From the NCBI RefSeq assembly GCF_031851795.1, contig NZ_CP134696.1:1545576-1609575 (forward strand): a stretch of 64,000 nt of DNA, in the 5' to 3' direction. Source of the stretch: Pontibacter sp. G13. Its GTDB lineage: Bacteria > Bacteroidota > Bacteroidia > J057. This document shows, in pieces, positions 1 through 64,000 of this stretch. Position numbers and translations under genes: made by a program. Below the pieces are notes generated by a model. That model was not told the origin of the DNA. It did not search any database and saw nothing but the letters and a program-made list of their open reading frames with translations. How positions within the stretch are numbered: position 1 is the stretch's first letter; each line of letters starts with the position of its first letter.

Positions 1-166
1 CGTCAAGTTGACTTTTCCTGACTCAACCTACCAAAAACAAAACTCACCCCCCTCAATAACCTAAAGATCAATAGATTAAGAATTATTTGACCAATTACTG
101 ACATTCAGGGTGTTTTTCTGCTTTCGGCACCACTTTTGGTACGAGAATATAAAACAATAACCTGAA

Positions 167-418
167 ATGGTACAAACGATGACTTTCCCTAATCTTCCAA
201 CCCAAGATCTTTTCGAGGATACACGCCTTGAACGTCAGCCGATCCTCCCGGAAACGGAGATAGAAAGCCTGAAATTGGCCCTATTGGTCCGCTCTCAGCA
301 ATCTTCTGACGACCAATCCCTTGAATCTGCCTACGAACGCCTCGGCGAGTTGCTCAAACGATACCATGAACTCGCTGCAGAAATCCAGCAATTTCGTTCA
401 GAATTGCTCTTTGGATAA
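167..418 (+). CDS. small acidic hypothetical protein
   Basis: An 83-residue reading frame rich in Glu, Leu and Gln, with no signal peptide or membrane segment. The C-terminal 40 residues (from about SLESAYERL onward) look like an amphipathic helix or short coiled coil. An alternative start is the ATG at 179 (MTFPNL). I do not recognise a family. It lies 140 bp upstream of tatA on the same strand but is separated from it by tatA's own promoter-like box, so co-transcription is not required. Composition is protein-like and no better frame overlaps it, but the call rests only on that. Confidence 0.45.
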   Translation: MVQTMTFPNLPTQDLFEDTRLERQPILPETEIESLKLALLVRSQQSSDDQSLESAYERLGELLKRYHELAAEIQQFRSELLFG

Positions 419-513
419 TCCCAACTCAGGCCGCACCTATCCAGAATGATCCTGAAACCTCTCTGCGAAACGTGTCAGCGAATTTCCGCTTAGATTATTC
501 TGGAAGATTGTCG

Positions 514-521
514 TATCTTTG
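514..521 (+). promoter_or_regulatory. Bacteroidota -7 box (TATCTTTG) upstream of tatA
   Basis: TATCTTTG matches the TAnnTTTG -7 element of the Bacteroidota housekeeping sigma factor. It sits 36 bp before the tatA start, so transcription would begin near 528 and give a leader of about 30 nt. A clear -33 TTTG was not seen. Confidence 0.5.
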
Positions 522-556
522 CGTGAGTTGACTTTTTAACCATAAAGATCGAGGTC

Positions 557-775
557 ATGCAATTTCTTTTCATCGGTGGTCTAGGAGGTCCTGAGGTTCT
601 CTTGATCCTATTGGCGATCTTGTTGTTGTTTGGTGCCAAAAAGATTCCCGAACTCGCCCGTGGGCTCGGCAAGGGTATTCGCGAATTCAAGGATGCTTCC
701 CGTGAGATCCGTCGCGACATCGAGGATGCTGCCTCCGTGGACGAGCCTTCTCGACTAGACAACAACAAATCCTAG
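557..775 (+). CDS. tatA: twin-arginine translocase subunit TatA/TatE family
   Basis: A 72-residue protein with the classic TatA layout: a short N-terminal periplasmic piece, one membrane helix at about residues 9-25, then the conserved hinge with [14 protein letters not shown] followed by an amphipathic helix and a charged tail. TatA oligomerises to form the membrane passage for folded proteins delivered by TatC. tatC is not in this window. One likely Tat client is the oxidoreductase at 54307, which has an RRGFLRK signal. The gene ends 13 bp before gatA and probably shares its mRNA. Confidence 0.93.
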
Positions 776-788
776 TACAGATTTTACT

Positions 789-2207
789 GTGAAATCTTAT
801 AAAACGCTCGCTGACATCCAGCGGGACCTGTCAACCGGATCGGTGTCCTGCATCGATCTGGTTGATTTGTATTTGGGACGCATTGAAGCCCAACCCCATC
901 TCAACCTCTTCATCGAAGTATTCGCAGACGAAGCCCGACAACGCGCACAGCTCATCGACCAAAAATTGGCCGAAGGAACCGCCGGAAAACTCGCAGGCCT
1001 CGTCATCGGCATCAAGGACGTCCTCTGCTATCAAGGACATGGCCTGACTGCCTCCTCCCGCATGCTAGAGGGATTCGATTCCATGTTTACCGGTACCGCG
1101 GTCCAACGACTGCTCGACGAAGATGCCATCATCATCGGCCGACAAAACTGTGACGAATTTGCGATGGGTTCCTCCAATGAAAATTCCCATTACGGTCCCG
1201 CACGAAATCCGGTAGATCCCGATAGGGTTCCCGGTGGATCATCCGGAGCCTCGGCCGCTGCCGTCGCCGCCGGAATGTGCCATGCCTCTTTGGGCTCCGA
1301 TACTGGAGGCTCAGTTCGACAACCTGCAGCATTTTGTGGAACGGTGGGCCTAAAACCTACCTATGGACGAATCTCACGATGGGGATTGATCGCCTATGCA
1401 TCTTCCTTTGATCAGATCGGCCCATTGACCCAATCTGTAGAGGATGCCGCCCTATTGCTATCCGTGATGGCAGGACCGGATGGACACGACCAGACAGCCG
1501 CTTCCGAATCCGTGGAAGCCTACGAAACGAAGCTGTCCATTTCCCCCAAAAAGATCGGTTATCTCAAGGAAGCCTGGGAGCATCCGAGCCTCTCTCCGGA
1601 AATTCGGGCGCAATTGGACACGTCCATCGCAAAACTGGAAGCAGAGGGACACGAAGTCGTACCGGTAGAATTTGAGTTGCTGGAGTATGTGGTGCCTTGC
1701 TACTACCTCCTGACCACCGCGGAAGCATCGTCCAACTTGGCGAGATATGATGGCGTGCGATATGGCCATCGATCCGAATCGGCGCAGGATCTGTCGGAAA
1801 CTTACCTTGCCTCCAGAAATGAAGGGTTTGGACAAGAAGTCAAGCGACGTATATTACTCGGGACTTTTGTGCTCTCCGCAGGATATTATGACGCCTACTA
1901 TACCCAAGCCATGAAGACCAGAAGGTTGCTTAGGGATGGCATCTACAAATTGTTCCAGTCGTGCGACGCACTATTGCTCCCCACGACTCCCTCCACTGCA
2001 TTTCGTATTGGGGAAAAATCAGAAGATCCCATCGAGATGTATTTGAGCGACATCTACACGGTGCTGGCCAATTTGACTGGCGTACCAGCAATCTCGGTTC
2101 CTTTTGGTACCGACTCGCAAGGTCTTCCCATCGGAGTTCAATTCATGGGACGCCCATTTGAAGAATCCACCATTTTAGGGTTGGGTCAGCAACTTGCCCA
2201 ATCATAA
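789..2207 (+). CDS. gatA: aspartyl/glutamyl-tRNA amidotransferase subunit A (amidase family)
   Basis: A 472-residue amidase-signature enzyme. It supplies ammonia from glutamine for transamidation of Glu-tRNA(Gln) or Asp-tRNA(Asn) in the GatCAB complex. The Ser-cisSer-Lys triad is visible as K76 (GIKDVL), S151 (PGGSSGAS) and S175 (SDTGGSVRQPA), matching the spacing of characterised GatA proteins. The start is a GTG at 789, chosen because the protein opens with the expected helix (MKSYKTLADI) and lies 13 bp after tatA. gatB and gatC are not in the window, which is usual. A general amidase is the alternative, but the GSSNENS...GLKPTYGR blocks favour GatA. Confidence 0.92.
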   Translation: MKSYKTLADIQRDLSTGSVSCIDLVDLYLGRIEAQPHLNLFIEVFADEARQRAQLIDQKLAEGTAGKLAGLVIGIKDVLCYQGHGLTASSRMLEGFDSMFTGTAVQRLLDEDAIIIGRQNCDEFAMGSSNENSHYGPARNPVDPDRVPGGSSGASAAAVAAGMCHASLGSDTGGSVRQPAAFCGTVGLKPTYGRISRWGLIAYASSFDQIGPLTQSVEDAALLLSVMAGPDGHDQTAASESVEAYETKLSISPKKIGYLKEAWEHPSLSPEIRAQLDTSIAKLEAEGHEVVPVEFELLEYVVPCYYLLTTAEASSNLARYDGVRYGHRSESAQDLSETYLASRNEGFGQEVKRRILLGTFVLSAGYYDAYYTQAMKTRRLLRDGIYKLFQSCDALLLPTTPSTAFRIGEKSEDPIEMYLSDIYTVLANLTGVPAISVPFGTDSQGLPIGVQFMGRPFEESTILGLGQQLAQS

Positions 2208-2532
2208 TCCATGATCATGCCTCGCCCCCTTGCATGATCCTTGGCAAATGCAAATCTCGGACTACGAGAATCCTGACATTCACTGCGGTATACTATTCCC
2301 GCATGAAAGAGCACCAATCCCCCCACCTTGCGCAAATTGCACGAAAGATTGATTATGTTTGGATCATATTGTCGGATTGCGTCAAATGATTGATGATTAA
2401 AATTTACGTGATCCAACATGTTGTCCAACAAATTTCGCATAATTGGTCCCTGCTGACTATTTTTATGCTGTCTTTCCTTGGGGTAATTCATTCTACATTC
2501 GGAACATCACGGTACTAAATTAGGCGGTACAC
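2208..2532. other. intergenic region, gatA to the transglycosylase gene
   Basis: No convincing gene. An 8-bp inverted repeat (GATCATGC at 2213-2220 with GCATGATC at 2232-2239) lies just after gatA and could act as a weak terminator, but it has no T-tract. The rest is AT-richer and presumably carries the promoter of the downstream gene. Confidence 0.4.
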
Positions 2533-4056
2533 ATGAGGAATCTGCTGTTTACCTGTTTGTTGGCTTGCATCGCCACTGTCCAGACGCATGCCCAACATTC
2601 TGCTGCTTTTGCTTCCACAAGCACGGCAACCATTTCAACCAACGGGGCTACCCCCGACATCGAAGAATCGTCTCCACAGATCGAGGAGCAACTAGACGGG
2701 CTGGGCCAAAGCTTCAATTTCCCCAATCCTTCTTCTTCGCTCTACGACACCCTGCTGCTGAATACCCACGACTTCAGCGCGCACGACATTCCTTCCTACA
2801 CAGCGGAAGTCACGCAAACGCGGATGTACGAGCTCCCCACGGTCATCCAGATGGATTACAACGTCTATGTCCAATACTATATCGACGTCTACGCGGTCAA
2901 AAAACGGGACTTGACCTCGAAGATGCTCGGACTCAAGCGGGTATATTTCCCGCTGTTCGAAGAGCAATTGGACCGAATGGGCATGCCCATGGAACTGAAG
3001 TATCTCGCAGTGGTCGAGAGTGCCCTGAATCCCCATGCACGTTCTCGAGTAGGCGCGACGGGACTCTGGCAGTTTATGCTCAGCACCGGAAAACTGTATG
3101 GATTGAAAGTGAACTCCTACGTGGATGAGCGCAAGGACCCGTACAAATCCACGGTGGCAGCCCTCAAGTATCTCAAAAACGCTTACGAGGAATTCGGCGA
3201 TTGGCACTTGGCCATTGCGTCCTACAACTGTGGCGCAGGAAATGTCCGCAAGGCCATCCGTCGTTCTGGCGGCAAGAAGAATTTCTGGGCCATTCGTCGC
3301 TACCTTCCGCGTGAGACCCGTGGGTATGTGCCGGCATTCTTGGCGGCTACCTATGTGTTCGAGTATGCTTCCGAGCACAACATCTACCCCATGTACGTGG
3401 ATTTCGACCTGAATCAGGACACCCTCCACATCCGCAACATGGACATCACGCTCAAGGAACTGTCGGACTTCACCCGGAGCGATATCAATGCGCTCAAGTC
3501 CCTCAATCCGGAGTTGAAGCTGGATCGCATTCCCTACTCCTCCAAGACTTACGTGCTTCGCGTGCCAACGGAGGTAGCTGAATTTTATGCCGCCAATCAG
3601 CAGGCCGTATACGCCAAATTTGGCAAAAAACGCGTAACCGCTCCCCCAGTCGTAGATCAGTCCTATGATCGATACAATGGCTATCCGCCGCGTTCTGGTG
3701 CCAAATTGGTCTATCACACAGTCCGGTCCGGAGAAGTCGTAGGCGCCATCGCCGAACGATATGGCGTGTCTGCCCGTCAGGTATCCGCCTGGAACAACCT
3801 GCGTCGCTACCGCATCCGTGTGGGACAGCGCCTGAAGATTTACACCACCAAAAAGGGAAGCTCTTCCTCCAGCAGAACGTCTTCCGCATCCACGACTTCC
3901 ACCAATGTGAAAGGCGGAAGCTATCACACAGTACGTTCAGGAGATACCCTCTGGGAAATCGCCAAACGCTACGGCACATCAGTTGAAAAGATCAAGCGGC
4001 TGAATTCCGGCATGAGTTCCAAGCTCAAAATCGGCCAGAAGATCCGCATCAAATAG
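2533..4056 (+). CDS. mltD: MltD-like lytic transglycosylase with two LysM domains
   Basis: A 507-residue exported murein hydrolase. Signal peptide at residues 1-20 (cleavage after THA), a low-complexity linker, then an SLT domain at about 140-270. The catalytic Glu is E162 in the VVESAL motif, followed by GATGLWQFM and SYNCGAGNV, the substrate-groove motifs of family 1 transglycosylases. Two C-terminal LysM repeats (about 393-437 and 463-506) bind peptidoglycan and are separated by a Ser/Thr-rich linker. It cleaves MurNAc-GlcNAc bonds to 1,6-anhydro products in the periplasm. A terminator follows immediately. Confidence 0.92.
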   Translation: MRNLLFTCLLACIATVQTHAQHSAAFASTSTATISTNGATPDIEESSPQIEEQLDGLGQSFNFPNPSSSLYDTLLLNTHDFSAHDIPSYTAEVTQTRMYELPTVIQMDYNVYVQYYIDVYAVKKRDLTSKMLGLKRVYFPLFEEQLDRMGMPMELKYLAVVESALNPHARSRVGATGLWQFMLSTGKLYGLKVNSYVDERKDPYKSTVAALKYLKNAYEEFGDWHLAIASYNCGAGNVRKAIRRSGGKKNFWAIRRYLPRETRGYVPAFLAATYVFEYASEHNIYPMYVDFDLNQDTLHIRNMDITLKELSDFTRSDINALKSLNPELKLDRIPYSSKTYVLRVPTEVAEFYAANQQAVYAKFGKKRVTAPPVVDQSYDRYNGYPPRSGAKLVYHTVRSGEVVGAIAERYGVSARQVSAWNNLRRYRIRVGQRLKIYTTKKGSSSSSRTSSASTTSTNVKGGSYHTVRSGDTLWEIAKRYGTSVEKIKRLNSGMSSKLKIGQKIRIK

Positions 4057-4080
4057 GGATACACGTTCCCACAAGCAATC

Positions 4081-4115
4081 AAGGTCTCCTCGGATGAGGG
4101 GGCCTTTTCTTTTTG
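4081..4115 (+). terminator. rho-independent terminator after the transglycosylase gene
   Basis: An 11-bp stem (AAGGTCTCCTC with GAGGGGGCCTT, two G-U pairs) with a GGAT loop, running into TTTTCTTTTT. It starts 25 bp after the stop codon. Confidence 0.75.
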
Positions 4116-4120
4116 GAGGG

Positions 4121-4285
4121 TTTGGGCGTGCCCCCGCGAGCTTGGCAGGATGGAATTCGCCGAGCAAGATAGACGCGGGGTCAGGCCCTTCCAGGCTCGT
4201 TGGCACTCGGTCTCTCCGCGAGCTCCGAGACTTCGGCTAGGCCTCACCTTCCAGGCCCTTCACGCCTCCGCAGGCCATCCGCACC
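4121..4285 (+). repeat. dispersed palindromic element, copy A
   Basis: Starts TTTGGGCGTGCCCCCGCG and ends GGCCATCCGCACC. Stem 1 pairs CCCCGCG (4132-4138) with CGCGGGG (4174-4180). Stem 2 lies around CTCGGTCTC and GAGCTCCGAG near 4205-4232. It begins 65 bp after the transglycosylase stop, just past its terminator and in the same orientation. Related copies are at 36070, 42852, 50347, 60073 and 63040. Confidence 0.8.
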
Positions 4286-5004
4286 TTTCATTTGCTGTGC
4301 GCTCCGATCCATAGGCCCCCACAGCGATTTTCATGAAATGCCATCCAAGTCCTGAAATGACGACACCACACAGACAGATTTTCCAAAGCCCGCCCCCCAA
4401 GCGCGAGCATGCCCAACCTCAAAAAAACGCCTCATCCCGCAAAATTTCGACGCGGTGGCACCTGTAGCCGGGGGAAATTTATGCGGGATCTCACGCTTCG
4501 TGCCTGCTGGGCCTTGTCTTTGATCAAGGATCATTATTGCTGCCCTTAGGGCCTTTTTCTACGGGGCAGGCACAAGACCATGCCCCCACGAAAAAGATTT
4601 GGGTTTCATGTATCTTTCCAGCCCTTCGGGCGCCCACCATACCGGTCCCCTTGGCGAATCCCTGCGGGTGCCCAATCTGCTACTCCCGTTGCAGGGACTT
4701 GGGATCCTTGATAAATCACGCTGTGCGCGATCCGGTGCGAGGATTCTCTGGAGTGACAGGATTGGTGGCAGGCAGGTAATCCATGATCATGTGCGGTTGG
4801 CCTGTGGCGGCGATAGGGATTGGAAGGGCGAGCCGATAGGCGAGGTCCGAGAGCTCCGGCGATTGTGGGGCAGCAATCCGGAGTCCAAGCTGCTCTTGAT
4901 TCCCAGGTGACATTTGCCGAGGACGGAAGCGCCAGCGTACCCCTGGAACAGCCAGGCCCGGCGACTCATTTGACCAGCGGGGAAGCCATGCCCAGCACGC
5001 CGGG
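4286..5004. other. non-coding, palindrome-dense intergenic block
   Basis: No supportable gene. The stretch 4600-4720 is full of short GC-rich inverted repeats, such as GCCCTTCGGGC near 4622 and TCCCTGC pairing with GCAGGGA around 4664-4698. It looks like decayed repetitive DNA rather than coding sequence. The open frames here have no recognisable protein character. Confidence 0.5.
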
Positions 5005-5253
5005 ATCGCCCAAATCCTCCCTGTCAAGGATGGCAGAATAGCCTTTGACTACGCTAGAACCTACGATCAGATCACTCCCAACAAGTCCATCGCCAAACAT
5101 CTCGAAGACGGCCCCAAGGTGAAGATTTCCATTTCCGAATCAGAAGGAAAGACGACTGTTGCGGAGGTATTTGAGCCCGACTCCAACGATCCAGAACTCC
5201 AGCACCTGGGCTGGCAAGCGATCCTCGACAATTTCAGGCGGCATGTAGGGGGC
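5005..5253 (+). pseudogene. C-terminal remnant of an SRPBCC/AHSA1-family protein
   Basis: One frame encodes a stretch reading KDGRIAFDYARTYDQITPNK, then KVKISISESEG, then a close match to the family ending LGWQAILDNFRRHV. This is the second half of an activator-of-Hsp90-ATPase-like (AHSA1) SRPBCC domain, normally about 130-160 residues. The N-terminal half is not recoverable in this frame, which lacks a start, and the expected stop after FRRHV is missing. The gene is therefore broken. It sits in the repeat-rich gap between convergent genes. The coordinates mark the recognisable part only. Confidence 0.7.
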
Positions 5254-5295
5254 ATTGAACTAGCTAGACGCGAGAATCCCACCCCAAAACATCAA

Positions 5296-5358
5296 AAGCC
5301 TGTTCATTTTCAGCGCGCGTTCACGAAACATGAACATCCACAGAAAATGAACAGGCTT
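5296..5358 (-). terminator. long inverted repeat, terminator of the DUF423 gene
   Basis: A perfect 16-bp stem: AAGCCTGTTCATTTTC (5296-5311) with GAAAATGAACAGGCTT (5343-5358). It encloses a second small inverted repeat (GTTC/GAAC). Read on the minus strand it lies 20 bp past the DUF423 stop and is followed by TTGATGTTTT. Confidence 0.65.
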
Positions 5359-5377
5359 ATCAGATCGGTCGTCCGAA

Positions 5378-5752
5378 CTAGGCCTGCGAGATCGCCCACC
5401 ATACGAGCGCACCCCAACCGACGATCAGGATGGAGCCACCAATCGGAGTCACGATACCCACCTTGACCGGGGTGAGGACCAACAGATAAATCGATCCGGA
5501 GAAGAGGATGATCCCTGCTATCACACAGATGATCGCCGTATTGAGCGCCCCTCCGCCGTATTGGGCTTTCAGGAATCCAAGTACCAGCAACAATATCGCA
5601 TGGTACATCTGGAATCTGACCGCCGTCTCGAAGCTGTCCATTTTACTGGGCTCCAAGACCTTTTCGAGGGCATGCGCGCCCATCGCGCCCGCAATCACCC
5701 CCGTAAGCCCCAAAATAGACCCGATGACGAATGCCCACTTGCTGATATCCAT
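5378..5752 (-). CDS. DUF423 family inner-membrane protein
   Basis: A 124-residue, four-helix membrane protein of the DUF423 (YwdK/YgdD) family. It opens with the family-typical helix and the signature GAMGAHALEK, then FQMYHAILLLVLGF, and ends with a hydrophobic segment and WWAISQA. The frame extends upstream to 5890, but the ATG at 5752 (MDISKWAF) is the natural family start and the upstream extension is not protein-like. The biochemical function of the family is unknown. It is divergently arranged to the rhomboid gene. Confidence 0.88.
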   Translation of the reverse strand: MDISKWAFVIGSILGLTGVIAGAMGAHALEKVLEPSKMDSFETAVRFQMYHAILLLVLGFLKAQYGGGALNTAIICVIAGIILFSGSIYLLVLTPVKVGIVTPIGGSILIVGWGALVWWAISQA

Positions 5753-6033
5753 ATACTGATAGAATTTGATTCGATGAGTTTCCCAGATCGGGAATAGTGT
5801 GCGAAAGATGCACAATTCCGAGCATTTTTGACATTTGTACCGGAAAACAACTACCCAAAATCTGGGGTTATTAGATGCTTTGGGGTTCACATTTGTAACT
5901 AGTATTAGAATTTCTATCTTGATGATTCAAGAAACAGAAGGATTGCGTTTGCGTTTAATCGTCAACCAACCCACCTGTCTTCGATCTATTGAATCATCGG
6001 TGATCACCGTGTTCAAACAGAAACCACCTTCGC

Positions 6034-6630
6034 ATGAAACTTCAGTATAATGCTCCGGTCGTGCTGACCTTTACCTTGATCTGTTCAGCTGTCCTGTTAC
6101 TTGACCCGATCACGGGAGACAACCTCATCAAGGATTTCTTTACGGTATATCCAGAGTTTAACCTCGCAAAACCAGCTTGGTACCTACGACTGTTTACGCA
6201 TGTAATCGGGCACGGAAACTGGGAACACCTGGTCGGTAACTTTACCTTCATCCTCCTTTTGGGACCGATCTTGGAGGAGAAATATGGTTCTCGGGACCTG
6301 CTGCTGATGATTGTGGTGACCTCATTTGTAACAGGTATCCTACAAGTACTCGTTTTCGATCAGGCACTTCTCGGAGCGAGTGGAATCGTTTTCATGATGA
6401 TCCTGCTGAGTAGTATCACCAATTTTCAGGGAGGAATCCCGATCACGTTTGTGCTGGTGGTGATCCTCTTCTTGGGAAAAGAAGTGGTGAATTCCTTCGG
6501 GACTGACAATGTCTCCCAGTTCGCCCACATTATCGGCGGAATCTTGGGCGGTATATTCGGTTTTGTCCTCGAAGACCAAAAACTGAAAGGTCGAAAGAAA
6601 AAAGATAGCAAGCCGCTGACCTCAGCGTAA
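6034..6630 (+). CDS. rhomboid family intramembrane serine protease
   Basis: A 198-residue, six-helix membrane protease. Hallmarks are HLVGNF (residues 65-70) with N69 in the second helix, the catalytic GASG with S116, and the catalytic H165 in the last core helix (HIIGGILGG). Rhomboids cleave transmembrane segments of single-pass substrates; the substrate here cannot be inferred. A lysine-rich tail ends the protein. It is preceded by a 280-bp gap shared with the divergent DUF423 gene and followed by a strong terminator, so it is probably monocistronic. Confidence 0.9.
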   Translation: MKLQYNAPVVLTFTLICSAVLLLDPITGDNLIKDFFTVYPEFNLAKPAWYLRLFTHVIGHGNWEHLVGNFTFILLLGPILEEKYGSRDLLLMIVVTSFVTGILQVLVFDQALLGASGIVFMMILLSSITNFQGGIPITFVLVVILFLGKEVVNSFGTDNVSQFAHIIGGILGGIFGFVLEDQKLKGRKKKDSKPLTSA

Positions 6631-6650
6631 GGAAATAAAGCTAACTTCAC

Positions 6651-6683
6651 AGCCGAATCTCATCTGGGGTTCGGCTTTTTTTT
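6651..6683 (+). terminator. rho-independent terminator after the rhomboid gene
   Basis: AGCCGAA (6651-6657) pairs with TTCGGCT (6670-6676), followed by a run of eight T. Confidence 0.85.
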
Positions 6684-6780
6684 GTAACGCTGAATAAGGG
6701 TCGCTCCTTCGGATTCGAAGGGACTTGGCTAGCGCTATGGATGGCTGATAGGGTTTTCTGCCACACTTTCCTCGATACTC

Positions 6781-7683
6781 ATGGATCAATTTTTCCTGCT
6801 CATCTTCTGCCTCGGGGCAGGAATCCTGCTACAGCGAATCCCCGGATTCCCCAAGGACGCCCACCGCGGAATCAATGGGTTTTTGATATATCTCTCCCTC
6901 CCGGCCATTACGCTCAGGTTCATTTCCACCCTGCAATTCGATTGGAGCCACACCTACCCCATCGCCATGGGCTGGCTGGTGTTTCTGGGCGCGCTGATCT
7001 TCTTTCCGTTGGTGGGTCGGCTGTTTGGATGGGATCAACGCACCATTGGCTGCCTGATACTTTGCTGCGGATTCAGCAATACCTCCTTCGTCGGGTTTCC
7101 CATCTTGGAAAACTTCTATGGCGAGGCGGGCCTCTCCATCGGCGTGCTCTGCGATCAGCCCGGGACTTTCCTGCCGCTTTCCACGTTTGGGATTGCCATT
7201 GCAAGCTATTTTTCCTCCAAATCAGGGAGGGTTCGGGACTGGCTGCTCAAGCCGTTTACCTTTCCTCCTTTTCTGGCTTTTCTGCTGGGTGTGGTCATCA
7301 ATCTCTGTGGCTGGGCCATTCCCCAAACGTTCATGCCAACGCTTGAAATCATCGGCAATACCATGACTCCATTGGCACTGGTGGCCGTCGGATTGCAGCT
7401 CAAAATCACCAAAGGAACGGCTTCCCCTTGGCCATTTGGAATGGGCTTGGTCTACAAACTGTTTTTGGCGCCACTCCTGATCATGGGGCTTTATGTGGGA
7501 ATCATCGGATTGGAAGGACTTTCTGCGAATGTATCGATCATCGAATCCGCCATGCCTCCGATGGTGGTGGCTAGCATTATCGCCATCGAATATGACCTGA
7601 ACCCAAGGTTGGCGAGTCTACTGGTGGGCATAGGAATCCCGATTTCCCTCCTCACGGTGTATAGTTGGTATCTGCTGATTTAG
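6781..7683 (+). CDS. AEC family (auxin efflux carrier-like) transporter
   Basis: A 300-residue, roughly ten-helix membrane protein. The N-terminal pattern fits AEC permeases: a hydrophobic first helix, then RIPGFPKDAHRGINGFLIYL and the broken-helix segment LSLPAITLRF. Later parts show GFSNTSFVGFPILE and the C-terminal ESAMPPMVVASIIAIEYDLN, the second crossover region. Bacterial AEC carriers export or exchange organic acids such as malate or malonate; the substrate is not decidable here. The gene is 75 bp upstream of tgt on the same strand with no clear terminator between them. Confidence 0.85.
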   Translation: MDQFFLLIFCLGAGILLQRIPGFPKDAHRGINGFLIYLSLPAITLRFISTLQFDWSHTYPIAMGWLVFLGALIFFPLVGRLFGWDQRTIGCLILCCGFSNTSFVGFPILENFYGEAGLSIGVLCDQPGTFLPLSTFGIAIASYFSSKSGRVRDWLLKPFTFPPFLAFLLGVVINLCGWAIPQTFMPTLEIIGNTMTPLALVAVGLQLKITKGTASPWPFGMGLVYKLFLAPLLIMGLYVGIIGLEGLSANVSIIESAMPPMVVASIIAIEYDLNPRLASLLVGIGIPISLLTVYSWYLLI

Positions 7684-7758
7684 GCCGAAACGTACTGGCA
7701 GGAGTTTACCAAAGCGGATCTACCCTACAATCTCCAATTTTCGTACCTTCGCGCCACT

Positions 7759-8895
7759 ATGGAATTGACGTACACCCTCCAGCATACTGACGAAAAGTCC
7801 AATGCCCGTGCAGGACTTATCCAAACCGACCACGGACAGATCGAAACCCCTATCTTCATGCCCGTAGGTACGGTCGGATCGGTCAAGGCCCTTTCACAGA
7901 AGGATCTGACCGAGCATGTCAAGGCCGAAATCATCTTGGGAAACACCTATCACCTTTTCCTACGGCCCGGCACTGAAATCCTCGAACAAGCTGGCGGATT
8001 GCACAAATTCATCTCTTGGGACAAGCCAATGCTGACCGACAGCGGTGGTTATCAGGTGTATAGCTTGGCCCAAAATCGAAAAATCACGGAGCAAGGCGTC
8101 ACCTTTACCAACCATATCGACGGAGCCAAGCACCTCTTCACGCCAGAACGTGTGATGGACATCGAGCGGTCCATTGGTGCGGATATCATGATGGTATTGG
8201 ACGAATGTCCTCCCTACCCTTGCGACTACGACTACGCCAAAAAATCCATGCACATGACCCATCGCTGGGCCGTCCGCTGCAAGGAGCATCACTACAGCCG
8301 TCCTCCGCTCTATGGCTATGACCAGAATCTCTTCCCTATCATTCAAGGGGGCGCATACAAGGATCTCCGTACCCAATCTACAGAGTTTGTCGCTTCGCTA
8401 GATCTGCCGGGCAATGCAATCGGAGGCCTCTCGGTAGGTGAGCCGCACGACATCATGTATGAACTCACGGACCTCTCGTGCCAAATCCTCCCCAAGGACA
8501 AGCCACGGTATCTCATGGGCGTGGGTACTCCGGTGAATCTGCTGGAATGTATCTCGATGGGCGTAGACATGTTTGACTGCGTACTTCCTACCCGGAATGC
8601 CCGTCATGGCCTGATCTACACCCGAGAGGGAATCCGCAACATGAAAAACAAGAAGTACGAAAACGACTTCACCCCGCTCGATCCGGATAGTGATTGTCTC
8701 GTGGATCAGATGTATTCCAAAGCATATCTTCGACACCTGTTCAAAGCCCAAGAATACCTGGCATTCACCATCGCCAGTATCCACAATCTCCACTTCTTCC
8801 TCTGGTTGGTGAAAGAAGCCCGCAAGCACATTCAGGACAACACCTTTGCTTCCTGGAAGGCGGTGATGGTCGAGAAATTGGCCACACGGCTGTAA
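7759..8895 (+). CDS. tgt: tRNA-guanine transglycosylase (queuine tRNA-ribosyltransferase)
   Basis: A 378-residue TIM-barrel enzyme that replaces guanine-34 in GUN-anticodon tRNAs on the route to queuosine. Visible motifs are TDSGGYQVYSL (D94, catalytic), LDECPPYP, PIIQGG (substrate pocket), GVGTPVNLLE and the nucleophile D273 in MFDCVLPTRNARHG. The zinc site is unusual: the region that is normally CxCxxC reads DCLVDQMYSKAYLRHL, leaving one Cys (C313), while the downstream His of SIHNLHF (H342) is kept. A weak promoter-like TACCTTCG lies just upstream and a strong terminator just downstream. Confidence 0.93.
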   Translation: MELTYTLQHTDEKSNARAGLIQTDHGQIETPIFMPVGTVGSVKALSQKDLTEHVKAEIILGNTYHLFLRPGTEILEQAGGLHKFISWDKPMLTDSGGYQVYSLAQNRKITEQGVTFTNHIDGAKHLFTPERVMDIERSIGADIMMVLDECPPYPCDYDYAKKSMHMTHRWAVRCKEHHYSRPPLYGYDQNLFPIIQGGAYKDLRTQSTEFVASLDLPGNAIGGLSVGEPHDIMYELTDLSCQILPKDKPRYLMGVGTPVNLLECISMGVDMFDCVLPTRNARHGLIYTREGIRNMKNKKYENDFTPLDPDSDCLVDQMYSKAYLRHLFKAQEYLAFTIASIHNLHFFLWLVKEARKHIQDNTFASWKAVMVEKLATRL

Positions 8896-8911
8896 GGGAT
8901 GCCTCCATCCA

Positions 8912-8949
8912 AAAGCCGGATATTCCTGTGTGGGATATCCGGCTTTTTT
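8912..8949 (+). terminator. rho-independent terminator after tgt
   Basis: AAAGCCGGATAT pairs with ATATCCGGCTTT (12 bp), followed by T and G runs. The inverted repeat is nearly symmetric and may also serve the opposing minus-strand gene. Confidence 0.88.
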
Positions 8950-9057
8950 TGGGGGTGTTATGTACCCGCAGGCTGTCAATGCCAAGAGGCAAGCGATCTC
9001 ATCAGAGTTCTGGACTTTGACGATCATCAGGCCACCCGGCACAAGGGAGGGACAAAA

Positions 9058-9414
9058 TTAGGGGTTCTGCCCCTTGTACACCATAATTCCCCCCACCACA
9101 GCAATCCAAAGGATCTTGAAGTGGGCTTCACCGGCGATCACCATGAGGGCAAAAAAGCCTGTGACGCCCAAGATGAGGAGGAGAGTTCCTACAATGGTCA
9201 GTACTCCCAGCAGAACGACTTTGCCGGCTCCCATTCGCTGGACACCGTCTTCTACGGTTAGGAGGGACTTGGCGAGTTCGGGATCGGCGCCTTCAGATAC
9301 GACGATCTCAATGGCTTCTTCCTCGGTTTTGCCTTCGAATGAGGTCAAGGACAACAAACGTTTTTGCAGTTCTAATTGTGCTTCAGCGTGTGGGGCAGAT
9401 ATTGGGGATTCCAT
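9058..9414 (-). CDS. small membrane protein, paralogue of the next gene
   Basis: 118 residues. The N-terminal about 60 residues are a soluble helical domain with the pattern LQKRLLSLTSFEGKTEEEAIE. Two hydrophobic segments follow at about 68-95 and 98-113. I do not recognise a named family. The N-terminal domain resembles that of the upstream neighbour (residues LLRKRLLHLIHFEGYSEENAI), so the two look like an old tandem duplication. They lie 126 bp apart on the same strand. Function unknown. Confidence 0.7.
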   Translation of the reverse strand: MESPISAPHAEAQLELQKRLLSLTSFEGKTEEEAIEIVVSEGADPELAKSLLTVEDGVQRMGAGKVVLLGVLTIVGTLLLILGVTGFFALMVIAGEAHFKILWIAVVGGIMVYKGQNP

Positions 9415-9540
9415 CGCAAGAGATTGGTTAGCAGGGTTCGTGAGGCATTATACAACACAAAACCAGATATTACAACCAGGCAGATCCTTTCACTTCAGCA
9501 GATAGAACTTTGTGGCATCATTCGAAACGTTCAGCAAGGA

Positions 9541-9882
9541 TTACCGCACCACCATTCCCCCAAGCAAGTCAATAAGCACTTGAATCGTCATCCAAAGAAC
9601 CCCTGCGATGACGAGAACCAGTTTTATGGCCCAAATAATTCCATAGGAATCTGATATGCCCTTAAGGCCATTCCATATCTGTTGCAAAAAGGTATATCGA
9701 TATTCTTCCACCTGAGCCCTCAACACCTCCTCGGCCAAATCTCGATCGTATCCTTCCTCTATCGCCTGAAGGATGGCATTCTCTTCGGAATATCCTTCAA
9801 AGTGGATCAAATGCAGCAGGCGTTTTCTGAGTAACTCCTCATATTCTGAGAGCGCAGATTCGGAGATTGTATGTTTATTCAT
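9541..9882 (-). CDS. small membrane protein, paralogue of the gene at 9058
   Basis: 113 residues: a helical N-terminal domain of about 60 residues with RKRLLHLIHFEGYSEENAI, then an amphipathic linker and one long or two short membrane segments at about 80-112. The DRDLAEEVL stretch matches DPELAKSLL of the neighbour at the same place, supporting common descent. No catalytic motifs are visible. Membrane location is inferred from hydrophobicity. Confidence 0.7.
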   Translation of the reverse strand: MNKHTISESALSEYEELLRKRLLHLIHFEGYSEENAILQAIEEGYDRDLAEEVLRAQVEEYRYTFLQQIWNGLKGISDSYGIIWAIKLVLVIAGVLWMTIQVLIDLLGGMVVR

Positions 9883-10136
9883 GGTGTCTGAAAGGTGAAA
9901 TATTCGTCTAGAGAACGAAAATACGAATTATTCCCCGCTTCGGATGACTGTTCTTCTCTACGACAATCTCTGCATTTTCCACCCAAACCCTGCTATTAAC
10001 AAGACCTCGGGCTTCCTCCCGAAATGTCCCGTGGCCAAAGTCGCAACTCCCTCCGAAACAAGATGACAAGGGTTTATTAACAGCCAATTGAACAATCCTT
10101 CCCCCATGAGATTCTTGGGTAGACGCTTGCACGCTT

Positions 10137-11900
10137 ATGGCACATCCATCCAAAAAACTCGGAGAACTCGCTTCCACAGCGATTTGCGGAAACGACATCA
10201 GTTCATCTGTGCTGTATGTTTCTGCGCTGGCGATTGGATTTGCAGGTCAATATGCATGGATCACCCTCCTGATAGTGGCGGTGGTCCTTTTTCTATTTCG
10301 CAGAATCTATTCCGAGGTGGTGGGCGCTATCCCCCTCAATGGAGGCGCCTACAATGCCCTCCTGAATACCACCAGCAAATCCGTCGCCTCATTCGCAGCG
10401 ACCTTGACGATCCTGTCCTACATGGCCACAGCCGTCATTTCTGCGAATGAGGCTATGCACTACCTTCATCATCTGGTCCCTCAGCTTCCCATCATCATTG
10501 CGACGATGGTATTGCTTGGGATATTCGCGGCGCTTACCATTGGCGGAATTACCGAATCTGCCATCGTAGCCATCATCATCTTCATTTTCCACCTGACTTC
10601 CTTGGTGGTGTTGAGTGGCGCTATTGGTTGGTATCTATTCAAAGTGGGACTCGCTCAATTTTGGGAAAACATGGCCCTGCCAGCGCCAGAAGGAGGGATT
10701 GGCATGGCCATCTTCTTTGGGTTTGCGGCCTCGATGCTGGGCGTTTCTGGCTTCGAAAGCTCCGCCAATTTCGTCGAGGAGCAAAAGCATGGGGTATTCC
10801 CCAAGACCCTCCGAAATATGTGGGCCATCGTCTCCGTCATCAATCCACTGATGGCTGTGTTGGCATTGGCCCTTTTCGCGATTCCCGTGCTTCAATCCCC
10901 TGAATATCAAAACACCCTCCTTATCGAAATGGGTGAGGAAGTAGGCGGGGATTGGCTCGCTGGCTGGATTGCCTTAGATGCGGTGCTGGTGCTGAGCGGT
11001 GCCGTACTGACGAGCTTCGTGGGAGTTTCGGGCCTATTGGAACGAATGGCGCTAGACCGAATTCTACCCAAATACTTCCTCCACAAAAACCGGCTCGGGA
11101 GTAGCTATCGGATCATCCTGATATTCCTTGCCCTGTGTGTTTCTGTCCTTCTGATCACGGAGGGAAATGTGCAATTACTCGCAGGGGTCTACACGATCTC
11201 ATTCCTCTCGGTCATGGCGCTCTTTGGGATCGGAAATATTCTCCTCAAAGTCAGGAGGAAAAATCTCCCCCGCCCTACCCGTGCGCCTTGGGGATCGGTA
11301 TTTTTGGCAATTGGAGCTGTATTGGTGGCGCTTTCGGGGAATTTGCTCATGGAGCCCAAACCCGGCCTTCCGAGCAATATCACGGTCTTCCTCGAATACT
11401 TCATCCCATTCATCATCTTCATCGGGATCATGCTCAATCGGGTACTGCTCCTCAAACTTCTGCTAGGTGCCATCAAATCTCTGTTCAAACCTGTGGAGAA
11501 GTTCGTCAATTCGCTCAACTCGGGGATCAACAACTCCATTGATCGGATCAATTCGCAGGAATTCGTATTCTTTTCACGTGGGGAAAATATCGCTACGTTG
11601 AATCAGGTCATGATTTATATCCGTGGCAATGAGCACACCAAGCAGATCAAGATCGTCACGGTCCTTCCCGAAGGTCTAAAGCTGCCTGAAAAATTCTGTC
11701 AAGAGATCGATTTCCTCGATCGGGAGTACCCCGAAATCAAAATCAATCTCGTGCTGGAACATGGAGAATTCACGCCGGAGAAGATTAGGGAACTGTCCGA
11801 TCGCTGGAATATTCCCATCAACTTCATGTTCATCGGCTCGCCCACGGACAAATTTCCCTACAAAATCGAGGAATTGGGCGGTGTTCGGCTGATCATCTGA
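10137..11900 (+). CDS. APC superfamily amino-acid permease with C-terminal cytosolic domain
   Basis: A 587-residue transporter. The first about 440 residues form around 12 membrane helices with the APC fold. The unwound first helix shows GNDISSSVLY, and PLNGGAYNAL and SGFESSANFVEEQ follow. The last about 140 residues are soluble and end in an alpha/beta-like segment (IKIVTVLPEGLKL, then INLVLEHGEF), unlike most short APC permeases, so it may sense or regulate. The substrate is not decidable. The stop codon lies one base from the stop of the opposing pdeM gene. Confidence 0.82.
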   Translation: MAHPSKKLGELASTAICGNDISSSVLYVSALAIGFAGQYAWITLLIVAVVLFLFRRIYSEVVGAIPLNGGAYNALLNTTSKSVASFAATLTILSYMATAVISANEAMHYLHHLVPQLPIIIATMVLLGIFAALTIGGITESAIVAIIIFIFHLTSLVVLSGAIGWYLFKVGLAQFWENMALPAPEGGIGMAIFFGFAASMLGVSGFESSANFVEEQKHGVFPKTLRNMWAIVSVINPLMAVLALALFAIPVLQSPEYQNTLLIEMGEEVGGDWLAGWIALDAVLVLSGAVLTSFVGVSGLLERMALDRILPKYFLHKNRLGSSYRIILIFLALCVSVLLITEGNVQLLAGVYTISFLSVMALFGIGNILLKVRRKNLPRPTRAPWGSVFLAIGAVLVALSGNLLMEPKPGLPSNITVFLEYFIPFIIFIGIMLNRVLLLKLLLGAIKSLFKPVEKFVNSLNSGINNSIDRINSQEFVFFSRGENIATLNQVMIYIRGNEHTKQIKIVTVLPEGLKLPEKFCQEIDFLDREYPEIKINLVLEHGEFTPEKIRELSDRWNIPINFMFIGSPTDKFPYKIEELGGVRLII

Positions 11901-11901
11901 C

Positions 11902-12540
11902 TTAAGCCACGATTTCCGCGATCTGTCCATCTGCCACGACAAAGGCCCGATCGCCTTCCGCGGGCTGCATGAGATGCAATCCCGTGAAGGTCCCAAATGC
12001 GGGCATGACCATCTGTCGCTTACTCAGGAAAAAACAAGGCAGCGTGAGTGCCTGTCTGCCTAGCCCGGTCAATCTCACCGCGGGATGAATGTGGCCACAA
12101 AGGTTGAGATGATCCACCGTCTCCTCGGGATGATGGGTGAGGCGAAAAGGTCCGATTTCCCAAGCGTCTCGGACTTCCATCCCGATCTTCGCGTACACAT
12201 CGGGATGCATGATGTCGTGATTGCCCTCGATCAGGACCATCTGGGCCATCTGCCGCCCACACCATTGCGCGAAAAGCTTCCATTCGGAGTTGTAGTCGCT
12301 GTGAAAAAGATCCCCCAGAAAGCACACAGTCTGCGGTTCGAAGCGATGCATCAATTCATCCAATAGCCGTACATTCTCCCACATGGCTTCTTGGGGCAAG
12401 GCATGTCCGTGTTTGCGGAAATGGGAGATTTTGCCAAAATGGACATCGGCGATGAGCAGCATGGATTCTTCCTGCCAATACGCAGCCTTCTGAGGACTGA
12501 GGATCAAATGTTGACCGAGTAGATTCAGGGAATGGTTCAT
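11902..12540 (-). CDS. pdeM: ligase-associated DNA damage response phosphoesterase PdeM
   Basis: A 212-residue calcineurin-like metallophosphoesterase. Metal-binding motifs run in order: ADVHFGK, LGDLFHSDYN, EGNHD and CGHIHP. It is the last gene of the four-gene minus-strand cluster exonuclease-ligase-helicase-phosphoesterase that defines the ligase-associated DNA repair system. The start ATG overlaps the helicase stop in ATGA (12537-12540), which indicates translational coupling. It presumably acts as a DNA-end or phosphodiester processing nuclease; its precise substrate is inferred from the family context. Confidence 0.92.
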   Translation of the reverse strand: MNHSLNLLGQHLILSPQKAAYWQEESMLLIADVHFGKISHFRKHGHALPQEAMWENVRLLDELMHRFEPQTVCFLGDLFHSDYNSEWKLFAQWCGRQMAQMVLIEGNHDIMHPDVYAKIGMEVRDAWEIGPFRLTHHPEETVDHLNLCGHIHPAVRLTGLGRQALTLPCFFLSKRQMVMPAFGTFTGLHLMQPAEGDRAFVVADGQIAEIVA

Positions 12541-14993
12541 GAGCCCAAGGAAAGCGTCATCCGTTTGATACGATCCGCCAATTTCTCACTCGAAAGCTTC
12601 TCGCGCAACCGATCGGTGATGATGGGGAATGAAAAAGGGGTGGGTTTCCTGCAATCCTTCCAGACAATCTCCTGAGACATGATCCGGTCCAATGCCAGCT
12701 GCAAACGACCTTCTTCCAACTGATGCTCGAAGGTCTCGGTGAATGCCTGTTGAAACAGGAGGTTGTCGGGCTCGTAATCGCGAAACACCTTGAATAGGAG
12801 CTGAGAACTACTTTGGAGGTGTTTCCCCTGTTTCCGTTCATGCGGATAGCCCGAAAACACCAACCCCGAGATCACCGCAATGTCGCGGAATTTGCGTTTG
12901 GCCATTTCAGTGGCATTCAAGCTGTGGTTAAGGTCTTCATTGAGGTGCTGCGGGGTGAACAACTCATTGTCCAGCAATTGCTGAATATCCCAAGGCTTAT
13001 CCGAAAGCAGATCAAATCCATAGTCGTTGTAGGCAAGCGAAAAGGTGATCGGCATCAACAAACTCACGCGATAGGCCAGCAGACTCGCCATCGCCTCATG
13101 CACAAATCGCCCTTCGAATGGATAAATCAAGGTGTGGTATCCATCTCGGGTTTTGAAGGTCTCGATCAATAATTGATCTGGCCCCGGTACGATGGATTCC
13201 TGCATTTGCCGCTCGAAAATATGGTGTAGGGCCAGCAGTTCACGACTTGGGCTATCTCCGTGAAATTCATATAGCTCCTGTCGCAGCATCTCACTCATCT
13301 GGGCGGAAAAGGTCATCCTGCCTCCCATCCAAGTAGCGACCTTGGCCTTTTTGGATTTGGAGCGTTTCACGAGCACCTGCATGTGTTTGATGCTGTGGAG
13401 TTCCAGATTTTTTCCTGCGAATGTGAAGACATCTCCCGGGCTGAGCTTGGAAATGAACCATTCCTCAATAGTGCCGATTCGGCCGCCTTTGAGGTATTTG
13501 ACCGTCAGAGCGCCATCTCCCACAATGGTACCGATCTGCATCCGATGTCGAGCGGCAATCCCACGCTGATGGACTTTGTACCGCCCATCCTCTTCGATTT
13601 CCACCTTCCGGAACTCATCGTAAGCTTGTAGGCTTTGGCTTCCCCGCGTGATGAAATCGAGTACCCAGAACCATTGGGCCTTGTTGATGGACTGGAAACA
13701 AAAGGTGGACTTGACCTCAGGCCAGATTTCCTCCGGAAAAAATCCGTCCGAAACCGACAAGGTGACCAGATATTGAATCAGGACATCCATCGACTGTAGG
13801 TAAGGAACCCGATCCTCCACCGCCTGAATTTTGGCCGCCTTTCTGAGGGCAGATGCTTCGATAAGTTCGATCGCGTGAGTGGGGAGAAAATGAATCACAC
13901 TTTCCCGGCCAGGTGCATGCCCACTACGACCCGCACGTTGGAGGAATCTCGCCACACCTTTGGGACCACCAATCTGGATGATGGTTTCCACCGGTGCAAA
14001 ATCCACTCCCAGATCCAAGCTAGACGTGCATACCACCGCCTTAAGCTGATCATTGCGGATGGCATCCTCCACCCAGAGCCGCATTTCCTTTTCGATGCTT
14101 CCATGATGCATCGCCAAGGTGCCTGCAAATTCTGGGTGGGCATCCAGAATCTTCTGGAACCAGATTTCGCATTGCGCGCGCGTATTGGTGAACAGCAACG
14201 TAGATCGGCTATTTCGGATGATTTCCACGACCTCTTCCAGTAGGTGAATGCCCAAATGCCCTCGCCACGGAAAGGTCTCCATTTCGTCAGGGATGATGCT
14301 ATGGACCTTGATCCGCTTTTCGATATTCGAACGCACCATTACTGCATGTTGTCGGGCAGCGCTTTCTGGCCCTAGCAGGACATCCATCGCCTGATCCAGA
14401 TTGCCGATCGTCGCGGAGATCCCCCAAATCCGGAGATGGGGCGAGACGGTTTTCAGTCTGGATAGTGCCAATTCGACTTGAACGCCCCGCTTGGACCCCA
14501 ACAATTCGTGCCATTCATCGATGACCACAGCAGTCACATCCCGAAACACTCGCGCATATCCTTTGGAGGCCAGCAACAGATGAAGGCTCTCGGGCGTGGT
14601 GATGAGGAGGTCGGGCATATTGCGTTTTTGCTTGGCCCGTTGCGCACTCGATGTATCGCCTGTCCGGGTTTCCACGCGGATGTGTGTGCCCATTTCCGCT
14701 GCGAATCGCTGCGTAGCCTGGCGGATTTCCTCTGAGAGGGATCGCAATGGCGTAATCCAGATGGCTTTGAGACCTTTGGGGGGATTGTGTGCATGATCCG
14801 GGTACCGAATCAGATAATCCAGCACGATAGGGACCCAAAGTCCATAGGTTTTTCCGCTTCCTGTGGGCGCATTGAGCATTCCGTTTTTTCCATCGAGGAA
14901 GGCTTCCCAGGTTTCAAGCTGAAAGGGAAAAGGTCGCCATTTGCGTTCCTTGAACCATTGTTTGGCATGTAGGAGGGCTTGGTTTCGGTTCAT
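12537..14993 (-). CDS. ligase-associated DEXH-box helicase (Lhr family)
   Basis: An 818-residue superfamily 2 helicase. Walker A is APTGSGKTYG (about residues 42-51), motif II is DEWH in VIDEWHELLGSKRG, motif III is SATIGN, and motif VI is QRAGRSGH. An Lhr-core winged-helix and C-terminal domain follow. It translocates 3'-5' on single-stranded DNA and unwinds DNA or RNA-DNA hybrids. The frame extends 63 bp further upstream, but the ATG at 14993 (MNRNQALLHA) overlaps the ligase stop as ATGA and is the natural coupled start. It is the third gene of the repair operon. Confidence 0.94.
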   Translation of the reverse strand: MNRNQALLHAKQWFKERKWRPFPFQLETWEAFLDGKNGMLNAPTGSGKTYGLWVPIVLDYLIRYPDHAHNPPKGLKAIWITPLRSLSEEIRQATQRFAAEMGTHIRVETRTGDTSSAQRAKQKRNMPDLLITTPESLHLLLASKGYARVFRDVTAVVIDEWHELLGSKRGVQVELALSRLKTVSPHLRIWGISATIGNLDQAMDVLLGPESAARQHAVMVRSNIEKRIKVHSIIPDEMETFPWRGHLGIHLLEEVVEIIRNSRSTLLFTNTRAQCEIWFQKILDAHPEFAGTLAMHHGSIEKEMRLWVEDAIRNDQLKAVVCTSSLDLGVDFAPVETIIQIGGPKGVARFLQRAGRSGHAPGRESVIHFLPTHAIELIEASALRKAAKIQAVEDRVPYLQSMDVLIQYLVTLSVSDGFFPEEIWPEVKSTFCFQSINKAQWFWVLDFITRGSQSLQAYDEFRKVEIEEDGRYKVHQRGIAARHRMQIGTIVGDGALTVKYLKGGRIGTIEEWFISKLSPGDVFTFAGKNLELHSIKHMQVLVKRSKSKKAKVATWMGGRMTFSAQMSEMLRQELYEFHGDSPSRELLALHHIFERQMQESIVPGPDQLLIETFKTRDGYHTLIYPFEGRFVHEAMASLLAYRVSLLMPITFSLAYNDYGFDLLSDKPWDIQQLLDNELFTPQHLNEDLNHSLNATEMAKRKFRDIAVISGLVFSGYPHERKQGKHLQSSSQLLFKVFRDYEPDNLLFQQAFTETFEHQLEEGRLQLALDRIMSQEIVWKDCRKPTPFSFPIITDRLREKLSSEKLADRIKRMTLSLGS

Positions 14994-16585
14994 GGAATGA
15001 GTGATTTGAGATCTTCCAGCGAATTGGCCTCGTGAATGGTTTTGTCGGTACGCCAACGTGAAATCCGTGGAAATCTCACCGCCACCCCACTCTTGTGCCG
15101 TTTGGATCGGGAGATGCCTTCGAAGGCAATTTCAAAAACCAATTGTGGCTCTACACTCCTGACAGGCCCAAATCGTTCCAGGGTGTGCTTTTTGATAAAT
15201 GCGTCCACCTTGCGGAACTCGGCGTCAGTAAGTCCTGAATATGCCTTGGCAAAAGTAACCAGTTCCCGCTCTCCCGAATCATGGGTATGCCAAAGTCCGA
15301 AGGTGTAGTCGGTGAATAGATTGGCCCTTCTTCCGTGGCCGCGCATCGCATACGTCAGCACCGCATCGATTGTCAAAGGGTCGACCTTCCATTTCCACCA
15401 ATCGCCTTTTTTGCGCCCCACCTGATAGGGAGAATGTTTCCGCTTGATCATCAGTCCTTCGCTCCGAGCCTCCCGGGCTTGCTGACGCGCTTGAGCCATG
15501 TCTGCCCAATTGGCACAAGGCAAAATCTCAGATAGTTGCAGCACTGGATGATTGACCTCGCGGATCAGTTCGTGGAGCTTTTCCCTACGTTCCTGAAAGG
15601 TCCTTTCCCGAATATCAGTGCCATTCCATTCCAGCAGATCGTAGGCTTTCAGGATAACAGGCGTCTTCGCAAGGAGTGATTTGCTCACCGACTTGCGATT
15701 GAGACGGGTCTGAAGTGCTTTGAAAGAACCGATTTCTCCATCTGGAAAAGCCAACAACTCCCCATCAATCACCGTCCCCTCGGGCACAATTTCCTTCAAC
15801 TGCGCCAACTCGGGAAACTTGGGCGTGACCAATTCCTCCCCACGGGACCAGACAAAACAGCTCCCTCCTCGAAAGATTACTTGCGCCCGAATGCCATCCC
15901 ATTTGTACTCAGCCGTCCATTCATCCGGATCTCCAAGGGCTTCTGGCTGGTCTTCCAATGCGTATGCCAAGAAAAAGGGATAGGGTTTGGAAAGGTGGTC
16001 GTCTTCATGGGGTTCGAGGATCAAGGAATGGAAAGAAATCGTCTGCGGGTCCCAATTGCCCATGAGCCGGTAGGCCAATAGATCTTCATGCAGGTCGGTG
16101 GCTTGGGCCAAGGCGCGGGTCATCAACTTCTGGCTTACCCCAATCCGGAAGCCGCCCGTCAATAGCTTATTGAAGACGAAACAAGCGTAATAAGACAATT
16201 GGGACCAATTCTGCACCAGATAGGCTTGTTGTGCTGAAGCTGATTGTCGCTTGAGATCGATCAGTTCTTGGAGATAATCGGTGAGGGATTTAGGCGAATC
16301 CGTGCCCGTGGAAGGCACGATGAGCGCAATCGTTTCGGCCAAATCCCCTACAATGTGGTAGCTTTCCTCAAACAGCCAAAGGGGAATTCCCGCGAGTTGA
16401 GCAGCATATTCTCGTAGCGTCGTGGTATTAACAGGCCGAGGCGGGCGGCGGTGGGACAAGATGGCAATGGTCCACACCTTGTCCGGATCAGACGCAGTCG
16501 AGAAATACTCCGCCAAGGCCTGAACTTTCAGATTCGTCTTATTGGTGCTGTCCAGCAGCTTGATGAGTTGGGCAAATCGCTCCAT
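14990..16585 (-). CDS. ATP-dependent DNA ligase (ligase-associated DNA damage response)
   Basis: A 531-residue ATP-dependent ligase. An N-terminal DNA-binding domain (about 1-200) precedes the adenylation domain with the active-site lysine K228 in EYKWDGIRAQ. VIDGELLAF, EGLMIKRKHSPYQVGRKKGDWWKWK and a C-terminal OB domain ending in FPRISRWRTDK follow. It seals nicks using ATP, alongside the NAD-dependent LigA expected elsewhere. It is 3 bp downstream of the exonuclease gene and overlaps the helicase start by 4 bp, giving a tightly coupled repair operon. Confidence 0.95.
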   Translation of the reverse strand: MERFAQLIKLLDSTNKTNLKVQALAEYFSTASDPDKVWTIAILSHRRPPRPVNTTTLREYAAQLAGIPLWLFEESYHIVGDLAETIALIVPSTGTDSPKSLTDYLQELIDLKRQSASAQQAYLVQNWSQLSYYACFVFNKLLTGGFRIGVSQKLMTRALAQATDLHEDLLAYRLMGNWDPQTISFHSLILEPHEDDHLSKPYPFFLAYALEDQPEALGDPDEWTAEYKWDGIRAQVIFRGGSCFVWSRGEELVTPKFPELAQLKEIVPEGTVIDGELLAFPDGEIGSFKALQTRLNRKSVSKSLLAKTPVILKAYDLLEWNGTDIRERTFQERREKLHELIREVNHPVLQLSEILPCANWADMAQARQQAREARSEGLMIKRKHSPYQVGRKKGDWWKWKVDPLTIDAVLTYAMRGHGRRANLFTDYTFGLWHTHDSGERELVTFAKAYSGLTDAEFRKVDAFIKKHTLERFGPVRSVEPQLVFEIAFEGISRSKRHKSGVAVRFPRISRWRTDKTIHEANSLEDLKSLIP

Positions 16586-16588
16586 GAT

Positions 16589-17650
16589 TCAGGCCGTTTG
16601 GGGGAATTCTGTATCGTCGTTCACATCCGATTCGCTTGCTATTTTCGGGTCCAATTCCCCTTGCTCACCCTCGTATTGCGTACTTTCTGTCCTCGCGTCA
16701 TAGCCCAGTTCACGGAGATAGCGGCTAAAAATATCGGTATACCCATGTGTGCAGATCACCTTGGTTGCCCCCGTTTCGCGAATGCAATCCAGCAGAGAAG
16801 GCCAGTCGCAGTGATCCGACATGACAAATCCCCGATCTATGGCCCTTCTCCGTCTTGCGCCCCGAAAGGCCATCCAGCCACTTGCACTGGCAGTCACGAA
16901 CGGAACCATTTTTCTGATCCAAGCACTGCCATGTGTACTGGGAGGTGCCAATACCAAGCTGCCAATGAGTTCCGACTTGAGGGTATCCTTGGTAATGCGA
17001 GTGGTCTCAGGTAAATCCACATAATGGCGGAGCACCTCATTCATATTCTCCACTGCTCCATGCGTGTAGATTTTGCCGATGCTTTGATCGAGGTGCTTGA
17101 GTAATCGTTGAGTTTTACCAAGGGTATAGCCAAATAGGACGGAGGTTTTGCCGGAATCCTTGTTTTCCCGCCACCATTGATGGATTTCCTCAAAGACTTC
17201 TCGCTGGGGAATCCATTTGAAAGCTGGCAGTCCAAAGGTACATTCTGTGATGAGGGTGTGACATCGAATAGGCTCATAGGGAGTGGCTAACCCATCATCC
17301 TCCCGTTTGTAGTCCCCTGTGAACACCCAGATTTCCCCTCGGTATTCCACCCGGATTTGAGAGGAGCCGATAATATGCCCAGCGGGATGGAAGGAAAATT
17401 TGACACCATTGATCAGGATGGGATCTCCCCATGCCACTTCCTGCACCTGAATGTCTCCAAGCCGATGGCGGATAATGGGAGCATTTCGGTGATGGGTCAG
17501 GTAGTGTTCATGGCCCCACCGTGCATGGTCTGAGTGCCCATGCGTAATCAGCGCCCGCTTGACTGGCTTCCAGGGATCTAGGTGGACATCTGCTTGGGCG
17601 CAGTAAATTCCTTGAGGCGTAAACTGTAAAAGCGGCTTATGATGAGGCAC
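16589..17650 (-). CDS. ligase-associated DNA exonuclease (metallo-beta-lactamase fold)
   Basis: A 353-residue MBL-fold nuclease of the SNM1/CPSF type. The metal motif is THGHSDHARWG (residues 36-46). Further signatures are PAGHIIGSSQIRVEY and FTGDYKREDDGLA, and late in the protein MSDHCDWPSLL. It is the first gene of the repair operon and would trim DNA ends before ligation. Its start at 17650 faces the small Cys/Lys-rich gene and the permease across a 207-bp divergent region. Confidence 0.93.
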   Translation of the reverse strand: MPHHKPLLQFTPQGIYCAQADVHLDPWKPVKRALITHGHSDHARWGHEHYLTHHRNAPIIRHRLGDIQVQEVAWGDPILINGVKFSFHPAGHIIGSSQIRVEYRGEIWVFTGDYKREDDGLATPYEPIRCHTLITECTFGLPAFKWIPQREVFEEIHQWWRENKDSGKTSVLFGYTLGKTQRLLKHLDQSIGKIYTHGAVENMNEVLRHYVDLPETTRITKDTLKSELIGSLVLAPPSTHGSAWIRKMVPFVTASASGWMAFRGARRRRAIDRGFVMSDHCDWPSLLDCIRETGATKVICTHGYTDIFSRYLRELGYDARTESTQYEGEQGELDPKIASESDVNDDTEFPQTA

Positions 17651-17857
17651 TTGAGGGAGATTATGGAAGTAACGATTCGGTCAAAAGACACCCAACCCAG
17701 TATTGAACAATTTAGGTTACAAGATGTTTTCACTCCCGTTAAATTCCCTTAACACCCTGAAAATGAAGTCATTTTTTCGTTTAACCTATTTTGATTTAGT
17801 CTAAATAAGGCATATCATTGCGCCATCAACAATATTGGACCTTTGCAACGTGCATAT

Positions 17858-18007
17858 ATGAACCGTCCCGTCACACTGGAAAGACCTCCCATCGAGTTTG
17901 AACTCCCTCCATGCCTCGTCGATGTCATCGACGTCAAAGGCAAAAAGAAGAAGTGCTGCAAGAAGTACAAGAAAGGGAAGCGATGCAAACGGTGCCCCAA
18001 CACCTAG
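17858..18007 (+). CDS. 49-residue Cys/Lys-rich small protein
   Basis: A short frame that is easily missed. It encodes MNRPVTLERPPIEFELPP, then CLVDVIDVKGKKKKCCKK, then YKKGKRCKRCPNT. The first half is acidic and hydrophobic. The second half is strongly basic with cysteines C33, C34, C43 and C46 (CC-x8-CxxC), a spacing that could bind one metal ion. Codon use is normal, and a promoter-like GACCTTTG lies about 15 bp upstream. Similar basic Cys tails occur in small Bacteroidota hypotheticals as I recall them; a nucleic-acid or zinc-binding role is only a guess. It lies 69 bp before the permease gene. Confidence 0.7.
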   Translation: MNRPVTLERPPIEFELPPCLVDVIDVKGKKKKCCKKYKKGKRCKRCPNT

Positions 18008-18076
18008 CCCTACCCAAACAAACACTCCTAAAATATTCGACGATTCGTTCCATCGGGAATTTTCCTATCTTCCCGT

Positions 18077-19408
18077 ATGAACGAACCTGCTAAACTCAAA
18101 CGCACGCTAGGCCCTTGGATGCTATGGGGACTGGGCGTAGGCTATGTCATTTCGGGCATGTACTTCGGCTGGAACTTGGGTCTACCCAAAGGCGGTACAG
18201 GCGGAATGGCGCTGGCTACTGCCGTTATCACCCTGATGTATGTGGCATTCACTTTCAGCTATACCGAGCTTGCGTGTGCCATTCCCAAAGCAGGAGGCGC
18301 CTTTGACTACGCGACTCAAGCGCTAGGTCCCAACTGGGGATTTCTGGCAGGAATGGCCCAAAATGTCGAATTCATTTTTGCGCCCCCGGCGATTGCCTAT
18401 GCGATTGGGGCTTACTTCAGTCTATTCTTCCAAGACATTCCCGCCCTTTGGATTGCCATCCCGGCATATCTGATATTCACAGGATTGAACATGTATGGGG
18501 TCAAGGCAGCCGCCAGCTTCGAATTGCTGATCACGATATTGGCCGTCGGAGAATTGCTGATTTTTGCGGGAGCTACCTTGCCTTCCTTCGAAATGGCCAA
18601 TCTCACCCACAATGCTTGGCCCAACGGAATATCGGGAGCATTCGCAGCGATTCCGTTTGCGATCTGGTTTTACCTAGCGATCGAGGGAGTCGCCAATGTC
18701 GCAGAAGAAACCGTCAATCCACAGCGAAATATCCTCATAGGATTTGGTTCCGCCATCCTCACCTTGGTCATTCTGTGTGTACTGACCTTCACTTCTTCTG
18801 TGGGAGTGGGAGGCTGGGAAGCCGTCGTGTACGATGTACCGGGGGGACCTGAGTCTGATTCTCCACTTCCTTTGGCACTCAAGCAGGTGGTCGGCGAGTC
18901 CAATTGGCTATTTCATTTGTTGATCACCATCGGTCTATTTGGCTTGGTAGCATCCTTTCACGGCATCATCTTGGCCGCTGGACGTGCGAGCTACGAATTC
19001 GGCAAAATGGGTTTCGCGTTCAAATTTCTGGGGAATATCCACCCTACACGCAAGACTCCTGTCAATGCTTTGCTATTCAATATGGTCGTCGGAATCATCT
19101 CCCTATTCACCCAAAAGACGGGGGAAATCATCACCTTGGCAGTATTCGGTGCACTCACGCTCTACATCATCTCCATGGTTTCGGTGCTGGTCTTGCGGAG
19201 AAATCAGCCCAACCTGGAAAGACCATTCAAAGTTCCGCTCTATCCGCTCTCCCCAATCGTCGCATTGGTGATTGCTTCTATTTCATGGATTGCACTCATG
19301 TGGTACAACCTTGAGTTGGGGGGAATCTTCTTGGCGATCATGGGAATCTCCTTTATTGCCTATCGAATCTTCCTGTATCCCAATCGTAAGGAATTAATCC
19401 AACATTAG
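18077..19408 (+). CDS. ethanolamine permease-like APC transporter
   Basis: A 443-residue, 12-helix transporter of the APC superfamily. The opening LGPWMLWGLGVGYVISGMYFGWNLGL and the segments PKAGGAFDYATQALGPNWGF, IEGVANVAEETVNPQRN and ASFHGIILAAGRASYEFGKMG are characteristic of the ethanolamine permease (Eat) branch. Eat genes often sit beside eutBC ammonia-lyase genes, which are absent here, so ethanolamine is likely but not proven by context. It may share a promoter with the upstream small Cys/Lys gene (69-bp gap). Confidence 0.82.
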   Translation: MNEPAKLKRTLGPWMLWGLGVGYVISGMYFGWNLGLPKGGTGGMALATAVITLMYVAFTFSYTELACAIPKAGGAFDYATQALGPNWGFLAGMAQNVEFIFAPPAIAYAIGAYFSLFFQDIPALWIAIPAYLIFTGLNMYGVKAAASFELLITILAVGELLIFAGATLPSFEMANLTHNAWPNGISGAFAAIPFAIWFYLAIEGVANVAEETVNPQRNILIGFGSAILTLVILCVLTFTSSVGVGGWEAVVYDVPGGPESDSPLPLALKQVVGESNWLFHLLITIGLFGLVASFHGIILAAGRASYEFGKMGFAFKFLGNIHPTRKTPVNALLFNMVVGIISLFTQKTGEIITLAVFGALTLYIISMVSVLVLRRNQPNLERPFKVPLYPLSPIVALVIASISWIALMWYNLELGGIFLAIMGISFIAYRIFLYPNRKELIQH

Positions 19409-19456
19409 CATCCTGGGGCACAATCCCCTCACAACGAACACAAAAGCTAAAAACCA

Positions 19457-19484
19457 ACAACCTCCCGAAGGCTCGGGAGGTTGT
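19457..19484 (+). terminator. 12-bp hairpin after the permease gene
   Basis: ACAACCTCCCGA pairs perfectly with TCGGGAGGTTGT around an AGGC loop. There is no T-tract on the plus strand. On the minus strand TGGTTTTTAG follows, so it may work better in that direction. Confidence 0.5.
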
Positions 19485-19602
19485 CGCTTGCATCAAAAGC
19501 TACACACTATCTACTTGCAGTCGTTTCGTTTTGCGGAAAGTACAGAATTATTACTTTTCTGTTTATGTAATTACGACAACAGCGTGAGTAGGTTTCAAAA
19601 CG

Positions 19603-19632
19603 AAAAAAACCTCGGAGGGCTAATCCGAGGTT
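19603..19632 (-). terminator. rho-independent terminator of the candidate small RNA
   Basis: A 9-bp stem with a 7-nt loop and a seven-T tract on the minus strand. No minus-strand protein gene lies upstream of it for more than 1.5 kb. Confidence 0.8.
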
Positions 19633-19795
19633 ACATCACCTGCAATCGCGCGAGATCACGCAATCATAACACTATCAACATCAGTCTGTTGAATCATCAG
19701 ACATCAAGGCCAAGATAAAATCGCCGAAGCGACGGCATAGAGAAAATCCTAATATCAACGTTACGGGAAAATACGATTATAGGCCTCTGTGCCTA
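19603..19795 (-). ncRNA. candidate structured small RNA
   Basis: On the minus strand a -7 box (TATATTTG, 19799-19806) is followed by about 160 nt of sequence with several local hairpins: AGGC/GCCT near the 5' end, TCGC-TTCG-GCGA with a UUCG tetraloop, and GTCTG/CAGAC. It ends with a textbook terminator (AACCTCGGA with TCCGAGGTT, 19608-19632, then seven T). No frame of more than about 13 codons is present. It lies between two plus-strand genes, so the terminator serves neither. No known family is assigned. Confidence 0.5.
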
Positions 19796-20086
19796 ATGCA
19801 AATATAGACAAACTTTGGAAATTTCTAGGCATGGTGGCCTAAAAAGTGACGTTGTGCGATCCGCTCCTCCCCCTTGCTATCCTCCCCAGATTCCATTTGC
19901 AATCCCCCTCTTTCCCAAATCGAGACACCATTTCCCGAAATGAAATAACATTAGGAATTGGCACATTGCACTTATACATGAAAATCAATCACTTATGGCA
20001 AATCACTTGACTGGAACGGCGCTTGTTTAAGGGAGGGAGAACGATTAAACCGAATCTTCACCAAACGGCCTCCGGCACTTTGCCTT

Positions 20087-21022
20087 ATGAACCGAAAAAA
20101 TATCTTCTTCCTCTTGCCTGCTGTGTGTATCACGATTGGACTCACAAGCTGCAACCAAGGTAAAATCAAGGAACTGGAGCAGAAGAATGCCCAGATGATG
20201 AGTCACCGCGCCACACAGGACTCCCTCTTGAATGAATTCATGGATGCCTATGATACATTTGAGAACAACCTGAGAGAGATCAAGGAACGAGAAGAACTAG
20301 TTTCCCTGGGGGCGGAGGACCCAGAGTTTGAGCAGCGGGGAAAGGACCAAATTCTGGAAGACTTGCAAATGATTGACGAGTTGCTGGAAAAGAACCGTCA
20401 AATTATTGAAGATCTCAACCAGAAGATTGCAGACTCCGACAACCAAGTAGGGGAATTCAAACGAATGGTTTCCAGATTGCGGAAACAATTGACTGATAGA
20501 GAACAAGAGGTAGGTACACTCAATGAACAGCTTGCAGAAGCAAACTTCAAGATTGAAGGCCTCACCCTCCGAAAAGATACATTGAGCAACCAGGTTCAGA
20601 CCTTGCTTGCCTCCAACGAATCTCAGGTGTCTCGCTTGTCAGACCAAGCGGAACAACTCAACAGCCAGACAGACCTGATCCAATCCCAAGAAGACCAACT
20701 GAACACTGCGTTCTTCATCACAGGTTCCTACAAAGAACTGAGAGACAAGAACATTGTAACTAAAGAAGGTGGGTTTATAGGTATCGGAGCTGTCAAAAAG
20801 TTATATCCGGATTTCGACGAAAACGCCTTTACTCAGATCGACATCACCGAGGTAAACCAAATTCCGGTTACCTCCAAGAAAGTGAAGATCTTGACGAGCC
20901 ATCCTGAAGGCTCCTATGCACTGAATCAGACTGAAGACGGTAAGCGTTTGGAAAGCCTGGAAATCCAGGATCCGGAAGCTTTTTGGAAAGCTTCGAAGTA
21001 CTTGGTTGTCCTGTACAACTAA
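20087..21022 (+). CDS. coiled-coil lipoprotein (paralogue of the gene at 31756)
   Basis: A 311-residue lipoprotein. The signal peptide ends in the lipobox LTSC (Cys22, then NQ). Residues about 25-220 are almost entirely heptad-rich coiled coil (KIKELEQKNAQMM..., LRKQLTDREQEVGTLNEQL). The last about 90 residues form a compact domain with ITGSYKELRDKNIV and end in EIQDPEAFWKASKYLVVLYN. Gene 31756-32655 has the same plan and ending, so they are paralogues. It is probably anchored in the outer membrane facing the periplasm. I cannot assign a function. Confidence 0.85.
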   Translation: MNRKNIFFLLPAVCITIGLTSCNQGKIKELEQKNAQMMSHRATQDSLLNEFMDAYDTFENNLREIKEREELVSLGAEDPEFEQRGKDQILEDLQMIDELLEKNRQIIEDLNQKIADSDNQVGEFKRMVSRLRKQLTDREQEVGTLNEQLAEANFKIEGLTLRKDTLSNQVQTLLASNESQVSRLSDQAEQLNSQTDLIQSQEDQLNTAFFITGSYKELRDKNIVTKEGGFIGIGAVKKLYPDFDENAFTQIDITEVNQIPVTSKKVKILTSHPEGSYALNQTEDGKRLESLEIQDPEAFWKASKYLVVLYN

Positions 21023-21115
21023 GTCAGGGGAACGGGGAGGGTTCCATTCCCTCCCCCATAAATTAGACTAAGAATTCGCGTTAGGTATAAAGGAAGTATC
21101 GTATTTGCCTTTGGG

Positions 21116-21146
21116 GGCCTGTTCAATTCGGACAGGCCTTTTTCTT
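21116..21146 (+). terminator. rho-independent terminator after the coiled-coil lipoprotein gene
   Basis: GGCCTGT (21116-21122) pairs with ACAGGCC (21132-21138), followed by TTTTTCTT. Confidence 0.82.
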
Positions 21147-21216
21147 ATTGCCCATTTCCGGCGCTTTTGCTTGACTTCCCAACTTCCGATGAATCCCTGC
21201 GAATCCTGATTCAGGA

Positions 21217-21579
21217 TTAGTTTGCCGCATCAAATGCCGCTTTGGCAGCAGCGACCACCTTCTTGGCATTGCCGACAAAGATCTCGTCTCCCACCAACAT
21301 GACCGGTCGCTTCAAGAAGGTGTATTCTTCGAGGATATATTTGCGATACTCTTCTTCGCTCAGTTCCATCTCATTGAGTCCGAGAGATCTGTATTTCATG
21401 GCTCTTCTGGAGAAAAGCGACTCATACGATCCTGACAGATCTTTCATACGGTCCAATTGCTCAGGCGTGATGGCTTCGGACTTGATGTCTTGCAAAACCA
21501 CATCGTCAGCTGGTTGAATTTCCCCGATGATTCGCTGACAGGTATTGCAGGTACTCAAGTGGTAGATTTTCTTTTCCAT
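21217..21579 (-). CDS. Spx/ArsC-like thioredoxin-fold protein
   Basis: A 120-residue protein of the ArsC/Spx/YffB family. The N-terminal STCNTCQR carries a CxxC pair (C11 and C14), and the C-terminal region FLKRPVMLVGDEIFVGN is the family's cis-Pro and strand segment. The classic ArsC catalytic triple-Arg arrangement is not obvious, so a glutathione- or thiol-dependent reductase or an Spx-like regulator are equal options. It lies 27 bp downstream of the nicotinate phosphoribosyltransferase gene on the same strand and is probably co-transcribed. Confidence 0.82.
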   Translation of the reverse strand: MEKKIYHLSTCNTCQRIIGEIQPADDVVLQDIKSEAITPEQLDRMKDLSGSYESLFSRRAMKYRSLGLNEMELSEEEYRKYILEEYTFLKRPVMLVGDEIFVGNAKKVVAAAKAAFDAAN

Positions 21580-21606
21580 GAATGGTAGTTTGTGGTAGTT
21601 CCCAAA

Positions 21607-23043
21607 TTAGGACTTCAAGGCTCGAATCAAGGTAGTTTTCCGATCCAAAAGCGATGTAGACAGTCCCACTGGATATGATTCAGCTTCGCTCAATTTGAGG
21701 TATTCCGCTGAAAATTGCGCCAAATTACTGAAAGTCTTCGAACGGATCTCATGAATATCCGGCAACTCGGCGATCCGGTTTCCCTTCACGTAGATTTCTT
21801 GAAGCAAATCCACAGACCCTTCAGCATCCAGATGGAAGGTGTGGCCTTGGAAGGTGTTGATTTCACCGGGGATCTGGGCCTCTGTAGCATCGTAGATCAC
21901 ATCGGCTGCGGCTTTTCCATCCTTAAAATACCTTCTCACTTGCTGGATACCGGGATTGGACACCTTGATGGCCTGCTCCGACAATTTCACCTTGTCTTGC
22001 CAGACTCCCGCATCATCTTTCAACGCAGCCAATTTGTACACACCGCCGAGCGCAGGCTGATCATACGCGGTCACGAGTCTCGTTCCCACACCCCAAACAT
22101 TGATTTTGGCTCCCCGAGCTTTGAGGGTTTGAATGCGATATTCATCCAAATCATTGCTAGCCACAACTGAAGCCTGTTCAAACCCTGCTTCATCTAGCAT
22201 TCTCCGAGCCTCCGTACTCAATTCTGCCAGATCGCCAGAATCCAACCTGACCCCCACCATTTCGTGACCAGCATTGCGAAGTTGATTCCCCACGCGGATG
22301 GCATTCGCTACCCCCTCGATGGTATCGTAGGTGTCCACCAGAAAAATACAGTTGTTGGGCATGGCGTCTGCGTAGGATTGGAATGATTCCAGCTCGTCAT
22401 CATGGGCCATCACCCAGCTATGCGCATGCGTGCCTTTCACAGGGATTCCCAACTGATATCCCGCCCATACGTGGGAGGTGGCAGAACATCCTCCGATATA
22501 AGATGCCCGGCTTGCTGCCAATCCCCCATTGATCCCTTGAGCACGTCGAAGCCCAAATTCAAGGACAGGCTCACCAAGTGCCGCTTGGCAAATTCGTGCT
22601 GCCTTGGTGGCGATGAGGGTCTGGAAATTGATGATGTTGAGGAGTGCAGTCTCCAGCAATTGAGCCTGAAGAAGGGGGCCTTGTATGCGGATAAGCGGTT
22701 GATGGGGGAATACTACGGAGCCTTCGGGAATGGCCCAAAGGTCACATTCAAACTTCATGCTTCCTAATTCATCCAGAAACGCCTGCTCGAATAGGGGTTC
22801 CCCATCATTTCCACAGAGCGTCGCCAGATAGGCCAAATGGTCCTTAGAGAATCCATATTGATCCAGATAGCGGCAAATCTCTCCCAATCCACAGGAGATG
22901 GCATATCCACCACGAAAGGGCAGTTTTCTGAAAAATAGGTGAAAGACACTCTCACGTTGGGCCATGCCACGTTTCCAGTAGCCATAGGCCATGGTCAACT
23001 GGTAGAGGTCTGTCATGAGTGCGAAGTCGTTGAGGTGTATCAT
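21607..23043 (-). CDS. pncB: nicotinate phosphoribosyltransferase
   Basis: A 478-residue enzyme of NAD salvage, forming nicotinate mononucleotide from nicotinate and PRPP at the cost of ATP. Typical motifs are [64 protein letters not shown] and [23 protein letters not shown]. The frame runs upstream to 23139, but the ATG at 23043 ([14 protein letters not shown]) is the family start. It belongs to the longer (about 480-residue) PncB type found in Gram-positives and Bacteroidota. Confidence 0.93.
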
Positions 23044-23377
23044 GGAAAGCGGTTTTGTCTGAGGATTTGCTACGAGCAAATGATCCAGAGAGGTAAGATA
23101 GAATCTGAAAAAAGGAGTTTTTGCGGGCAACTCCCCCAAACCTATTGACTCATGAGCGGTTATTCAACCATTTAAGGGCTAGAATTAACCGAAAAATCGT
23201 CATTGATTGCCCATGTAATATTTTGGGCATAAATTGTACACATATTGAAACACACCCCACAAGCCTGACACACGGCAATCCTTCTTTTCCTACTCTTCTG
23301 TATCTGAATGCGGTATCTGCCATTTTACCGATCGACAAAGACACCCCACTACCCTCTGTTAGTACCAACCACCGATA
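23044..23377. other. divergent intergenic region
   Basis: It lies between pncB (minus) and the hypothetical gene at 23378 (plus). I see no gene, hairpin or repeat, only promoter space, AT-rich around 23160-23260. Confidence 0.4.
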
Positions 23378-23866
23378 ATGACGAATTCCATGAGGAACTG
23401 GGAAGAATTCAGAAAAGCCGAACCCACATTACAGCGAATTGAGGAAAGATATGCCAAGTTGCTAAGATTTGAACAAAAATATCCCCAAGGTCAAGCCCAC
23501 GTCCATGGATTCACCTCGGAAGATTTGATGGAAGCGAGAAATGCCATGCTTTCCAGTATCAAGGTGGAAGCACGGAGTCTCAACGGGAAAATCTACTACT
23601 GGCTATACCCATTCTATCGTGGGAACTTCCTGAAATTGGTCGCTGCTTTGGGATCATGTGGTCTGATGGACAAGCAAAAGGATGATCCTGAGTCTCGAAA
23701 TGCGTTTTACAAATTCTTCAAAACCGTGCCTATGGAGGAGAAGCTCCATCTCGGTAAAAGACTCAACCAGCCTGAATTGACTGAGAAGGCTATGGCCATC
23801 CAACAGAAGATTCAGCAAAAAAAGCGTGCAGTCAAGGATCACATGGACAAATACCACGGGAATTGA
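23378..23866 (+). CDS. hypothetical protein, basic helical
   Basis: 162 residues, no signal peptide. It is mainly predicted helical, with LQRIEERYAKLLRFEQKYPQGQ near the N-terminus, an aromatic middle (GKIYYWLYPFYRGNFLKL) and a charged C-terminal helix (AIQQKIQQKKRAVKDHMDKY). An alternative start is the internal Met at residue 5. I do not recognise a family. It has its own terminator and seems monocistronic. Confidence 0.7.
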   Translation: MTNSMRNWEEFRKAEPTLQRIEERYAKLLRFEQKYPQGQAHVHGFTSEDLMEARNAMLSSIKVEARSLNGKIYYWLYPFYRGNFLKLVAALGSCGLMDKQKDDPESRNAFYKFFKTVPMEEKLHLGKRLNQPELTEKAMAIQQKIQQKKRAVKDHMDKYHGN

Positions 23867-23961
23867 TATTCGACGGAATGCCTGCTACCAGTGAATAGCG
23901 TTTTCAGCTCCATCCTCTCATTCAACCGCCTCGCTAGAAGAAATACCCAAGCATTTATTCA

Positions 23962-23992
23962 AAAAGGACCGTCCGATTCGGGCAGTCCTTTT
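23962..23992 (+). terminator. rho-independent terminator after the hypothetical gene at 23378
   Basis: AAAAGGAC pairs with GTCCTTTT around an inner GTCCGA/CGGGC stem. Confidence 0.75.
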
Positions 23993-24026
23993 ACTTTTGG
24001 AAGCAAAGCTGAGAGATCCTGTTGGG

Positions 24027-24422
24027 CTATACGGACATGAGGGTTCGGAACTTCATGCATCCGTCCTTTTTCCACATGAGCTTTCTGAGCTTGATTTCCC
24101 CCCTAACACGGCGAAATTCAGCGTAAAACATGATCGTCGAAGTGCCGGAGGTCATTCGGCTCTGCCAGCCGGTCTTTGCAACTCCTTGAATCTGTAAGGT
24201 ATTGTCAACCTTATCATGCTGGGTGATTCGATAGGTATCCAAGTAGGTCAATCGGCATTCGTTGCATTCGCAGGACCGATCAGGATAGAGATTCACCACA
24301 TACCGACGTAGCGCATCGTTCAATTTGAAACGAATCACCTCATTGGCGGATTGGCTATGTACGGGGGCGATAATGGTTATAAAGAGGCAACAGAAACAGA
24401 AGAACTTGGTAAACTTGTTCAT
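24027..24422 (-). CDS. exported hypothetical protein
   Basis: 131 residues from the chosen start (MNKFTKFFCFCCLF). An alternative Met lies five codons upstream at 24437. There is a clear signal peptide with cleavage near VHSQS. The mature part of about 105 residues has a CECNEC cluster that could bind a metal or form disulfides, and ends in a basic stretch (RGEIKLRKLMWKKDGCMKF). No family recognised. It is divergently transcribed from the glycine-zipper gene across about 270 bp. Confidence 0.65.
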   Translation of the reverse strand: MNKFTKFFCFCCLFITIIAPVHSQSANEVIRFKLNDALRRYVVNLYPDRSCECNECRLTYLDTYRITQHDKVDNTLQIQGVAKTGWQSRMTSGTSTIMFYAEFRRVRGEIKLRKLMWKKDGCMKFRTLMSV

Positions 24423-24693
24423 AATCACAAGGGACATTGACAGGTACAGTAAGCTAGGCGAAATGGGCGAGGCAACGCGTAAATGGGTTCATTTTTCGCG
24501 CCAACCTCCTCAGAACAAGATAACAAATCGAGCGATTTCTTACATGTTTTCAAGAATTTCGCCAATGGTAAATTCCCATGATTCCCATGACAATGTTCTG
24601 CAACGACCGTTATATGTATGTGATACTAGGATGAAGAATTTCAACTTCAATTCATTATATTGCGTATACCGGTCCCATAACACCCGATTAAAT

Positions 24694-25392
24694 ATGTCGC
24701 ATAACCAAACCAAGACTCCCTCCAGCTCGCCTATCCACATCCCGATCATCTGGGAAGGCATGGATGACCAGCCGGATGGTATCGAGATTCCCATTGCCGC
24801 AGATATCGGTATTCGTGCTGCCCTAGAATTTGTCATCTCCGGTGTGAATGGCATGCTCAAGGAGGGCGCACTCAAGTATGACGACTTCAAAGACGGAAAA
24901 CTCGACGAGAAGCAGTTCACCTATCGTGTGGTCTCCAAAGGCACTGAATCCGCAGTGATCGGAGGCATCCGGACTGCATCGGCCCTTACCCTCAGTGAGG
25001 GGGCCAAACGAGCCATTCTTCGGGTTTGGGGCCCTAAGGCGCTACTCCGACTGACTCGTTTCAACGTAGTCACTTCAGTCGCTTATGGAGTAGTCAATCA
25101 AGGTCTTCACACCTTTCACTTGTACAATGGCAAGCTGACAGATCAACAATACAAGGTCAAATCAGCCGAGAACATCGGAAGTACAGGAGGTGCCATTGGG
25201 GGTGCCGCTGCAGGAGCTATGCTGGGATCTGTCGTTCCGGGCATGGGTACCGCAATGGGTGCTGTGGTTGGCATGATGTTGGCCATGATGGGAGCAGCCG
25301 GAGGCGCAGCATTGGGCAAGGAAATGGGAGAGGAATATTTTCTAGATAAGCCTGCCCCTTCCGCTGACAATGCGACCGAACAAGATAATTGA
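24694..25392 (+). CDS. glycine-zipper protein of unknown function
   Basis: 232 residues from the ATG at 24694 (MSHNQTKTPSSSP). The frame is open further upstream, but that part is not protein-like. The N-terminal about 150 residues are soluble and helical. Residues about 162-212 form a long glycine zipper (GSTGGAIGGAAAGAMLGSVV, then GAVVGMMLAMMGAAGGAALG), the type that packs membrane helices or forms pores. There is no signal peptide. Similar segments occur in colicin-like and effector proteins and in membrane-anchoring proteins; I cannot choose between them. A strong terminator follows. Confidence 0.7.
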   Translation: MSHNQTKTPSSSPIHIPIIWEGMDDQPDGIEIPIAADIGIRAALEFVISGVNGMLKEGALKYDDFKDGKLDEKQFTYRVVSKGTESAVIGGIRTASALTLSEGAKRAILRVWGPKALLRLTRFNVVTSVAYGVVNQGLHTFHLYNGKLTDQQYKVKSAENIGSTGGAIGGAAAGAMLGSVVPGMGTAMGAVVGMMLAMMGAAGGAALGKEMGEEYFLDKPAPSADNATEQDN

Positions 25393-25413
25393 TCAGTATT
25401 ATATTTTCTGGAT

Positions 25414-25443
25414 AATCCCCGGCCTATCGCCGGGGATTTTTTA
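25414..25443 (+). terminator. rho-independent terminator after the glycine-zipper gene
   Basis: AATCCCCGGC pairs with GCCGGGGATT, then TTTT. Confidence 0.88.
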
Positions 25444-25623
25444 TTTGAGTCAGGGGCTATTCGTCCGCTCGGGAATTCTGCAAGGATAAACATGCCGAAA
25501 AACTTCCGTTCAGGCCTCTTGCTGCCACGTATTTGTGGTTCGACAGATGGGAATTTTTGGTACCTTTAGGGGTCCGTTTTTGGGAATCTCTCCAACTGCT
25601 TTTGACGAATACCCACGCTCTCC

Positions 25624-26937
25624 ATGAACCCCAGTGACAAAGGTTGGCTCAGGACGTTTATCTCCTATCGGTCTCGCACCATCCATCTGGTGCGGAATCA
25701 GGAAATTCAGGCCCTGATGTCTGGTTCACAGAATAGCTTTGAGTTTCTCTATCAGCTGATTCAGCCAACGGGGCTGATGTACGGTTTCCCCATCAAATTC
25801 ATCGGCAGCCCCCATCCCAAACTCCCAGAGTGGAAGGAGAAGGACAAGATCAAGGTCCTGCTCGCCGAGAGTTACCTCTGCTTTGGGCAGTTTTTTCACG
25901 GACAAAACCTCCGCACGCCCGATTATCGGCCCGTACTGGAGGATATCTACTCCTTCTATCAACAGCATGAAGGCTTGTTCATCAGACCCGGCAAGACGCT
26001 TTTTCGCAGGAAGGCCTCCATTGTCGATGATCTAGAGCGCATTCTGGATAAGCGGATCAGTATCCAATATGATTGGCGGAATTTCTGGACCAGTTTTTTC
26101 CACAACTCCCTTCTTTTCCTTGATCTGATCTTGTTTGTGCATTGGAAAGAGCATCCACCCGAGCATCCCACTCAGGCTTTGAAAACCCAACAGCAGTTGA
26201 TGCGGGTCAATATTCTCCGCGTGATTGCTGCGGCTGCCCATGCCGAAGACGATGTAAAGCCAGAGGAACGAGAGCTGTTCAATTACTTCCTACAATCGGC
26301 TCACCTGCCCGCACCCCTCAAGCGAAAAGCCGCTACCTTTATCCGGGATGGCGTAAATCTGTCAGAAATCGACACCGTCGAGGGAGATAGCTGGATCATG
26401 AATAAATACTATCTCGAACTTGCGATCTTGACCACTTGGGCCAATCGGAATATATCAGAAGCAGAGCGGGTTTTCTTACGGAAATTGGCGCACCAGTTGG
26501 ACTTGACCATGTGGGATCTCGACCATAGTATGAAATCCGTAAAGCTCTTTGTCCAGACACATTGGAATCAAGTTCACTATCTCCAGATCAAGCAGAATTA
26601 CCGGATTGTCAGTGAACAAATGATCCGAGAGTTTCAGCTGTTGGTAAAAAAGAACCAGCGCATGATCGGAGAAGAAATCTCCCAAAGCAAAGAGTTGGTG
26701 GTACTTTTGCGCAAATCCACTCGTACAGGTTTGACAGAGCGGGAGAAGGAAAAAGTGAGACGCCAGCTGTTGGATATCCTGCGCACCATTCCGACATTTA
26801 CCCTTGCCTTGCTTCCAGGAGCATTCATCACCCTTCCGATTTTGATGCGGGTAATTCCCAAACACATCCTCTTTCCAAGTTCCTTTGTGGAAAATCTCCC
26901 AGAGGAAAAACCCTCCTCCAAACCTTCGAAGAAATAG
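25624..26937 (+). CDS. LETM1-like protein with TerB-like domain
   Basis: 437 residues. The middle (about 195-290) resembles a TerB/DjlA-type helical domain (RVIAAAAHAEDDVKPEERELFNYFL). The C-terminal about 100 residues carry the LETM1-type segment: a charged helix (TEREKEKVRRQLLDILRTIP) followed by LLPGAFITLPILMRVIPKHILFPSSF. I recall Bacteroidota proteins of this length and ending being labelled LETM1-related and biofilm-associated; that is recall, not evidence from this sequence. It has one likely membrane segment and a TACCTTTA promoter-like box about 65 bp upstream. Confidence 0.75.
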   Translation: MNPSDKGWLRTFISYRSRTIHLVRNQEIQALMSGSQNSFEFLYQLIQPTGLMYGFPIKFIGSPHPKLPEWKEKDKIKVLLAESYLCFGQFFHGQNLRTPDYRPVLEDIYSFYQQHEGLFIRPGKTLFRRKASIVDDLERILDKRISIQYDWRNFWTSFFHNSLLFLDLILFVHWKEHPPEHPTQALKTQQQLMRVNILRVIAAAAHAEDDVKPEERELFNYFLQSAHLPAPLKRKAATFIRDGVNLSEIDTVEGDSWIMNKYYLELAILTTWANRNISEAERVFLRKLAHQLDLTMWDLDHSMKSVKLFVQTHWNQVHYLQIKQNYRIVSEQMIREFQLLVKKNQRMIGEEISQSKELVVLLRKSTRTGLTEREKEKVRRQLLDILRTIPTFTLALLPGAFITLPILMRVIPKHILFPSSFVENLPEEKPSSKPSKK

Positions 26938-27407
26938 CGTATCTACAGCACAATGGTCGCTAACATCCATGGGTGCCAATTTGGACACATTTCATATTTT
27001 ACCTGTTTTGAACATTCCCAAAATCAAATAGGTCGCCGAATACGCATGATAAAACCCATGATCTTGCTGTTCTTCATACAATAGTGCGGAACCAGCTTGA
27101 CATCTCGTGCTCCATCGACCCAGCGCACCTATTCCCTTTCCACGTCTTCTGTTGATGGAGGTCTTTTTCGTTTCAGGTCTGGCGAAAATTCCTTTGGAGG
27201 ATTTGAATAATGAATGATGACAAAATCGGCAACCACACATCTCTTTGACGATCGCTTGATGGAGGAGGCGTGCAAGTCAAAACGAGCGTCAATACCGATC
27301 TCCACCAAATCCCAATTCATGTAAAATCAGATTATTCACAAATCAAACTATTTAGATATTTCCGAGTTAGAATTATCATACGAATCAACGGCAACAATCA
27401 TCATCCC
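26938..27407. other. intergenic region without a recognisable gene
   Basis: Short open frames exist on the minus strand (for example 26992-27240 and 27129-27320), but none has a start context or recognisable family. The last 100 bp are AT-rich and probably hold the promoter of the next gene. Confidence 0.4.
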
Positions 27408-28208
27408 ATGTTCAGGATCGAATCTCTCGTTTGTATTTCCTTGCTCATGACCTTCGTCTGGCACCCATTTTTGGCCCAGCAACCTCATACGATCTCGACC
27501 CAAGAATTGGCCTATCAGCATCCCAACCAATCAGAGATAGGGTTTATCGCCAATCCCAACCTTCTGAATGACCCTAAACGAAATTCCAAAAGCGAGTCAA
27601 ACACCGCTAATCTGCCAGCAGGCTATTCCTTGCCACTGCCAACTGACGGATTCTGGAATAAATCCCCTGCGAGTCGTCCGCATTCATTCATGGCCATGAC
27701 CACCCCAGAAGGGTTTGTCAAACTCAAATGGAGTTCAGACGATGTGGCAGCCAATCAATCCATGCTCATCGAAAGATCCCAAGATGGTGTGCATTTCCAT
27801 GAGCTATTTAGATTCGAAACGGCAAACAACCCTGATGGTGCATCCTATTCTGTCATGGACTACACCCCCAGATCTGGCCAAAATTTCTATCGGATGAACG
27901 AGGTTACCACCGAAGGCCAATCGGTATCTAGCGCGGTGGTCATGATCAAATGTCAGCTCGTCAAAGTGACCAAGCTCCAGGTATACACAAGTCCAAACGC
28001 CCAGCAAGTCATTGTCCATAGCCCCAAGCGGATCGAGCAAATCAAGGTTATGGATGACCAATGGCGGACTTTGGATCAGGCTACCACCACCCAATCTGAC
28101 GGGTTTCGGACCGTGGTGGACCTGAGCATGCTTCCATCAGGACCATATTTGATCGGCGTAAAAGCCCAAGGGCAGAAATTGTCGACCCACATGGTCATCA
28201 AGCAATAG
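27408..28208 (+). CDS. secreted protein with degenerate T9SS-type C-terminal domain
   Basis: 266 residues from MFRIESLVCISLL. The frame is open to 27270, but only this Met gives a signal peptide (cleavage near FLAQQ). A central beta-sandwich-like region (VKLKWSSDDVAANQSMLIERSQDGVHF) has the fibronectin-like pattern common before type IX sorting domains. The last about 80 residues (LQVYTSPNAQQVIV ... LPSGPYLIGVKAQGQKLSTHMVIK) follow the T9SS type A layout, with the usual YPNP replaced by YTSP. It is probably exported through the type IX system or retained at the surface. Confidence 0.75.
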   Translation: MFRIESLVCISLLMTFVWHPFLAQQPHTISTQELAYQHPNQSEIGFIANPNLLNDPKRNSKSESNTANLPAGYSLPLPTDGFWNKSPASRPHSFMAMTTPEGFVKLKWSSDDVAANQSMLIERSQDGVHFHELFRFETANNPDGASYSVMDYTPRSGQNFYRMNEVTTEGQSVSSAVVMIKCQLVKVTKLQVYTSPNAQQVIVHSPKRIEQIKVMDDQWRTLDQATTTQSDGFRTVVDLSMLPSGPYLIGVKAQGQKLSTHMVIKQ

Positions 28209-28280
28209 GCTAGCATACCGGTTTGCCTATTCGGCAGGCTCTCTACATTTCCTATCCTTGAAATTCTATACCTTGGAGGT

Positions 28281-29333
28281 ATGTTGAGAGCCTACTCTTA
28301 CCCTGTTCAACAGCGAATTCAGGAAAGTCCTGATACGGTTTCCCTGATTTTATCGCAACCGTTGGTCGACCGGATCACCTATACTCCGGGTCAATACATC
28401 ACCCTTCAAGTGGAATTAGAGGGCGTTTTGTATTACCGAAACTACTCGCTGTCCAGTGCACCGCAGATTGATCGACATTTGAGGATTACGGTCAAGCGGA
28501 AATCAGGGGGGAAAGTTTCGCCTTACTTGGTGGATGAAGTACAGGTTGGAGATGAGCTGACCTTTTTGGCACCGACGGGAGACTTCCGATTGGAAACTGC
28601 CACCAAGAACAATCGCCACGTGGCGTTTTTCGGTGGGGGTTCAGGGATGGCTCCGCTCATGTCCATGATCAGATGCCTACTGTACGATGAGCCAGCCAGC
28701 CGGGCCAGTTTGATAGATGTTCACCGAACTCAGCAAGATCTATTATTTCACACGACCCTATCGGAATTGCTTCAGGCGTTTCCCGATAGGTTTTTTGTAC
28801 ATCACTTCATCACCCAGCCACGGGACTCCATAGAATTCCCTCACCAAGTAGGCCGTCCGAAAGATCCGTGGCTTGAGAGTTGGTGGCACGCGCAGGCGGC
28901 TGATAGGCCGGAGACGGTGTATTTGTGTGGTCCAACCCCTTTCATGGATCAAGTCGAACGCGTACTTACGCAGGTAGGAGCTTCCCCCTCCTTGTTCACC
29001 AGAGAAAGCTACGAAGCCGATATCGAGCTCGAAACCCAACGGATTCCCGGAGGAAAGTCCCATGCAGTCACTATTCACGTAGGCGATCATACCCATCATA
29101 TTCAGGTCCCAGCCGGGGCCACCATCCTCGATGCCGCACTGAGCAAGGGAATTTCCCTGCCATATTCCTGTAAGCGAGGCACCTGTTCAACTTGCATGTC
29201 CAAGATTGTCAAAGGTCATTTGATCATGGAAGAACCTTCAGCACTTTTGCCGTTCGAAGTCGAGCGGGGGAAGGTGTTGATTTGTCAAGCACGACCAACG
29301 GATGATGAGGTAGAGATCCGGGTAGGCTGGTGA
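28281..29333 (+). CDS. flavodoxin/ferredoxin reductase with C-terminal [2Fe-2S] domain (PaaE/HmpA-like)
   Basis: 350 residues in three modules. The FAD domain (about 1-100) has YRNYSLSSAP, and the NAD(P)H domain (about 105-235) has GGGSGMAPLMSMIR and YLCGPTPFMDQV. The plant-type ferredoxin domain (about 260-350) has cysteines in SCKRGTCSTCMSKIVKG and a fourth Cys near VLICQA. It passes electrons from NAD(P)H through FAD to an iron-sulfur cluster and on to an oxygenase or other acceptor. No oxygenase subunits are nearby, so the partner is open. It is first in a run of three redox genes. Confidence 0.88.
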   Translation: MLRAYSYPVQQRIQESPDTVSLILSQPLVDRITYTPGQYITLQVELEGVLYYRNYSLSSAPQIDRHLRITVKRKSGGKVSPYLVDEVQVGDELTFLAPTGDFRLETATKNNRHVAFFGGGSGMAPLMSMIRCLLYDEPASRASLIDVHRTQQDLLFHTTLSELLQAFPDRFFVHHFITQPRDSIEFPHQVGRPKDPWLESWWHAQAADRPETVYLCGPTPFMDQVERVLTQVGASPSLFTRESYEADIELETQRIPGGKSHAVTIHVGDHTHHIQVPAGATILDAALSKGISLPYSCKRGTCSTCMSKIVKGHLIMEEPSALLPFEVERGKVLICQARPTDDEVEIRVGW

Positions 29334-29367
29334 ATCAAGAAACCTGCAACATTCTCGACAAAAGCCG

Positions 29368-29375
29368 TACATTTG
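29368..29375 (+). promoter_or_regulatory. Bacteroidota -7 box (TACATTTG)
   Basis: A perfect TAnnTTTG match 17 bp before the reductase gene at 29392, implying a leader of about 10 nt and transcription independent of the upstream reductase. Confidence 0.55.
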
Positions 29376-29391
29376 CAAAAATCGCTGAAAC

Positions 29392-30396
29392 ATGATCCAA
29401 ACGGATATTTGCATTGTGGGAGCGGGTCCTGTCGGCCTGTTCGCTGTGTTTGAAGCTGGTCTATTGAAGATGAAGTGCCACTTGGTGGACTACCTACCCC
29501 AGACGGGCGGCCAGCTGACGGAGATTTACCCAAAGAAACCGATTTATGATATCCCCGGATATCCATCGGTATTGGCTGGAGATCTGATCACCAATCTCGA
29601 AGAGCAAATCGCACCATTCGAACCGACCTATACCTTGGGCGAACGAATGGAAAAGCTGGAAAAGCAAGCTGACGGCTCCTTTATCCTGACTACTTCCGAG
29701 GGGACAGAAATCCACTCTAAGGTCGTCGTGATTGCCGGAGGGTTGGGGTGCTTCGAGCCACGCAAGCCCGTCTTGGATCGACTCGATGAATTTGAGCGTA
29801 AAGGGGTCGATTACATTGTCAAAGACCCTGAGAAATATCGCGACAAGAAGGTCATCATCGCAGGTGGTGGAGACTCTGCACTTGACTGGACGGTATTTCT
29901 GGCAGATGTGGCTTCTGAAGTTTCACTGATTCACCGACGCGAGGAATTCCGCGGTGCTCCAGACACTGCCCAGAAAGTCATGCAATTGGCAGAGGAAGGC
30001 AAGGTCAAGATCTATCTGAATTCTCAAGTATCTGAGCTCTCAGGAGACGAACACCTTTCTGGCCTTGAGATCAAGCAGAAAGACGGAACCATCCACCAAG
30101 TTGATGTAGACTATTTTATCCCATTGTTTGGCCTGAGTCCCAAATTGGGACCGATCGCTGAATGGGGGCTGAATATCTCCAAGCGCGCCGTGGAAGTAGA
30201 TACCAGAGACTATTCCACCAATGTACCGGGTGTATATGCAATCGGTGATATCAACACCTACCCCGGAAAATTGAAGCTTATTCTGTGTGGTTTCCACGAA
30301 GCTGCCCTGATGGCTCATAGCGCATTTTCGTATATTTATCCCGACAAGAAATCCACGTTGAAGTACACAACGGTTACTGGAATTTCTGGCATGTAG
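29392..30396 (+). CDS. ferredoxin-NADP reductase, thioredoxin-reductase-like type (YumC/YcgT)
   Basis: A 334-residue flavoprotein with two Rossmann motifs: CIVGAGPVGLFAVFEAG near the N-terminus (FAD) and VIIAGGGDSALDWTVFLAD at about 155-172 (NADPH). DYLPQTGGQLTEIYPKKPIYDIPGYP and VYAIGDINTYPGKLKLILCGFHEAALMAH are family signatures. The CxxC of thioredoxin reductases is absent, as expected for this FNR type. It would reduce the ferredoxin encoded next, using NADPH. It lies 142 bp upstream of the ferredoxin gene. Confidence 0.9.
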   Translation: MIQTDICIVGAGPVGLFAVFEAGLLKMKCHLVDYLPQTGGQLTEIYPKKPIYDIPGYPSVLAGDLITNLEEQIAPFEPTYTLGERMEKLEKQADGSFILTTSEGTEIHSKVVVIAGGLGCFEPRKPVLDRLDEFERKGVDYIVKDPEKYRDKKVIIAGGGDSALDWTVFLADVASEVSLIHRREEFRGAPDTAQKVMQLAEEGKVKIYLNSQVSELSGDEHLSGLEIKQKDGTIHQVDVDYFIPLFGLSPKLGPIAEWGLNISKRAVEVDTRDYSTNVPGVYAIGDINTYPGKLKLILCGFHEAALMAHSAFSYIYPDKKSTLKYTTVTGISGM

Positions 30397-30538
30397 ACTG
30401 CGGCATCGCGGGGTATATGTCCAAGATTCAAGGGCTACGCTCGTTACTGACCATTTACCAAAACATACTGAGGGAGCCCCTTGTGGGATATTCCAAATGT
30501 TTCCAACTGTACCCCTCAGGCAAAATCACCCAATTATC

Positions 30539-30859
30539 ATGATCAAGATCCACGTAGTAGATACCGACGGCTCCGCTCGTACGCTAGAAATGGAAGCCAA
30601 TCCATCTAGCAACTTGATGGAGATTCTGACTGAGGAAAACTTCGATGTGCCTGCCATCTGCGGCGGAGTTGCCAGCTGCGGTACTTGCCACATCACGGTA
30701 AAGGAAGGGATCGAAAAGCTTTCCAAGCCGGAGGATGACGAGGAGTTCATGCTCGACAGCCTTCCAAACTTGACTGACAATAGCCGATTGGCTTGTCAGG
30801 TTCCCTTGACGGAAGATGTGGATGGGTTGTCTATCGTCGTGTTGGGCGACAACGCGTAA
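30539..30859 (+). CDS. [2Fe-2S] ferredoxin (adrenodoxin type)
   Basis: 106 residues from MIKIHVVDTDG; the frame opens at 30497 but the upstream part is not conserved-looking. Cluster ligands are in CGGVASCGTC with a later Cys in RLACQVPL, the C-x5-C-x2-C...C pattern of vertebrate-type/Fdx ferredoxins, with an acidic LSKPEDDEEFML surface loop. Partner reductases lie immediately upstream, so the three genes probably form an electron-transfer module. A strong terminator follows. Confidence 0.9.
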   Translation: MIKIHVVDTDGSARTLEMEANPSSNLMEILTEENFDVPAICGGVASCGTCHITVKEGIEKLSKPEDDEEFMLDSLPNLTDNSRLACQVPLTEDVDGLSIVVLGDNA

Positions 30860-30883
30860 AGCATACCCGATCTATCAAAAGCA

Positions 30884-30923
30884 TAGGGGCGGCACTCGAT
30901 TGAGGCCGCCCCTACCATTTTTT
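30884..30923 (+). terminator. rho-independent terminator after the ferredoxin gene
   Basis: TAGGGGCGGC pairs with GCCGCCCCTA, followed by CCATTTTTTG. It may be shared with the convergent TetR gene. Confidence 0.85.
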
Positions 30924-30957
30924 GTGGGTCATGCTGCTTTCCCAAAGAGAGAAACCG

Positions 30958-31608
30958 TTATGGATTGGGATTGGGTGCCCGCAACCATTCGGGATTGTTG
31001 TAGACCTCCATAAATGCCTCGGAACCTTGAATGGTCATCGAGGCGCTGATCTGGCGATAAATCAATTCCAGATAGTGGTCAATCTTGTCTTCTTCCTTCC
31101 CCTCATAGTATATCTCAGCATCCATCAACCAAAAGTTGAGCATCAACAGGACACTCTCCACCAATCGGTCGTAATGATTTTCTGCTCGTTCCGCCTTGAG
31201 GTAGCCTTCCTTTGATAGGAACGCATAAATTCCGCGGCAAATCATCATTCGGTTCTTGTTCTGGGCACGGGCCGATTTGGCGATATCCGGAAACTTACGG
31301 CAGATATTGGTCAGGTCGAGGTAGATAAATTTGTATTGATAAACCACCACCATCATTCTGCGTAGGCTTCGCACCATAAAATCGAATCGAAAGATCTCCG
31401 CCTGGAGATTGGATACCTCCCGGTTGAGTTCTTCTTGCATTTGCTGGAAAAGGGCGAGGATGATATCGTCCTTTTTGGGAAAATGATAGCACAGGTTGCC
31501 GTAGCTGATTCCCAGCTGATCACTGATGTTCCGACTAGATACTGTGGCAATCCCTTGTTTGTTGAACAATTCCAGCGCACATGCCAATATTTTGTCTCGG
31601 GTCTTCAT
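30958..31608 (-). CDS. TetR/AcrR family transcriptional regulator
   Basis: 216 residues. The N-terminal helix-turn-helix domain (about 1-55: TRDKILACALELFNKQGIATVSSRNISDQLGISYGNLCYHF) is clear TetR. The C-terminal ligand domain has no signature I can name. It converges on the ferredoxin gene; whether it controls the redox cluster is not shown. Its operator is not obvious in the 150 bp upstream. Confidence 0.88.
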   Translation of the reverse strand: MKTRDKILACALELFNKQGIATVSSRNISDQLGISYGNLCYHFPKKDDIILALFQQMQEELNREVSNLQAEIFRFDFMVRSLRRMMVVVYQYKFIYLDLTNICRKFPDIAKSARAQNKNRMMICRGIYAFLSKEGYLKAERAENHYDRLVESVLLMLNFWLMDAEIYYEGKEEDKIDHYLELIYRQISASMTIQGSEAFMEVYNNPEWLRAPNPNP

Positions 31609-31641
31609 AGGCCTTCACTACATCCTACAAAGATATAAAAG

Positions 31642-31668
31642 AAAAAAACCTCCCCCAATGGGGAAGGT
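31642..31668 (-). terminator. rho-independent terminator after the second coiled-coil lipoprotein gene
   Basis: On the minus strand ACCTTCCCC pairs with GGGGGAGGT around ATT, followed by TTTTTTTC. It lies about 90 bp past the stop at 31756. Confidence 0.8.
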
Positions 31669-31755
31669 CCCTACCTAACGAAGGAATGTACTTACACGTT
31701 GAAAGCTCGGCACAAAAAGCACTGAAAATCAGCACATGCGCCATTTTTTAATCGC

Positions 31756-32655
31756 CTATCGGGTAGATACGACGAGGTATTTTGTTGATCTCCAGAACTT
31801 GGCAGGATCCAAGATCTCGAGCTTTGCGATCTGATTGTCTTCTTCCACCCACTGATAGGAGGAAGATGGGTGAGGAGTCATGAGTTGAGCCTTTTTGCTG
31901 TTGATAGGCAAAGCGCTCAATTCTTCGATGTTCACGGAGGTGAAGACCCCTTTGTCAAATCCGTCTTCCAAGGTTCCAGAGGTTTTGGAGGCGATGACGT
32001 TGGCACTTTTCAGAGATTTGGCATCCCCCACCACATAATAGCCTTCAGTGATTTTGGCTCTTTGTTGAGCGATCACTTCAGTCTGGGATTCAATTTGAGC
32101 GTCCTGCTCTATGATCATCTCGGCTTGGGTTTCGGTGGAAGTGGTCAATTCAGTGTTCAGGACAAACAATGAATCGATATCTGCATTGAGGCTTTCCTCT
32201 TCAAAGTTCAGGGTCAGGAGATTTTCCTTGAGAGATGCAATTTCGTTTCCGCGATCCGCCAGTTGCTTTTTCAAGCGATTGAGCAGACGCTGGTAATCGT
32301 TTACTTTGCCTTGATTGGCTTCCGACTGTGCGGTGAGTTCTTCGATCAATTGCTGGTTTTCGGCAAGCAAGGAATTCACCATCTGGATGTCCTCCACTAC
32401 ACGCTCTCTGACCGACTGATCCATATTTCCGTCTTCAGTAGCGAAGGCGATCATGTTCTCTTTGTCCTTGATCTGCTCGAGGTTGTCCTCGAAAGCATTG
32501 AAGGAACCTACAAAATCATTGATCAGAGAATCGGTTTCCTGATTGTGAGCGGACAACTCCTTGTATTTGCCTTCAAGCTGATCGAGCTTGTCTTGGTTGC
32601 AGCTCGTAAGGGTGGCAGCTGCCAGAAGGAAAAACGCGGCGATTTTGGTATTCAT
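31756..32655 (-). CDS. coiled-coil lipoprotein (paralogue of the gene at 20087)
   Basis: 299 residues with lipobox LTSC (Cys19, then NQ, the same as its paralogue) and a long acidic coiled coil (about 22-205). The C-terminal domain contains VVGDAKSLKSANVI, LPINSKKAQLMTPHPSSSY and the ending EILDPAKFWRSTKYLVV, aligning with EIQDPEAFWKASKYLVV of the other copy. It is probably an outer-membrane-anchored periplasmic rod. Function unknown. Both copies have strong terminators and stand alone. Confidence 0.85.
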   Translation of the reverse strand: MNTKIAAFFLLAAATLTSCNQDKLDQLEGKYKELSAHNQETDSLINDFVGSFNAFEDNLEQIKDKENMIAFATEDGNMDQSVRERVVEDIQMVNSLLAENQQLIEELTAQSEANQGKVNDYQRLLNRLKKQLADRGNEIASLKENLLTLNFEEESLNADIDSLFVLNTELTTSTETQAEMIIEQDAQIESQTEVIAQQRAKITEGYYVVGDAKSLKSANVIASKTSGTLEDGFDKGVFTSVNIEELSALPINSKKAQLMTPHPSSSYQWVEEDNQIAKLEILDPAKFWRSTKYLVVSTR

Positions 32656-32845
32656 GTTCCGAAAGTTGGTGACCGTTAGTTACGTCTGACACAAGTCATA
32701 CAAGCTGCATTCCATTTTGGCACGTTTCGATAAGTGCCTCAATTTCAACCATAAGTGTACTGGCATCCTGCATATCTGTTTCTCCATATTGGAATAGCGG
32801 TCCCAATTCGAGAACTCCTTGCGCCATCTATCAAATTTTTCCCAA

Positions 32846-32880
32846 CAAAAAACCCTCCAATCGTCTCGATGATTGGAGGG
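32846..32880 (-). terminator. rho-independent terminator of the sigma-factor operon
   Basis: On the minus strand CCCTCCAATC pairs with GATTGGAGGG around ATCGAGAC, followed by TTTTTT. It lies 44 bp past the PKD lipoprotein stop. Confidence 0.88.
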
Positions 32881-32923
32881 GTGAAGTATTGGAGCACCTG
32901 TGCATTCCAAGCCAAACCAAGGA

Positions 32924-34063
32924 TCAATCGCCCGGCCAGCCTACAGCAAAAGTGGCTGTACCTTCGAATGGACGGGTCTCCTGTTCGTTGGTAAGCATGG
33001 CCTTAAATCGGGCAGAGACCTGATAGGTCGGCAGTCCGTCTAAATTGGGTTGGTAGGGGGAAACAGACAGAATTTTGAAATAAGCATCCGTGCTCTGGTC
33101 GACGGCCGCGGAAGTCCACCATTCTCCCGAATCATCCATGTGTCTAAGGATGATCGTTTGAAACTGCGAATCTACCGGAGTGGGAAGAGATTCGACCTTG
33201 TAGGTGAAGTTCTGGGAGCAAATGGCCGGATCTGTGGAAATATTCTGACAAATGCGACTCTCACATCCAGCGCCATCGGTGATGCTCAAACAAACCGTGT
33301 GAATGCCATTCTGCGCAAATGTGTACCCCGGATTGCCCAAGGTCGCCCCGAAACCATCGCCGAATTCCCATCGGTATTGAATCGGCCAGGTCCCCTTGCT
33401 CAGAGACTGAAAAGCTACATAGGAACTATTGTCTGACAAGAGGTGTACAAAGTCAGCCTTACAAGGCTTCTTGGCGAGATCAACCTCGTTACAAATGGAA
33501 CTGACACACCCATCCTGCCCCGAGACTTCCATGCACACCAATGCTTTCAGCAGGGAGGAATCCGTATAATCATGGACTGGGTTGGCTTCAGTGGAAATGG
33601 CCCCATCTCCAAAATCCCAATCATAATCCAGCGTATCGAGGGTGCCTGTAGTATCCCCAAAAAAGGAAACCCTGAAAAAGTTGCCAAGGGTTTGAGATCG
33701 ATAATATCTACGTGTGCCTGTTTCCAAAGACGCCTGTACCTCCCAGTCATCTCCGGGGTCAAAGCGTTGGAAATCGCGGATAGTAAATTCCCACTGATCA
33801 TTGCACGAACCACAATCATTGGGGCGGAACTTACCGCCAAACTCCCAGATACCCATATCGTCCTGAGTTGCCCACGTATCCATGTATTGGCGATTTTCAC
33901 CAGCGATCACCAATACCTCCTCAGTCCCGAATGTTCCTTGCATCCTGAACACGGGCAAGCCCGGTTCCGGCTCTGGAAATTCCAATTCGCCACATCCCAG
34001 CAGACTCATCGCTAGAGCGGCCAAGATTCCTATCAAACACGATCTATTGTCGGCTAAAGTCAT
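32924..34063 (-). CDS. PKD-domain lipoprotein, third gene of the ECF sigma operon
   Basis: 379 residues from MTLADNRSC, whose start overlaps the preceding gene's end by 20 bp. A further Met lies nine codons upstream. The lipobox is SLLGC. Two PKD domains follow: one around YDWDFGDGAISTEANPVHDY and one around YRWEFGDGFGATLGNPGYTF. Each closes with a Cys pair (GCVSSICN, GCESRICQ), the same Cys-bearing subtype seen in the two giant PKD proteins upstream. Probably surface or periplasmic; it may cap or anchor those proteins. Confidence 0.8.
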   Translation of the reverse strand: MTLADNRSCLIGILAALAMSLLGCGELEFPEPEPGLPVFRMQGTFGTEEVLVIAGENRQYMDTWATQDDMGIWEFGGKFRPNDCGSCNDQWEFTIRDFQRFDPGDDWEVQASLETGTRRYYRSQTLGNFFRVSFFGDTTGTLDTLDYDWDFGDGAISTEANPVHDYTDSSLLKALVCMEVSGQDGCVSSICNEVDLAKKPCKADFVHLLSDNSSYVAFQSLSKGTWPIQYRWEFGDGFGATLGNPGYTFAQNGIHTVCLSITDGAGCESRICQNISTDPAICSQNFTYKVESLPTPVDSQFQTIILRHMDDSGEWWTSAAVDQSTDAYFKILSVSPYQPNLDGLPTYQVSARFKAMLTNEQETRPFEGTATFAVGWPGD

Positions 34064-35288
34064 AAGAAAGTCCAATTCGGAGTTGAACATTGCGACCTGC
34101 GGGCAGGCCGGTTCCCTGATCCCCTATTCGGGTGAGCGACTGGATGCTTCCGATCGCCGAAGTCGAGAGGTGGATGCCACGGCCTGCGTACCACACATAC
34201 CCAATCGTACCTCCCAGATCCCATGCACGGAACGTCTCACGTCCTCCCCATCCTGTCTGGCTGGAAGTTGCTCCGCTGCCAAAATCATCCCGCTGAATCT
34301 GCGAAACAGAAGTTTTGACATTGAGCAGGTAGGCGGGATTCACGCCGAGTTGGATACTGTGGTGCCCCTTGATTCTATACTGGGCCCAAATCGGGATTTC
34401 CAGATAATGAAGTGCCTCGGGAGAAATGGTGATTTCTTCCTCTCTAAAGCCAAAGTCATACTGGCGGACCGTGTAGGTGGAATCGTGGTTGAGTCCTTGG
34501 CGATGGACATATCTAGCCCCTGTGCCGAATTTCCAGCTGCGGGCTGGCGACATACTCACTCGCAAGCCCACCCAAGGGGTCTGGCTCGACTCGGCTCGCT
34601 GATTGTCTCGTTGGATACCGTGAGCCAAATTCCACCCAGCCTCCACGCCCAAGATGATTCGGCGTTTGGAGGAAAGGTTATTCATCTCCAGATTCGTTTC
34701 GGGCAATCGATGCCCCAATCCCAATTGTTGGGAGGGTACTCGGTAGATATCGCCCAATTCGATGCCTGCTGATTCCTCCGAACCGGGGCCTTCGTCTCGT
34801 GCAGTCCGACTAGTCCTAGGGGGTTCATCCCCTCTGGAAGAACCGAGCTCCGTTTTCATCGCCAAGCTGACTGGGGCTTCCGTCAACGTTTTTGCCCCAG
34901 ATCGAGCGTCTTGGGCTGAAGCAGTTCTCTGCCGACGATGGAACATTGCGGGCGCTTTTTCAAGAGAAATATCTGCCGGATCAGTGCTAGCCAGCGGCAT
35001 CACACTGGATGATAAAGTCATAACGGAATCGCAGTCAACTCCCATCCATTCCTCCATCGCTACCACAGGTTCCACAGGGGTAAAACCCAAGGACCAAATG
35101 GCTGCGCTGACGATGCTACAGCCCACGAGAAACATGGACATCAGCATCCACCAGAAGCGGCGCTTCCGGTTGGGCCCTTGCTCTTGGATGAGTTGTTGGG
35201 CGGCAGCCCAGTACGAGGGATCGTATGGGTATTGGCGGTCTGCGTATGTCTGTTTGACGAGTTCGTCAATGGGATGCTTGCCCTTCAT
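34044..35288 (-). CDS. membrane-anchored beta-barrel-like protein, candidate anti-sigma partner
   Basis: 414 residues. A short cytosolic N-terminus (about 1-43, basic near the membrane: GPNRKRRFWW), one membrane helix (about 45-66, MLMSMFLVGCSIVSAAIWSL) and a disordered linker lead into a C-terminal about 200-residue region with alternating beta-strand pattern. That region ends in LRIGLSYDFSRQ, like outer-membrane barrels. The gene starts within the last 23 bp of the sigma factor gene. Anti-sigma action is inferred from topology and coupling; no known anti-sigma motif is seen. Confidence 0.75.
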   Translation of the reverse strand: MKGKHPIDELVKQTYADRQYPYDPSYWAAAQQLIQEQGPNRKRRFWWMLMSMFLVGCSIVSAAIWSLGFTPVEPVVAMEEWMGVDCDSVMTLSSSVMPLASTDPADISLEKAPAMFHRRQRTASAQDARSGAKTLTEAPVSLAMKTELGSSRGDEPPRTSRTARDEGPGSEESAGIELGDIYRVPSQQLGLGHRLPETNLEMNNLSSKRRIILGVEAGWNLAHGIQRDNQRAESSQTPWVGLRVSMSPARSWKFGTGARYVHRQGLNHDSTYTVRQYDFGFREEEITISPEALHYLEIPIWAQYRIKGHHSIQLGVNPAYLLNVKTSVSQIQRDDFGSGATSSQTGWGGRETFRAWDLGGTIGYVWYAGRGIHLSTSAIGSIQSLTRIGDQGTGLPAGRNVQLRIGLSYDFSRQ

Positions 35289-35856
35289 AGCTATCGCTTG
35301 TGGTTCTGGTTCTATGAGCCAAAATCTGTTCCTTCATTCGTTTTCTGGCGGTTGATACATGCCATTTAGAAGTACCAATCGAAATATCCATCATGGTTGC
35401 GATCTCTTCGTGTGAATATCCATCCACTGCGAAAAGCAGAAATACCTGCCTACTCATCTGGGGAAGTTGCTGCAACATCCATTCGATATCGCCAGCATCT
35501 GATTGGAGTTCAGCCTCATTCAACGTGTGCTGACTGGAACTTCCCTGCAATTCCACCGGGTCCTCGATCTGCACGGTGTCTCGATAAGTTCGATTCTTGC
35601 GATACTCATCGATGACCGTATTGATCGTGATTCGCCTGATCCATGCTTCGAATGGTACGGGATCCTTCCACTGATCCAACTTGGTGAGAATCTTCAGGAA
35701 GGCCTGATTGAGGACCGCGACTGCATCATCGTGATTGTTCAGGTACCGCATGCAGATCGGCATCAGTACTGGAAAGCACTGACGGTAGAGGGTTTCTTGC
35801 CCTCGCTGCTTGCCTTTGAGGCAAAGCCGGATCGTCTTTGGCGAAACTTGAAGCAT
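35266..35856 (-). CDS. ECF-type RNA polymerase sigma factor
   Basis: 196 residues. Region 2 is seen in YLNNHDDAVAVLNQAFLKILTK and FEAWIRRITINTVIDEYRK. Region 4 is the helix-turn-helix MSRQVFLLFAVDGYSHEEIATMMDIS followed by TSKWHVSTARKRMKEQI. The ATG at 35856 is preferred over an in-frame TTG at 35877. It heads a three-gene operon with overlapping reading frames. A promoter-like motif 135 bp upstream recurs before the two giant PKD genes, so autoregulation and a small regulon are likely. Confidence 0.9.
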   Translation of the reverse strand: MLQVSPKTIRLCLKGKQRGQETLYRQCFPVLMPICMRYLNNHDDAVAVLNQAFLKILTKLDQWKDPVPFEAWIRRITINTVIDEYRKNRTYRDTVQIEDPVELQGSSSQHTLNEAELQSDAGDIEWMLQQLPQMSRQVFLLFAVDGYSHEEIATMMDISIGTSKWHVSTARKRMKEQILAHRTRTTSDSYEGQASH

Positions 35857-35991
35857 ACGCGGCACCCAAATTCCCAATGCATAGCAAATTGGGAATCAGG
35901 CTAAAAATACGATGTGACCCTATATTTCCCTTAGGCAGGATGGTGAAATACCGGAATAATCTCGGTATTCACTTATTCCTTCACTGACCCT

Positions 35992-36020
35992 CACGAATGT
36001 CGGATAGGCAAAGGTTGGGT
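35992..36020 (-). promoter_or_regulatory. putative ECF sigma promoter, site 1
   Basis: On the minus strand ACCCAACCTTTG (36009-36020), a 13-base spacer, then CGTG (35992-35995). The AAC/CGT pair and spacing resemble ECF -35 and -10 elements. The identical motif and spacing occur upstream of both giant PKD genes. Confidence 0.7.
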
Positions 36021-36069
36021 ACTGCTGAAAAAAAATCGTTAAAAAGTAATTCAGTAGATTTTCACTCAG

Positions 36070-36256
36070 GGTGCGGATGGCTTGCGGCGGCGTGATGGGC
36101 CTGAAGTGGACTCCGCAGGAGGAGTCTCGGATCTGGGGGCGGCGATCTCTCGCCTCCAGATCCGAGACCGAGCGGTAGCGAGCACGTAAGGGCCAGACCC
36201 CGCGACCATCTTGCCAAGCGCTGCCAAATCCCCAAGTCCGCGGGGGCACGCCCAAA
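36070..36256 (-). repeat. dispersed palindromic element, copy B
   Basis: Read on the minus strand it starts TTTGGGCGTGCCCCCGCG and ends AAGCCATCCGCACC. Stem 1: CGCGGGG (36239-36245) with CCCCGCG (36198-36204). Stem 2 is 13 bp and perfect: GTCTCGGATCTGG (36124-36136) with CCAGATCCGAGAC (36156-36168), capped by a GCGA/TCGC tip. It starts 132 bp past the stop of the giant PKD gene and in its orientation. The rest of the 531-bp gap holds only the ECF promoter and a terminator. Confidence 0.82.
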
Positions 36257-36315
36257 TGGTCCTCAAACCGCTCCATTGCGCATGCTTCTCCCATACAAAC
36301 CCTCCCAACAAGGCA

Positions 36316-36349
36316 CCAAAAATCCCCAGCCAAATACTTGACTGGGGAT
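36316..36349 (-). terminator. rho-independent terminator after the first giant PKD gene
   Basis: On the minus strand ATCCCCAG pairs with CTGGGGAT, followed by TTTTGG. A nearly identical terminator follows the tandem paralogue at 39738. Confidence 0.78.
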
Positions 36350-36387
36350 CAGCTAAATTGAGGTTGATAGATAGAAGATATACGGAA

Positions 36388-39300
36388 TCAATGGATGACT
36401 TGTACTTTCTGGATCAATTGTCCCTGAGCGGATTGGAACCTGAGGAGGTAGAAGCCATCGGCCAGATGGGAAACCGGGAGTTCTAGCTGGTGATCAGTCT
36501 GTAGGCCGGACAGCTTACCCGACTGGATGCGCGTCCCCATCACATGGGTCAGTTCCCAATCAATCTCTTGGGCTTGTGCCACGGTCAGTTCCACCTTCAA
36601 GAAGGTCTTCGCAGGGTTCGGGAATACAGCGAACTGGTCCGTATTCAATCCGCCAAACGAAGAGCTGGTGGACGCAGGAGCAACGGTCAATCCCTGCTCG
36701 TCGACGATAAAATCCACCAGGTCGGCCTGAGGGCTTGCTGCATCCAGCGTCAATTCCCAAGGGGTTGAGAAATATCCAGCAATGTCCACATACGCCTTGT
36801 AGTCCCCCAAAGTCAGGTTGTCGAATGAATAGGTTCCATCCGCCCCACTCACGGCATGCGCAATCGGTGTTTGCTGTGCATCCAACAACACGACCGGAAT
36901 ATCCTCCATGGGCGTGCCGGCCTGCTTATTGGCACCTGCGCTGATCAACCCTCCGATGAACCCCGGGCCTCCGGGATTGGTTCCAGCGATCAGGGAGATT
37001 GTCGGATTGACAACAGAGGTGGCGCCTACCACCGTGCTGGTGGCCATGCTCCAAAGCGGCACATCGCCCAAGTAGGTCGGAAGGTAGTTGGCATAATCTG
37101 GGGCCCCCGGAAGCAAGGCAGCCTTGACGAGGTATGTACCAGAGGGAGCATGGAAAAATTCATAAAACCCTTGCCAGATGAGAGCCGAATCTACCAGATT
37201 CAAGGTAAGTGTCGAGGTGTCGTGCCAAATCAAATAGGCCACTCCGGAGTCTACCGGAAGGGTATCGGTCATCACCCAGCCTGAGATGCTGTAGCCATTG
37301 GACATGGGGATCACCACGGTATCGCAGTGGGTCGAGAAGCAATTGGCCGAGGAATCCATGATCGTCATACACACTACATAGGTTCCGGGGTTGGCGTAGT
37401 TGTGGGTAGGGTTGAAGGCATTGGAGTAATTACCATCGTCGAAGTCCCAAGTCACGAGCGTCCCTCCCGGAGAGAGTGGGTTGGAGAGATTGGTGAATTG
37501 CACGGCGCCCGATCCGGTGATGGTGTAGGAGAAATCAGCCGAGCATACGGGGATACTGGAAACCACCACGGAATCGCAATAGGTATCGCTACAACCCGCC
37601 ACCGTATCTGAGACCGTCAGGCAAACCGTGTATACCCCCACACTGTCATACAGGTGCGTGACAAACGCATTGCTGACATCTCCCGTCAGGGTGTTTCCAT
37701 CACCAAAGTCCCACGTGAATTCATCGTCTGGAGAAAGACCGGTATTGGGATTACCCGAGAACAAAAACTCATTGACACTCAGCTGGCTGATCTGAAAGAA
37801 AGCATCGCACACATCGGTAATCACCGACACAGGCTGTACGGTAGTATCGGCACATCCCGAGGAGTCCGTGATCACCAAGGTCGCAAAGTATACGCCCGGT
37901 GCTGGATAGACATGAATGGGGTTTTGCAAGGTACTGCCCGTACCATCGCCAAAGGCCCAATCCCACGAGACGATAGAAGTGGAACCCGTAGACTGATCCA
38001 AGAATTGAAGCGTATTCACAGCGATGGTGTCAGTCGTGAATGCGGCATTACAGCTCGTCTGCCAAGGGGCCACCTGCACGGTCTGGCAAACCGAATCCAT
38101 GCACCCCAAGGAAGTATCTTCCACGACCAAGCAGACGAGGTAGTTCCCCGGAAGTGCGTATTGATGACTGAGGTTGGAGCCCGTGCCTACATTTCCATCG
38201 CCATAATCCCAAAAATAGGTGGTGGAGCCGGTCGCTGTAGTGGTATCGGCATATCCCAATACCATTCCTTGCACGGTCCAAGGCGTGAAAGATGCCTGAC
38301 AGCCTGTGGGAGGCCCCAAAACCGTGATGGTCTGACAGAAGGAATCTGCACAAGTTCCCGCGAAATCATAGATAGATAGACAGACAGTGTATGGCCCCGG
38401 AGCATTGTAGAAGTGAACCGTATCCACGCCAATGGACGAATTGGTAAACGTCACCACAGTCCCGTCCCCAAAGTCCCAAGTGACCCAAGCGCCCAAAGAG
38501 TTGGACAGTGAATCCGCAGTGAACGCCACTGAATAAGGGCCAGTTTGGTTAGTCCCGAACATTGCGGAACAGGCATTGCTCCCCCCACTCACGGAAACAT
38601 TTGAGCACAGGGTATCCTGACATCCGGAAATGGTGTCTTCCATGATCAAGCAGACCAGATAGTTTCCGGCGCCGGGAAAGGTGTGATTCGGGTTGGCGCC
38701 GCTCGTTCCTGTCCCATCTCCAAAGTCCCAATTGAAAGACAGCGTATTGCCCGGAGCGCTACCGATGGAGGTATTGGTGAATTGGTAGGTCGCCCCACTG
38801 GTATTGTTGAATGTAAAATTGGCACTACAAGTCGCTCCTCCGGCTATCGTGATATTGTAGCAAATGATATCAGAACAGTTGGCCACCGAATCAGTCACTG
38901 TCAGGCAGACAGAATATATCCCGGGCGCGGTGTAGGTATGGCTGGGGCTTACATCCGAGGAGGTAGTTCCGTCGTCGAAGTCCCACACATAGAGAAGTGG
39001 ATTGATGGGAGAAGCTCCTGTGGAATTATTGGTGAATTGGATGGTCGAGCCTCCGGTATTGGCAAAGTTGTAGCTGGCATTGCAACCGGGGTTTCCGGTA
39101 CAGATCGTGAATGTACTAAACAATGAATCAAAGGGCGTGGTGAATGCCATCGTATCAATAACCATCGATCCATTGCAATCAAGTACCCAGACATTCACCT
39201 CCCCAAATCCGGGGACTGCCGGGATGGTTTCCGTCACCGAAAATAGGCCATTGAGCGCAACTGTGGTAGAGTCGAGAATATTCGTATTGCCGCTATAGAT

Positions 39301-39438
39301 ATAGTAATGCACAGTGTAACCCGGCTGGGCAGTGCCTGATGCATCGAGCACTGTGCCAGAAAGGGTCAATGCCTGAAGTTGGTTCCCGCCGAACAGCAAG
39401 GCAGTCATCCAGAGCATTTGGAGAAATTTCTTCATCAT
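36388..39438 (-). CDS. giant PKD-repeat protein with T9SS type A sorting domain (seven PKD units)
   Basis: 1016 residues. Signal peptide (MMKKFLQMLWMTALLFGGNQLQA), an N-terminal beta domain, then seven PKD units of about 85 residues. Each has a W-D-[FY]-[GD]-DG core, a Y-x-x-[PA]-G-x-Y turn and mostly a closing Cys pair (CSDIIC, CQDTLC, CMDSVC). A carboxypeptidase-regulatory-like domain precedes the C-terminal about 80 residues (FAVFPNPAKTFLKVEL ... FYLLRFQSAQGQLIQKVQV), the T9SS sorting signal. Secreted and surface-attached, probably an adhesin or stalk. It is a tandem duplicate of the next gene and has its own ECF-type promoter motif. Confidence 0.9.
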   Translation of the reverse strand: MMKKFLQMLWMTALLFGGNQLQALTLSGTVLDASGTAQPGYTVHYYIYSGNTNILDSTTVALNGLFSVTETIPAVPGFGEVNVWVLDCNGSMVIDTMAFTTPFDSLFSTFTICTGNPGCNASYNFANTGGSTIQFTNNSTGASPINPLLYVWDFDDGTTSSDVSPSHTYTAPGIYSVCLTVTDSVANCSDIICYNITIAGGATCSANFTFNNTSGATYQFTNTSIGSAPGNTLSFNWDFGDGTGTSGANPNHTFPGAGNYLVCLIMEDTISGCQDTLCSNVSVSGGSNACSAMFGTNQTGPYSVAFTADSLSNSLGAWVTWDFGDGTVVTFTNSSIGVDTVHFYNAPGPYTVCLSIYDFAGTCADSFCQTITVLGPPTGCQASFTPWTVQGMVLGYADTTTATGSTTYFWDYGDGNVGTGSNLSHQYALPGNYLVCLVVEDTSLGCMDSVCQTVQVAPWQTSCNAAFTTDTIAVNTLQFLDQSTGSTSIVSWDWAFGDGTGSTLQNPIHVYPAPGVYFATLVITDSSGCADTTVQPVSVITDVCDAFFQISQLSVNEFLFSGNPNTGLSPDDEFTWDFGDGNTLTGDVSNAFVTHLYDSVGVYTVCLTVSDTVAGCSDTYCDSVVVSSIPVCSADFSYTITGSGAVQFTNLSNPLSPGGTLVTWDFDDGNYSNAFNPTHNYANPGTYVVCMTIMDSSANCFSTHCDTVVIPMSNGYSISGWVMTDTLPVDSGVAYLIWHDTSTLTLNLVDSALIWQGFYEFFHAPSGTYLVKAALLPGAPDYANYLPTYLGDVPLWSMATSTVVGATSVVNPTISLIAGTNPGGPGFIGGLISAGANKQAGTPMEDIPVVLLDAQQTPIAHAVSGADGTYSFDNLTLGDYKAYVDIAGYFSTPWELTLDAASPQADLVDFIVDEQGLTVAPASTSSSFGGLNTDQFAVFPNPAKTFLKVELTVAQAQEIDWELTHVMGTRIQSGKLSGLQTDHQLELPVSHLADGFYLLRFQSAQGQLIQKVQVIH

Positions 39439-39527
39439 CCAGATAGGTTAGCATGGGGGATTGATCAGGCAAATGTAGCCACCATTCCCGTTCCGAAAAA
39501 TGGATCACTTGGCCCCTTTCATGCCTA

Positions 39528-39556
39528 CACGATCCCTCCTCCTCCAAAGGTTGGGT
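39528..39556 (-). promoter_or_regulatory. putative ECF sigma promoter, site 2
   Basis: ACCCAACCTTTG (39545-39556), 13 bases, CGTG (39528-39531) on the minus strand, 89 bp upstream of the seven-unit PKD gene. The flanking GC before it and TAGG after CGTG are shared with site 3. Confidence 0.72.
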
Positions 39557-39737
39557 GCCCTAATCCTTTTTTGAAAAAAATCTCCATCATGCTTCTCCCT
39601 CTCCTGCCAGTGGGGGAATCCAATCACGGGTTCTCCGATACAAAACCTTCCGCAAATGTTCATCTCCCCGCTAGTTTCCCTCCTGTCAGCAGGAACATCC
39701 TCCCGTGCCAGTCCCGCAATGAACCTCCGGAAAAGCC

Positions 39738-39771
39738 ATAAAAAATCCCCAGCCATGTATATGACTGGGGA
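39738..39771 (-). terminator. rho-independent terminator after the second giant PKD gene
   Basis: On the minus strand TCCCCAG pairs with CTGGGGA, followed by TTTTTT. It matches the terminator at 36316, so the duplication included the 3' flank. The rest of the gap 39439-39823 holds only the site 2 promoter motif. Confidence 0.78.
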
Positions 39772-39823
39772 CAAACGAAATTGAGGCTGATAGGTAGGTT
39801 AGCCTACATGAAGCATCGTACGC

Positions 39824-42619
39824 CTAGCGGAGTACTTGTACTTTTTGGATCAATTGTCCCTGAGCGGACTGGAATCTGATCAGGTAGAATCCATTGGCCA
39901 AGTTGGAGACATTGAGTTCCATCTGGTGATCTGCACGTTGACCGGACAAGGTACCCGATTGGACACGGGCCCCCATCACATTGGTCAACTCCCAGCTGAT
40001 ATCTTGAGCTTGAGTCAATGTCAGTTCCACTTTCAGAACGCTTTGCGCAGGAACCGGGTAGACTTCGAACTTTTCGGTAGCCAATACCCCTGACAGGGAG
40101 GTAGTCTTGGCAGGAGTGACAGTCTGCTCAACCTCATCGACGATGAAGTCGGAAAGATCCGCGCTTGGATTCGCAGCGTCCAACGTCACCTCCCAAGGAG
40201 TGCCGTGATATCCGGCAATGTCCACATGAACCTTGTATGCGCCCAATGGAAGGTCATTGAATGCGTAAGTTCCATCTGAACCACTGATTGCCTGTGCAAC
40301 CGGAACATCTTGAGCGTCATACAGGATCACCTGAATGCCCATCATTGGCGTGGCAGATTGCTTGTTGGCACCTGCACTGATCAAGCCGCCAATGAATCCA
40401 GGACCTCCAGGGTTGGTACCCGCAATCAGCGAGATGGTTGGATTGACGACAGAAGCGCTATTCACGACAGTCGTAGTCGCCAAGTTCCAGAGTGCTACAT
40501 CCCCCAAGTAGGTTGGGAGATAGTTCGCATAGTTGAAGGTACCCGGAAGCAATGCGGCTTTGACGAGATAGGAACCGGAAGACACATTTGAGAATTGGTA
40601 GTTCCCCGCCCAGATGAAGGTAGAATCGACCAAGTTCAAGCTTTGAGTGACGGTATCGTGCCAGATCAGGTATGCGACCCCAGAGTCCACAGGCATAGAG
40701 TCTGCCTCCACGTATCCAGAGATGCTATAAGTGGTGGGCAGCGAAATCACGATGGTATCGCAATGGGAGGCAAAGCAGTTGGACATGGAGTCGATGATCG
40801 TCATACACACAGCGTATGTACCAGAGGTAGCATAGGTGTGGGTCGGATCAAATGCATTGGAAGAATTGCCATCGCCGAAGTTCCAATACACCAAGGTAGT
40901 GGCTGGCGAAAGTGGGTTGGACAAGTTGGTGAATTGTACCGTGCCTGCACCAGTGAGGGTATAGGAGAAGTCCGGAGCACATACTGGGATGGTAGTCACC
41001 ACCACGGAATCGCAATAGGTGTCGATACAGCCCGCGAGCGTGTCTTCAACTGTCAAGCATACCAGATAGGTGCCTACTGCGGTGTAGATATGGTTGATAT
41101 TGGCAAAGTTGGAGGCACCGGAAACAGTGTTTCCATCCCCAAAGTCCCACGTGAATTCATCGTCTGGAGAAAGACCTGTATTGGAGTTTCCGGAGAAGTA
41201 GAAATGATTGTAGCTGATCTGGTAGGTCGAGAAGGTCGCATCACATTCATCTGTCACCACTATCACAGGCTGTACCGTAGTGTCTCCACATCCGGAGATA
41301 TCTGAAATCACCAAGGTCACAAAATAGGTTCCAGCAGCAGGATAGACATGCAGGGGATTTTGAAGCGTACTGGTGGTACCATCTCCAAATGCCCAGTACC
41401 AAGAGTTGATCGTGCTGCCAGAAGTGGACTGATCGTAGAACTGGACAGTGTTCACAGCTACGGTATCAGTCGAGAAAGCAGCGTTACACGTATTTTGCCA
41501 AGGAGCAACCTGTATAGTCTGGCATACCGAGTCGATACATCCTACACTCGTATCAGCTACGACCAAACACACGTTGTAGACACCCGGTGCAGAATACTGG
41601 TGGTTGAGGTTGGAACCGGTTCCGGTATTTCCATCGCCATAATCCCAGAAATAGGTGGTAGAGCCGGTCGCTCCGGTGGTGTCGGCATATCCCAATGCCA
41701 TGCCCTGCGTCGTCCAAGCACTGAAGGAAGCCTGACATGGCTGTGGGCCCAATACAGTGAAGGTCTGGCATGTTGAATCCGCACAGGTTCCCGCGAAGTC
41801 ATAGACATATAAGCACGCAGTGTAGGTACCGGGCGTGGAGTACCAGTGGATGGTATCTACCGAAATGGAAGAGTTGGTGAAGGTTACCACAACTCCGTCG
41901 CCAAAGTCCCAAGTCACCCAGGCCCCCAAAGAGTTGAACAAGGAATCCGCCGTGAACTCCATCAGATTCGGGCCAATTGGATTGACGCTGAAAAGGGCCG
42001 AACAGGAATTGGTGTTTCCACTACCTACTGTGAGATTGTAGCAGATCACATCGGAGCAGTTGGCGACCGTATCCGTCACCGTCAGGCAAACTGTATAGGT
42101 ACCCGGTCCCGGGAAAGTGTGCGTAGGGTTCTGAGCGGAAGAGGTCGTTCCGTCATTGAAGTCCCAAGAATAGAAGAGAGGACTGGCAGGAGAACCCCCA
42201 GTGGAGTAGTTGGTAAATTGGAAGGTCGATCCACCAATGTTGGCGAAGTTGTAGCTGGCGTTACAGCCTGGATTGCCCGTACATACCGTGAAGGTGCTGA
42301 ATACGCTGTCATAGGGCGAAATGAAGCTCACGGTATCCATGATCATCGATCCGTTACAGTCATACACCCAAAGCAGCACATCCCCAAATCCGGGAACTGC
42401 TGGTACGGTTTCAGTAGCTGAATACCACCCATTGATGGCGACGAAGGCAGTATCCTGAATGAAGGTATTGCCGGAGATAATTTCGTAGTACACGGGGTAC
42501 CCCACTTGGGCGGTACCGGAGGCGTCGAGAACAGTACCCGAGAGGGTCAATGCCTGGACTTGACTTCCGCCGAGTAGTAGGGCGGTCATCCAGAGCATCT
42601 GGAGTAATTTCTTCATCAT
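39824..42619 (-). CDS. giant PKD-repeat protein with T9SS type A sorting domain (six PKD units)
   Basis: 931 residues, collinear with the 1016-residue neighbour. It shares the signal peptide (MMKKLLQMLWMTALLLGG), N-terminal domain, regulatory-like domain and T9SS tail (FEVYPVPAQSVLKVEL ... FYLIRFQSAQGQLIQKVQV). It has six PKD units, lacking the equivalent of the neighbour's second unit; the length difference of 85 residues is one unit. The YPNP of the sorting domain is YPVP here. It is probably secreted by the type IX system and expressed with its twin through the same promoter motif. Confidence 0.9.
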   Translation of the reverse strand: MMKKLLQMLWMTALLLGGSQVQALTLSGTVLDASGTAQVGYPVYYEIISGNTFIQDTAFVAINGWYSATETVPAVPGFGDVLLWVYDCNGSMIMDTVSFISPYDSVFSTFTVCTGNPGCNASYNFANIGGSTFQFTNYSTGGSPASPLFYSWDFNDGTTSSAQNPTHTFPGPGTYTVCLTVTDTVANCSDVICYNLTVGSGNTNSCSALFSVNPIGPNLMEFTADSLFNSLGAWVTWDFGDGVVVTFTNSSISVDTIHWYSTPGTYTACLYVYDFAGTCADSTCQTFTVLGPQPCQASFSAWTTQGMALGYADTTGATGSTTYFWDYGDGNTGTGSNLNHQYSAPGVYNVCLVVADTSVGCIDSVCQTIQVAPWQNTCNAAFSTDTVAVNTVQFYDQSTSGSTINSWYWAFGDGTTSTLQNPLHVYPAAGTYFVTLVISDISGCGDTTVQPVIVVTDECDATFSTYQISYNHFYFSGNSNTGLSPDDEFTWDFGDGNTVSGASNFANINHIYTAVGTYLVCLTVEDTLAGCIDTYCDSVVVTTIPVCAPDFSYTLTGAGTVQFTNLSNPLSPATTLVYWNFGDGNSSNAFDPTHTYATSGTYAVCMTIIDSMSNCFASHCDTIVISLPTTYSISGYVEADSMPVDSGVAYLIWHDTVTQSLNLVDSTFIWAGNYQFSNVSSGSYLVKAALLPGTFNYANYLPTYLGDVALWNLATTTVVNSASVVNPTISLIAGTNPGGPGFIGGLISAGANKQSATPMMGIQVILYDAQDVPVAQAISGSDGTYAFNDLPLGAYKVHVDIAGYHGTPWEVTLDAANPSADLSDFIVDEVEQTVTPAKTTSLSGVLATEKFEVYPVPAQSVLKVELTLTQAQDISWELTNVMGARVQSGTLSGQRADHQMELNVSNLANGFYLIRFQSAQGQLIQKVQVLR

Positions 42620-42717
42620 GCGGATGAGTTAAGAATAGGTTGATCTAGGAGAGCAGGCGAATATGCGTACAATTCCTCCTGTGAATAATCGGGAAGGAAT
42701 TCCCTTTCACCCCCCTA

Positions 42718-42746
42718 CACGATCCGGTTTGCGCCAAAGGTTGGGT
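42718..42746 (-). promoter_or_regulatory. putative ECF sigma promoter, site 3
   Basis: ACCCAACCTTTG (42735-42746), 13 bases, CGTG (42718-42721) on the minus strand, 98 bp upstream of the six-unit PKD gene. The spacer sequence differs from sites 1 and 2 while the two boxes are identical. Confidence 0.72.
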
Positions 42747-42851
42747 GCCCATGAATTTTTTTTAAAGATTTTATGCAGGCAGGGGATGCACGGTCAGAGC
42801 TTGAGTAAGTGCTGGAGATTCCCCTCAACTCTTGAACATCCTGATGTGATG

Positions 42852-43037
42852 TTGGGCGTGCCCCAGCGTGCTTGACGGGATGGCCCCGCTTGGAGATTGA
42901 GTCGCTGGGTCGCTCCCTTCCGTGCTCGTGTACACTCGGTCGGGCATATGGGGGCGAGAGATCGCCACCCCCAGATGCCCGACTCCGCCTGACGGCGGCC
43001 ACTTCAGGCAGCTCACGCCTCACTTGCCATCCGCACC
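42852..43037 (+). repeat. dispersed palindromic element, copy C
   Basis: Starts TTGGGCGTGCCCCAGCG and ends TTGCCATCCGCACC. Stem 1 has changed on both arms: CCCAGCG (42862-42868) with CGCTGGG (42903-42909). Stem 2: GTCGGGCAT (42939-42947) with ATGCCCGAC (42975-42983), extended by TGGGGG/CCCCCA and GGCGA/TCGCC. It is the only copy not in the orientation of a gene ending just upstream. Confidence 0.82.
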
Positions 43038-43105
43038 CTTGTTTCGTTCCATTTCCATCTCCTCAAAACTGTGAAGACATAGCCGCGAATACGCCCAACC
43101 AAGCT

Positions 43106-43324
43106 TCTGCCCATGCACACTTGCAGCAAGCCTAGCACCACAGTCCCATCATCCAAATCCTCCGAAGCTGTTCAGGGGGAGATAGGCGACAGCGAAAGGG
43201 AGCAGGGGGAGGTTCTCAGGAAGCCATGTTTGCAGGGCATAGTGGGGCTATGGCCGAAAAAATGGCGAACTGAGGTTCTACCCATGCACACTTGCAGCAA
43301 GCCTAGCACTCCCTGAACAGCTTC
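43106..43324. repeat. direct repeat pair with inverted repeat, unknown element
   Basis: A 33-nt segment beginning TTCTGCCCATGCACACTTGC (43106-43138) recurs at 43277-43309 with one mismatch, 171 bp apart. A perfect 14-bp inverted repeat, GAAGCTGTTCAGGG (43164-43177) with CCCTGAACAGCTTC (43311-43324), brackets most of the interval. No gene lies inside. It could be the trace of a small mobile element or a local duplication. Confidence 0.6.
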
Positions 43325-43502
43325 AAAAAAAATGCGCGGACCACAAGGCCCACGCCACTACGGCAAAAGATGTACAATGTTGGTTTTAGGGGTTGCGTGA
43401 TTGTATCTGTTGGTCACCCTGTTTCAGTCACATTTCTGCGCCACGACCAATACAATCTTAGATCGCATCTTTCTCAAGATAGAGAGAAATCGTAAACTGT
43501 AC

Positions 43503-43538
43503 AAATCCCCACCCTGGACAAGATCCAAAGTGGGGATA
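43503..43538 (-). terminator. terminator-like hairpin after the TetR gene
   Basis: ATCCCCAC (43505-43512) pairs with GTGGGGAT (43530-43537). On the minus strand it is followed by a weak TTTGT tract. It is about 65 bp past the TetR stop. Confidence 0.5.
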
Positions 43539-43603
43539 GCGCGCAGATCCTGAGGATCATGGCTGAGATACCTTTGAGCAAGGAGGTAAGTTGGGGGGAA
43601 AGA

Positions 43604-44185
43604 TTACATGTGAACTGTCTGATGGATGACCCATTCGACCAGACGAGTCTTGTCCACCTTCTTGCGATCCCTACCGCGAAGGAGCTGTCGGATCAATCCG
43701 TGTAACATAGCAGCGCTTCCGGACACCAGCAGTTCTGGCGTTTCTCCGCTGGACACTTGCCCCATTTCCAGTGCATGGGTCATATCAGCTACGGAGTGCT
43801 TCCGGAACTCTTCCGAGAGCTTGGCAATCTTCTTATCCTTCTTGGCTTTGCCGGGTTCTTTGGCAAACATGATGTGGTAGTAGGAGGGGTATTTCAACCC
43901 AAAGGAGATAAAAGCCCGGTTGCGATCTTCATACCGCTTGATAGGACGAGATTCTCCTTCTACCGCTTCAGCCAAATATCCATTCAGCATCTCGAATCCC
44001 TCCATCACCAATGCATCCACAATCTGGTCCTTGTTCTCAAAATGGTGGTAGATACTCGGTGCCTTACACGCCACCATTTGCGCAATCCGTCGCATGGATA
44101 GTGCTTCATGCCCTTCTTGAGCCAGTATTTCCCTGGCTGCCTCCAGCACGCGATCTCTCAAAGTAGGGGTTCTCGTATTTGCCAT
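43604..44185 (-). CDS. TetR/AcrR family transcriptional regulator, likely autoregulated
   Basis: 193 residues. The N-terminal HTH is about residues 8-55 (RDRVLEAAREILAQEGHEALSMRRIAQMVACKAPSIYHHF). The C-terminal domain (FISFGLKYPSYYHIMF ... LLVSGSAAMLHGLIRQLL) resembles the TetR_C_13/WHG-type. It follows the acyl-CoA dehydrogenase and kinase genes on the same strand but has its own promoter, with a palindrome spanning the -7 box. It may also control those genes; a matching operator before 46857 was not found by eye. Confidence 0.9.
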   Translation of the reverse strand: MANTRTPTLRDRVLEAAREILAQEGHEALSMRRIAQMVACKAPSIYHHFENKDQIVDALVMEGFEMLNGYLAEAVEGESRPIKRYEDRNRAFISFGLKYPSYYHIMFAKEPGKAKKDKKIAKLSEEFRKHSVADMTHALEMGQVSSGETPELLVSGSAAMLHGLIRQLLRGRDRKKVDKTRLVEWVIHQTVHM

Positions 44186-44192
44186 CTTTTTT

Positions 44193-44226
44193 ATTCAATT
44201 GCACACAAATATATGGGCAATTGAAT
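44193..44226 (-). promoter_or_regulatory. TetR promoter with overlapping palindromic operator
   Basis: A perfect inverted repeat, ATTCAATTGC (44193-44202) and GCAATTGAAT (44217-44226), brackets a 14-bp spacer that contains TATATTTG on the minus strand, a TAnnTTTG -7 box. The start codon is 8 bp further. A regulator bound here would block polymerase. The rest of 44186-44541 is AT-rich with no gene. Confidence 0.7.
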
Positions 44227-44483
44227 AATTATTGACAACAAAAAAAATATCCGGTGATAATATGAACAAATTAAGCTATTCCTGAAAAGTACTTATTGAG
44301 ATTAGTTTATTCACTCGAATAATCAAACACAAAACAAACCACAAACACACTACAAACCAGTCACTTACACGCAAAAATAACGCACAAAAAATCAAACAAT
44401 TCCTCGCAAGTACAAGCTTTCAGCCTGCACCTAGATTCGATCTGACTAAATAATACCAGACCAATTTACCTGTTTTTTTACAC

Positions 44484-44517
44484 CGAAATGTTCGAACTTA
44501 CGTCCCAAAACATTTCG
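44484..44517 (-). terminator. hairpin downstream of the phosphotransferase gene
   Basis: CGAAATGTT pairs with AACATTTCG (9 bp) about 25 bp past the stop. A T-tract is present only in the plus direction, so terminator activity for the minus-strand operon is uncertain. Confidence 0.4.
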
Positions 44518-44541
44518 TCATTTTTCTCCCCAAATCTTACC

Positions 44542-45633
44542 TCAAGATTCAAACAGTCCATCGAGTCGATCCCGCTGAATTGCCTGCCAAGCAGCTTTGG
44601 CACAGCCATTTACTCCCATGATCAATCCCCCAAATCGGGGATCTTGGGTAAGTCCCTGTTTGTATCGTGCATAGATTTGTTGGACAATCACCGCGATTTT
44701 ATACAACCCAAAGGCATAGTAGAAGGTGGGATGTGGGCATGTTTTCCCCGAGATTCTTTCATACCTCGTGACCAATTGCCCCCGAGTGAGATTGCCTGAC
44801 AGCGTTGTCGGTGAAAGATTGAGCATTTTCATCCAATCGGGATCATCTGGATTGACCCAATATCCCAAACTCGTACCGACATCCATCCAAGGATCTCCCA
44901 GGGTCGCCATTTCCCAGTCCAAGACCGCCAACACCTTGGCGGGTTCAGTCAGGTCAAATACCAAGTTGTCGTATTTGAAGTCATTGTGGATGACTGTGGG
45001 GGGTCCATCTGTCGGCATATTTGCAGCCAACCACTCCCCCACCCGATCCATCTCAGGGATATCGTCTGTCTTGGATTTTCCATATCGTTTGATCCATCCC
45101 GAAACTTGCCGCTCTACATACCCCATCGGTTTGCCCAATGCCTTCAACTCAGGCTTATCCAGCGGGACCTGATGAAGATTCACCAAGGTGGTCACCAGAT
45201 TATCTCCCATCTGGCCCATCAATTCTGGGGAGGGCGTCTCCTCGGGCGTCATATTCCCACGGAGAATCCTACCACGGACTCGCTCCATCAAATAAAAGGG
45301 GGCTCCGATCCATTCCCCGGTTTCCTCGAATGCCATTGGCTCCGGAATCTGGGTGAATGAACCTTTTAGCGCCGACAAGACCCGAAATTCGCGCCCCATG
45401 TCATGGCCCCCCCGAATATTGGCTCCGAAAGGCGGACGCCGCAGAACCCATTCCGTTTCCCCTTTTTTGATCAGGTAGGTCAGATTGGAGTAGCCTTTAG
45501 GAAATTGAGAAACCGACACCGCTCCCTGAATGTCGGGAAACTGCTGTTGGAGATATTCCGTCAAGCGCAACAGATCTAATTCCTCACCTTGACGGATTGC
45601 CCGAGGTTGATCGAGTAATGACTGCGAATTCAT
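44542..45633 (-). CDS. phosphotransferase family protein (ACAD10/11 kinase-domain type)
   Basis: A 363-residue APH/choline-kinase-fold protein. Motifs are FPKGYSNLTYLI (nucleotide loop), the catalytic loop VIHNDFKYDNLVFD (HxDxxxxN) and metal-binding VLDWEMATLGDPWMDVG. It resembles the N-terminal kinase half of human ACAD10/ACAD11. The acyl-CoA dehydrogenase half is encoded by the next gene upstream, 9 bp away. By analogy the pair may phosphorylate and then remove a hydroxyl from 4-hydroxyacyl-CoA; this is inferred from the fused eukaryotic proteins. Confidence 0.88.
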   Translation of the reverse strand: MNSQSLLDQPRAIRQGEELDLLRLTEYLQQQFPDIQGAVSVSQFPKGYSNLTYLIKKGETEWVLRRPPFGANIRGGHDMGREFRVLSALKGSFTQIPEPMAFEETGEWIGAPFYLMERVRGRILRGNMTPEETPSPELMGQMGDNLVTTLVNLHQVPLDKPELKALGKPMGYVERQVSGWIKRYGKSKTDDIPEMDRVGEWLAANMPTDGPPTVIHNDFKYDNLVFDLTEPAKVLAVLDWEMATLGDPWMDVGTSLGYWVNPDDPDWMKMLNLSPTTLSGNLTRGQLVTRYERISGKTCPHPTFYYAFGLYKIAVIVQQIYARYKQGLTQDPRFGGLIMGVNGCAKAAWQAIQRDRLDGLFES

Positions 45634-45642
45634 ACAGGTGGA

Positions 45643-46857
45643 TTATTTGGAAGAAATGGGACGATAGGCTTTCAGGATGGATTTGGCTAGGCGGGATTTG
45701 TGCACTTCGTCCGCCCCATCGTAAATCCGGGCGGCTCGCTCATGCCTGAACCAATGGGCCACGGGTGTATCATCGGTCATCCCGAGACCTCCTAGCACCT
45801 GCACGGTATGGTCCATGACTTCCTGCAAGACCCGAGCTACGAAAAACTTTATCGTGGAAATCTCCATTCGGGCGCCGTATTGCCCATGCGCATCCATCTT
45901 GGCCGCCGCATCCAATACCATCAATCGAGAAGCATGGATATTGGCACGAGACTCTGCAATCCAATTTTGGATGGTCTGCTGATCCCCCAACACCCGATTG
46001 GGTCCTATTTGACGAGTGGCAGCCCTTTGGCACATGATCTCAAAACACCGCTCACAGATGCCGATCCAACGCATGCAGTGGTGTATCCGACCCGGCCCCA
46101 ATCTGTGCTGCGCCATGGCAAAACCTCCCCCAGCAGCCCCCAGCAGATGGCTGGCAGGCACTCGCACATCCGTAAAGGTCACTTCCCCGTGGCTCATGTA
46201 ATCATCCCCCTCATCTCCCATCACCGGCAAATTCCGCACAAGCTTCACCCCCGGAGTATCCATCGGAACGATAATCTGGCTGGCACGCTGATAACGGTTT
46301 TCTGCTTGGGGCTCGGAAATCGCCATGACGATGGCAAAGCTCGCCCCATCAGCTCCTGTTGTGAACCATTTATGTCCGTTGATGACATATTGGTCTCCTT
46401 CCAAAATGGCTGTCGTCCCCATTTGCGTAGGATTGGAACCCGCATATTCGGGTTCGGTCATGGCAAAGCAAGACCGAATCTCTCCAGCCAGAAGCGGTTT
46501 GAGAAACGTCTCCTGTTGGTAGTCTGACCCAAATTCGTGGAGGATTTCCATGTTGCCCGCATCGGGCGCTTGGCAATTGAAGAGGTAATGCCCGAAAGGA
46601 CTTCGGCCCAAGATCTCGCTGACCTGACCAAACTCCTGATGGGAAAGCCCCCAGCCACCAGCGGATTGTGGAATTTGGGGGGTCCACCAACCGTTGGCCT
46701 TGACCTTGGCGCGCTTTTCTTCTAGCAGCGGGATCAGATCCTTGAAGGTCTTGCCATTGAACGCAGCCTCGATCTCACGTGCTTCGCTGTCGATAAAGGA
46801 TTGAATCTCGACCAAGGTCTGGGACCAAGTCGAGGAGGGAATAGGATGGGATTGCAT
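45643..46857 (-). CDS. acyl-CoA dehydrogenase (ACAD11-like)
   Basis: A 404-residue FAD enzyme of the acyl-CoA dehydrogenase family. CFAMTEPEYAGSNPTQMGT lines the FAD site. HKWFTTGADGASFAIVMA, VLGGLGMTDDTPVAHWFRHERAARIYDGADEVHKSRLAKSIL are the C-terminal FAD and substrate signatures. It is first in the operon with the kinase-like gene. The pairing and the long WFTTGADGA region point to the ACAD10/11 subgroup. Electron acceptor and chain length cannot be read from sequence alone. Confidence 0.92.
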   Translation of the reverse strand: MQSHPIPSSTWSQTLVEIQSFIDSEAREIEAAFNGKTFKDLIPLLEEKRAKVKANGWWTPQIPQSAGGWGLSHQEFGQVSEILGRSPFGHYLFNCQAPDAGNMEILHEFGSDYQQETFLKPLLAGEIRSCFAMTEPEYAGSNPTQMGTTAILEGDQYVINGHKWFTTGADGASFAIVMAISEPQAENRYQRASQIIVPMDTPGVKLVRNLPVMGDEGDDYMSHGEVTFTDVRVPASHLLGAAGGGFAMAQHRLGPGRIHHCMRWIGICERCFEIMCQRAATRQIGPNRVLGDQQTIQNWIAESRANIHASRLMVLDAAAKMDAHGQYGARMEISTIKFFVARVLQEVMDHTVQVLGGLGMTDDTPVAHWFRHERAARIYDGADEVHKSRLAKSILKAYRPISSK

Positions 46858-47110
46858 AGAGAGTCCTTTCTGTCTATCCAGAAGATAGGAATTTTTAAAT
46901 GAATGCGTGCATACATTCTTCCGAAATGTCTCTCTGAGCTATTGAGTAAGATTCGGCCGAGATTCCACTGTCGATTCCGCAATCCCCGCCACCTCATTGA
47001 GCTATACAAATCCCGCTTTGACAGGGGAAAAGCTGCCAATCCAAGGTGAGTTTCCTATATTGGCATGTTGATTCTGGACATTCTTTGCGTCGAACGGTGG
47101 TTGAATTGCC

Positions 47111-47434
47111 ATGAAACTCAGAGATGTCCCAATCAGTGGAAATCCTTCTTTTCAAGCCATTGAGCCAATGAAAACAAAATTTTTCGACAACGAGGTGGGT
47201 TGGTTGGCCCTCTACTTTGGGGTGCCATTCTTCATCCTGAGGCTACTCTTCGAGCTTCGGGGTACCTATGCCGCCGAACCCCTGATGTCCAGTGGCTTGT
47301 CTGCTTTGGTGGGAATTGCCTTGGGAGTTCCGATTTTCTTCCTGATGCGCAATCTATCCACCTTGGCCAAATTCTTCACCCTCCTGGGCCTGCTGGTGGC
47401 CGGAGTGGTCATCTTGATTATGTACGGCTCATGA
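47111..47434 (+). CDS. small membrane protein, hypothetical
   Basis: 107 residues with three hydrophobic segments (about 29-47, 62-78 and 85-104). An alternative start is the Met at residue 20 (47168, MKTKFFDNEVGW), giving an 88-residue protein that begins just before the first membrane helix; this may be the true start. No family recognised. It lies 40 bp before the S9 peptidase gene and could share its transcript. Confidence 0.6.
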   Translation: MKLRDVPISGNPSFQAIEPMKTKFFDNEVGWLALYFGVPFFILRLLFELRGTYAAEPLMSSGLSALVGIALGVPIFFLMRNLSTLAKFFTLLGLLVAGVVILIMYGS

Positions 47435-47474
47435 TATCTGGGCCTCAATTCCGGAATAATAACGCGCATTTAGT

Positions 47475-50288
47475 ATGAACCTTAAGACCCTTAGCTCCTT
47501 GTGGGCGGTGCTTTGCTGCCTCGCTGTAGGTGTGCATGCCCAGACCCCACTCAAGGCGATCGACCATGCGGACTACGATGGCTGGAACAGCCTGCGGTCC
47601 ATCTCCATCTCTCAGGATGGACAGTGGTCAGCCTTCGATATTGCCCCCCAAGAAGGGGATGGACAGCTCCAACTGGAAGATCTATCCTCCGATGCCCAAT
47701 ATCTCATCCCAAGAGGAAAAGGGCCCAAAATCGCTCCACTGGGTGATTATGCGGCATTTTCCATCAAGGCTCACCATGATTCCGTCCGCCAAGCCAAATT
47801 GGCCGGCAAAAAGGGAAAAGACCTTCCCAAGGATAGTCTCGGCATCCAACTCTTCGGAAATGGAACCTTGATCAAGATCCCCCAACTCAAATCCTTCTCC
47901 GTTCCCAAGGATGCTGGATCTTGGATGGCATATCTCTACACCCCCGAAGAGGCTCCTGCCGACACCACAGCGACCGATTCAACCGAATCCGAAGAAGCCC
48001 CCAAAGCCAAAAAGAAAGGCTCCGACAAAACCTTCGAACTGGTCATTACCGAACCGACTACCGGCAAGCAACATTCTTTCGAAGCCGTAGAGTCCTTTAC
48101 CTTGGCTGACAACGGCCAATGGATTGCGTGGATGAGCACCTCGGGCGACTCCATCGATTCCGTGAAGATTCAGGTATTTGATACCCAGTCCGAAACCGCG
48201 ACTACCTTATACGATGGTCCCGGTTACGCCAAATCCCTCACGATGGACCGATACAGCCGCAACATCGCTTTTCTGGCGTCACTCGATACAGCAGAAACCA
48301 AAGTATATGATTTGTGGCTGAGTAAGGGCCTCTCACCCGCAGCAGTTGTCGTCGATCAGGATGACGATGCCATGCCACAAGGTTGGTGCGTGAATGAGTT
48401 TGGCAAATTGTCCTTCTCCGAATCCGGGGATCGCCTTTTCTTCGGAACCAATGCCATTCCTCAGCCCGAACCCGAAGATACGCTCACAGACGACGAAAAA
48501 GCCCACGTAGATGTCTGGGCTTGGACGGATGAGCGCCTACAGCCTCAGCAGCTCAAGGAACTCAAGGAAGACCAGGAATTCAGCTACCAAGCTGTTTATC
48601 ATATATCCCAAGACCACATGGTACAACTCGCCGAAGATTTCCTTCCGCGCGTATCCTGGAACCTCAAAGGCGATGGCGCCTACGCATTGGGCACTTCCAA
48701 TCTGCCTTACCAAAAGACGATTTCATGGGCCTACCCTTGGAAGCGGGATGTATTCCTCATTGACATGCAGACGGGCGCCAAGGAGTTGGTACTCCGCAAC
48801 CACGGCTATACAGCACGATTGAGCGATGGCGGCAATTTCCTCTATTGGTACCAAATCGCCGATAGCAACTGGTATGCACGCCCTGTCACTGGCGGGGAAG
48901 CGATCAACTTGACCGCAGAGCTTGGAGTGAATTTCTATGACGAGGAATTCGATGTCCCATCCGCGCCTAGCAACTACGGCACAGCGGGTACCACCGAAGA
49001 CGACAAATTCATCTTCCTCTACGACCGTTATGACATCTGGAAAATCGATCCTACCGGTAAGAAGGATGCCGTGAACCTCACCCAAGGACGCGAAACCGAG
49101 ACCGTGTATCGCTACAACAAATTGGACCGAGACCACATCGGCGTGGAAACAGAAATGCTCGTTTCCGCATTCCACGAGCCGACCAAGAAACAAGGCATGC
49201 ACCGTTTGACTTGGAAGGGCAAAGGATCTCTCAAGCCCTGGATGGAAGACGACGCGCGATTCTCCGGATTCGTCAAGGCCAAGAACTCCGATCAGATCCT
49301 CTGGCGCAAAGAGACCTTCCGCATGTATCCAGACCTGTGGAGCGGCACTCTTTTCGAAGCGGGCGAAACCAGAATTTCCGATGCCAACCCACAACAGGCT
49401 GACTTCCGTTGGGGCTCCGTGAAGCTTGTCAAGTGGACCGCCACCAATGGCGAGGAGCTCGAAGGCTTGCTTTACACCCCAGACAACCTCGTACCGGATC
49501 AGAAGTATCCGATGCTGGTGTATTTCTACGAGCAGGTGTCAGATCGCCTGAATGCCTACTCCTCTCCACGTCCGAGCCGGTCTATCATTTATCCGTCGGT
49601 GTACGCCAGCAATGGGTATGTCGTGTTTATGCCCAACATTTCCTACAAGACCGGGCAGCCCGGACCAGATGCGATGAACGCCATCGTGAGCGGTACCGAC
49701 TATATCCTCGACCAATACGACTATGTAGACGAGGCCAAGGTAGGCATCCAAGGCCAGAGCTGGGGAGGATATCAAGTAGCTTACCTCGTGACCCAGACCG
49801 ATAAGTACGCCGCTGCAATGGCTGGAGCCCCTGTTTCCAACATGACCAGTGCGTACGGCGGTATCCGTTGGGGATCTGGCTTGAGCCGGATGTTCCAGTA
49901 CGAGCGCACCCAGTCTCGCCTTGGCACGACCCTTTGGGAAGACACCGACCGATACTTGGCCAATTCGCCTGTCTTCTTCGCACCCAATGTCAAGACCCCA
50001 TTGCTCATGATGCACAATGACGGGGACGGCGCAGTGCCGTGGTATCAAGGCATCGAGTATTTCGTTGCGCTTCGTCGCCTTGACAAGCCCGTGTGGATGC
50101 TCAACTACAACGGCGATGAACACAACCTCACCCGCCGTGCCAACATGAAGGACCTCAGCATTCGTATGATGCAGTTCTTCGACCATTACCTCAAGGGCGC
50201 TCCGGCACCTTCTTGGATGGTCAGAGGGGTACCCGCCGTTGAAAAAGGCAAGAACCCCGGCTACGAACCCTTTCAGGCAGAGCGCTAG
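47475..50288 (+). CDS. prolyl oligopeptidase family S9 serine peptidase
   Basis: 937 residues, exported (signal peptide about 1-22, cleavage near VHAQ). A long beta-propeller (about 50-650) with an acidic Thr/Glu insertion near 160-175 is followed by an alpha/beta hydrolase domain. The nucleophile is S762 in GIQGQSWGGY, the acid lies in MMHNDGDGAVPW and the His is in NYNGDEHNL. This is the S9 (acylaminoacyl- or dipeptidyl-peptidase-like) layout. It probably digests peptides in the periplasm. A strong terminator follows. Confidence 0.9.
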   Translation: MNLKTLSSLWAVLCCLAVGVHAQTPLKAIDHADYDGWNSLRSISISQDGQWSAFDIAPQEGDGQLQLEDLSSDAQYLIPRGKGPKIAPLGDYAAFSIKAHHDSVRQAKLAGKKGKDLPKDSLGIQLFGNGTLIKIPQLKSFSVPKDAGSWMAYLYTPEEAPADTTATDSTESEEAPKAKKKGSDKTFELVITEPTTGKQHSFEAVESFTLADNGQWIAWMSTSGDSIDSVKIQVFDTQSETATTLYDGPGYAKSLTMDRYSRNIAFLASLDTAETKVYDLWLSKGLSPAAVVVDQDDDAMPQGWCVNEFGKLSFSESGDRLFFGTNAIPQPEPEDTLTDDEKAHVDVWAWTDERLQPQQLKELKEDQEFSYQAVYHISQDHMVQLAEDFLPRVSWNLKGDGAYALGTSNLPYQKTISWAYPWKRDVFLIDMQTGAKELVLRNHGYTARLSDGGNFLYWYQIADSNWYARPVTGGEAINLTAELGVNFYDEEFDVPSAPSNYGTAGTTEDDKFIFLYDRYDIWKIDPTGKKDAVNLTQGRETETVYRYNKLDRDHIGVETEMLVSAFHEPTKKQGMHRLTWKGKGSLKPWMEDDARFSGFVKAKNSDQILWRKETFRMYPDLWSGTLFEAGETRISDANPQQADFRWGSVKLVKWTATNGEELEGLLYTPDNLVPDQKYPMLVYFYEQVSDRLNAYSSPRPSRSIIYPSVYASNGYVVFMPNISYKTGQPGPDAMNAIVSGTDYILDQYDYVDEAKVGIQGQSWGGYQVAYLVTQTDKYAAAMAGAPVSNMTSAYGGIRWGSGLSRMFQYERTQSRLGTTLWEDTDRYLANSPVFFAPNVKTPLLMMHNDGDGAVPWYQGIEYFVALRRLDKPVWMLNYNGDEHNLTRRANMKDLSIRMMQFFDHYLKGAPAPSWMVRGVPAVEKGKNPGYEPFQAER

Positions 50289-50310
50289 TCGCTAAAAATC
50301 TGGATTGAGT

Positions 50311-50349
50311 CCGCCCTTTCTGTTCTGTACAGGAAGGGCGGTTTTATTT
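50311..50349 (+). terminator. rho-independent terminator after the S9 peptidase gene
   Basis: CCGCCCTT pairs with AAGGGCGG (50334-50341), then TTTTATTT. The dispersed element copy D starts within its T-tract. Confidence 0.82.
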
Positions 50350-50564
50350 GGGTGTGCCCCCGCGAGCGAAGCAATATGGCCATTCACTGGCAATATGCGC
50401 GGGGTCGGGCTTGTCCACGAGTCCGCTTTCGCTTCCGTCCTCAGCCAATAGACATTTTCCCAGAGAACCAATCCCTGCTCAGCATCCAGTTCCTTTCCGT
50501 GTAAGCCGATTCCACTTCGGACCGCTCCTCACGTCGCGTCGTTCCCATCCCTCACACGGCATCC
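50347..50564 (+). repeat. dispersed palindromic element, copy D (diverged 3' half)
   Basis: Starts TTTGGGTGTGCCCCCGCG. Stem 1 is intact: CCCCGCG (50358-50364) with CGCGGGG (50398-50404), followed by TCGGGC as in copy A. The 3' half has diverged, and only a faint CACGGCATCC end is recognisable. It starts 59 bp past the peptidase stop. Confidence 0.65.
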
Positions 50565-50603
50565 AAGACCACCAACATGGAATTCAACCCCAACTAGAAT
50601 ACC

Positions 50604-51200
50604 CACGGGCAAAGCCCAAAAGATTGATTCTGCACAAAGCCCACAAAAACCCCATTGGGCGAAGCCCAAAAAAGAAACAATGGATAGACGCCCGGCAACG
50701 GGCCACCCATGAAAGGACGCGCCCTACCTAAAAAATGGACATGAACCTCCTCTCCCAAAAATGCGGGCGAAGCCCATAAAAGAAACAAGTTGGGCGAAGC
50801 CCAAAAAAGAAACAATAGATTGACGCCCGGCAACGAGCCACCCATGAAAGGACGCGCCCTACCTAAAAAATGGACATGAACCTCCTCCCCAAAAATGCGG
50901 GCGAAGCCCATAAAAGAAACAAGTTGGGCGAAGCCCAAAAGAATCATTCCGGGCGAAGCCCCAAAAGATTGATTCTGCGCAAAGCCCACAAAAACCCCAT
51001 TGGGCGAAGCCCAATGAAAAAATCCCAAGCGAACCACCCTCCCAAAGCACCACCCCCCATCCCCACACGCAAAAAAATCCCCCCACATTGGGCGAAGCCC
51101 AATCATAACTCCTCCCCCAGCACCCATCCCAAGCGCCAGAACCCAAACCATTTGCGCAGAGATTTTTCGTGGAGACAAGGAAGAAAAATCGAGTTGGGTG
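50604..51200. repeat. array of GGGCGAAGCCC hairpins
   Basis: Eight exact copies of GGGCGAAGCCC start at 50657, 50765, 50792, 50899, 50926, 50951, 51002 and 51090, with variants near 50607 and 51193. Each forms a 4-6 bp stem with a GAA loop. A unit of about 134 bp is tandemly repeated (50655-50789 and 50790-50923). A 48-nt segment at 50622-50669 recurs at 50967-51014. Long open frames here are by-products of the repeats. No gene is supported between 50289 and 51243. Confidence 0.8.
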
Positions 51201-51243
51201 GCGCCCAATGAGACTTTTTCTGACGCCGTATCCGCGGAAAAGA

Positions 51244-52128
51244 TCAAGCAAATCCCTTTTGGGAGTCGCACCAGGTTTGAAGCGTTGTAGTCGCCCGACC
51301 GAATAACTCCTGAGTTTCCTCCGGATTCCCGTATTGGTCCCCAAGTTCCTCGAAGAAAGACATCTCTTGGATGTGTGCCCTGAAATTGGCGTCTCCGGCA
51401 ACGAGAGATGCAGCCTGCGCCATCCAGAGCGGAAGCCGGACATATTGCTTTTTCGGGTGGACGATTTCCCGGTAGATTTTGAGTGCTTCAGGTTTGGCGT
51501 AGGCTTCCGGACCTACTACGAATAGCGTTTTGCCGATGACCTCATCTGACCGGAACACCAAGGACACCAATCTACCGAAGTCATCCCCGGCCAGCCAGCG
51601 GACAGGTTGAGGTTGCTTGCCCGGCATGATTGCCCATTTTTTGTTGAGGAACCGAGCGAGACTTTCCATCATCCAAGTAGTCCGGAGGATCGTGTATGGG
51701 ACGCCTGAAGCCACGATTTCCTGTTCGGCCATGAATTTAGCGCGGATGGAGGGCACATCCAGATGTTCTGGGGCGACATAGATGGAGGACAGGTATGTAA
51801 GCCGTTGAACCTCCTGTTCGGCGCATACTTTGGCGACCCGAGCGATTCCTTGATGCTCCACCTCTTCAAATTCCTTTGCAGACGGACCGCCACGGAGATT
51901 GATATGGACGCCTTGACAGCCGTGGATGGCCCGATTCAGCGTATACTCATCCCTGACGTCGCCTTGGACAATCTCAAAAGGCCCATGAAACATCTCTCTG
52001 GCTCGGTCGGGCCGACGCGTCATGATACGGACTACATACCCATCTGCCTGTAGGTGTCTCGCCACAGGCTCTCCTAACAGTCCCGTACCGCCGATGACCA
52101 ATATTCTCGATCCCAAGGTCAGTTCCAT
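51244..52128 (-). CDS. NmrA/SDR-type NAD(P)-binding protein
   Basis: A 294-residue extended-SDR protein. The Rossmann motif is ILVIGGTGLLGEPVARHL (residues 9-26). It has a short atypical active region (TYLSSIYV) without a clear YxxxK, and LRTTWMMESLARFL and VRWLAGDDFGRLVSLVF as in NmrA/UPF-type sugar-nucleotide-like reductases. Probably a redox sensor or an NADPH-dependent reductase with unknown substrate. It is divergent from the two-component pair, with 118 bp between. Confidence 0.85.
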   Translation of the reverse strand: MELTLGSRILVIGGTGLLGEPVARHLQADGYVVRIMTRRPDRAREMFHGPFEIVQGDVRDEYTLNRAIHGCQGVHINLRGGPSAKEFEEVEHQGIARVAKVCAEQEVQRLTYLSSIYVAPEHLDVPSIRAKFMAEQEIVASGVPYTILRTTWMMESLARFLNKKWAIMPGKQPQPVRWLAGDDFGRLVSLVFRSDEVIGKTLFVVGPEAYAKPEALKIYREIVHPKKQYVRLPLWMAQAASLVAGDANFRAHIQEMSFFEELGDQYGNPEETQELFGRATTTLQTWCDSQKGFA

Positions 52129-52246
52129 GCTTCAGTTATTATTGGATTGGTTCGAGAACCCACTCACCTAGCGGATTGTTGGATTGGGGTGATTTGGGCA
52201 AATCGCCCTTCCAAATTCCTTCAGATTCATGTTGTAGATTTGAGGT

Positions 52247-52930
52247 ATGAAGGTATTGCTCATCGAGGATAATGCAGATCTATCTGCGAATGTCCAGACG
52301 TTTCTGGATCGGGAAGGCCATCTGTGCGAATGTGCGGCGAGTTTCGAGCAAGCGTTGGACAAACTCTCCTCCCATCAGTATGATGTCGTGGTACTGGATC
52401 TGATGCTACCTGACGGGAATGGATTGGATTTATTGAGAGCCAGAGAGGAATTGGTTCCTGAGACCCCGATTCTGATTGTCTCTGCCAGAACTTCCCTCGA
52501 AGATCGCGTCAAGGGACTGGACCTCGGAGCGGATGATTACCTCACCAAGCCCTTCCACCTACCGGAGTTGAATGCACGACTCAAGGCATTGTATCGCCGG
52601 ACCCATTTCCTTGGCAACCGGGAGATCCAATTTGAGGAGATACGCCTCAACCCAGAAACCTACGAAGCATTTGTCCACGACAAACTCCTAAATCTCACCC
52701 CCAAGGAATACGAGCTACTGGTATATTTCCTTGCCAACAAAAACCGCGTCTTGACCAAGCAGACCATTGCGGAACACCTTTGGGGGGATGGCATGGACTT
52801 GATGGATAATTTTGACTTTGTCTACCAGCACATCAAGAATCTCCGCAAGAAGATCACCCAATCGGGCGGTAGGGACTACATCTCGAACCTCTACGGCATC
52901 GGCTACAAATTCAATACGAGCAAGGCATGA
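52247..52930 (+). CDS. OmpR/PhoB-family response regulator
   Basis: 227 residues: receiver domain with acidic pocket E7-D8, phospho-acceptor D51 (VVLDLMLPDGNG) and K101 (YLTKPF). A winged-helix DNA-binding domain (about 128-225) contains LTPKEYELLVYFLANKNRVLTKQ and YISNLYGIGYKF. A TAGATTTG box (52235-52242) is only 5 bp before the ATG, hinting at a very short or absent leader. It overlaps the kinase start by 4 bp (ATGA). Confidence 0.93.
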   Translation: MKVLLIEDNADLSANVQTFLDREGHLCECAASFEQALDKLSSHQYDVVVLDLMLPDGNGLDLLRAREELVPETPILIVSARTSLEDRVKGLDLGADDYLTKPFHLPELNARLKALYRRTHFLGNREIQFEEIRLNPETYEAFVHDKLLNLTPKEYELLVYFLANKNRVLTKQTIAEHLWGDGMDLMDNFDFVYQHIKNLRKKITQSGGRDYISNLYGIGYKFNTSKA

Positions 52931-54183
52931 GGCTCCTCACCAAAATCACCTTCCTGTATCTCGTCATCACCGTGTTCCTGCTCGGAATTGGGGGCGTACT
53001 TGCATATCGCATGATCAAGTCTGCCATCGACCGAGAGCAGCAATATTCGCTATTCGAGCAATGGCACTATGTGAAATTCGCATTGAAGGATGGGGTTGAG
53101 CCCGAGAATCTGGTCAACGAAAAAATCGAGATTTATCCCTTCGAAGGAGAGATTCCCGAGCCTGCCTACTTCTTTTCGGACACCATGGTATTTCACCACC
53201 ATTTCGAGAAACTCATGCCCAGTATCAAGCTGACCCTGTTTTGGGAAGATGATCTGCACCAGAAATACCGTGTGAGCCTGCATGACCAGATGGTGGAGGA
53301 AGAAGATATCTACCAAGTCGTCCGGAATTCACTGCTATGGATATTCGTGCTGTTGGCATTGGGCTGGATCGTATTGGCACGGGTTTCCTCAGCCTATATC
53401 TTCAGGCCCTTCAACAACACCTTGGAACAGATCCGGACCTTTCGCCTTCAAGATGGACAGGCGATGAATCTCCCCAAGAGCACCACCCGGGAGATCGATC
53501 GGCTCAACGCATTTATCCAACTCATGACCCACAAGGTCCAGTCGGATTATCAGGCACTCAAGGAATTCACCGAGAATGCCTCCCACGAGATGCAAACCCC
53601 GCTCGCCATCGTTCGGGGCAAGCTGGATCTCTTGCTGGAATCTCCCAATCTCACGGATGAGCAACTCCAGCTTCTGGTCTCGGCCCAACAGGCCCTGCAC
53701 AAACTTTCCCGTATGGGCCGATCACTCACCTTGCTGGCCAAGCTCGACAACAAGGAATTCACCCAACGGGAAAACATCGACCTTTCCGCGCTTTTGGATC
53801 GGCTATTGGTGCAATTCAAGGAACTCGCAGAACTCCGTGGGCTCACCATCCAAGCCGATATTCAGCCCGAAATTGAAATCGAATCCGATCCCATGCTGAT
53901 GGACATCTTGATTTCCAATTTGCTCCAGAACGCCATTCGCCACAACGATGACAACGGGATCATCCGCATTCAGTTGGCACCCGGACACCTCATTGTCGAA
54001 AACTCCGGCCCCGATCCGCAAGTCCCAACGGAGCAATTGTTCGAGCGATTCCGCAAGACCAATCAGAGCAGCCAGTCCATCGGGTTGGGCCTTGCCATCG
54101 TCCAGAAAATCTGCCAAATGTACAACTGGGGAATCTCCTACCATTTTTCAGGAGGCTTACACCGCATTTCTTGTCGGTTCTGA
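52927..54183 (+). CDS. sensor histidine kinase
   Basis: 418 residues. The first membrane helix is about 7-29, followed by a periplasmic sensor region of about 100 residues. A second membrane helix (about 135-155) leads to a HAMP-like linker and a dimerisation domain with H220 in ENASHEMQTPLAIVRG. The ATPase domain has the N-box LLQNAIRHND and G-box GLGLAIVQKIC. The ATG overlaps the regulator stop (ATGA), so the pair is translationally coupled. The signal is unknown. Confidence 0.93.
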   Translation: MRLLTKITFLYLVITVFLLGIGGVLAYRMIKSAIDREQQYSLFEQWHYVKFALKDGVEPENLVNEKIEIYPFEGEIPEPAYFFSDTMVFHHHFEKLMPSIKLTLFWEDDLHQKYRVSLHDQMVEEEDIYQVVRNSLLWIFVLLALGWIVLARVSSAYIFRPFNNTLEQIRTFRLQDGQAMNLPKSTTREIDRLNAFIQLMTHKVQSDYQALKEFTENASHEMQTPLAIVRGKLDLLLESPNLTDEQLQLLVSAQQALHKLSRMGRSLTLLAKLDNKEFTQRENIDLSALLDRLLVQFKELAELRGLTIQADIQPEIEIESDPMLMDILISNLLQNAIRHNDDNGIIRIQLAPGHLIVENSGPDPQVPTEQLFERFRKTNQSSQSIGLGLAIVQKICQMYNWGISYHFSGGLHRISCRF

Positions 54184-54306
54184 TCAGGGCATAGAACCAG
54201 CAGTAAGGGGAGGGAAAATCCGTGCAAATCCATGCGCGATTTCGTATATTCGGGTTGATCCGATGATCCGAATGATGATCGGTATTCCAACCTTACCTCC
54301 AAAACC

Positions 54307-55677
54307 ATGCAGAAGAACGAATCAGGCAGACGTGGGTTTTTACGAAAGCTCGGGATCTCCGCCGTCGGAATTGCCAGCACTGGGAAAGCCCTTGCCAGCG
54401 AACGCCCCACCTCATTTCAACTCATGAAACGCACACGGCCCCAAGCCCCTCAAGACACCATTCGGATAGGATTGATCGGAGCGGGCATTATGGGGCGGGA
54501 AAACACCAAAACCGCGCTAAAGCACGAAGGCATCGAGTTGGTGGCAGTGTGCGATCTCTACGAAGGTCGTCGCTCCGAAGCTCAGGAGATGTGGGGGGAC
54601 CACCTCTTCCTCACCGACGATCACACCGAACTACTCAAGCGCAAGGATGTCGATGCGGTCATCATTGCCACCCCTGATCATTGGCACAAGCAAATCTCCA
54701 TCGACGCCCTTCAAGCAGGGAAACATGTCTACTGCGAAAAACCCATGGTCCATTCTGTAGCGGAAGGCCAAGAACTAATCGATGCCTGGAAAAAATCCGG
54801 GATGATCTTTCAGGTCGGCAGTCAGGGCATGTCCTCACTCGGCAATGAGATGGCCCGCCAACTACTAGCAGATGGCGCGATCGGCACCTTGAACTATGCA
54901 GAAGGATTCTGGGCACGCCATTCACCTTGGGGAGCTTGGCAGTACAACATTCCCGAAGATGCTTCGACCGATACCGTCAATTGGGACCGATTCGTCAGCA
55001 ATACCCAAGATCGCCCCTTCGATGCGATGCGGTTCTTCCGATGGAGAAACTACACGGATTACGGCACAGGCATGTCTGGAGACCTATTTGTCCATCTTTT
55101 TTCCAGCCTCCACTTCATCACCCAATCCAAGGGCCCCAATCAGATCTGCGCCATGGGAGGCCTACGCTACTGGCAGGACGGCCGGGAAGTGCCGGACGTG
55201 ATGCTCGGGACCTTTCAATATCCAGAGACGGACCAGCACCCGGGCTTCAATCTGTCCCTGAGGTGTAATTTCGTAGATGGCACGAGCGGTTCCACCTACC
55301 TCAAGCTCGTCGGGAGCAAGGGGTCTATGGATGTCAAATGGGAAGAGGTCGTCCTGAAGCGCAATCAGGCATTCCATAGCAATGATCCGTTCATGGAAGC
55401 CCAAAAGGCCGAATCCGATGCCTCCAACCCTGATCGCAAGCGCATGCTTCCGCCTGAGGAAATCGTCTACCGGGCAGAAAAAGGCTATCTAGGCGCCCAC
55501 TACGATCACTTCGGCAACTTCTTCCATGCCATCCGAACGGGAGGCTCCGTGGAGGAAGATCCCGTTTTTGGTTTTCGAGCAGCGGCTCCTGCATTGCTTT
55601 GCAATGATTCCTACCACCAAAACACGTTTATCAATTGGGACCCCGACAAAATGGCCATTGTCCCTCGGGAGAAATAA
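54307..55677 (+). CDS. Tat-exported Gfo/Idh/MocA family oxidoreductase
   Basis: 456 residues. The N-terminal Tat signal (RRGFLRKLGISAVGIAS) exports the folded, cofactor-loaded protein. The Rossmann motif is RIGLIGAGIMGRENT, and YCEKPMV holds the catalytic Lys region. The C-terminal domain is of the GFO_IDH_MocA_C2 type. Exported members oxidise sugars or glycosides, some at C3. The gene is 11 bp upstream of a DUF1080 lipoprotein, a combination known from 3-keto-glycoside pathways. A TATATTCG promoter-like box lies at 54245. Confidence 0.88.
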   Translation: MQKNESGRRGFLRKLGISAVGIASTGKALASERPTSFQLMKRTRPQAPQDTIRIGLIGAGIMGRENTKTALKHEGIELVAVCDLYEGRRSEAQEMWGDHLFLTDDHTELLKRKDVDAVIIATPDHWHKQISIDALQAGKHVYCEKPMVHSVAEGQELIDAWKKSGMIFQVGSQGMSSLGNEMARQLLADGAIGTLNYAEGFWARHSPWGAWQYNIPEDASTDTVNWDRFVSNTQDRPFDAMRFFRWRNYTDYGTGMSGDLFVHLFSSLHFITQSKGPNQICAMGGLRYWQDGREVPDVMLGTFQYPETDQHPGFNLSLRCNFVDGTSGSTYLKLVGSKGSMDVKWEEVVLKRNQAFHSNDPFMEAQKAESDASNPDRKRMLPPEEIVYRAEKGYLGAHYDHFGNFFHAIRTGGSVEEDPVFGFRAAAPALLCNDSYHQNTFINWDPDKMAIVPREK

Positions 55678-55688
55678 AGACGATTCAC

Positions 55689-56417
55689 ATGAAATTCATC
55701 CAACTATATCTGGTCGCAGCATGTGCCTTGAGCCTGACCCTCAATGCCTGCACCACACCGCCACAGCAATCGCAGCAAACAGAAGCCAGCGATGTGCCTG
55801 AATGGATTACACTCTTTGACGGGACCTCTCTGGAAGGGTGGAGAGGCTTCAACCAAGATACCCTGCCCGCCAATTGGATCATCGAGGACGGAACCCTCAA
55901 GGCACTTGGTACGGGTGGAGACATTGGAGGGGACATCGTCTATGGGGCCCAGGAATTTGAGCATTTCGATCTGAAGCTGGAATGGAAAATCAGCGAAGGC
56001 GGCAACAGCGGAATCTTCTATCACATTCACGAGGGCGAGAACTACCGCGCTCCATACGAAAATGCCCCGGAGTACCAAGTACTGGACGATATCGGGTTTC
56101 CTCAACCGCTGGAAGATTGGCAGAAGGTGGGCGCAGACTACGCCATGTATCCTGCCGACACTACGACCAAGCAAGTCAAACCCGCCGGGGAGTGGAATAC
56201 CGCGAGAATTCGCTACACAGTAGACAAGGTCACATACTGGCTCAATGATGCTATCGTAGTCGAGTTTGAACCCGGCTCTGAAGATTGGACTCAACGGAGA
56301 AATTCAGGGAAATGGGACCAATATCCCGACTATGCCAAGTATCCCAAGGGACTCATCGGGTTTCAGGATCATGGTGACGAGGTCTGGTACCGCAATATCC
56401 AGATCATGCCTTTGTAG
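55689..56417 (+). CDS. DUF1080 lipoprotein (3-keto-disaccharide hydrolase-like)
   Basis: 242 residues with a lipoprotein signal (LNAC, Cys21) and a concanavalin-like beta-sandwich of the DUF1080 family. The opening WITLFDGTSLEGWRGFN and later NSGIFYHIHEG, APEYQVLDD and LIGFQDHGDEVWYRNIQI are family signatures. Some members hydrolyse 3-keto-glycosides. The start at 55689 is the Met giving the lipobox. Coupled to the upstream oxidoreductase, it probably cleaves the keto product in the periplasm; the sugar is unknown. Confidence 0.88.
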   Translation: MKFIQLYLVAACALSLTLNACTTPPQQSQQTEASDVPEWITLFDGTSLEGWRGFNQDTLPANWIIEDGTLKALGTGGDIGGDIVYGAQEFEHFDLKLEWKISEGGNSGIFYHIHEGENYRAPYENAPEYQVLDDIGFPQPLEDWQKVGADYAMYPADTTTKQVKPAGEWNTARIRYTVDKVTYWLNDAIVVEFEPGSEDWTQRRNSGKWDQYPDYAKYPKGLIGFQDHGDEVWYRNIQIMPL

Positions 56418-56443
56418 CGGCTCGTGATTTCGGGTCCGTACCT

Positions 56444-56482
56444 ACAGGTCATTTCCCCCCCGGAAATGGCCTGTTCTGTTTG
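56444..56482 (+). terminator. rho-independent terminator after the DUF1080 gene
   Basis: ACAGGTCATTTCC pairs with GGAAATGGCCTGT around a C-rich loop. The T-tract is weak (TCTGTTT). The remaining gap to 56737 holds no gene. Confidence 0.68.
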
Positions 56483-56737
56483 ATGGAGGGTCAAGTACAC
56501 AATGATGGCCGCCTCCAAGCCCAAGACCGGATTTAGCAAGATTGACCGAGCCGTTTCGTCGAGTGAATTGCCCTGCTCATCGAGGGTTTACTACCAAAAT
56601 CGTGGTAATCATTACCCCTACCAATTTCCTTCAGATTTCCTTCCAAATTGCTTCAAGAAGACTGCTTAATTTTAAAGCTGTGTTCATGCAAATATGCAGT
56701 CACCAAGCTAGAACAAGCCAATTTGCCCAAATAGATC

Positions 56738-59248
56738 ATGAGGAACGCCCATACCCTACTACTTAGTTTCCTGCTCCTGATAGCAGGATTTGACGGATTC
56801 GCCCAAACCAACGGACCTGCCCCCGGAGAGAATCGCTCCACCTCCATCGCTGGCCAAGTCGTGGATGCCAGTACCGACAATCCCCTAGAATTGGCAACCG
56901 TCACGATCCTGCATTCGGAAACCCAAAAACCTGTCGCCGGAGGACTCACCCAAGCAGATGGCCGCTTTGCCATCGACGTCCAGCCCGGGACTTGGAACGT
57001 GCGGATCGAGTTCATCTCATTCGAAGCACAGACCATGACCGATATTTCGGTCGAACGGGGAGAACAAGTGGACCTTGGCAAGATTTCCCTCAAGGCAGGA
57101 TCGGTGACTTTGGACGAAGTAGAAGTGACCGCCCAGAAAAGCCAAGTGATCATGGCCCTCGACAAGAAGGTATTCAATGTCGGGCAAGATATGACCGTCA
57201 TGGGAGGAACCGCTTCCGATATCTTGGACAACATCCCCTCTGTGACGGTGGATATTGACGGAAATGTCGCGCTGCGGGGAAGTCAGAATGTCCGGATCTT
57301 GATCGACGGAAAACCCAGTGGATTGGCGGGAATCAGCTCTACCGAGGCACTCAGACAGCTTCAAGGCAATATGATCGAGCGAATCGAGGTCGTGACCAAC
57401 CCTTCTGCCCGATACGACGCCGAGGGCCTCTCGGGGATCATCAACATCGTCCTCAAAAAAGAAAAACGCAAAGGCCTTAACGGTTCATTTGATGTCAATA
57501 CAGGAGTTCCCCACAACCACGGGGCTGCCGTCAACATGAACTTCCGCAGAAAGAAGATCAACCTGTTTGCCACCACGGGATTCCGGTACCGTCGTCGTCC
57601 AGGCTACAACAATGATTATCAGATCTTCACGCTGCCTGATACGTCATACATCACCGATCGCAAGCGAGATTTCAATCGGGGAGGCTATTCCGGCAACCTG
57701 AGATTCGGAGCGGATTGGTACCTCAACGACAAGAACGTCATCACCACGAGCTTCCTGTATCGCTATGGCAAGGATGACAACCACACCATCACCCGCTACC
57801 GAGACATGACGATCAATGAGGATTTGATCCAGTTGATCCTCCGGACGGATGATGAATTGGAAACCGAGCAGACGCTTGAGTACGCATTGAATTACAAGAA
57901 GACCTTCGATCAGGAGGGCCGGACTTGGACCATCGATGTCCAATACCAACAGAATACCGAGACCGAGGGATCTGATTTTCAGGAAGGCGAAGGAGACGAT
58001 CAGGACAATTTCTTCGAAAACGCTCCGATGTTGTTCCAACGCTCCAACAACTCCGAATCCGAAAACCGCTTGCTCATCCAGTCGGATTACATTCACCCGA
58101 TTGGCAAAGCTGGAAAATTCGAAATCGGAACCCGCAATACGCTCCGCAACATTCAAAACAACTATCTGGTCGAGCAAGATCCAGATGGACTGGGAAATTG
58201 GGAATCCCTGTTGGCATTGAGCAATGACTTCTCCTATCAGGAAAACATCTTCGCAGCATACGCCATCTATGGCAACAAACTAAAACGCTTTTCCTACCAG
58301 TTTGGGTTGCGTACAGAATTGTCCGACATCGTCACCGAACTCAAAGACACCGAGGAAGTCAATGCCCGTACCTATGCCAACCTCTTTCCAAGCGGATTCC
58401 TGAATTACGAATTTGGGGGGATGAACACCGTCCAATTGAGCTATAGCCGTCGCCTGAGACGTCCGGGATTCTGGGAACTCAACCCTTTCCTGACCTTCAG
58501 CGATGCCCGGAATATTTTCGCGGGTAATCCCAACCTCGATCCTGAGTTCACACATTCCACGGAAGTCTCCCACATGAAATACTGGGACAACTTCAATATC
58601 AGCTCTGCGCTCTACTGGCGCCATACACAGGGGGTGATCTCCCGATTGATCGAGACGGACCAGAACGGAATCTCTTCCTATCGTCCCTACAACCTCGACA
58701 CGCGCGACGCGTTTGGAGTGGAATTCACCTACTCAGGCGACCTGACCAAATGGTGGAAGCTCAATGGCTCGTTCAACTTCTACCGTTCCATCACACGAGG
58801 AGGTGACATCGACCCTGCGTTCCAGAATGATTCCACGACCCTTTCCATCGAAAATGAAGACCTGTTTGCCGATACCTATAGCTGGACCACGCGCCTGAAT
58901 TCTCGGTTTGTGGTCAGTAAGCAAGTACAGATCCAACTGACCGGTAACTACCGAGCGCCTGAGGAAACCACCCAAGGCCGTCAAAAGGCGCGTTACTTCG
59001 TAGATCTGGGAGCCAGTGCGGAAATCCTGAAAAACAAGGCGACCCTGACCCTGAGTGTCCGCGACGTGTTCAATACCCGCGGATACTACTATGTGCGCCA
59101 GACGGACCTGATCCAGAGCGAAGGCGTCTACCGCCGTGCAGGTTCTCAATTCCAGCTGGCCTTCAACTATCGCCTCAATCAGAAGAAGAAGCGGGGCCGT
59201 CCATCCGGTGGCTACCAAGGCGGCGGTGGAGATATGGGCGGGTTCTAG
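56738..59248 (+). CDS. TonB-dependent receptor-type outer-membrane protein
   Basis: 836 residues. Signal peptide (about 1-22), a carboxypeptidase-regulatory-like domain (about 30-115), a plug domain (about 125-235, with LDNIPSVTVDIDGNVALRGSQ and VLIDGKPSGL-like sequence), then a beta-barrel of the OMP_b-brl_3 family ending near QLAFNYRL. A basic and Gly-rich tail (KKKRGRPSGGYQGGGGDMGGF) follows. No SusD gene is adjacent, so it is not a polysaccharide utilisation pair; an iron, peptide or small-molecule receptor is possible. A strong terminator follows. Confidence 0.88.
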   Translation: MRNAHTLLLSFLLLIAGFDGFAQTNGPAPGENRSTSIAGQVVDASTDNPLELATVTILHSETQKPVAGGLTQADGRFAIDVQPGTWNVRIEFISFEAQTMTDISVERGEQVDLGKISLKAGSVTLDEVEVTAQKSQVIMALDKKVFNVGQDMTVMGGTASDILDNIPSVTVDIDGNVALRGSQNVRILIDGKPSGLAGISSTEALRQLQGNMIERIEVVTNPSARYDAEGLSGIINIVLKKEKRKGLNGSFDVNTGVPHNHGAAVNMNFRRKKINLFATTGFRYRRRPGYNNDYQIFTLPDTSYITDRKRDFNRGGYSGNLRFGADWYLNDKNVITTSFLYRYGKDDNHTITRYRDMTINEDLIQLILRTDDELETEQTLEYALNYKKTFDQEGRTWTIDVQYQQNTETEGSDFQEGEGDDQDNFFENAPMLFQRSNNSESENRLLIQSDYIHPIGKAGKFEIGTRNTLRNIQNNYLVEQDPDGLGNWESLLALSNDFSYQENIFAAYAIYGNKLKRFSYQFGLRTELSDIVTELKDTEEVNARTYANLFPSGFLNYEFGGMNTVQLSYSRRLRRPGFWELNPFLTFSDARNIFAGNPNLDPEFTHSTEVSHMKYWDNFNISSALYWRHTQGVISRLIETDQNGISSYRPYNLDTRDAFGVEFTYSGDLTKWWKLNGSFNFYRSITRGGDIDPAFQNDSTTLSIENEDLFADTYSWTTRLNSRFVVSKQVQIQLTGNYRAPEETTQGRQKARYFVDLGASAEILKNKATLTLSVRDVFNTRGYYYVRQTDLIQSEGVYRRAGSQFQLAFNYRLNQKKKRGRPSGGYQGGGGDMGGF

Positions 59249-59285
59249 CAAACGAAAAGACTCAGTAGCATTTGATTTTTTGGTT

Positions 59286-59326
59286 CCCACCTCTTTGAGC
59301 GATCGCTCGAGGAGGTGGGTTTTTCG
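59286..59326 (+). terminator. rho-independent terminator after the TonB-type receptor gene
   Basis: CCCACCTC pairs with GAGGTGGG, enclosing the self-complementary GAGCGATCGCTC, then TTTTT. Confidence 0.85.
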
Positions 59327-59489
59327 TTCTTAGCGGTGGAATGACCCGAAAGAGGCATTCGATCTGCAACATTCTTTCATCCGAGGGGTCGGTAGGTGGG
59401 AAAAATGAATAGCGGGATTAAATTTCCGCGTGCATATTATTCTCCTAAGGCTGAAGGGTTTTCTGATCGTATCACTACATTTCTTCGTT

Positions 59490-59993
59490 ATGAAAAACCT
59501 CCTTCGTACATGTCTCCTGACCCTTGTGGTAGCTTCCACTCCATTTCTCAGTCAGGCTCAAAAGCGCCAGCATGCCATTCATGTAGACATCGGCACCCTC
59601 GTCCTGATGTCCAATGCTACCCTGAATTACGAGACCCAAGTGGCGCAATTTCTCGATGGTGCGGTCCAATTCAATGTCCGTACGGGCGTCGGGTGGGCAG
59701 TTGCATGGGAAAGCCGATATGTCGGTCCCATCCTAACTGGGGTATTCCTGACTGGCGTCGGAAGCCATCATTTCGAGGTCAACTTGGGGGTTTCCCCTGC
59801 CTATGACTACGAATCCGCCCGAATCAATCGCAGCAATGATCCCGGTACGTTTGACTTCATGGATCACGTGGATTGGCTCCCGATCGGCGATGTGGGCTAT
59901 CGGTATCAGAAGCCCGAAGGGGGATTCATCTTCCGGGCCAAAGGCGGCACCACGGGTGTAGGCGTAGGGATTGGCTGGGCATTTGAGGGATAA
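59490..59993 (+). CDS. small outer-membrane barrel-like protein
   Basis: 167 residues from MKNLLRTCLLTLVV, giving a signal peptide with cleavage near LSQAQ. The frame is open to 59430. The mature part alternates hydrophobic residues in a beta-barrel-like pattern and ends in GVGVGIGWAFEG, a typical last-strand region. No family name can be given. Element copy E begins 80 bp downstream in the same orientation. Confidence 0.7.
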   Translation: MKNLLRTCLLTLVVASTPFLSQAQKRQHAIHVDIGTLVLMSNATLNYETQVAQFLDGAVQFNVRTGVGWAVAWESRYVGPILTGVFLTGVGSHHFEVNLGVSPAYDYESARINRSNDPGTFDFMDHVDWLPIGDVGYRYQKPEGGFIFRAKGGTTGVGVGIGWAFEG

Positions 59994-60072
59994 CTTCACC
60001 GCTACTCCAACCTATTTGAGGCTGTTCCAGAGATGGAATGGCCTTGTTTTTTGAAGATGGTTTCCATGAAGG

Positions 60073-60235
60073 TTTGGGCGTGTCCGGCGTGCTTGGGATC
60101 TGGTTTCCCCCACCCAGGTTCGTCGCCGGCACAGGCTGTGCACGGGTTCGCAAGCTCCGTCCTCCGCTGAAGGCTCCGGACTGCTCCCAAGGTCGCACCG
60201 TTACCATCCTTCACGCCGCACGTGCCAACCGCACC
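60073..60235 (+). repeat. dispersed palindromic element, copy E
   Basis: Starts TTTGGGCGTGTCCGGCG and ends GTGCCAACCGCACC. Stem 1 is changed on both arms: CCGGCG (60084-60089) with CGCCGG (60124-60129). It lies between convergent genes, 80 bp past the stop at 59993. Confidence 0.75.
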
Positions 60236-60258
60236 TCTAGCGGAATAAGGCCAGTCGA

Positions 60259-60996
60259 TCAGTAGTTGTCGTATTTCACCCGGTAGGTAAATCTCACCCG
60301 AAGAATGTGCGCATCCCCATTGAAGCTGTCGGTAGTGTTGTTGAAGGAATTCTGGAAAATGTAGTGCACCTCGACCCGAACTGGCCAGTCAAGGATATAC
60401 CCCAAGCCGATATCGAATCTCCAGCGATCCGCAAATACCTCCTCGACATTCCGATTGCCCTGAAAGGCCTCCATGGACGGTACGCCATATAGCGTCCCCT
60501 TTTCCATAAATTCCTTGTTGATGGGAATGGTAGCGCCCAGCTGGTATCTGGACCTAAAGGCGAATTGCCAGTGATCATTCGAAGCAATGGTAAACCGCTC
60601 CTCTATCCTGATTTTGGCCGCAAGCTTGATCCGGCGCTTCCGAAGGAGCGGAAATCGCACCCCTTGCCAAGGACGAAACTCAAAAAGATCAGGGTCTGAG
60701 AATGTGTAGAAAAAGCCGAATCCGCCATTGAACTTGATCCAGGGAATCCCATTGTACTGGATGGAGGGCCGGACATGAATACGAAACCAATCTTTGAAGA
60801 TCGGAAGCTGATATCGAATCCCAACATCGTAGTAGAGCTCCCAACGTCGATTGAGGAGATGATAGACCTGAAATTCGGTCCAGTTCTGAAATCGGGAAGG
60901 ATCTACGGATTGAGTGGTTTGGGCAGAAAGAGGATTTGAAATATGTAGTCCCACCCCTAGCAACACCATGACCATCCAACACCTACCAGCAGGCAT
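60259..60996 (-). CDS. DUF2490 outer-membrane protein
   Basis: 245 residues from MPAGRCWMVMVLL, the Met that gives a compact signal peptide (cleavage near PLSAQ). Longer starts exist at 61032 and 61110. The DUF2490 pattern is visible: WTEFQVYHLLNRRWELYYDVGIRYQ near the N-terminus, KIRIEERF and RSRYQLGATIPIN in the middle and RFTYRVKYDNY at the end. Members are predicted outer-membrane barrels of unknown function. Confidence 0.82.
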   Translation of the reverse strand: MPAGRCWMVMVLLGVGLHISNPLSAQTTQSVDPSRFQNWTEFQVYHLLNRRWELYYDVGIRYQLPIFKDWFRIHVRPSIQYNGIPWIKFNGGFGFFYTFSDPDLFEFRPWQGVRFPLLRKRRIKLAAKIRIEERFTIASNDHWQFAFRSRYQLGATIPINKEFMEKGTLYGVPSMEAFQGNRNVEEVFADRWRFDIGLGYILDWPVRVEVHYIFQNSFNNTTDSFNGDAHILRVRFTYRVKYDNY

Positions 60997-61128
60997 TCGA
61001 GCAATGACGACCAGAATGAAAGGCAGATCCATACAGCTTGTTTGGCGGATTGGGAATGTTTCCCATGCATGAAAACTTAGTACCACTTGGATAGTTTTCA
61101 GCCAATCCAACCAAATCTTACATCAGTC

Positions 61129-61608
61129 CTAGTGAATGGAGGCTGGGGGTTGGGCATGTCTGACCATCGGTAGGTAGGGCACGCCTTGCTTGATCTGCAT
61201 GTCTCCATCGGGAAGGAAGCCATTCTTCCGGTAAAAAGATATAGCACCTGTAGAGGAGTTCACCGTGACAGAACGAAAAGAGTAATTGGTGCCCACTTCA
61301 TCGAAGGCATACTCCATCAGCCTCGCGCCCAATCCATTGCCTTGGACCTTGGGGTGAACAAAGAGGTGAAATAAATGCGTTCGGTCTCTGACTGCCACGA
61401 CTCCGACGATCTCATCGAACTGCTGAGCGACATAATACGCGTAACCTTCGAGCAGGCAGATGCGAATAGCCGCAGGCGAAATTCCTTGCTCAAACGCTTG
61501 AATCCCTCCATCTCCAAAAGCAGGATAGAGGGATTCTTCAGCAGAGAGCCGGATCATCTGGCTGATCTCGGCACAATCAAATTCGTTGGCGGGACGGATA
61601 CGGATCAT
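61129..61608 (-). CDS. GNAT family N-acetyltransferase
   Basis: 159 residues. The acetyl-CoA motif A is HLFVHPKVQGNGLGARLMEYAFDE (V/I-x-x-x-x-Q/R-G-x-G/A). The end carries VNSSTGAISFYRKNGF, the motif B region. Substrate unknown. Its start overlaps the stop of the upstream membrane-protein gene by 4 bp (61605-61608), so they are co-translated. Confidence 0.9.
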   Translation of the reverse strand: MIRIRPANEFDCAEISQMIRLSAEESLYPAFGDGGIQAFEQGISPAAIRICLLEGYAYYVAQQFDEIVGVVAVRDRTHLFHLFVHPKVQGNGLGARLMEYAFDEVGTNYSFRSVTVNSSTGAISFYRKNGFLPDGDMQIKQGVPYLPMVRHAQPPASIH

Positions 61609-62060
61609 GAGGGTTTGAGGTGCTCGATTGCTTCGGCGAGTTCCACAGGATTGCGGGTGCCGATCAAGAGCTTACGTCCGTTTTTGAAGGAAAGTTGGAG
61701 GCCCTTATTTCCAGAGACGGAATACGCGAGTCCGTTTGAGCCGACTCTGTAGCCCCAACCTCCATACTCCGCGATGGGTTTATACTCGATGACCTCAGCC
61801 AACTCGATATCCTCCCAGCTGTACTCCTTGACCTTGAGCAAGTGAAACGGGAAGAATTGTACCGCGATCCCTTCCTTGGAGATTTCGGTGCGGAGGCTGA
61901 TCACGGACAGGAACAGGGCCACTAATGCCAATATTCCGCTGGTAGCCAGTTTGCCTTCAATATCTGAGAAGGCGAATAGGATCACGGCAGCGGCCCACAT
62001 GATCGCAACGACCAAGCCCATGGGCCAGGATTGGAGAAAAGTTTGTTTTTCCTTGTACAT
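61605..62060 (-). CDS. membrane protein with PH-like C-terminal domain
   Basis: 151 residues: two membrane helices (about 13-31 and 38-57), then a soluble beta-rich domain (EGIAVQFFPFHLLKVKEYSWEDIELAEV ... GLQLSFKNGRKLLIGTRNPVELAEAI). This resembles bacterial PH-like domains, with SWEDI and a closing helix. Function unknown. It is coupled to the GNAT gene. Confidence 0.75.
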   Translation of the reverse strand: MYKEKQTFLQSWPMGLVVAIMWAAAVILFAFSDIEGKLATSGILALVALFLSVISLRTEISKEGIAVQFFPFHLLKVKEYSWEDIELAEVIEYKPIAEYGGWGYRVGSNGLAYSVSGNKGLQLSFKNGRKLLIGTRNPVELAEAIEHLKPS

Positions 62061-62240
62061 CGGGATGATAGATTCGAGGTTTGGAGGATCTTACAAAACC
62101 TCCTCTATTTACGCAAATCTCTCTTTAGGGGATACCTGCCTGCATCAATGGCAACAGATCTCGCAATCTTCCAACGTAGGCAATCTTACTGCCCATCAAC
62201 CAATCCATCGAGCAGGATGTTTAAGGAAAAAATCCCATTC

Positions 62241-63020
62241 ATGCGTATTTGGATCTTCCTATTCCTCTCGTTTCTGGCAGTTTCTGCCCAAGCGCAGTAC
62301 TTCTCCTCGACCTTTTTCCAACCTGCCTACGGCTGGGCCAATCGGGATTTCCAGTTCGGAACCGATACTGAAAACGGGAACATGGCGCTACTCACGCTTG
62401 ATCATGTCGGTACCTGGAAGTGGGGCGGGCACTATTTCTTCATCAACTACAGCATCGGGCCTTTCGTGGATTATGATTTCGCGACGGGAGCAAGAAGCAG
62501 AGGCGTATCGGATTACCGCATCTACTCCGAGTACTCTCCTTGGTTGAGTTTTCAAGGGCTTTTTGGATGGCATCCCTGGCACAAGGTTTGGCGCGATCTA
62601 TCTATCGAGGGCTCCATCAATATTGCATATTCGGGGTATCACGCTTGGTTGGGAGGTTTGGGAATGGAATTCAATCTTCCGCAGGGATATTTCCTCAAGG
62701 CGATCTTTTACTATAAAAACCAACAACCCATGCGAGATCTTCCGAAGGATGAAGGCTTGCAAATCACCTTGGTTTATGACATCACCCTACTCAAAAAACC
62801 GGGGATCAGGCTTCAGGGATTTGCGGACATTCAGCCCAAAATCAATGATTTCTGGGGATTTGATTTTCTGGCGCAGCCTAGATTGTTGCTGGATGTAGGC
62901 CAATGGCTCATCCCCAAACAACGCCCTCGGACCTGGGAAATCGGGATTGATTGGTACCTCCACTTCAACGACCAGCTCTCGGTCAGCGTCCCTCAACCCG
63001 CCATTCGGTTTACTTGGTAG
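62241..63020 (+). CDS. DUF5020-like outer-membrane protein
   Basis: 259 residues from MRIWIFLFLSFLAV; the frame is open upstream but this Met gives the signal peptide (cleavage near AQAQ). The body shows the Tsx-like, aromatic-rich beta pattern of DUF5020: HVGTWKWGGHYFFINYSIG, EYSPWLSFQGLF, QPRLLLDVGQW, ending in the barrel-like VSVPQPAIRFTW. A channel or nucleoside-type porin role is possible. It converges on the protease gene with element F between. Confidence 0.78.
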   Translation: MRIWIFLFLSFLAVSAQAQYFSSTFFQPAYGWANRDFQFGTDTENGNMALLTLDHVGTWKWGGHYFFINYSIGPFVDYDFATGARSRGVSDYRIYSEYSPWLSFQGLFGWHPWHKVWRDLSIEGSINIAYSGYHAWLGGLGMEFNLPQGYFLKAIFYYKNQQPMRDLPKDEGLQITLVYDITLLKKPGIRLQGFADIQPKINDFWGFDFLAQPRLLLDVGQWLIPKQRPRTWEIGIDWYLHFNDQLSVSVPQPAIRFTW

Positions 63021-63039
63021 TCAGCCAATAGATGCTAAC

Positions 63040-63279
63040 GGTGCGGATGGCCTTGCAGCGGCGCAAAGTGCCCGTAAGATTCAGACAGTGGCTCATAGGA
63101 CGATTGCATGGGATCAGAGAATATCTAGGGCCATCAGGCTTCCTTGTCTCACCTTCCTATCGCCGACCGAACCACCAGCGAGTCTGTAGGATACTCCCGG
63201 ATCAAGCCCGGGGCAAGCGACCCAGAGAAACCATGTATCAGGCGCAAAATTGAACCTCTTTAGCCGGGATGCGCCCAAA
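63040..63279 (-). repeat. dispersed palindromic element, copy F (long variant)
   Basis: On the minus strand it starts TTTGGGCGCATCCCGG and ends AAGGCCATCCGCACC. The interior is longer (240 bp) and diverged. TCCCGG can pair with CCGGGA, and a local CCCGG/CCGGG hairpin is present. It starts 83 bp past the protease stop and in its orientation. The gap 63021-63361 contains nothing else but a terminator. Confidence 0.62.
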
Positions 63280-63297
63280 TCATCTCAGAACATCTCC

Positions 63298-63339
63298 AAA
63301 ATACCAAGCGGCTGACCCCAATCTGGAGCCAGCCGCTTG
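63298..63339 (-). terminator. terminator hairpin after the tail-specific protease gene
   Basis: CAAGCGGCTG (63305-63314) pairs with CAGCCGCTTG (63330-63339). On the minus strand GTATTTTGG follows. Confidence 0.7.
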
Positions 63340-63361
63340 TATGTTTCGTTTGCTGAAGCTA

Positions 63362-64000
63362 CTATTTCATCTCCTGAATGATCTGGAGTGCTTCATAGAC
63401 ATAAGGGTCTTTGGACAGTCCCTCGTGCCAAGACTCGGTTCTCGCGATGCGTGAGCTGTCGGACTGGACATAATCTGCATCAGCTTGGAGCGTGGCGATA
63501 TCGAGGTCCTCATGTACTTTGAAGAGATCCTTGAATTGCTCGGCCTGCGCTTGAGTCCGCTTACGTTCTGCGCGGAAGGCTTCCAGTTGCAATGGGAATT
63601 CATTGTCGTCCTGACGGCTTTTCAACAATTGTGCATTTTCGAGAATCTGAGAGAACACATCGCTGTCTGCGACACGTGAACGGCTGCTTGTCTGCAATTT
63701 TTTGATCAAGCGATCATTCACAGGAGCATTGGCCAATTCAAAGCCTACAGGAGAGATCTCGTCCCAAGGCATAGAGTGCTTTTGGTCCTTTTCGCCCATT
63801 TCCACCAAACTGTACTCATCCGGCAAGATCACATCGGATTCGACACCTTTGAGCTGAGTGGTTCCTCCGTTGATTCGGTAGAACTTCTGGGTAGTCAATT
63901 TCATGGACCCAAGCGGTTTGAATTCAGCACCTCCACGGATGAAGTTGTCCAAGTTTTCAAAACGCTGTACGGTTCCCTTTCCGAAGGTAGACTGGCTACC
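63362..64000 (-). CDS. prc: tail-specific (C-terminal processing) protease, 3' part
   Basis: The final 212 codons of a gene whose start lies beyond the right edge. The sequence GSQSTFGKGTVQRFENLDNF enters at the edge. This is the strand after the S41 active site, where the FGKGTVQ block follows the catalytic Ser-Lys region. FKPLGSMKLTTQKFYRINGGTTQLKGVESDVILPDEYS is the conserved Prc segment, followed by the DUF3340-type helical tail ending in EALQIIQEMK. Full-length homologues are about 650-720 residues. It is a periplasmic protease for proteins with nonpolar C-termini. Confidence 0.92.
   Translation of the reverse strand, partial: GSQSTFGKGTVQRFENLDNFIRGGAEFKPLGSMKLTTQKFYRINGGTTQLKGVESDVILPDEYSLVEMGEKDQKHSMPWDEISPVGFELANAPVNDRLIKKLQTSSRSRVADSDVFSQILENAQLLKSRQDDNEFPLQLEAFRAERKRTQAQAEQFKDLFKVHEDLDIATLQADADYVQSDSSRIARTESWHEGLSKDPYVYEALQIIQEMK

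What the first reader, a model, noticed from the sequence alone, without database searches (positions are those of the whole stretch)
35266..42746. Shared bipartite promoter motif links an ECF sigma operon with two giant T9SS-secreted PKD proteins
On the minus strand ACCCAACCTTTG, exactly 13 bases, then CGTG occurs at 36020-35992, 39556-39528 and 42746-42718. These sit 135, 89 and 98 bp before the sigma factor gene and the two PKD genes. The spacers differ, so this is not simply duplicated flank, although sites 2 and 3 share some extra bases. AAC/CGT elements with this spacing resemble ECF -35 and -10 boxes. The sigma operon also encodes a membrane-anchored barrel protein and a PKD lipoprotein with the same Cys-pair PKD subtype as the giants. 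I infer a self-contained regulon: envelope sensor, sigma factor and T9SS-secreted surface fibres.
Basis: partly seen in the sequence, partly recalled or inferred. Interest (0 to 1): 0.85.

Follow-up and report, generated by a model that had tools for sequence, protein, structure and literature searches.

The report
Sigma-factor regulon of secreted surface proteins
A bacterial sigma factor, whose predicted anti-sigma partner spans both membranes, appears to switch on its own operon and a few large secreted surface proteins through one promoter sequence that is conserved across many Bacteroidota, giving a testable link between outer-membrane sensing and type IX secretion cargo.

Summary
The motif occurs four times in the 7.67-Mb genome, plus a fifth site with one mismatch. 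All five lie 83-135 bp before the sigma gene or one of four T9SS sorting-domain proteins; two of these are a separate tandem pair 370 kb away. Relaxed motif: 5 hits, reversed control 0.

The sigma operon has the architecture of Das/Dma (ECF21) modules of Bacteroides: ECF sigma; anti-sigma-like protein with N-terminal helices, TM helix, disordered tether and OmpA-like barrel; and a PKD lipoprotein. Relatives keep this order, many with a T9SS gene directly upstream.

The core promoter ACCCAACC-N16/17-CGTG(TA) is conserved across Saprospiraceae-like and Flavobacteriales lineages: strong sites at 53 of 74 sigma loci, 0 on the opposite strand, 0.33 in shuffles. A motif-only scan of 395 genomes again landed before sigma genes, T9SS proteins and lipoproteins, with some background.

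This is a phylogenetically footprinted ECF regulon, a T9SS-linked variant of the Das/Dma kind. Sigma-promoter recognition, signal and 'fibre' function are inferred. 'Giant' is relative: the genome has a 7274-aa PKD ORF outside the regulon.

The parts
35992..36020 (-). promoter-like site 1, ACCCAACCTTTG-N13-CGTG, 135 bp before the sigma gene; A/T-rich tract just upstream
35266..35856 (-). ECF sigma factor gene (das-like), 196 aa from ATG
   Evidence: Pfam Sigma70_r2 and r4_2 over cut-off; TIGR02937 over cut-off
34044..35288 (-). Dma-like anti-sigma candidate, 414 aa: helices 6-36, TM helix 40-66, disordered 67-207, barrel 211-414; start overlaps the end of the sigma gene
32924..34090 (-). PKD lipoprotein, third gene of the operon; start overlaps the end of dma
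32853..32880 (-). terminator-like hairpin after the operon
   Evidence: consensus match only
39528..39556 (-). promoter-like site 2, 89 bp before PKD protein A
36388..39438 (-). PKD protein A, 1016 aa, about seven PKD domains, T9SS type A sorting domain
36301..36374 (-). repeat of the terminator-like sequence after PKD protein A
   Evidence: family D8
42718..42746 (-). promoter-like site 3, 98 bp before PKD protein B
39824..42619 (-). PKD protein B, 931 aa, about six PKD domains, T9SS type A sorting domain
39745..39772 (-). terminator-like hairpin after PKD protein B
   Evidence: consensus match only

Best explanation
ACCCAACC-N16/17-CGTG(TA) is the -35/-10 promoter read by the ECF sigma factor encoded at 35266-35856. 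That sigma factor belongs to a Das/Dma-type module. At rest it is held by the short N-terminal domain of the adjacent protein, which crosses the inner membrane once, spans the periplasm with a disordered tether and ends in an outer-membrane barrel. A signal at the outer membrane, probably sensed by the barrel together with the co-encoded PKD lipoprotein, releases the sigma factor. It then transcribes its own operon (positive feedback) and single-gene units for T9SS-exported PKD/SprB-rich surface proteins: two here and two 370 kb away. Shown: motif, genome-wide confinement, phylogenetic conservation, operon and domain anatomy. Inferred: sigma-promoter recognition, sequestration by the N-terminal domain, the signal, and the surface function.
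For: Five sites genome-wide, all before the sigma gene or T9SS sorting-domain genes, with unrelated flanks. The same promoter precedes the orthologous operon, or its leading T9SS gene, in relatives; strong sites at 53/74 loci against 0 on the opposite strand and 0.33 in shuffles. Strong sites occur only in this sigma clade, none in 12 paralogous factors; a paralogue in this genome has GCAACC/GCGTTAA boxes. A motif-only scan of the class lands before sigma genes, T9SS-CTD genes and lipoproteins. Dma architecture by AlphaFold2 and PDB fold match; published Dma description.
Against: No transcript or protein data. About a quarter of the class-scan sites have no sensible gene downstream, and the reversed pattern gave about 39 hits (13 in one genome), so that scan carries background. 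Some loci of the clade have weak or no motif (17 of 86 rows). Binding of the N-terminal domain to the sigma factor is not tested.
Confidence: 0.83

Rival explanations
1. The motif is a promoter, but for another ECF sigma factor of the genome; the das-like gene is only one member of that factor's regulon.
For: G000 has 18 sigma-like matches to this protein; cross-recognition between ECF factors is common (general knowledge).
Against: The motif precedes only one sigma gene in the genome. It follows this sigma clade across lineages and is absent from 12 paralogues; one paralogue has different boxes.
Confidence: 0.08
2. The motif is a binding site of another regulator (repressor or activator) shared by surface-protein genes, not a sigma promoter.
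For: No start sites are mapped; position 83-135 bp before start codons would also suit an operator.
Against: Two blocks with a nearly fixed 16-17 base gap, AAC and CGT cores and an upstream A/T tract fit an ECF promoter; the blocks are not palindromic and always point towards the gene.
Confidence: 0.05
3. Chance or recently duplicated flanking DNA.
For: The two window PKD genes are tandem paralogues with partly similar upstream DNA (D11).
Against: Flanks and spacers are otherwise at chance identity; shuffles and reversed controls give about 0; sites recur in distant families.
Confidence: 0.02

Closest known systems
[quoted passage not shown] the Dma1 paper, PNAS 2024, was not held)
   Same: ECF sigma gene followed by a protein with N-terminal domain, TM helix, long disordered tether and C-terminal beta-barrel; a third gene in the operon; operon and neighbouring genes most strongly induced when Dma2 is removed.
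   Different: Reported outputs there are vesiculation, NigD1 and polysaccharide-utilisation loci. Here the predicted outputs are T9SS surface proteins, the third gene is a PKD lipoprotein, and a strict promoter ACCCAACC-N16/17-CGTG(TA) defines the regulon.
PorXY-SigP of Porphyromonas gingivalis (PMC4800418, PMC7712824)
   Same: An ECF sigma factor tied to type IX secretion.
   Different: SigP works downstream of a two-component system and controls T9SS component proteins; here the predicted targets are cargo proteins and the partner is a Dma-like anti-sigma factor.
Motif SM6 promoters of Flavobacterium psychrophilum (PMC9723704)
   Same: ECF-type CGT box at T9SS-related genes and at one sigma/anti-sigma pair.
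   Different: Listed targets include T9SS core components and PorU rather than PKD cargo; whether its first box resembles ACCCAACC was not compared.

Membership tests
Das/Dma module | ECF sigma factor gene directly beside the anti-sigma gene | tested here: met
   conserved in nearly all 80 loci
Das/Dma module | N-terminal domain, TM helix, disordered tether, C-terminal barrel in one protein | tested here: met
   AlphaFold2 with 59 relatives; barrel matches OmpA/Ail/OmpX; PF13568 in 47/59
Das/Dma module | sigma factor belongs to group ECF21 | not tested
   no ECF-group models at hand; general ECF model met
Das/Dma module | sequence relationship to B. thetaiotaomicron Dma1/Dma2 and Das1/Das2 | not tested
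Das/Dma module | the anti-sigma protein binds and inhibits its sigma factor and reaches the outer membrane | not testable with these tools
   needs binding, deletion and localisation experiments
ECF-type promoter | AAC core, 16-18 base gap to a CGT core, oriented towards the gene, also before the sigma factor's own operon | tested here: met
ECF-type promoter | transcription starts just after the second box | not testable with these tools
   needs 5'-end RNA sequencing
T9SS type A cargo | C-terminal type A sorting domain (TIGR04183 / PF18962) | tested here: met
   both window PKD proteins and one distant-pair member over cut-off; 34 of 40 downstream proteins match TIGR04183 at E 0.01
PorXY-SigP | the sigma factor controls T9SS machinery genes | tested here: not met
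   in this genome the five sites precede only the sigma operon and cargo genes

The most novel reading that the evidence does not exclude
The Dma barrel plus its PKD lipoprotein directly monitors delivery of T9SS-exported PKD proteins at the cell surface and reports it, through a single polypeptide spanning both membranes, to the sigma factor that makes them: a cargo-specific secretion checkpoint widespread in T9SS-bearing Bacteroidota. The operon order cargo-sigma-Dma-lipoprotein and the shared PKD subtype fit this but do not show it.
Probability: 0.25. Interest if true: 0.85.

Novelty: new variant of a known kind. Interest (0 to 1): 0.62.

Why it matters
Dma proteins were described only recently, and their direct promoters and signals are largely open. 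A strict promoter conserved across lineages lets the regulon be read from sequence in many genomes, and here it points to T9SS surface cargo and a conserved lipoprotein third component. That gives immediate tests of what the dual-membrane-spanning barrel senses.

Tried and rejected
A genome-contig search with the single window Dma sequence found no relatives: too divergent, so the sigma alignment was used instead. Two-mismatch versions of the full motif are background. The 12-base first half is specific to this genome; in relatives only ACCCAACC and CGTG(TA) are constrained, so exact-motif scans of relatives under-report. Hits inside or antisense to long ORFs, or with no gene downstream, were treated as chance. 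Upstream neighbours with ApbC/ParA or PfkB domains were not taken as regulon members; where checked the promoter lies between such a neighbour and the sigma gene. Duplicated flanks as the cause were rejected. The PDB similarity of the lipoprotein to Aureispira grappling-hook fragments was not taken as function: it reflects shared PKD domains with poor overall fit (TM 0.16-0.18).

Full report
OBSERVATION. In the 7,674,920-base genome there are four exact copies and a fifth with one mismatch. With two mismatches the count sinks to the level of the reversed control, 12 against 9. CCAACCTTT with a gap of 12-16 and CGTG returns exactly these five sites and none in the control.

THE OTHER TWO SITES. 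They lie 370 kb away (L013 = C1:1200000-1219900), 131 and 83 bp before two tandem genes for ~1000-aa proteins. One of these proteins carries DUF7619, DUF11, a SprB repeat and a T9SS type A sorting domain, all over the cut-offs; its partner is 61% identical to it. They are only 18-19% identical to the window PKD proteins over the alignment, so the shared promoter is not simply carried along with duplicated genes. Flanks of all five sites are at near-chance identity. The genome has at least 150 T9SS sorting-domain matches, so this regulon is a small, specific subset of cargo.

THE SIGMA OPERON. The first gene is an ECF sigma factor. The second is a 414-aa protein. AlphaFold2 on 59 relatives gives two short helices (6-36), a TM helix (40-66), a low-confidence disordered stretch (67-207) and a confident barrel (211-414). 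The barrel resembles OmpA, Ail and OmpX, and 47 of 59 members match PF13568. This is the published architecture of Dma anti-sigma factors, which are encoded beside ECF21 sigma factors (PMC13088901). The third gene is a PKD lipoprotein: 44 members from such operons align with an invariant lipobox cysteine, 27 match PKD_4, and the model has mean pLDDT 90.7. Genes 1-2 and 2-3 overlap. Terminator-like hairpins follow the operon (32880-32853) and PKD protein B (39772-39745); a repeat of the latter sequence follows PKD protein A (D8). Each PKD gene thus appears to be its own transcription unit.

CONSERVATION IN THE FAMILY. In other genera the orthologous sigma factors (46-56% identical) mostly sit in the order T9SS PKD protein - sigma - Dma - PKD lipoprotein. 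ACCCAACC-N16/17-CGTG lies before the T9SS gene, or before the sigma gene and again before a neighbouring PKD gene. Genome G007 has one exact copy of the full motif, 37 bp before a Cys-PKD protein. Extended by TA, the pattern gives 13 hits in the family and 0 control hits. Eleven precede T9SS/PKD genes or a sigma gene; two lie too near contig ends for the gene to be seen. It gives 0 in nine genomes of other families of the order.

BREADTH. A sigma-profile scan gave 80 named loci, mostly Saprospiraceae-like and Flavobacteriales. Nearly all have a TM-containing Dma-like partner, and most a lipoprotein next. A strong same-strand motif lies within 4.5 kb upstream of the sigma gene in 53 of 74 loci, against 0 on the opposite strand and 0.33 expected from shuffles. 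In a tree of 98 sigma factors every strong site is in one clade (86 rows, support 100/98) and none is among 12 paralogous factors of the family; 17 rows of the clade lack a clear site, at least one because the searched stretch was too short (L024, compare). One paralogue in this genome has GCAACC and GCGTTAA boxes instead. Of 60 upstream neighbours, 26 have a T9SS type A sorting domain.

MOTIF-ONLY REGULON TEST. ACCCAACC-N16-CGTGTA in 395 genomes of the class gave 61 sites, many in tandem. By my count of the table the reversed pattern gave 39, of which 13 were in one genome and the rest single. Outside the family (55 sites) 14 precede sigma genes, 21 precede T9SS sorting-domain proteins by a simple sequence pattern, four precede possible lipoproteins, and about a quarter have no sensible gene and are taken as chance. 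In a set of 40 non-sigma downstream proteins, inside and outside the family, 34 match TIGR04183 and 31 match PKD.

HOW IT PROBABLY WORKS. Shown: promoter-like motif, confinement, footprint, anatomy. Inferred: the Dma-like N-terminus holds the sigma factor; an outer-membrane event sensed by the barrel, perhaps with the lipoprotein, releases it; the sigma factor then drives its own operon and the T9SS surface proteins. What the signal is, and whether the PKD proteins form fibres, adhesins or a coat, is open.

LIMITS. No expression data. Genomes in the class scans are unnamed. The 80 loci were chosen by conserved sigma peptides. ECF21 assignment and homology to B. thetaiotaomicron Das/Dma could not be tested, and the original Dma1 paper was not held.

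Noticed in passing
window 36089-36255 (-) and 42852-43019 (inverted copy): A ~167-bp palindrome-rich intergenic element, just upstream of promoter sites 1 and 3; at least 40 long copies in the genome, 76-92% identical. Looks like a dispersed REP-type element.
   Followed up: partly
window 43079-43138 and 43250-43309: A 60-nt direct repeat (82% identical) in the gap upstream of PKD protein B.
   Followed up: no
G000:C1 about 2137000-2157000 and 6691000-6698300: Open frames of 7274 and 2930 aa packed with PKD-type matches, far larger than the window PKD proteins and without any of the five promoter sites.
   Followed up: no
G000:C1:5067510-5068193 and 5510078-5510563: Two further partial Dma-like matches directly beside ECF sigma genes (5068231 and 5510604), so the genome probably has several Das/Dma-like pairs.
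   Followed up: partly
L041 (G000:C1:3858925-3862431): Paralogous ECF sigma gene with GCAACC/GCGTTAA boxes 49 bp before its start, followed by a protein in which the short W-containing anti-sigma-like motif seems to be repeated several times.
   Followed up: no
L207-L219 (genomes of family f15, genus g25): Tandem pairs of secreted PKD/T9SS-CTD genes, each with its own ACCCAACC-N16-CGTGTA site 17-47 bp before the start codon.
   Followed up: partly
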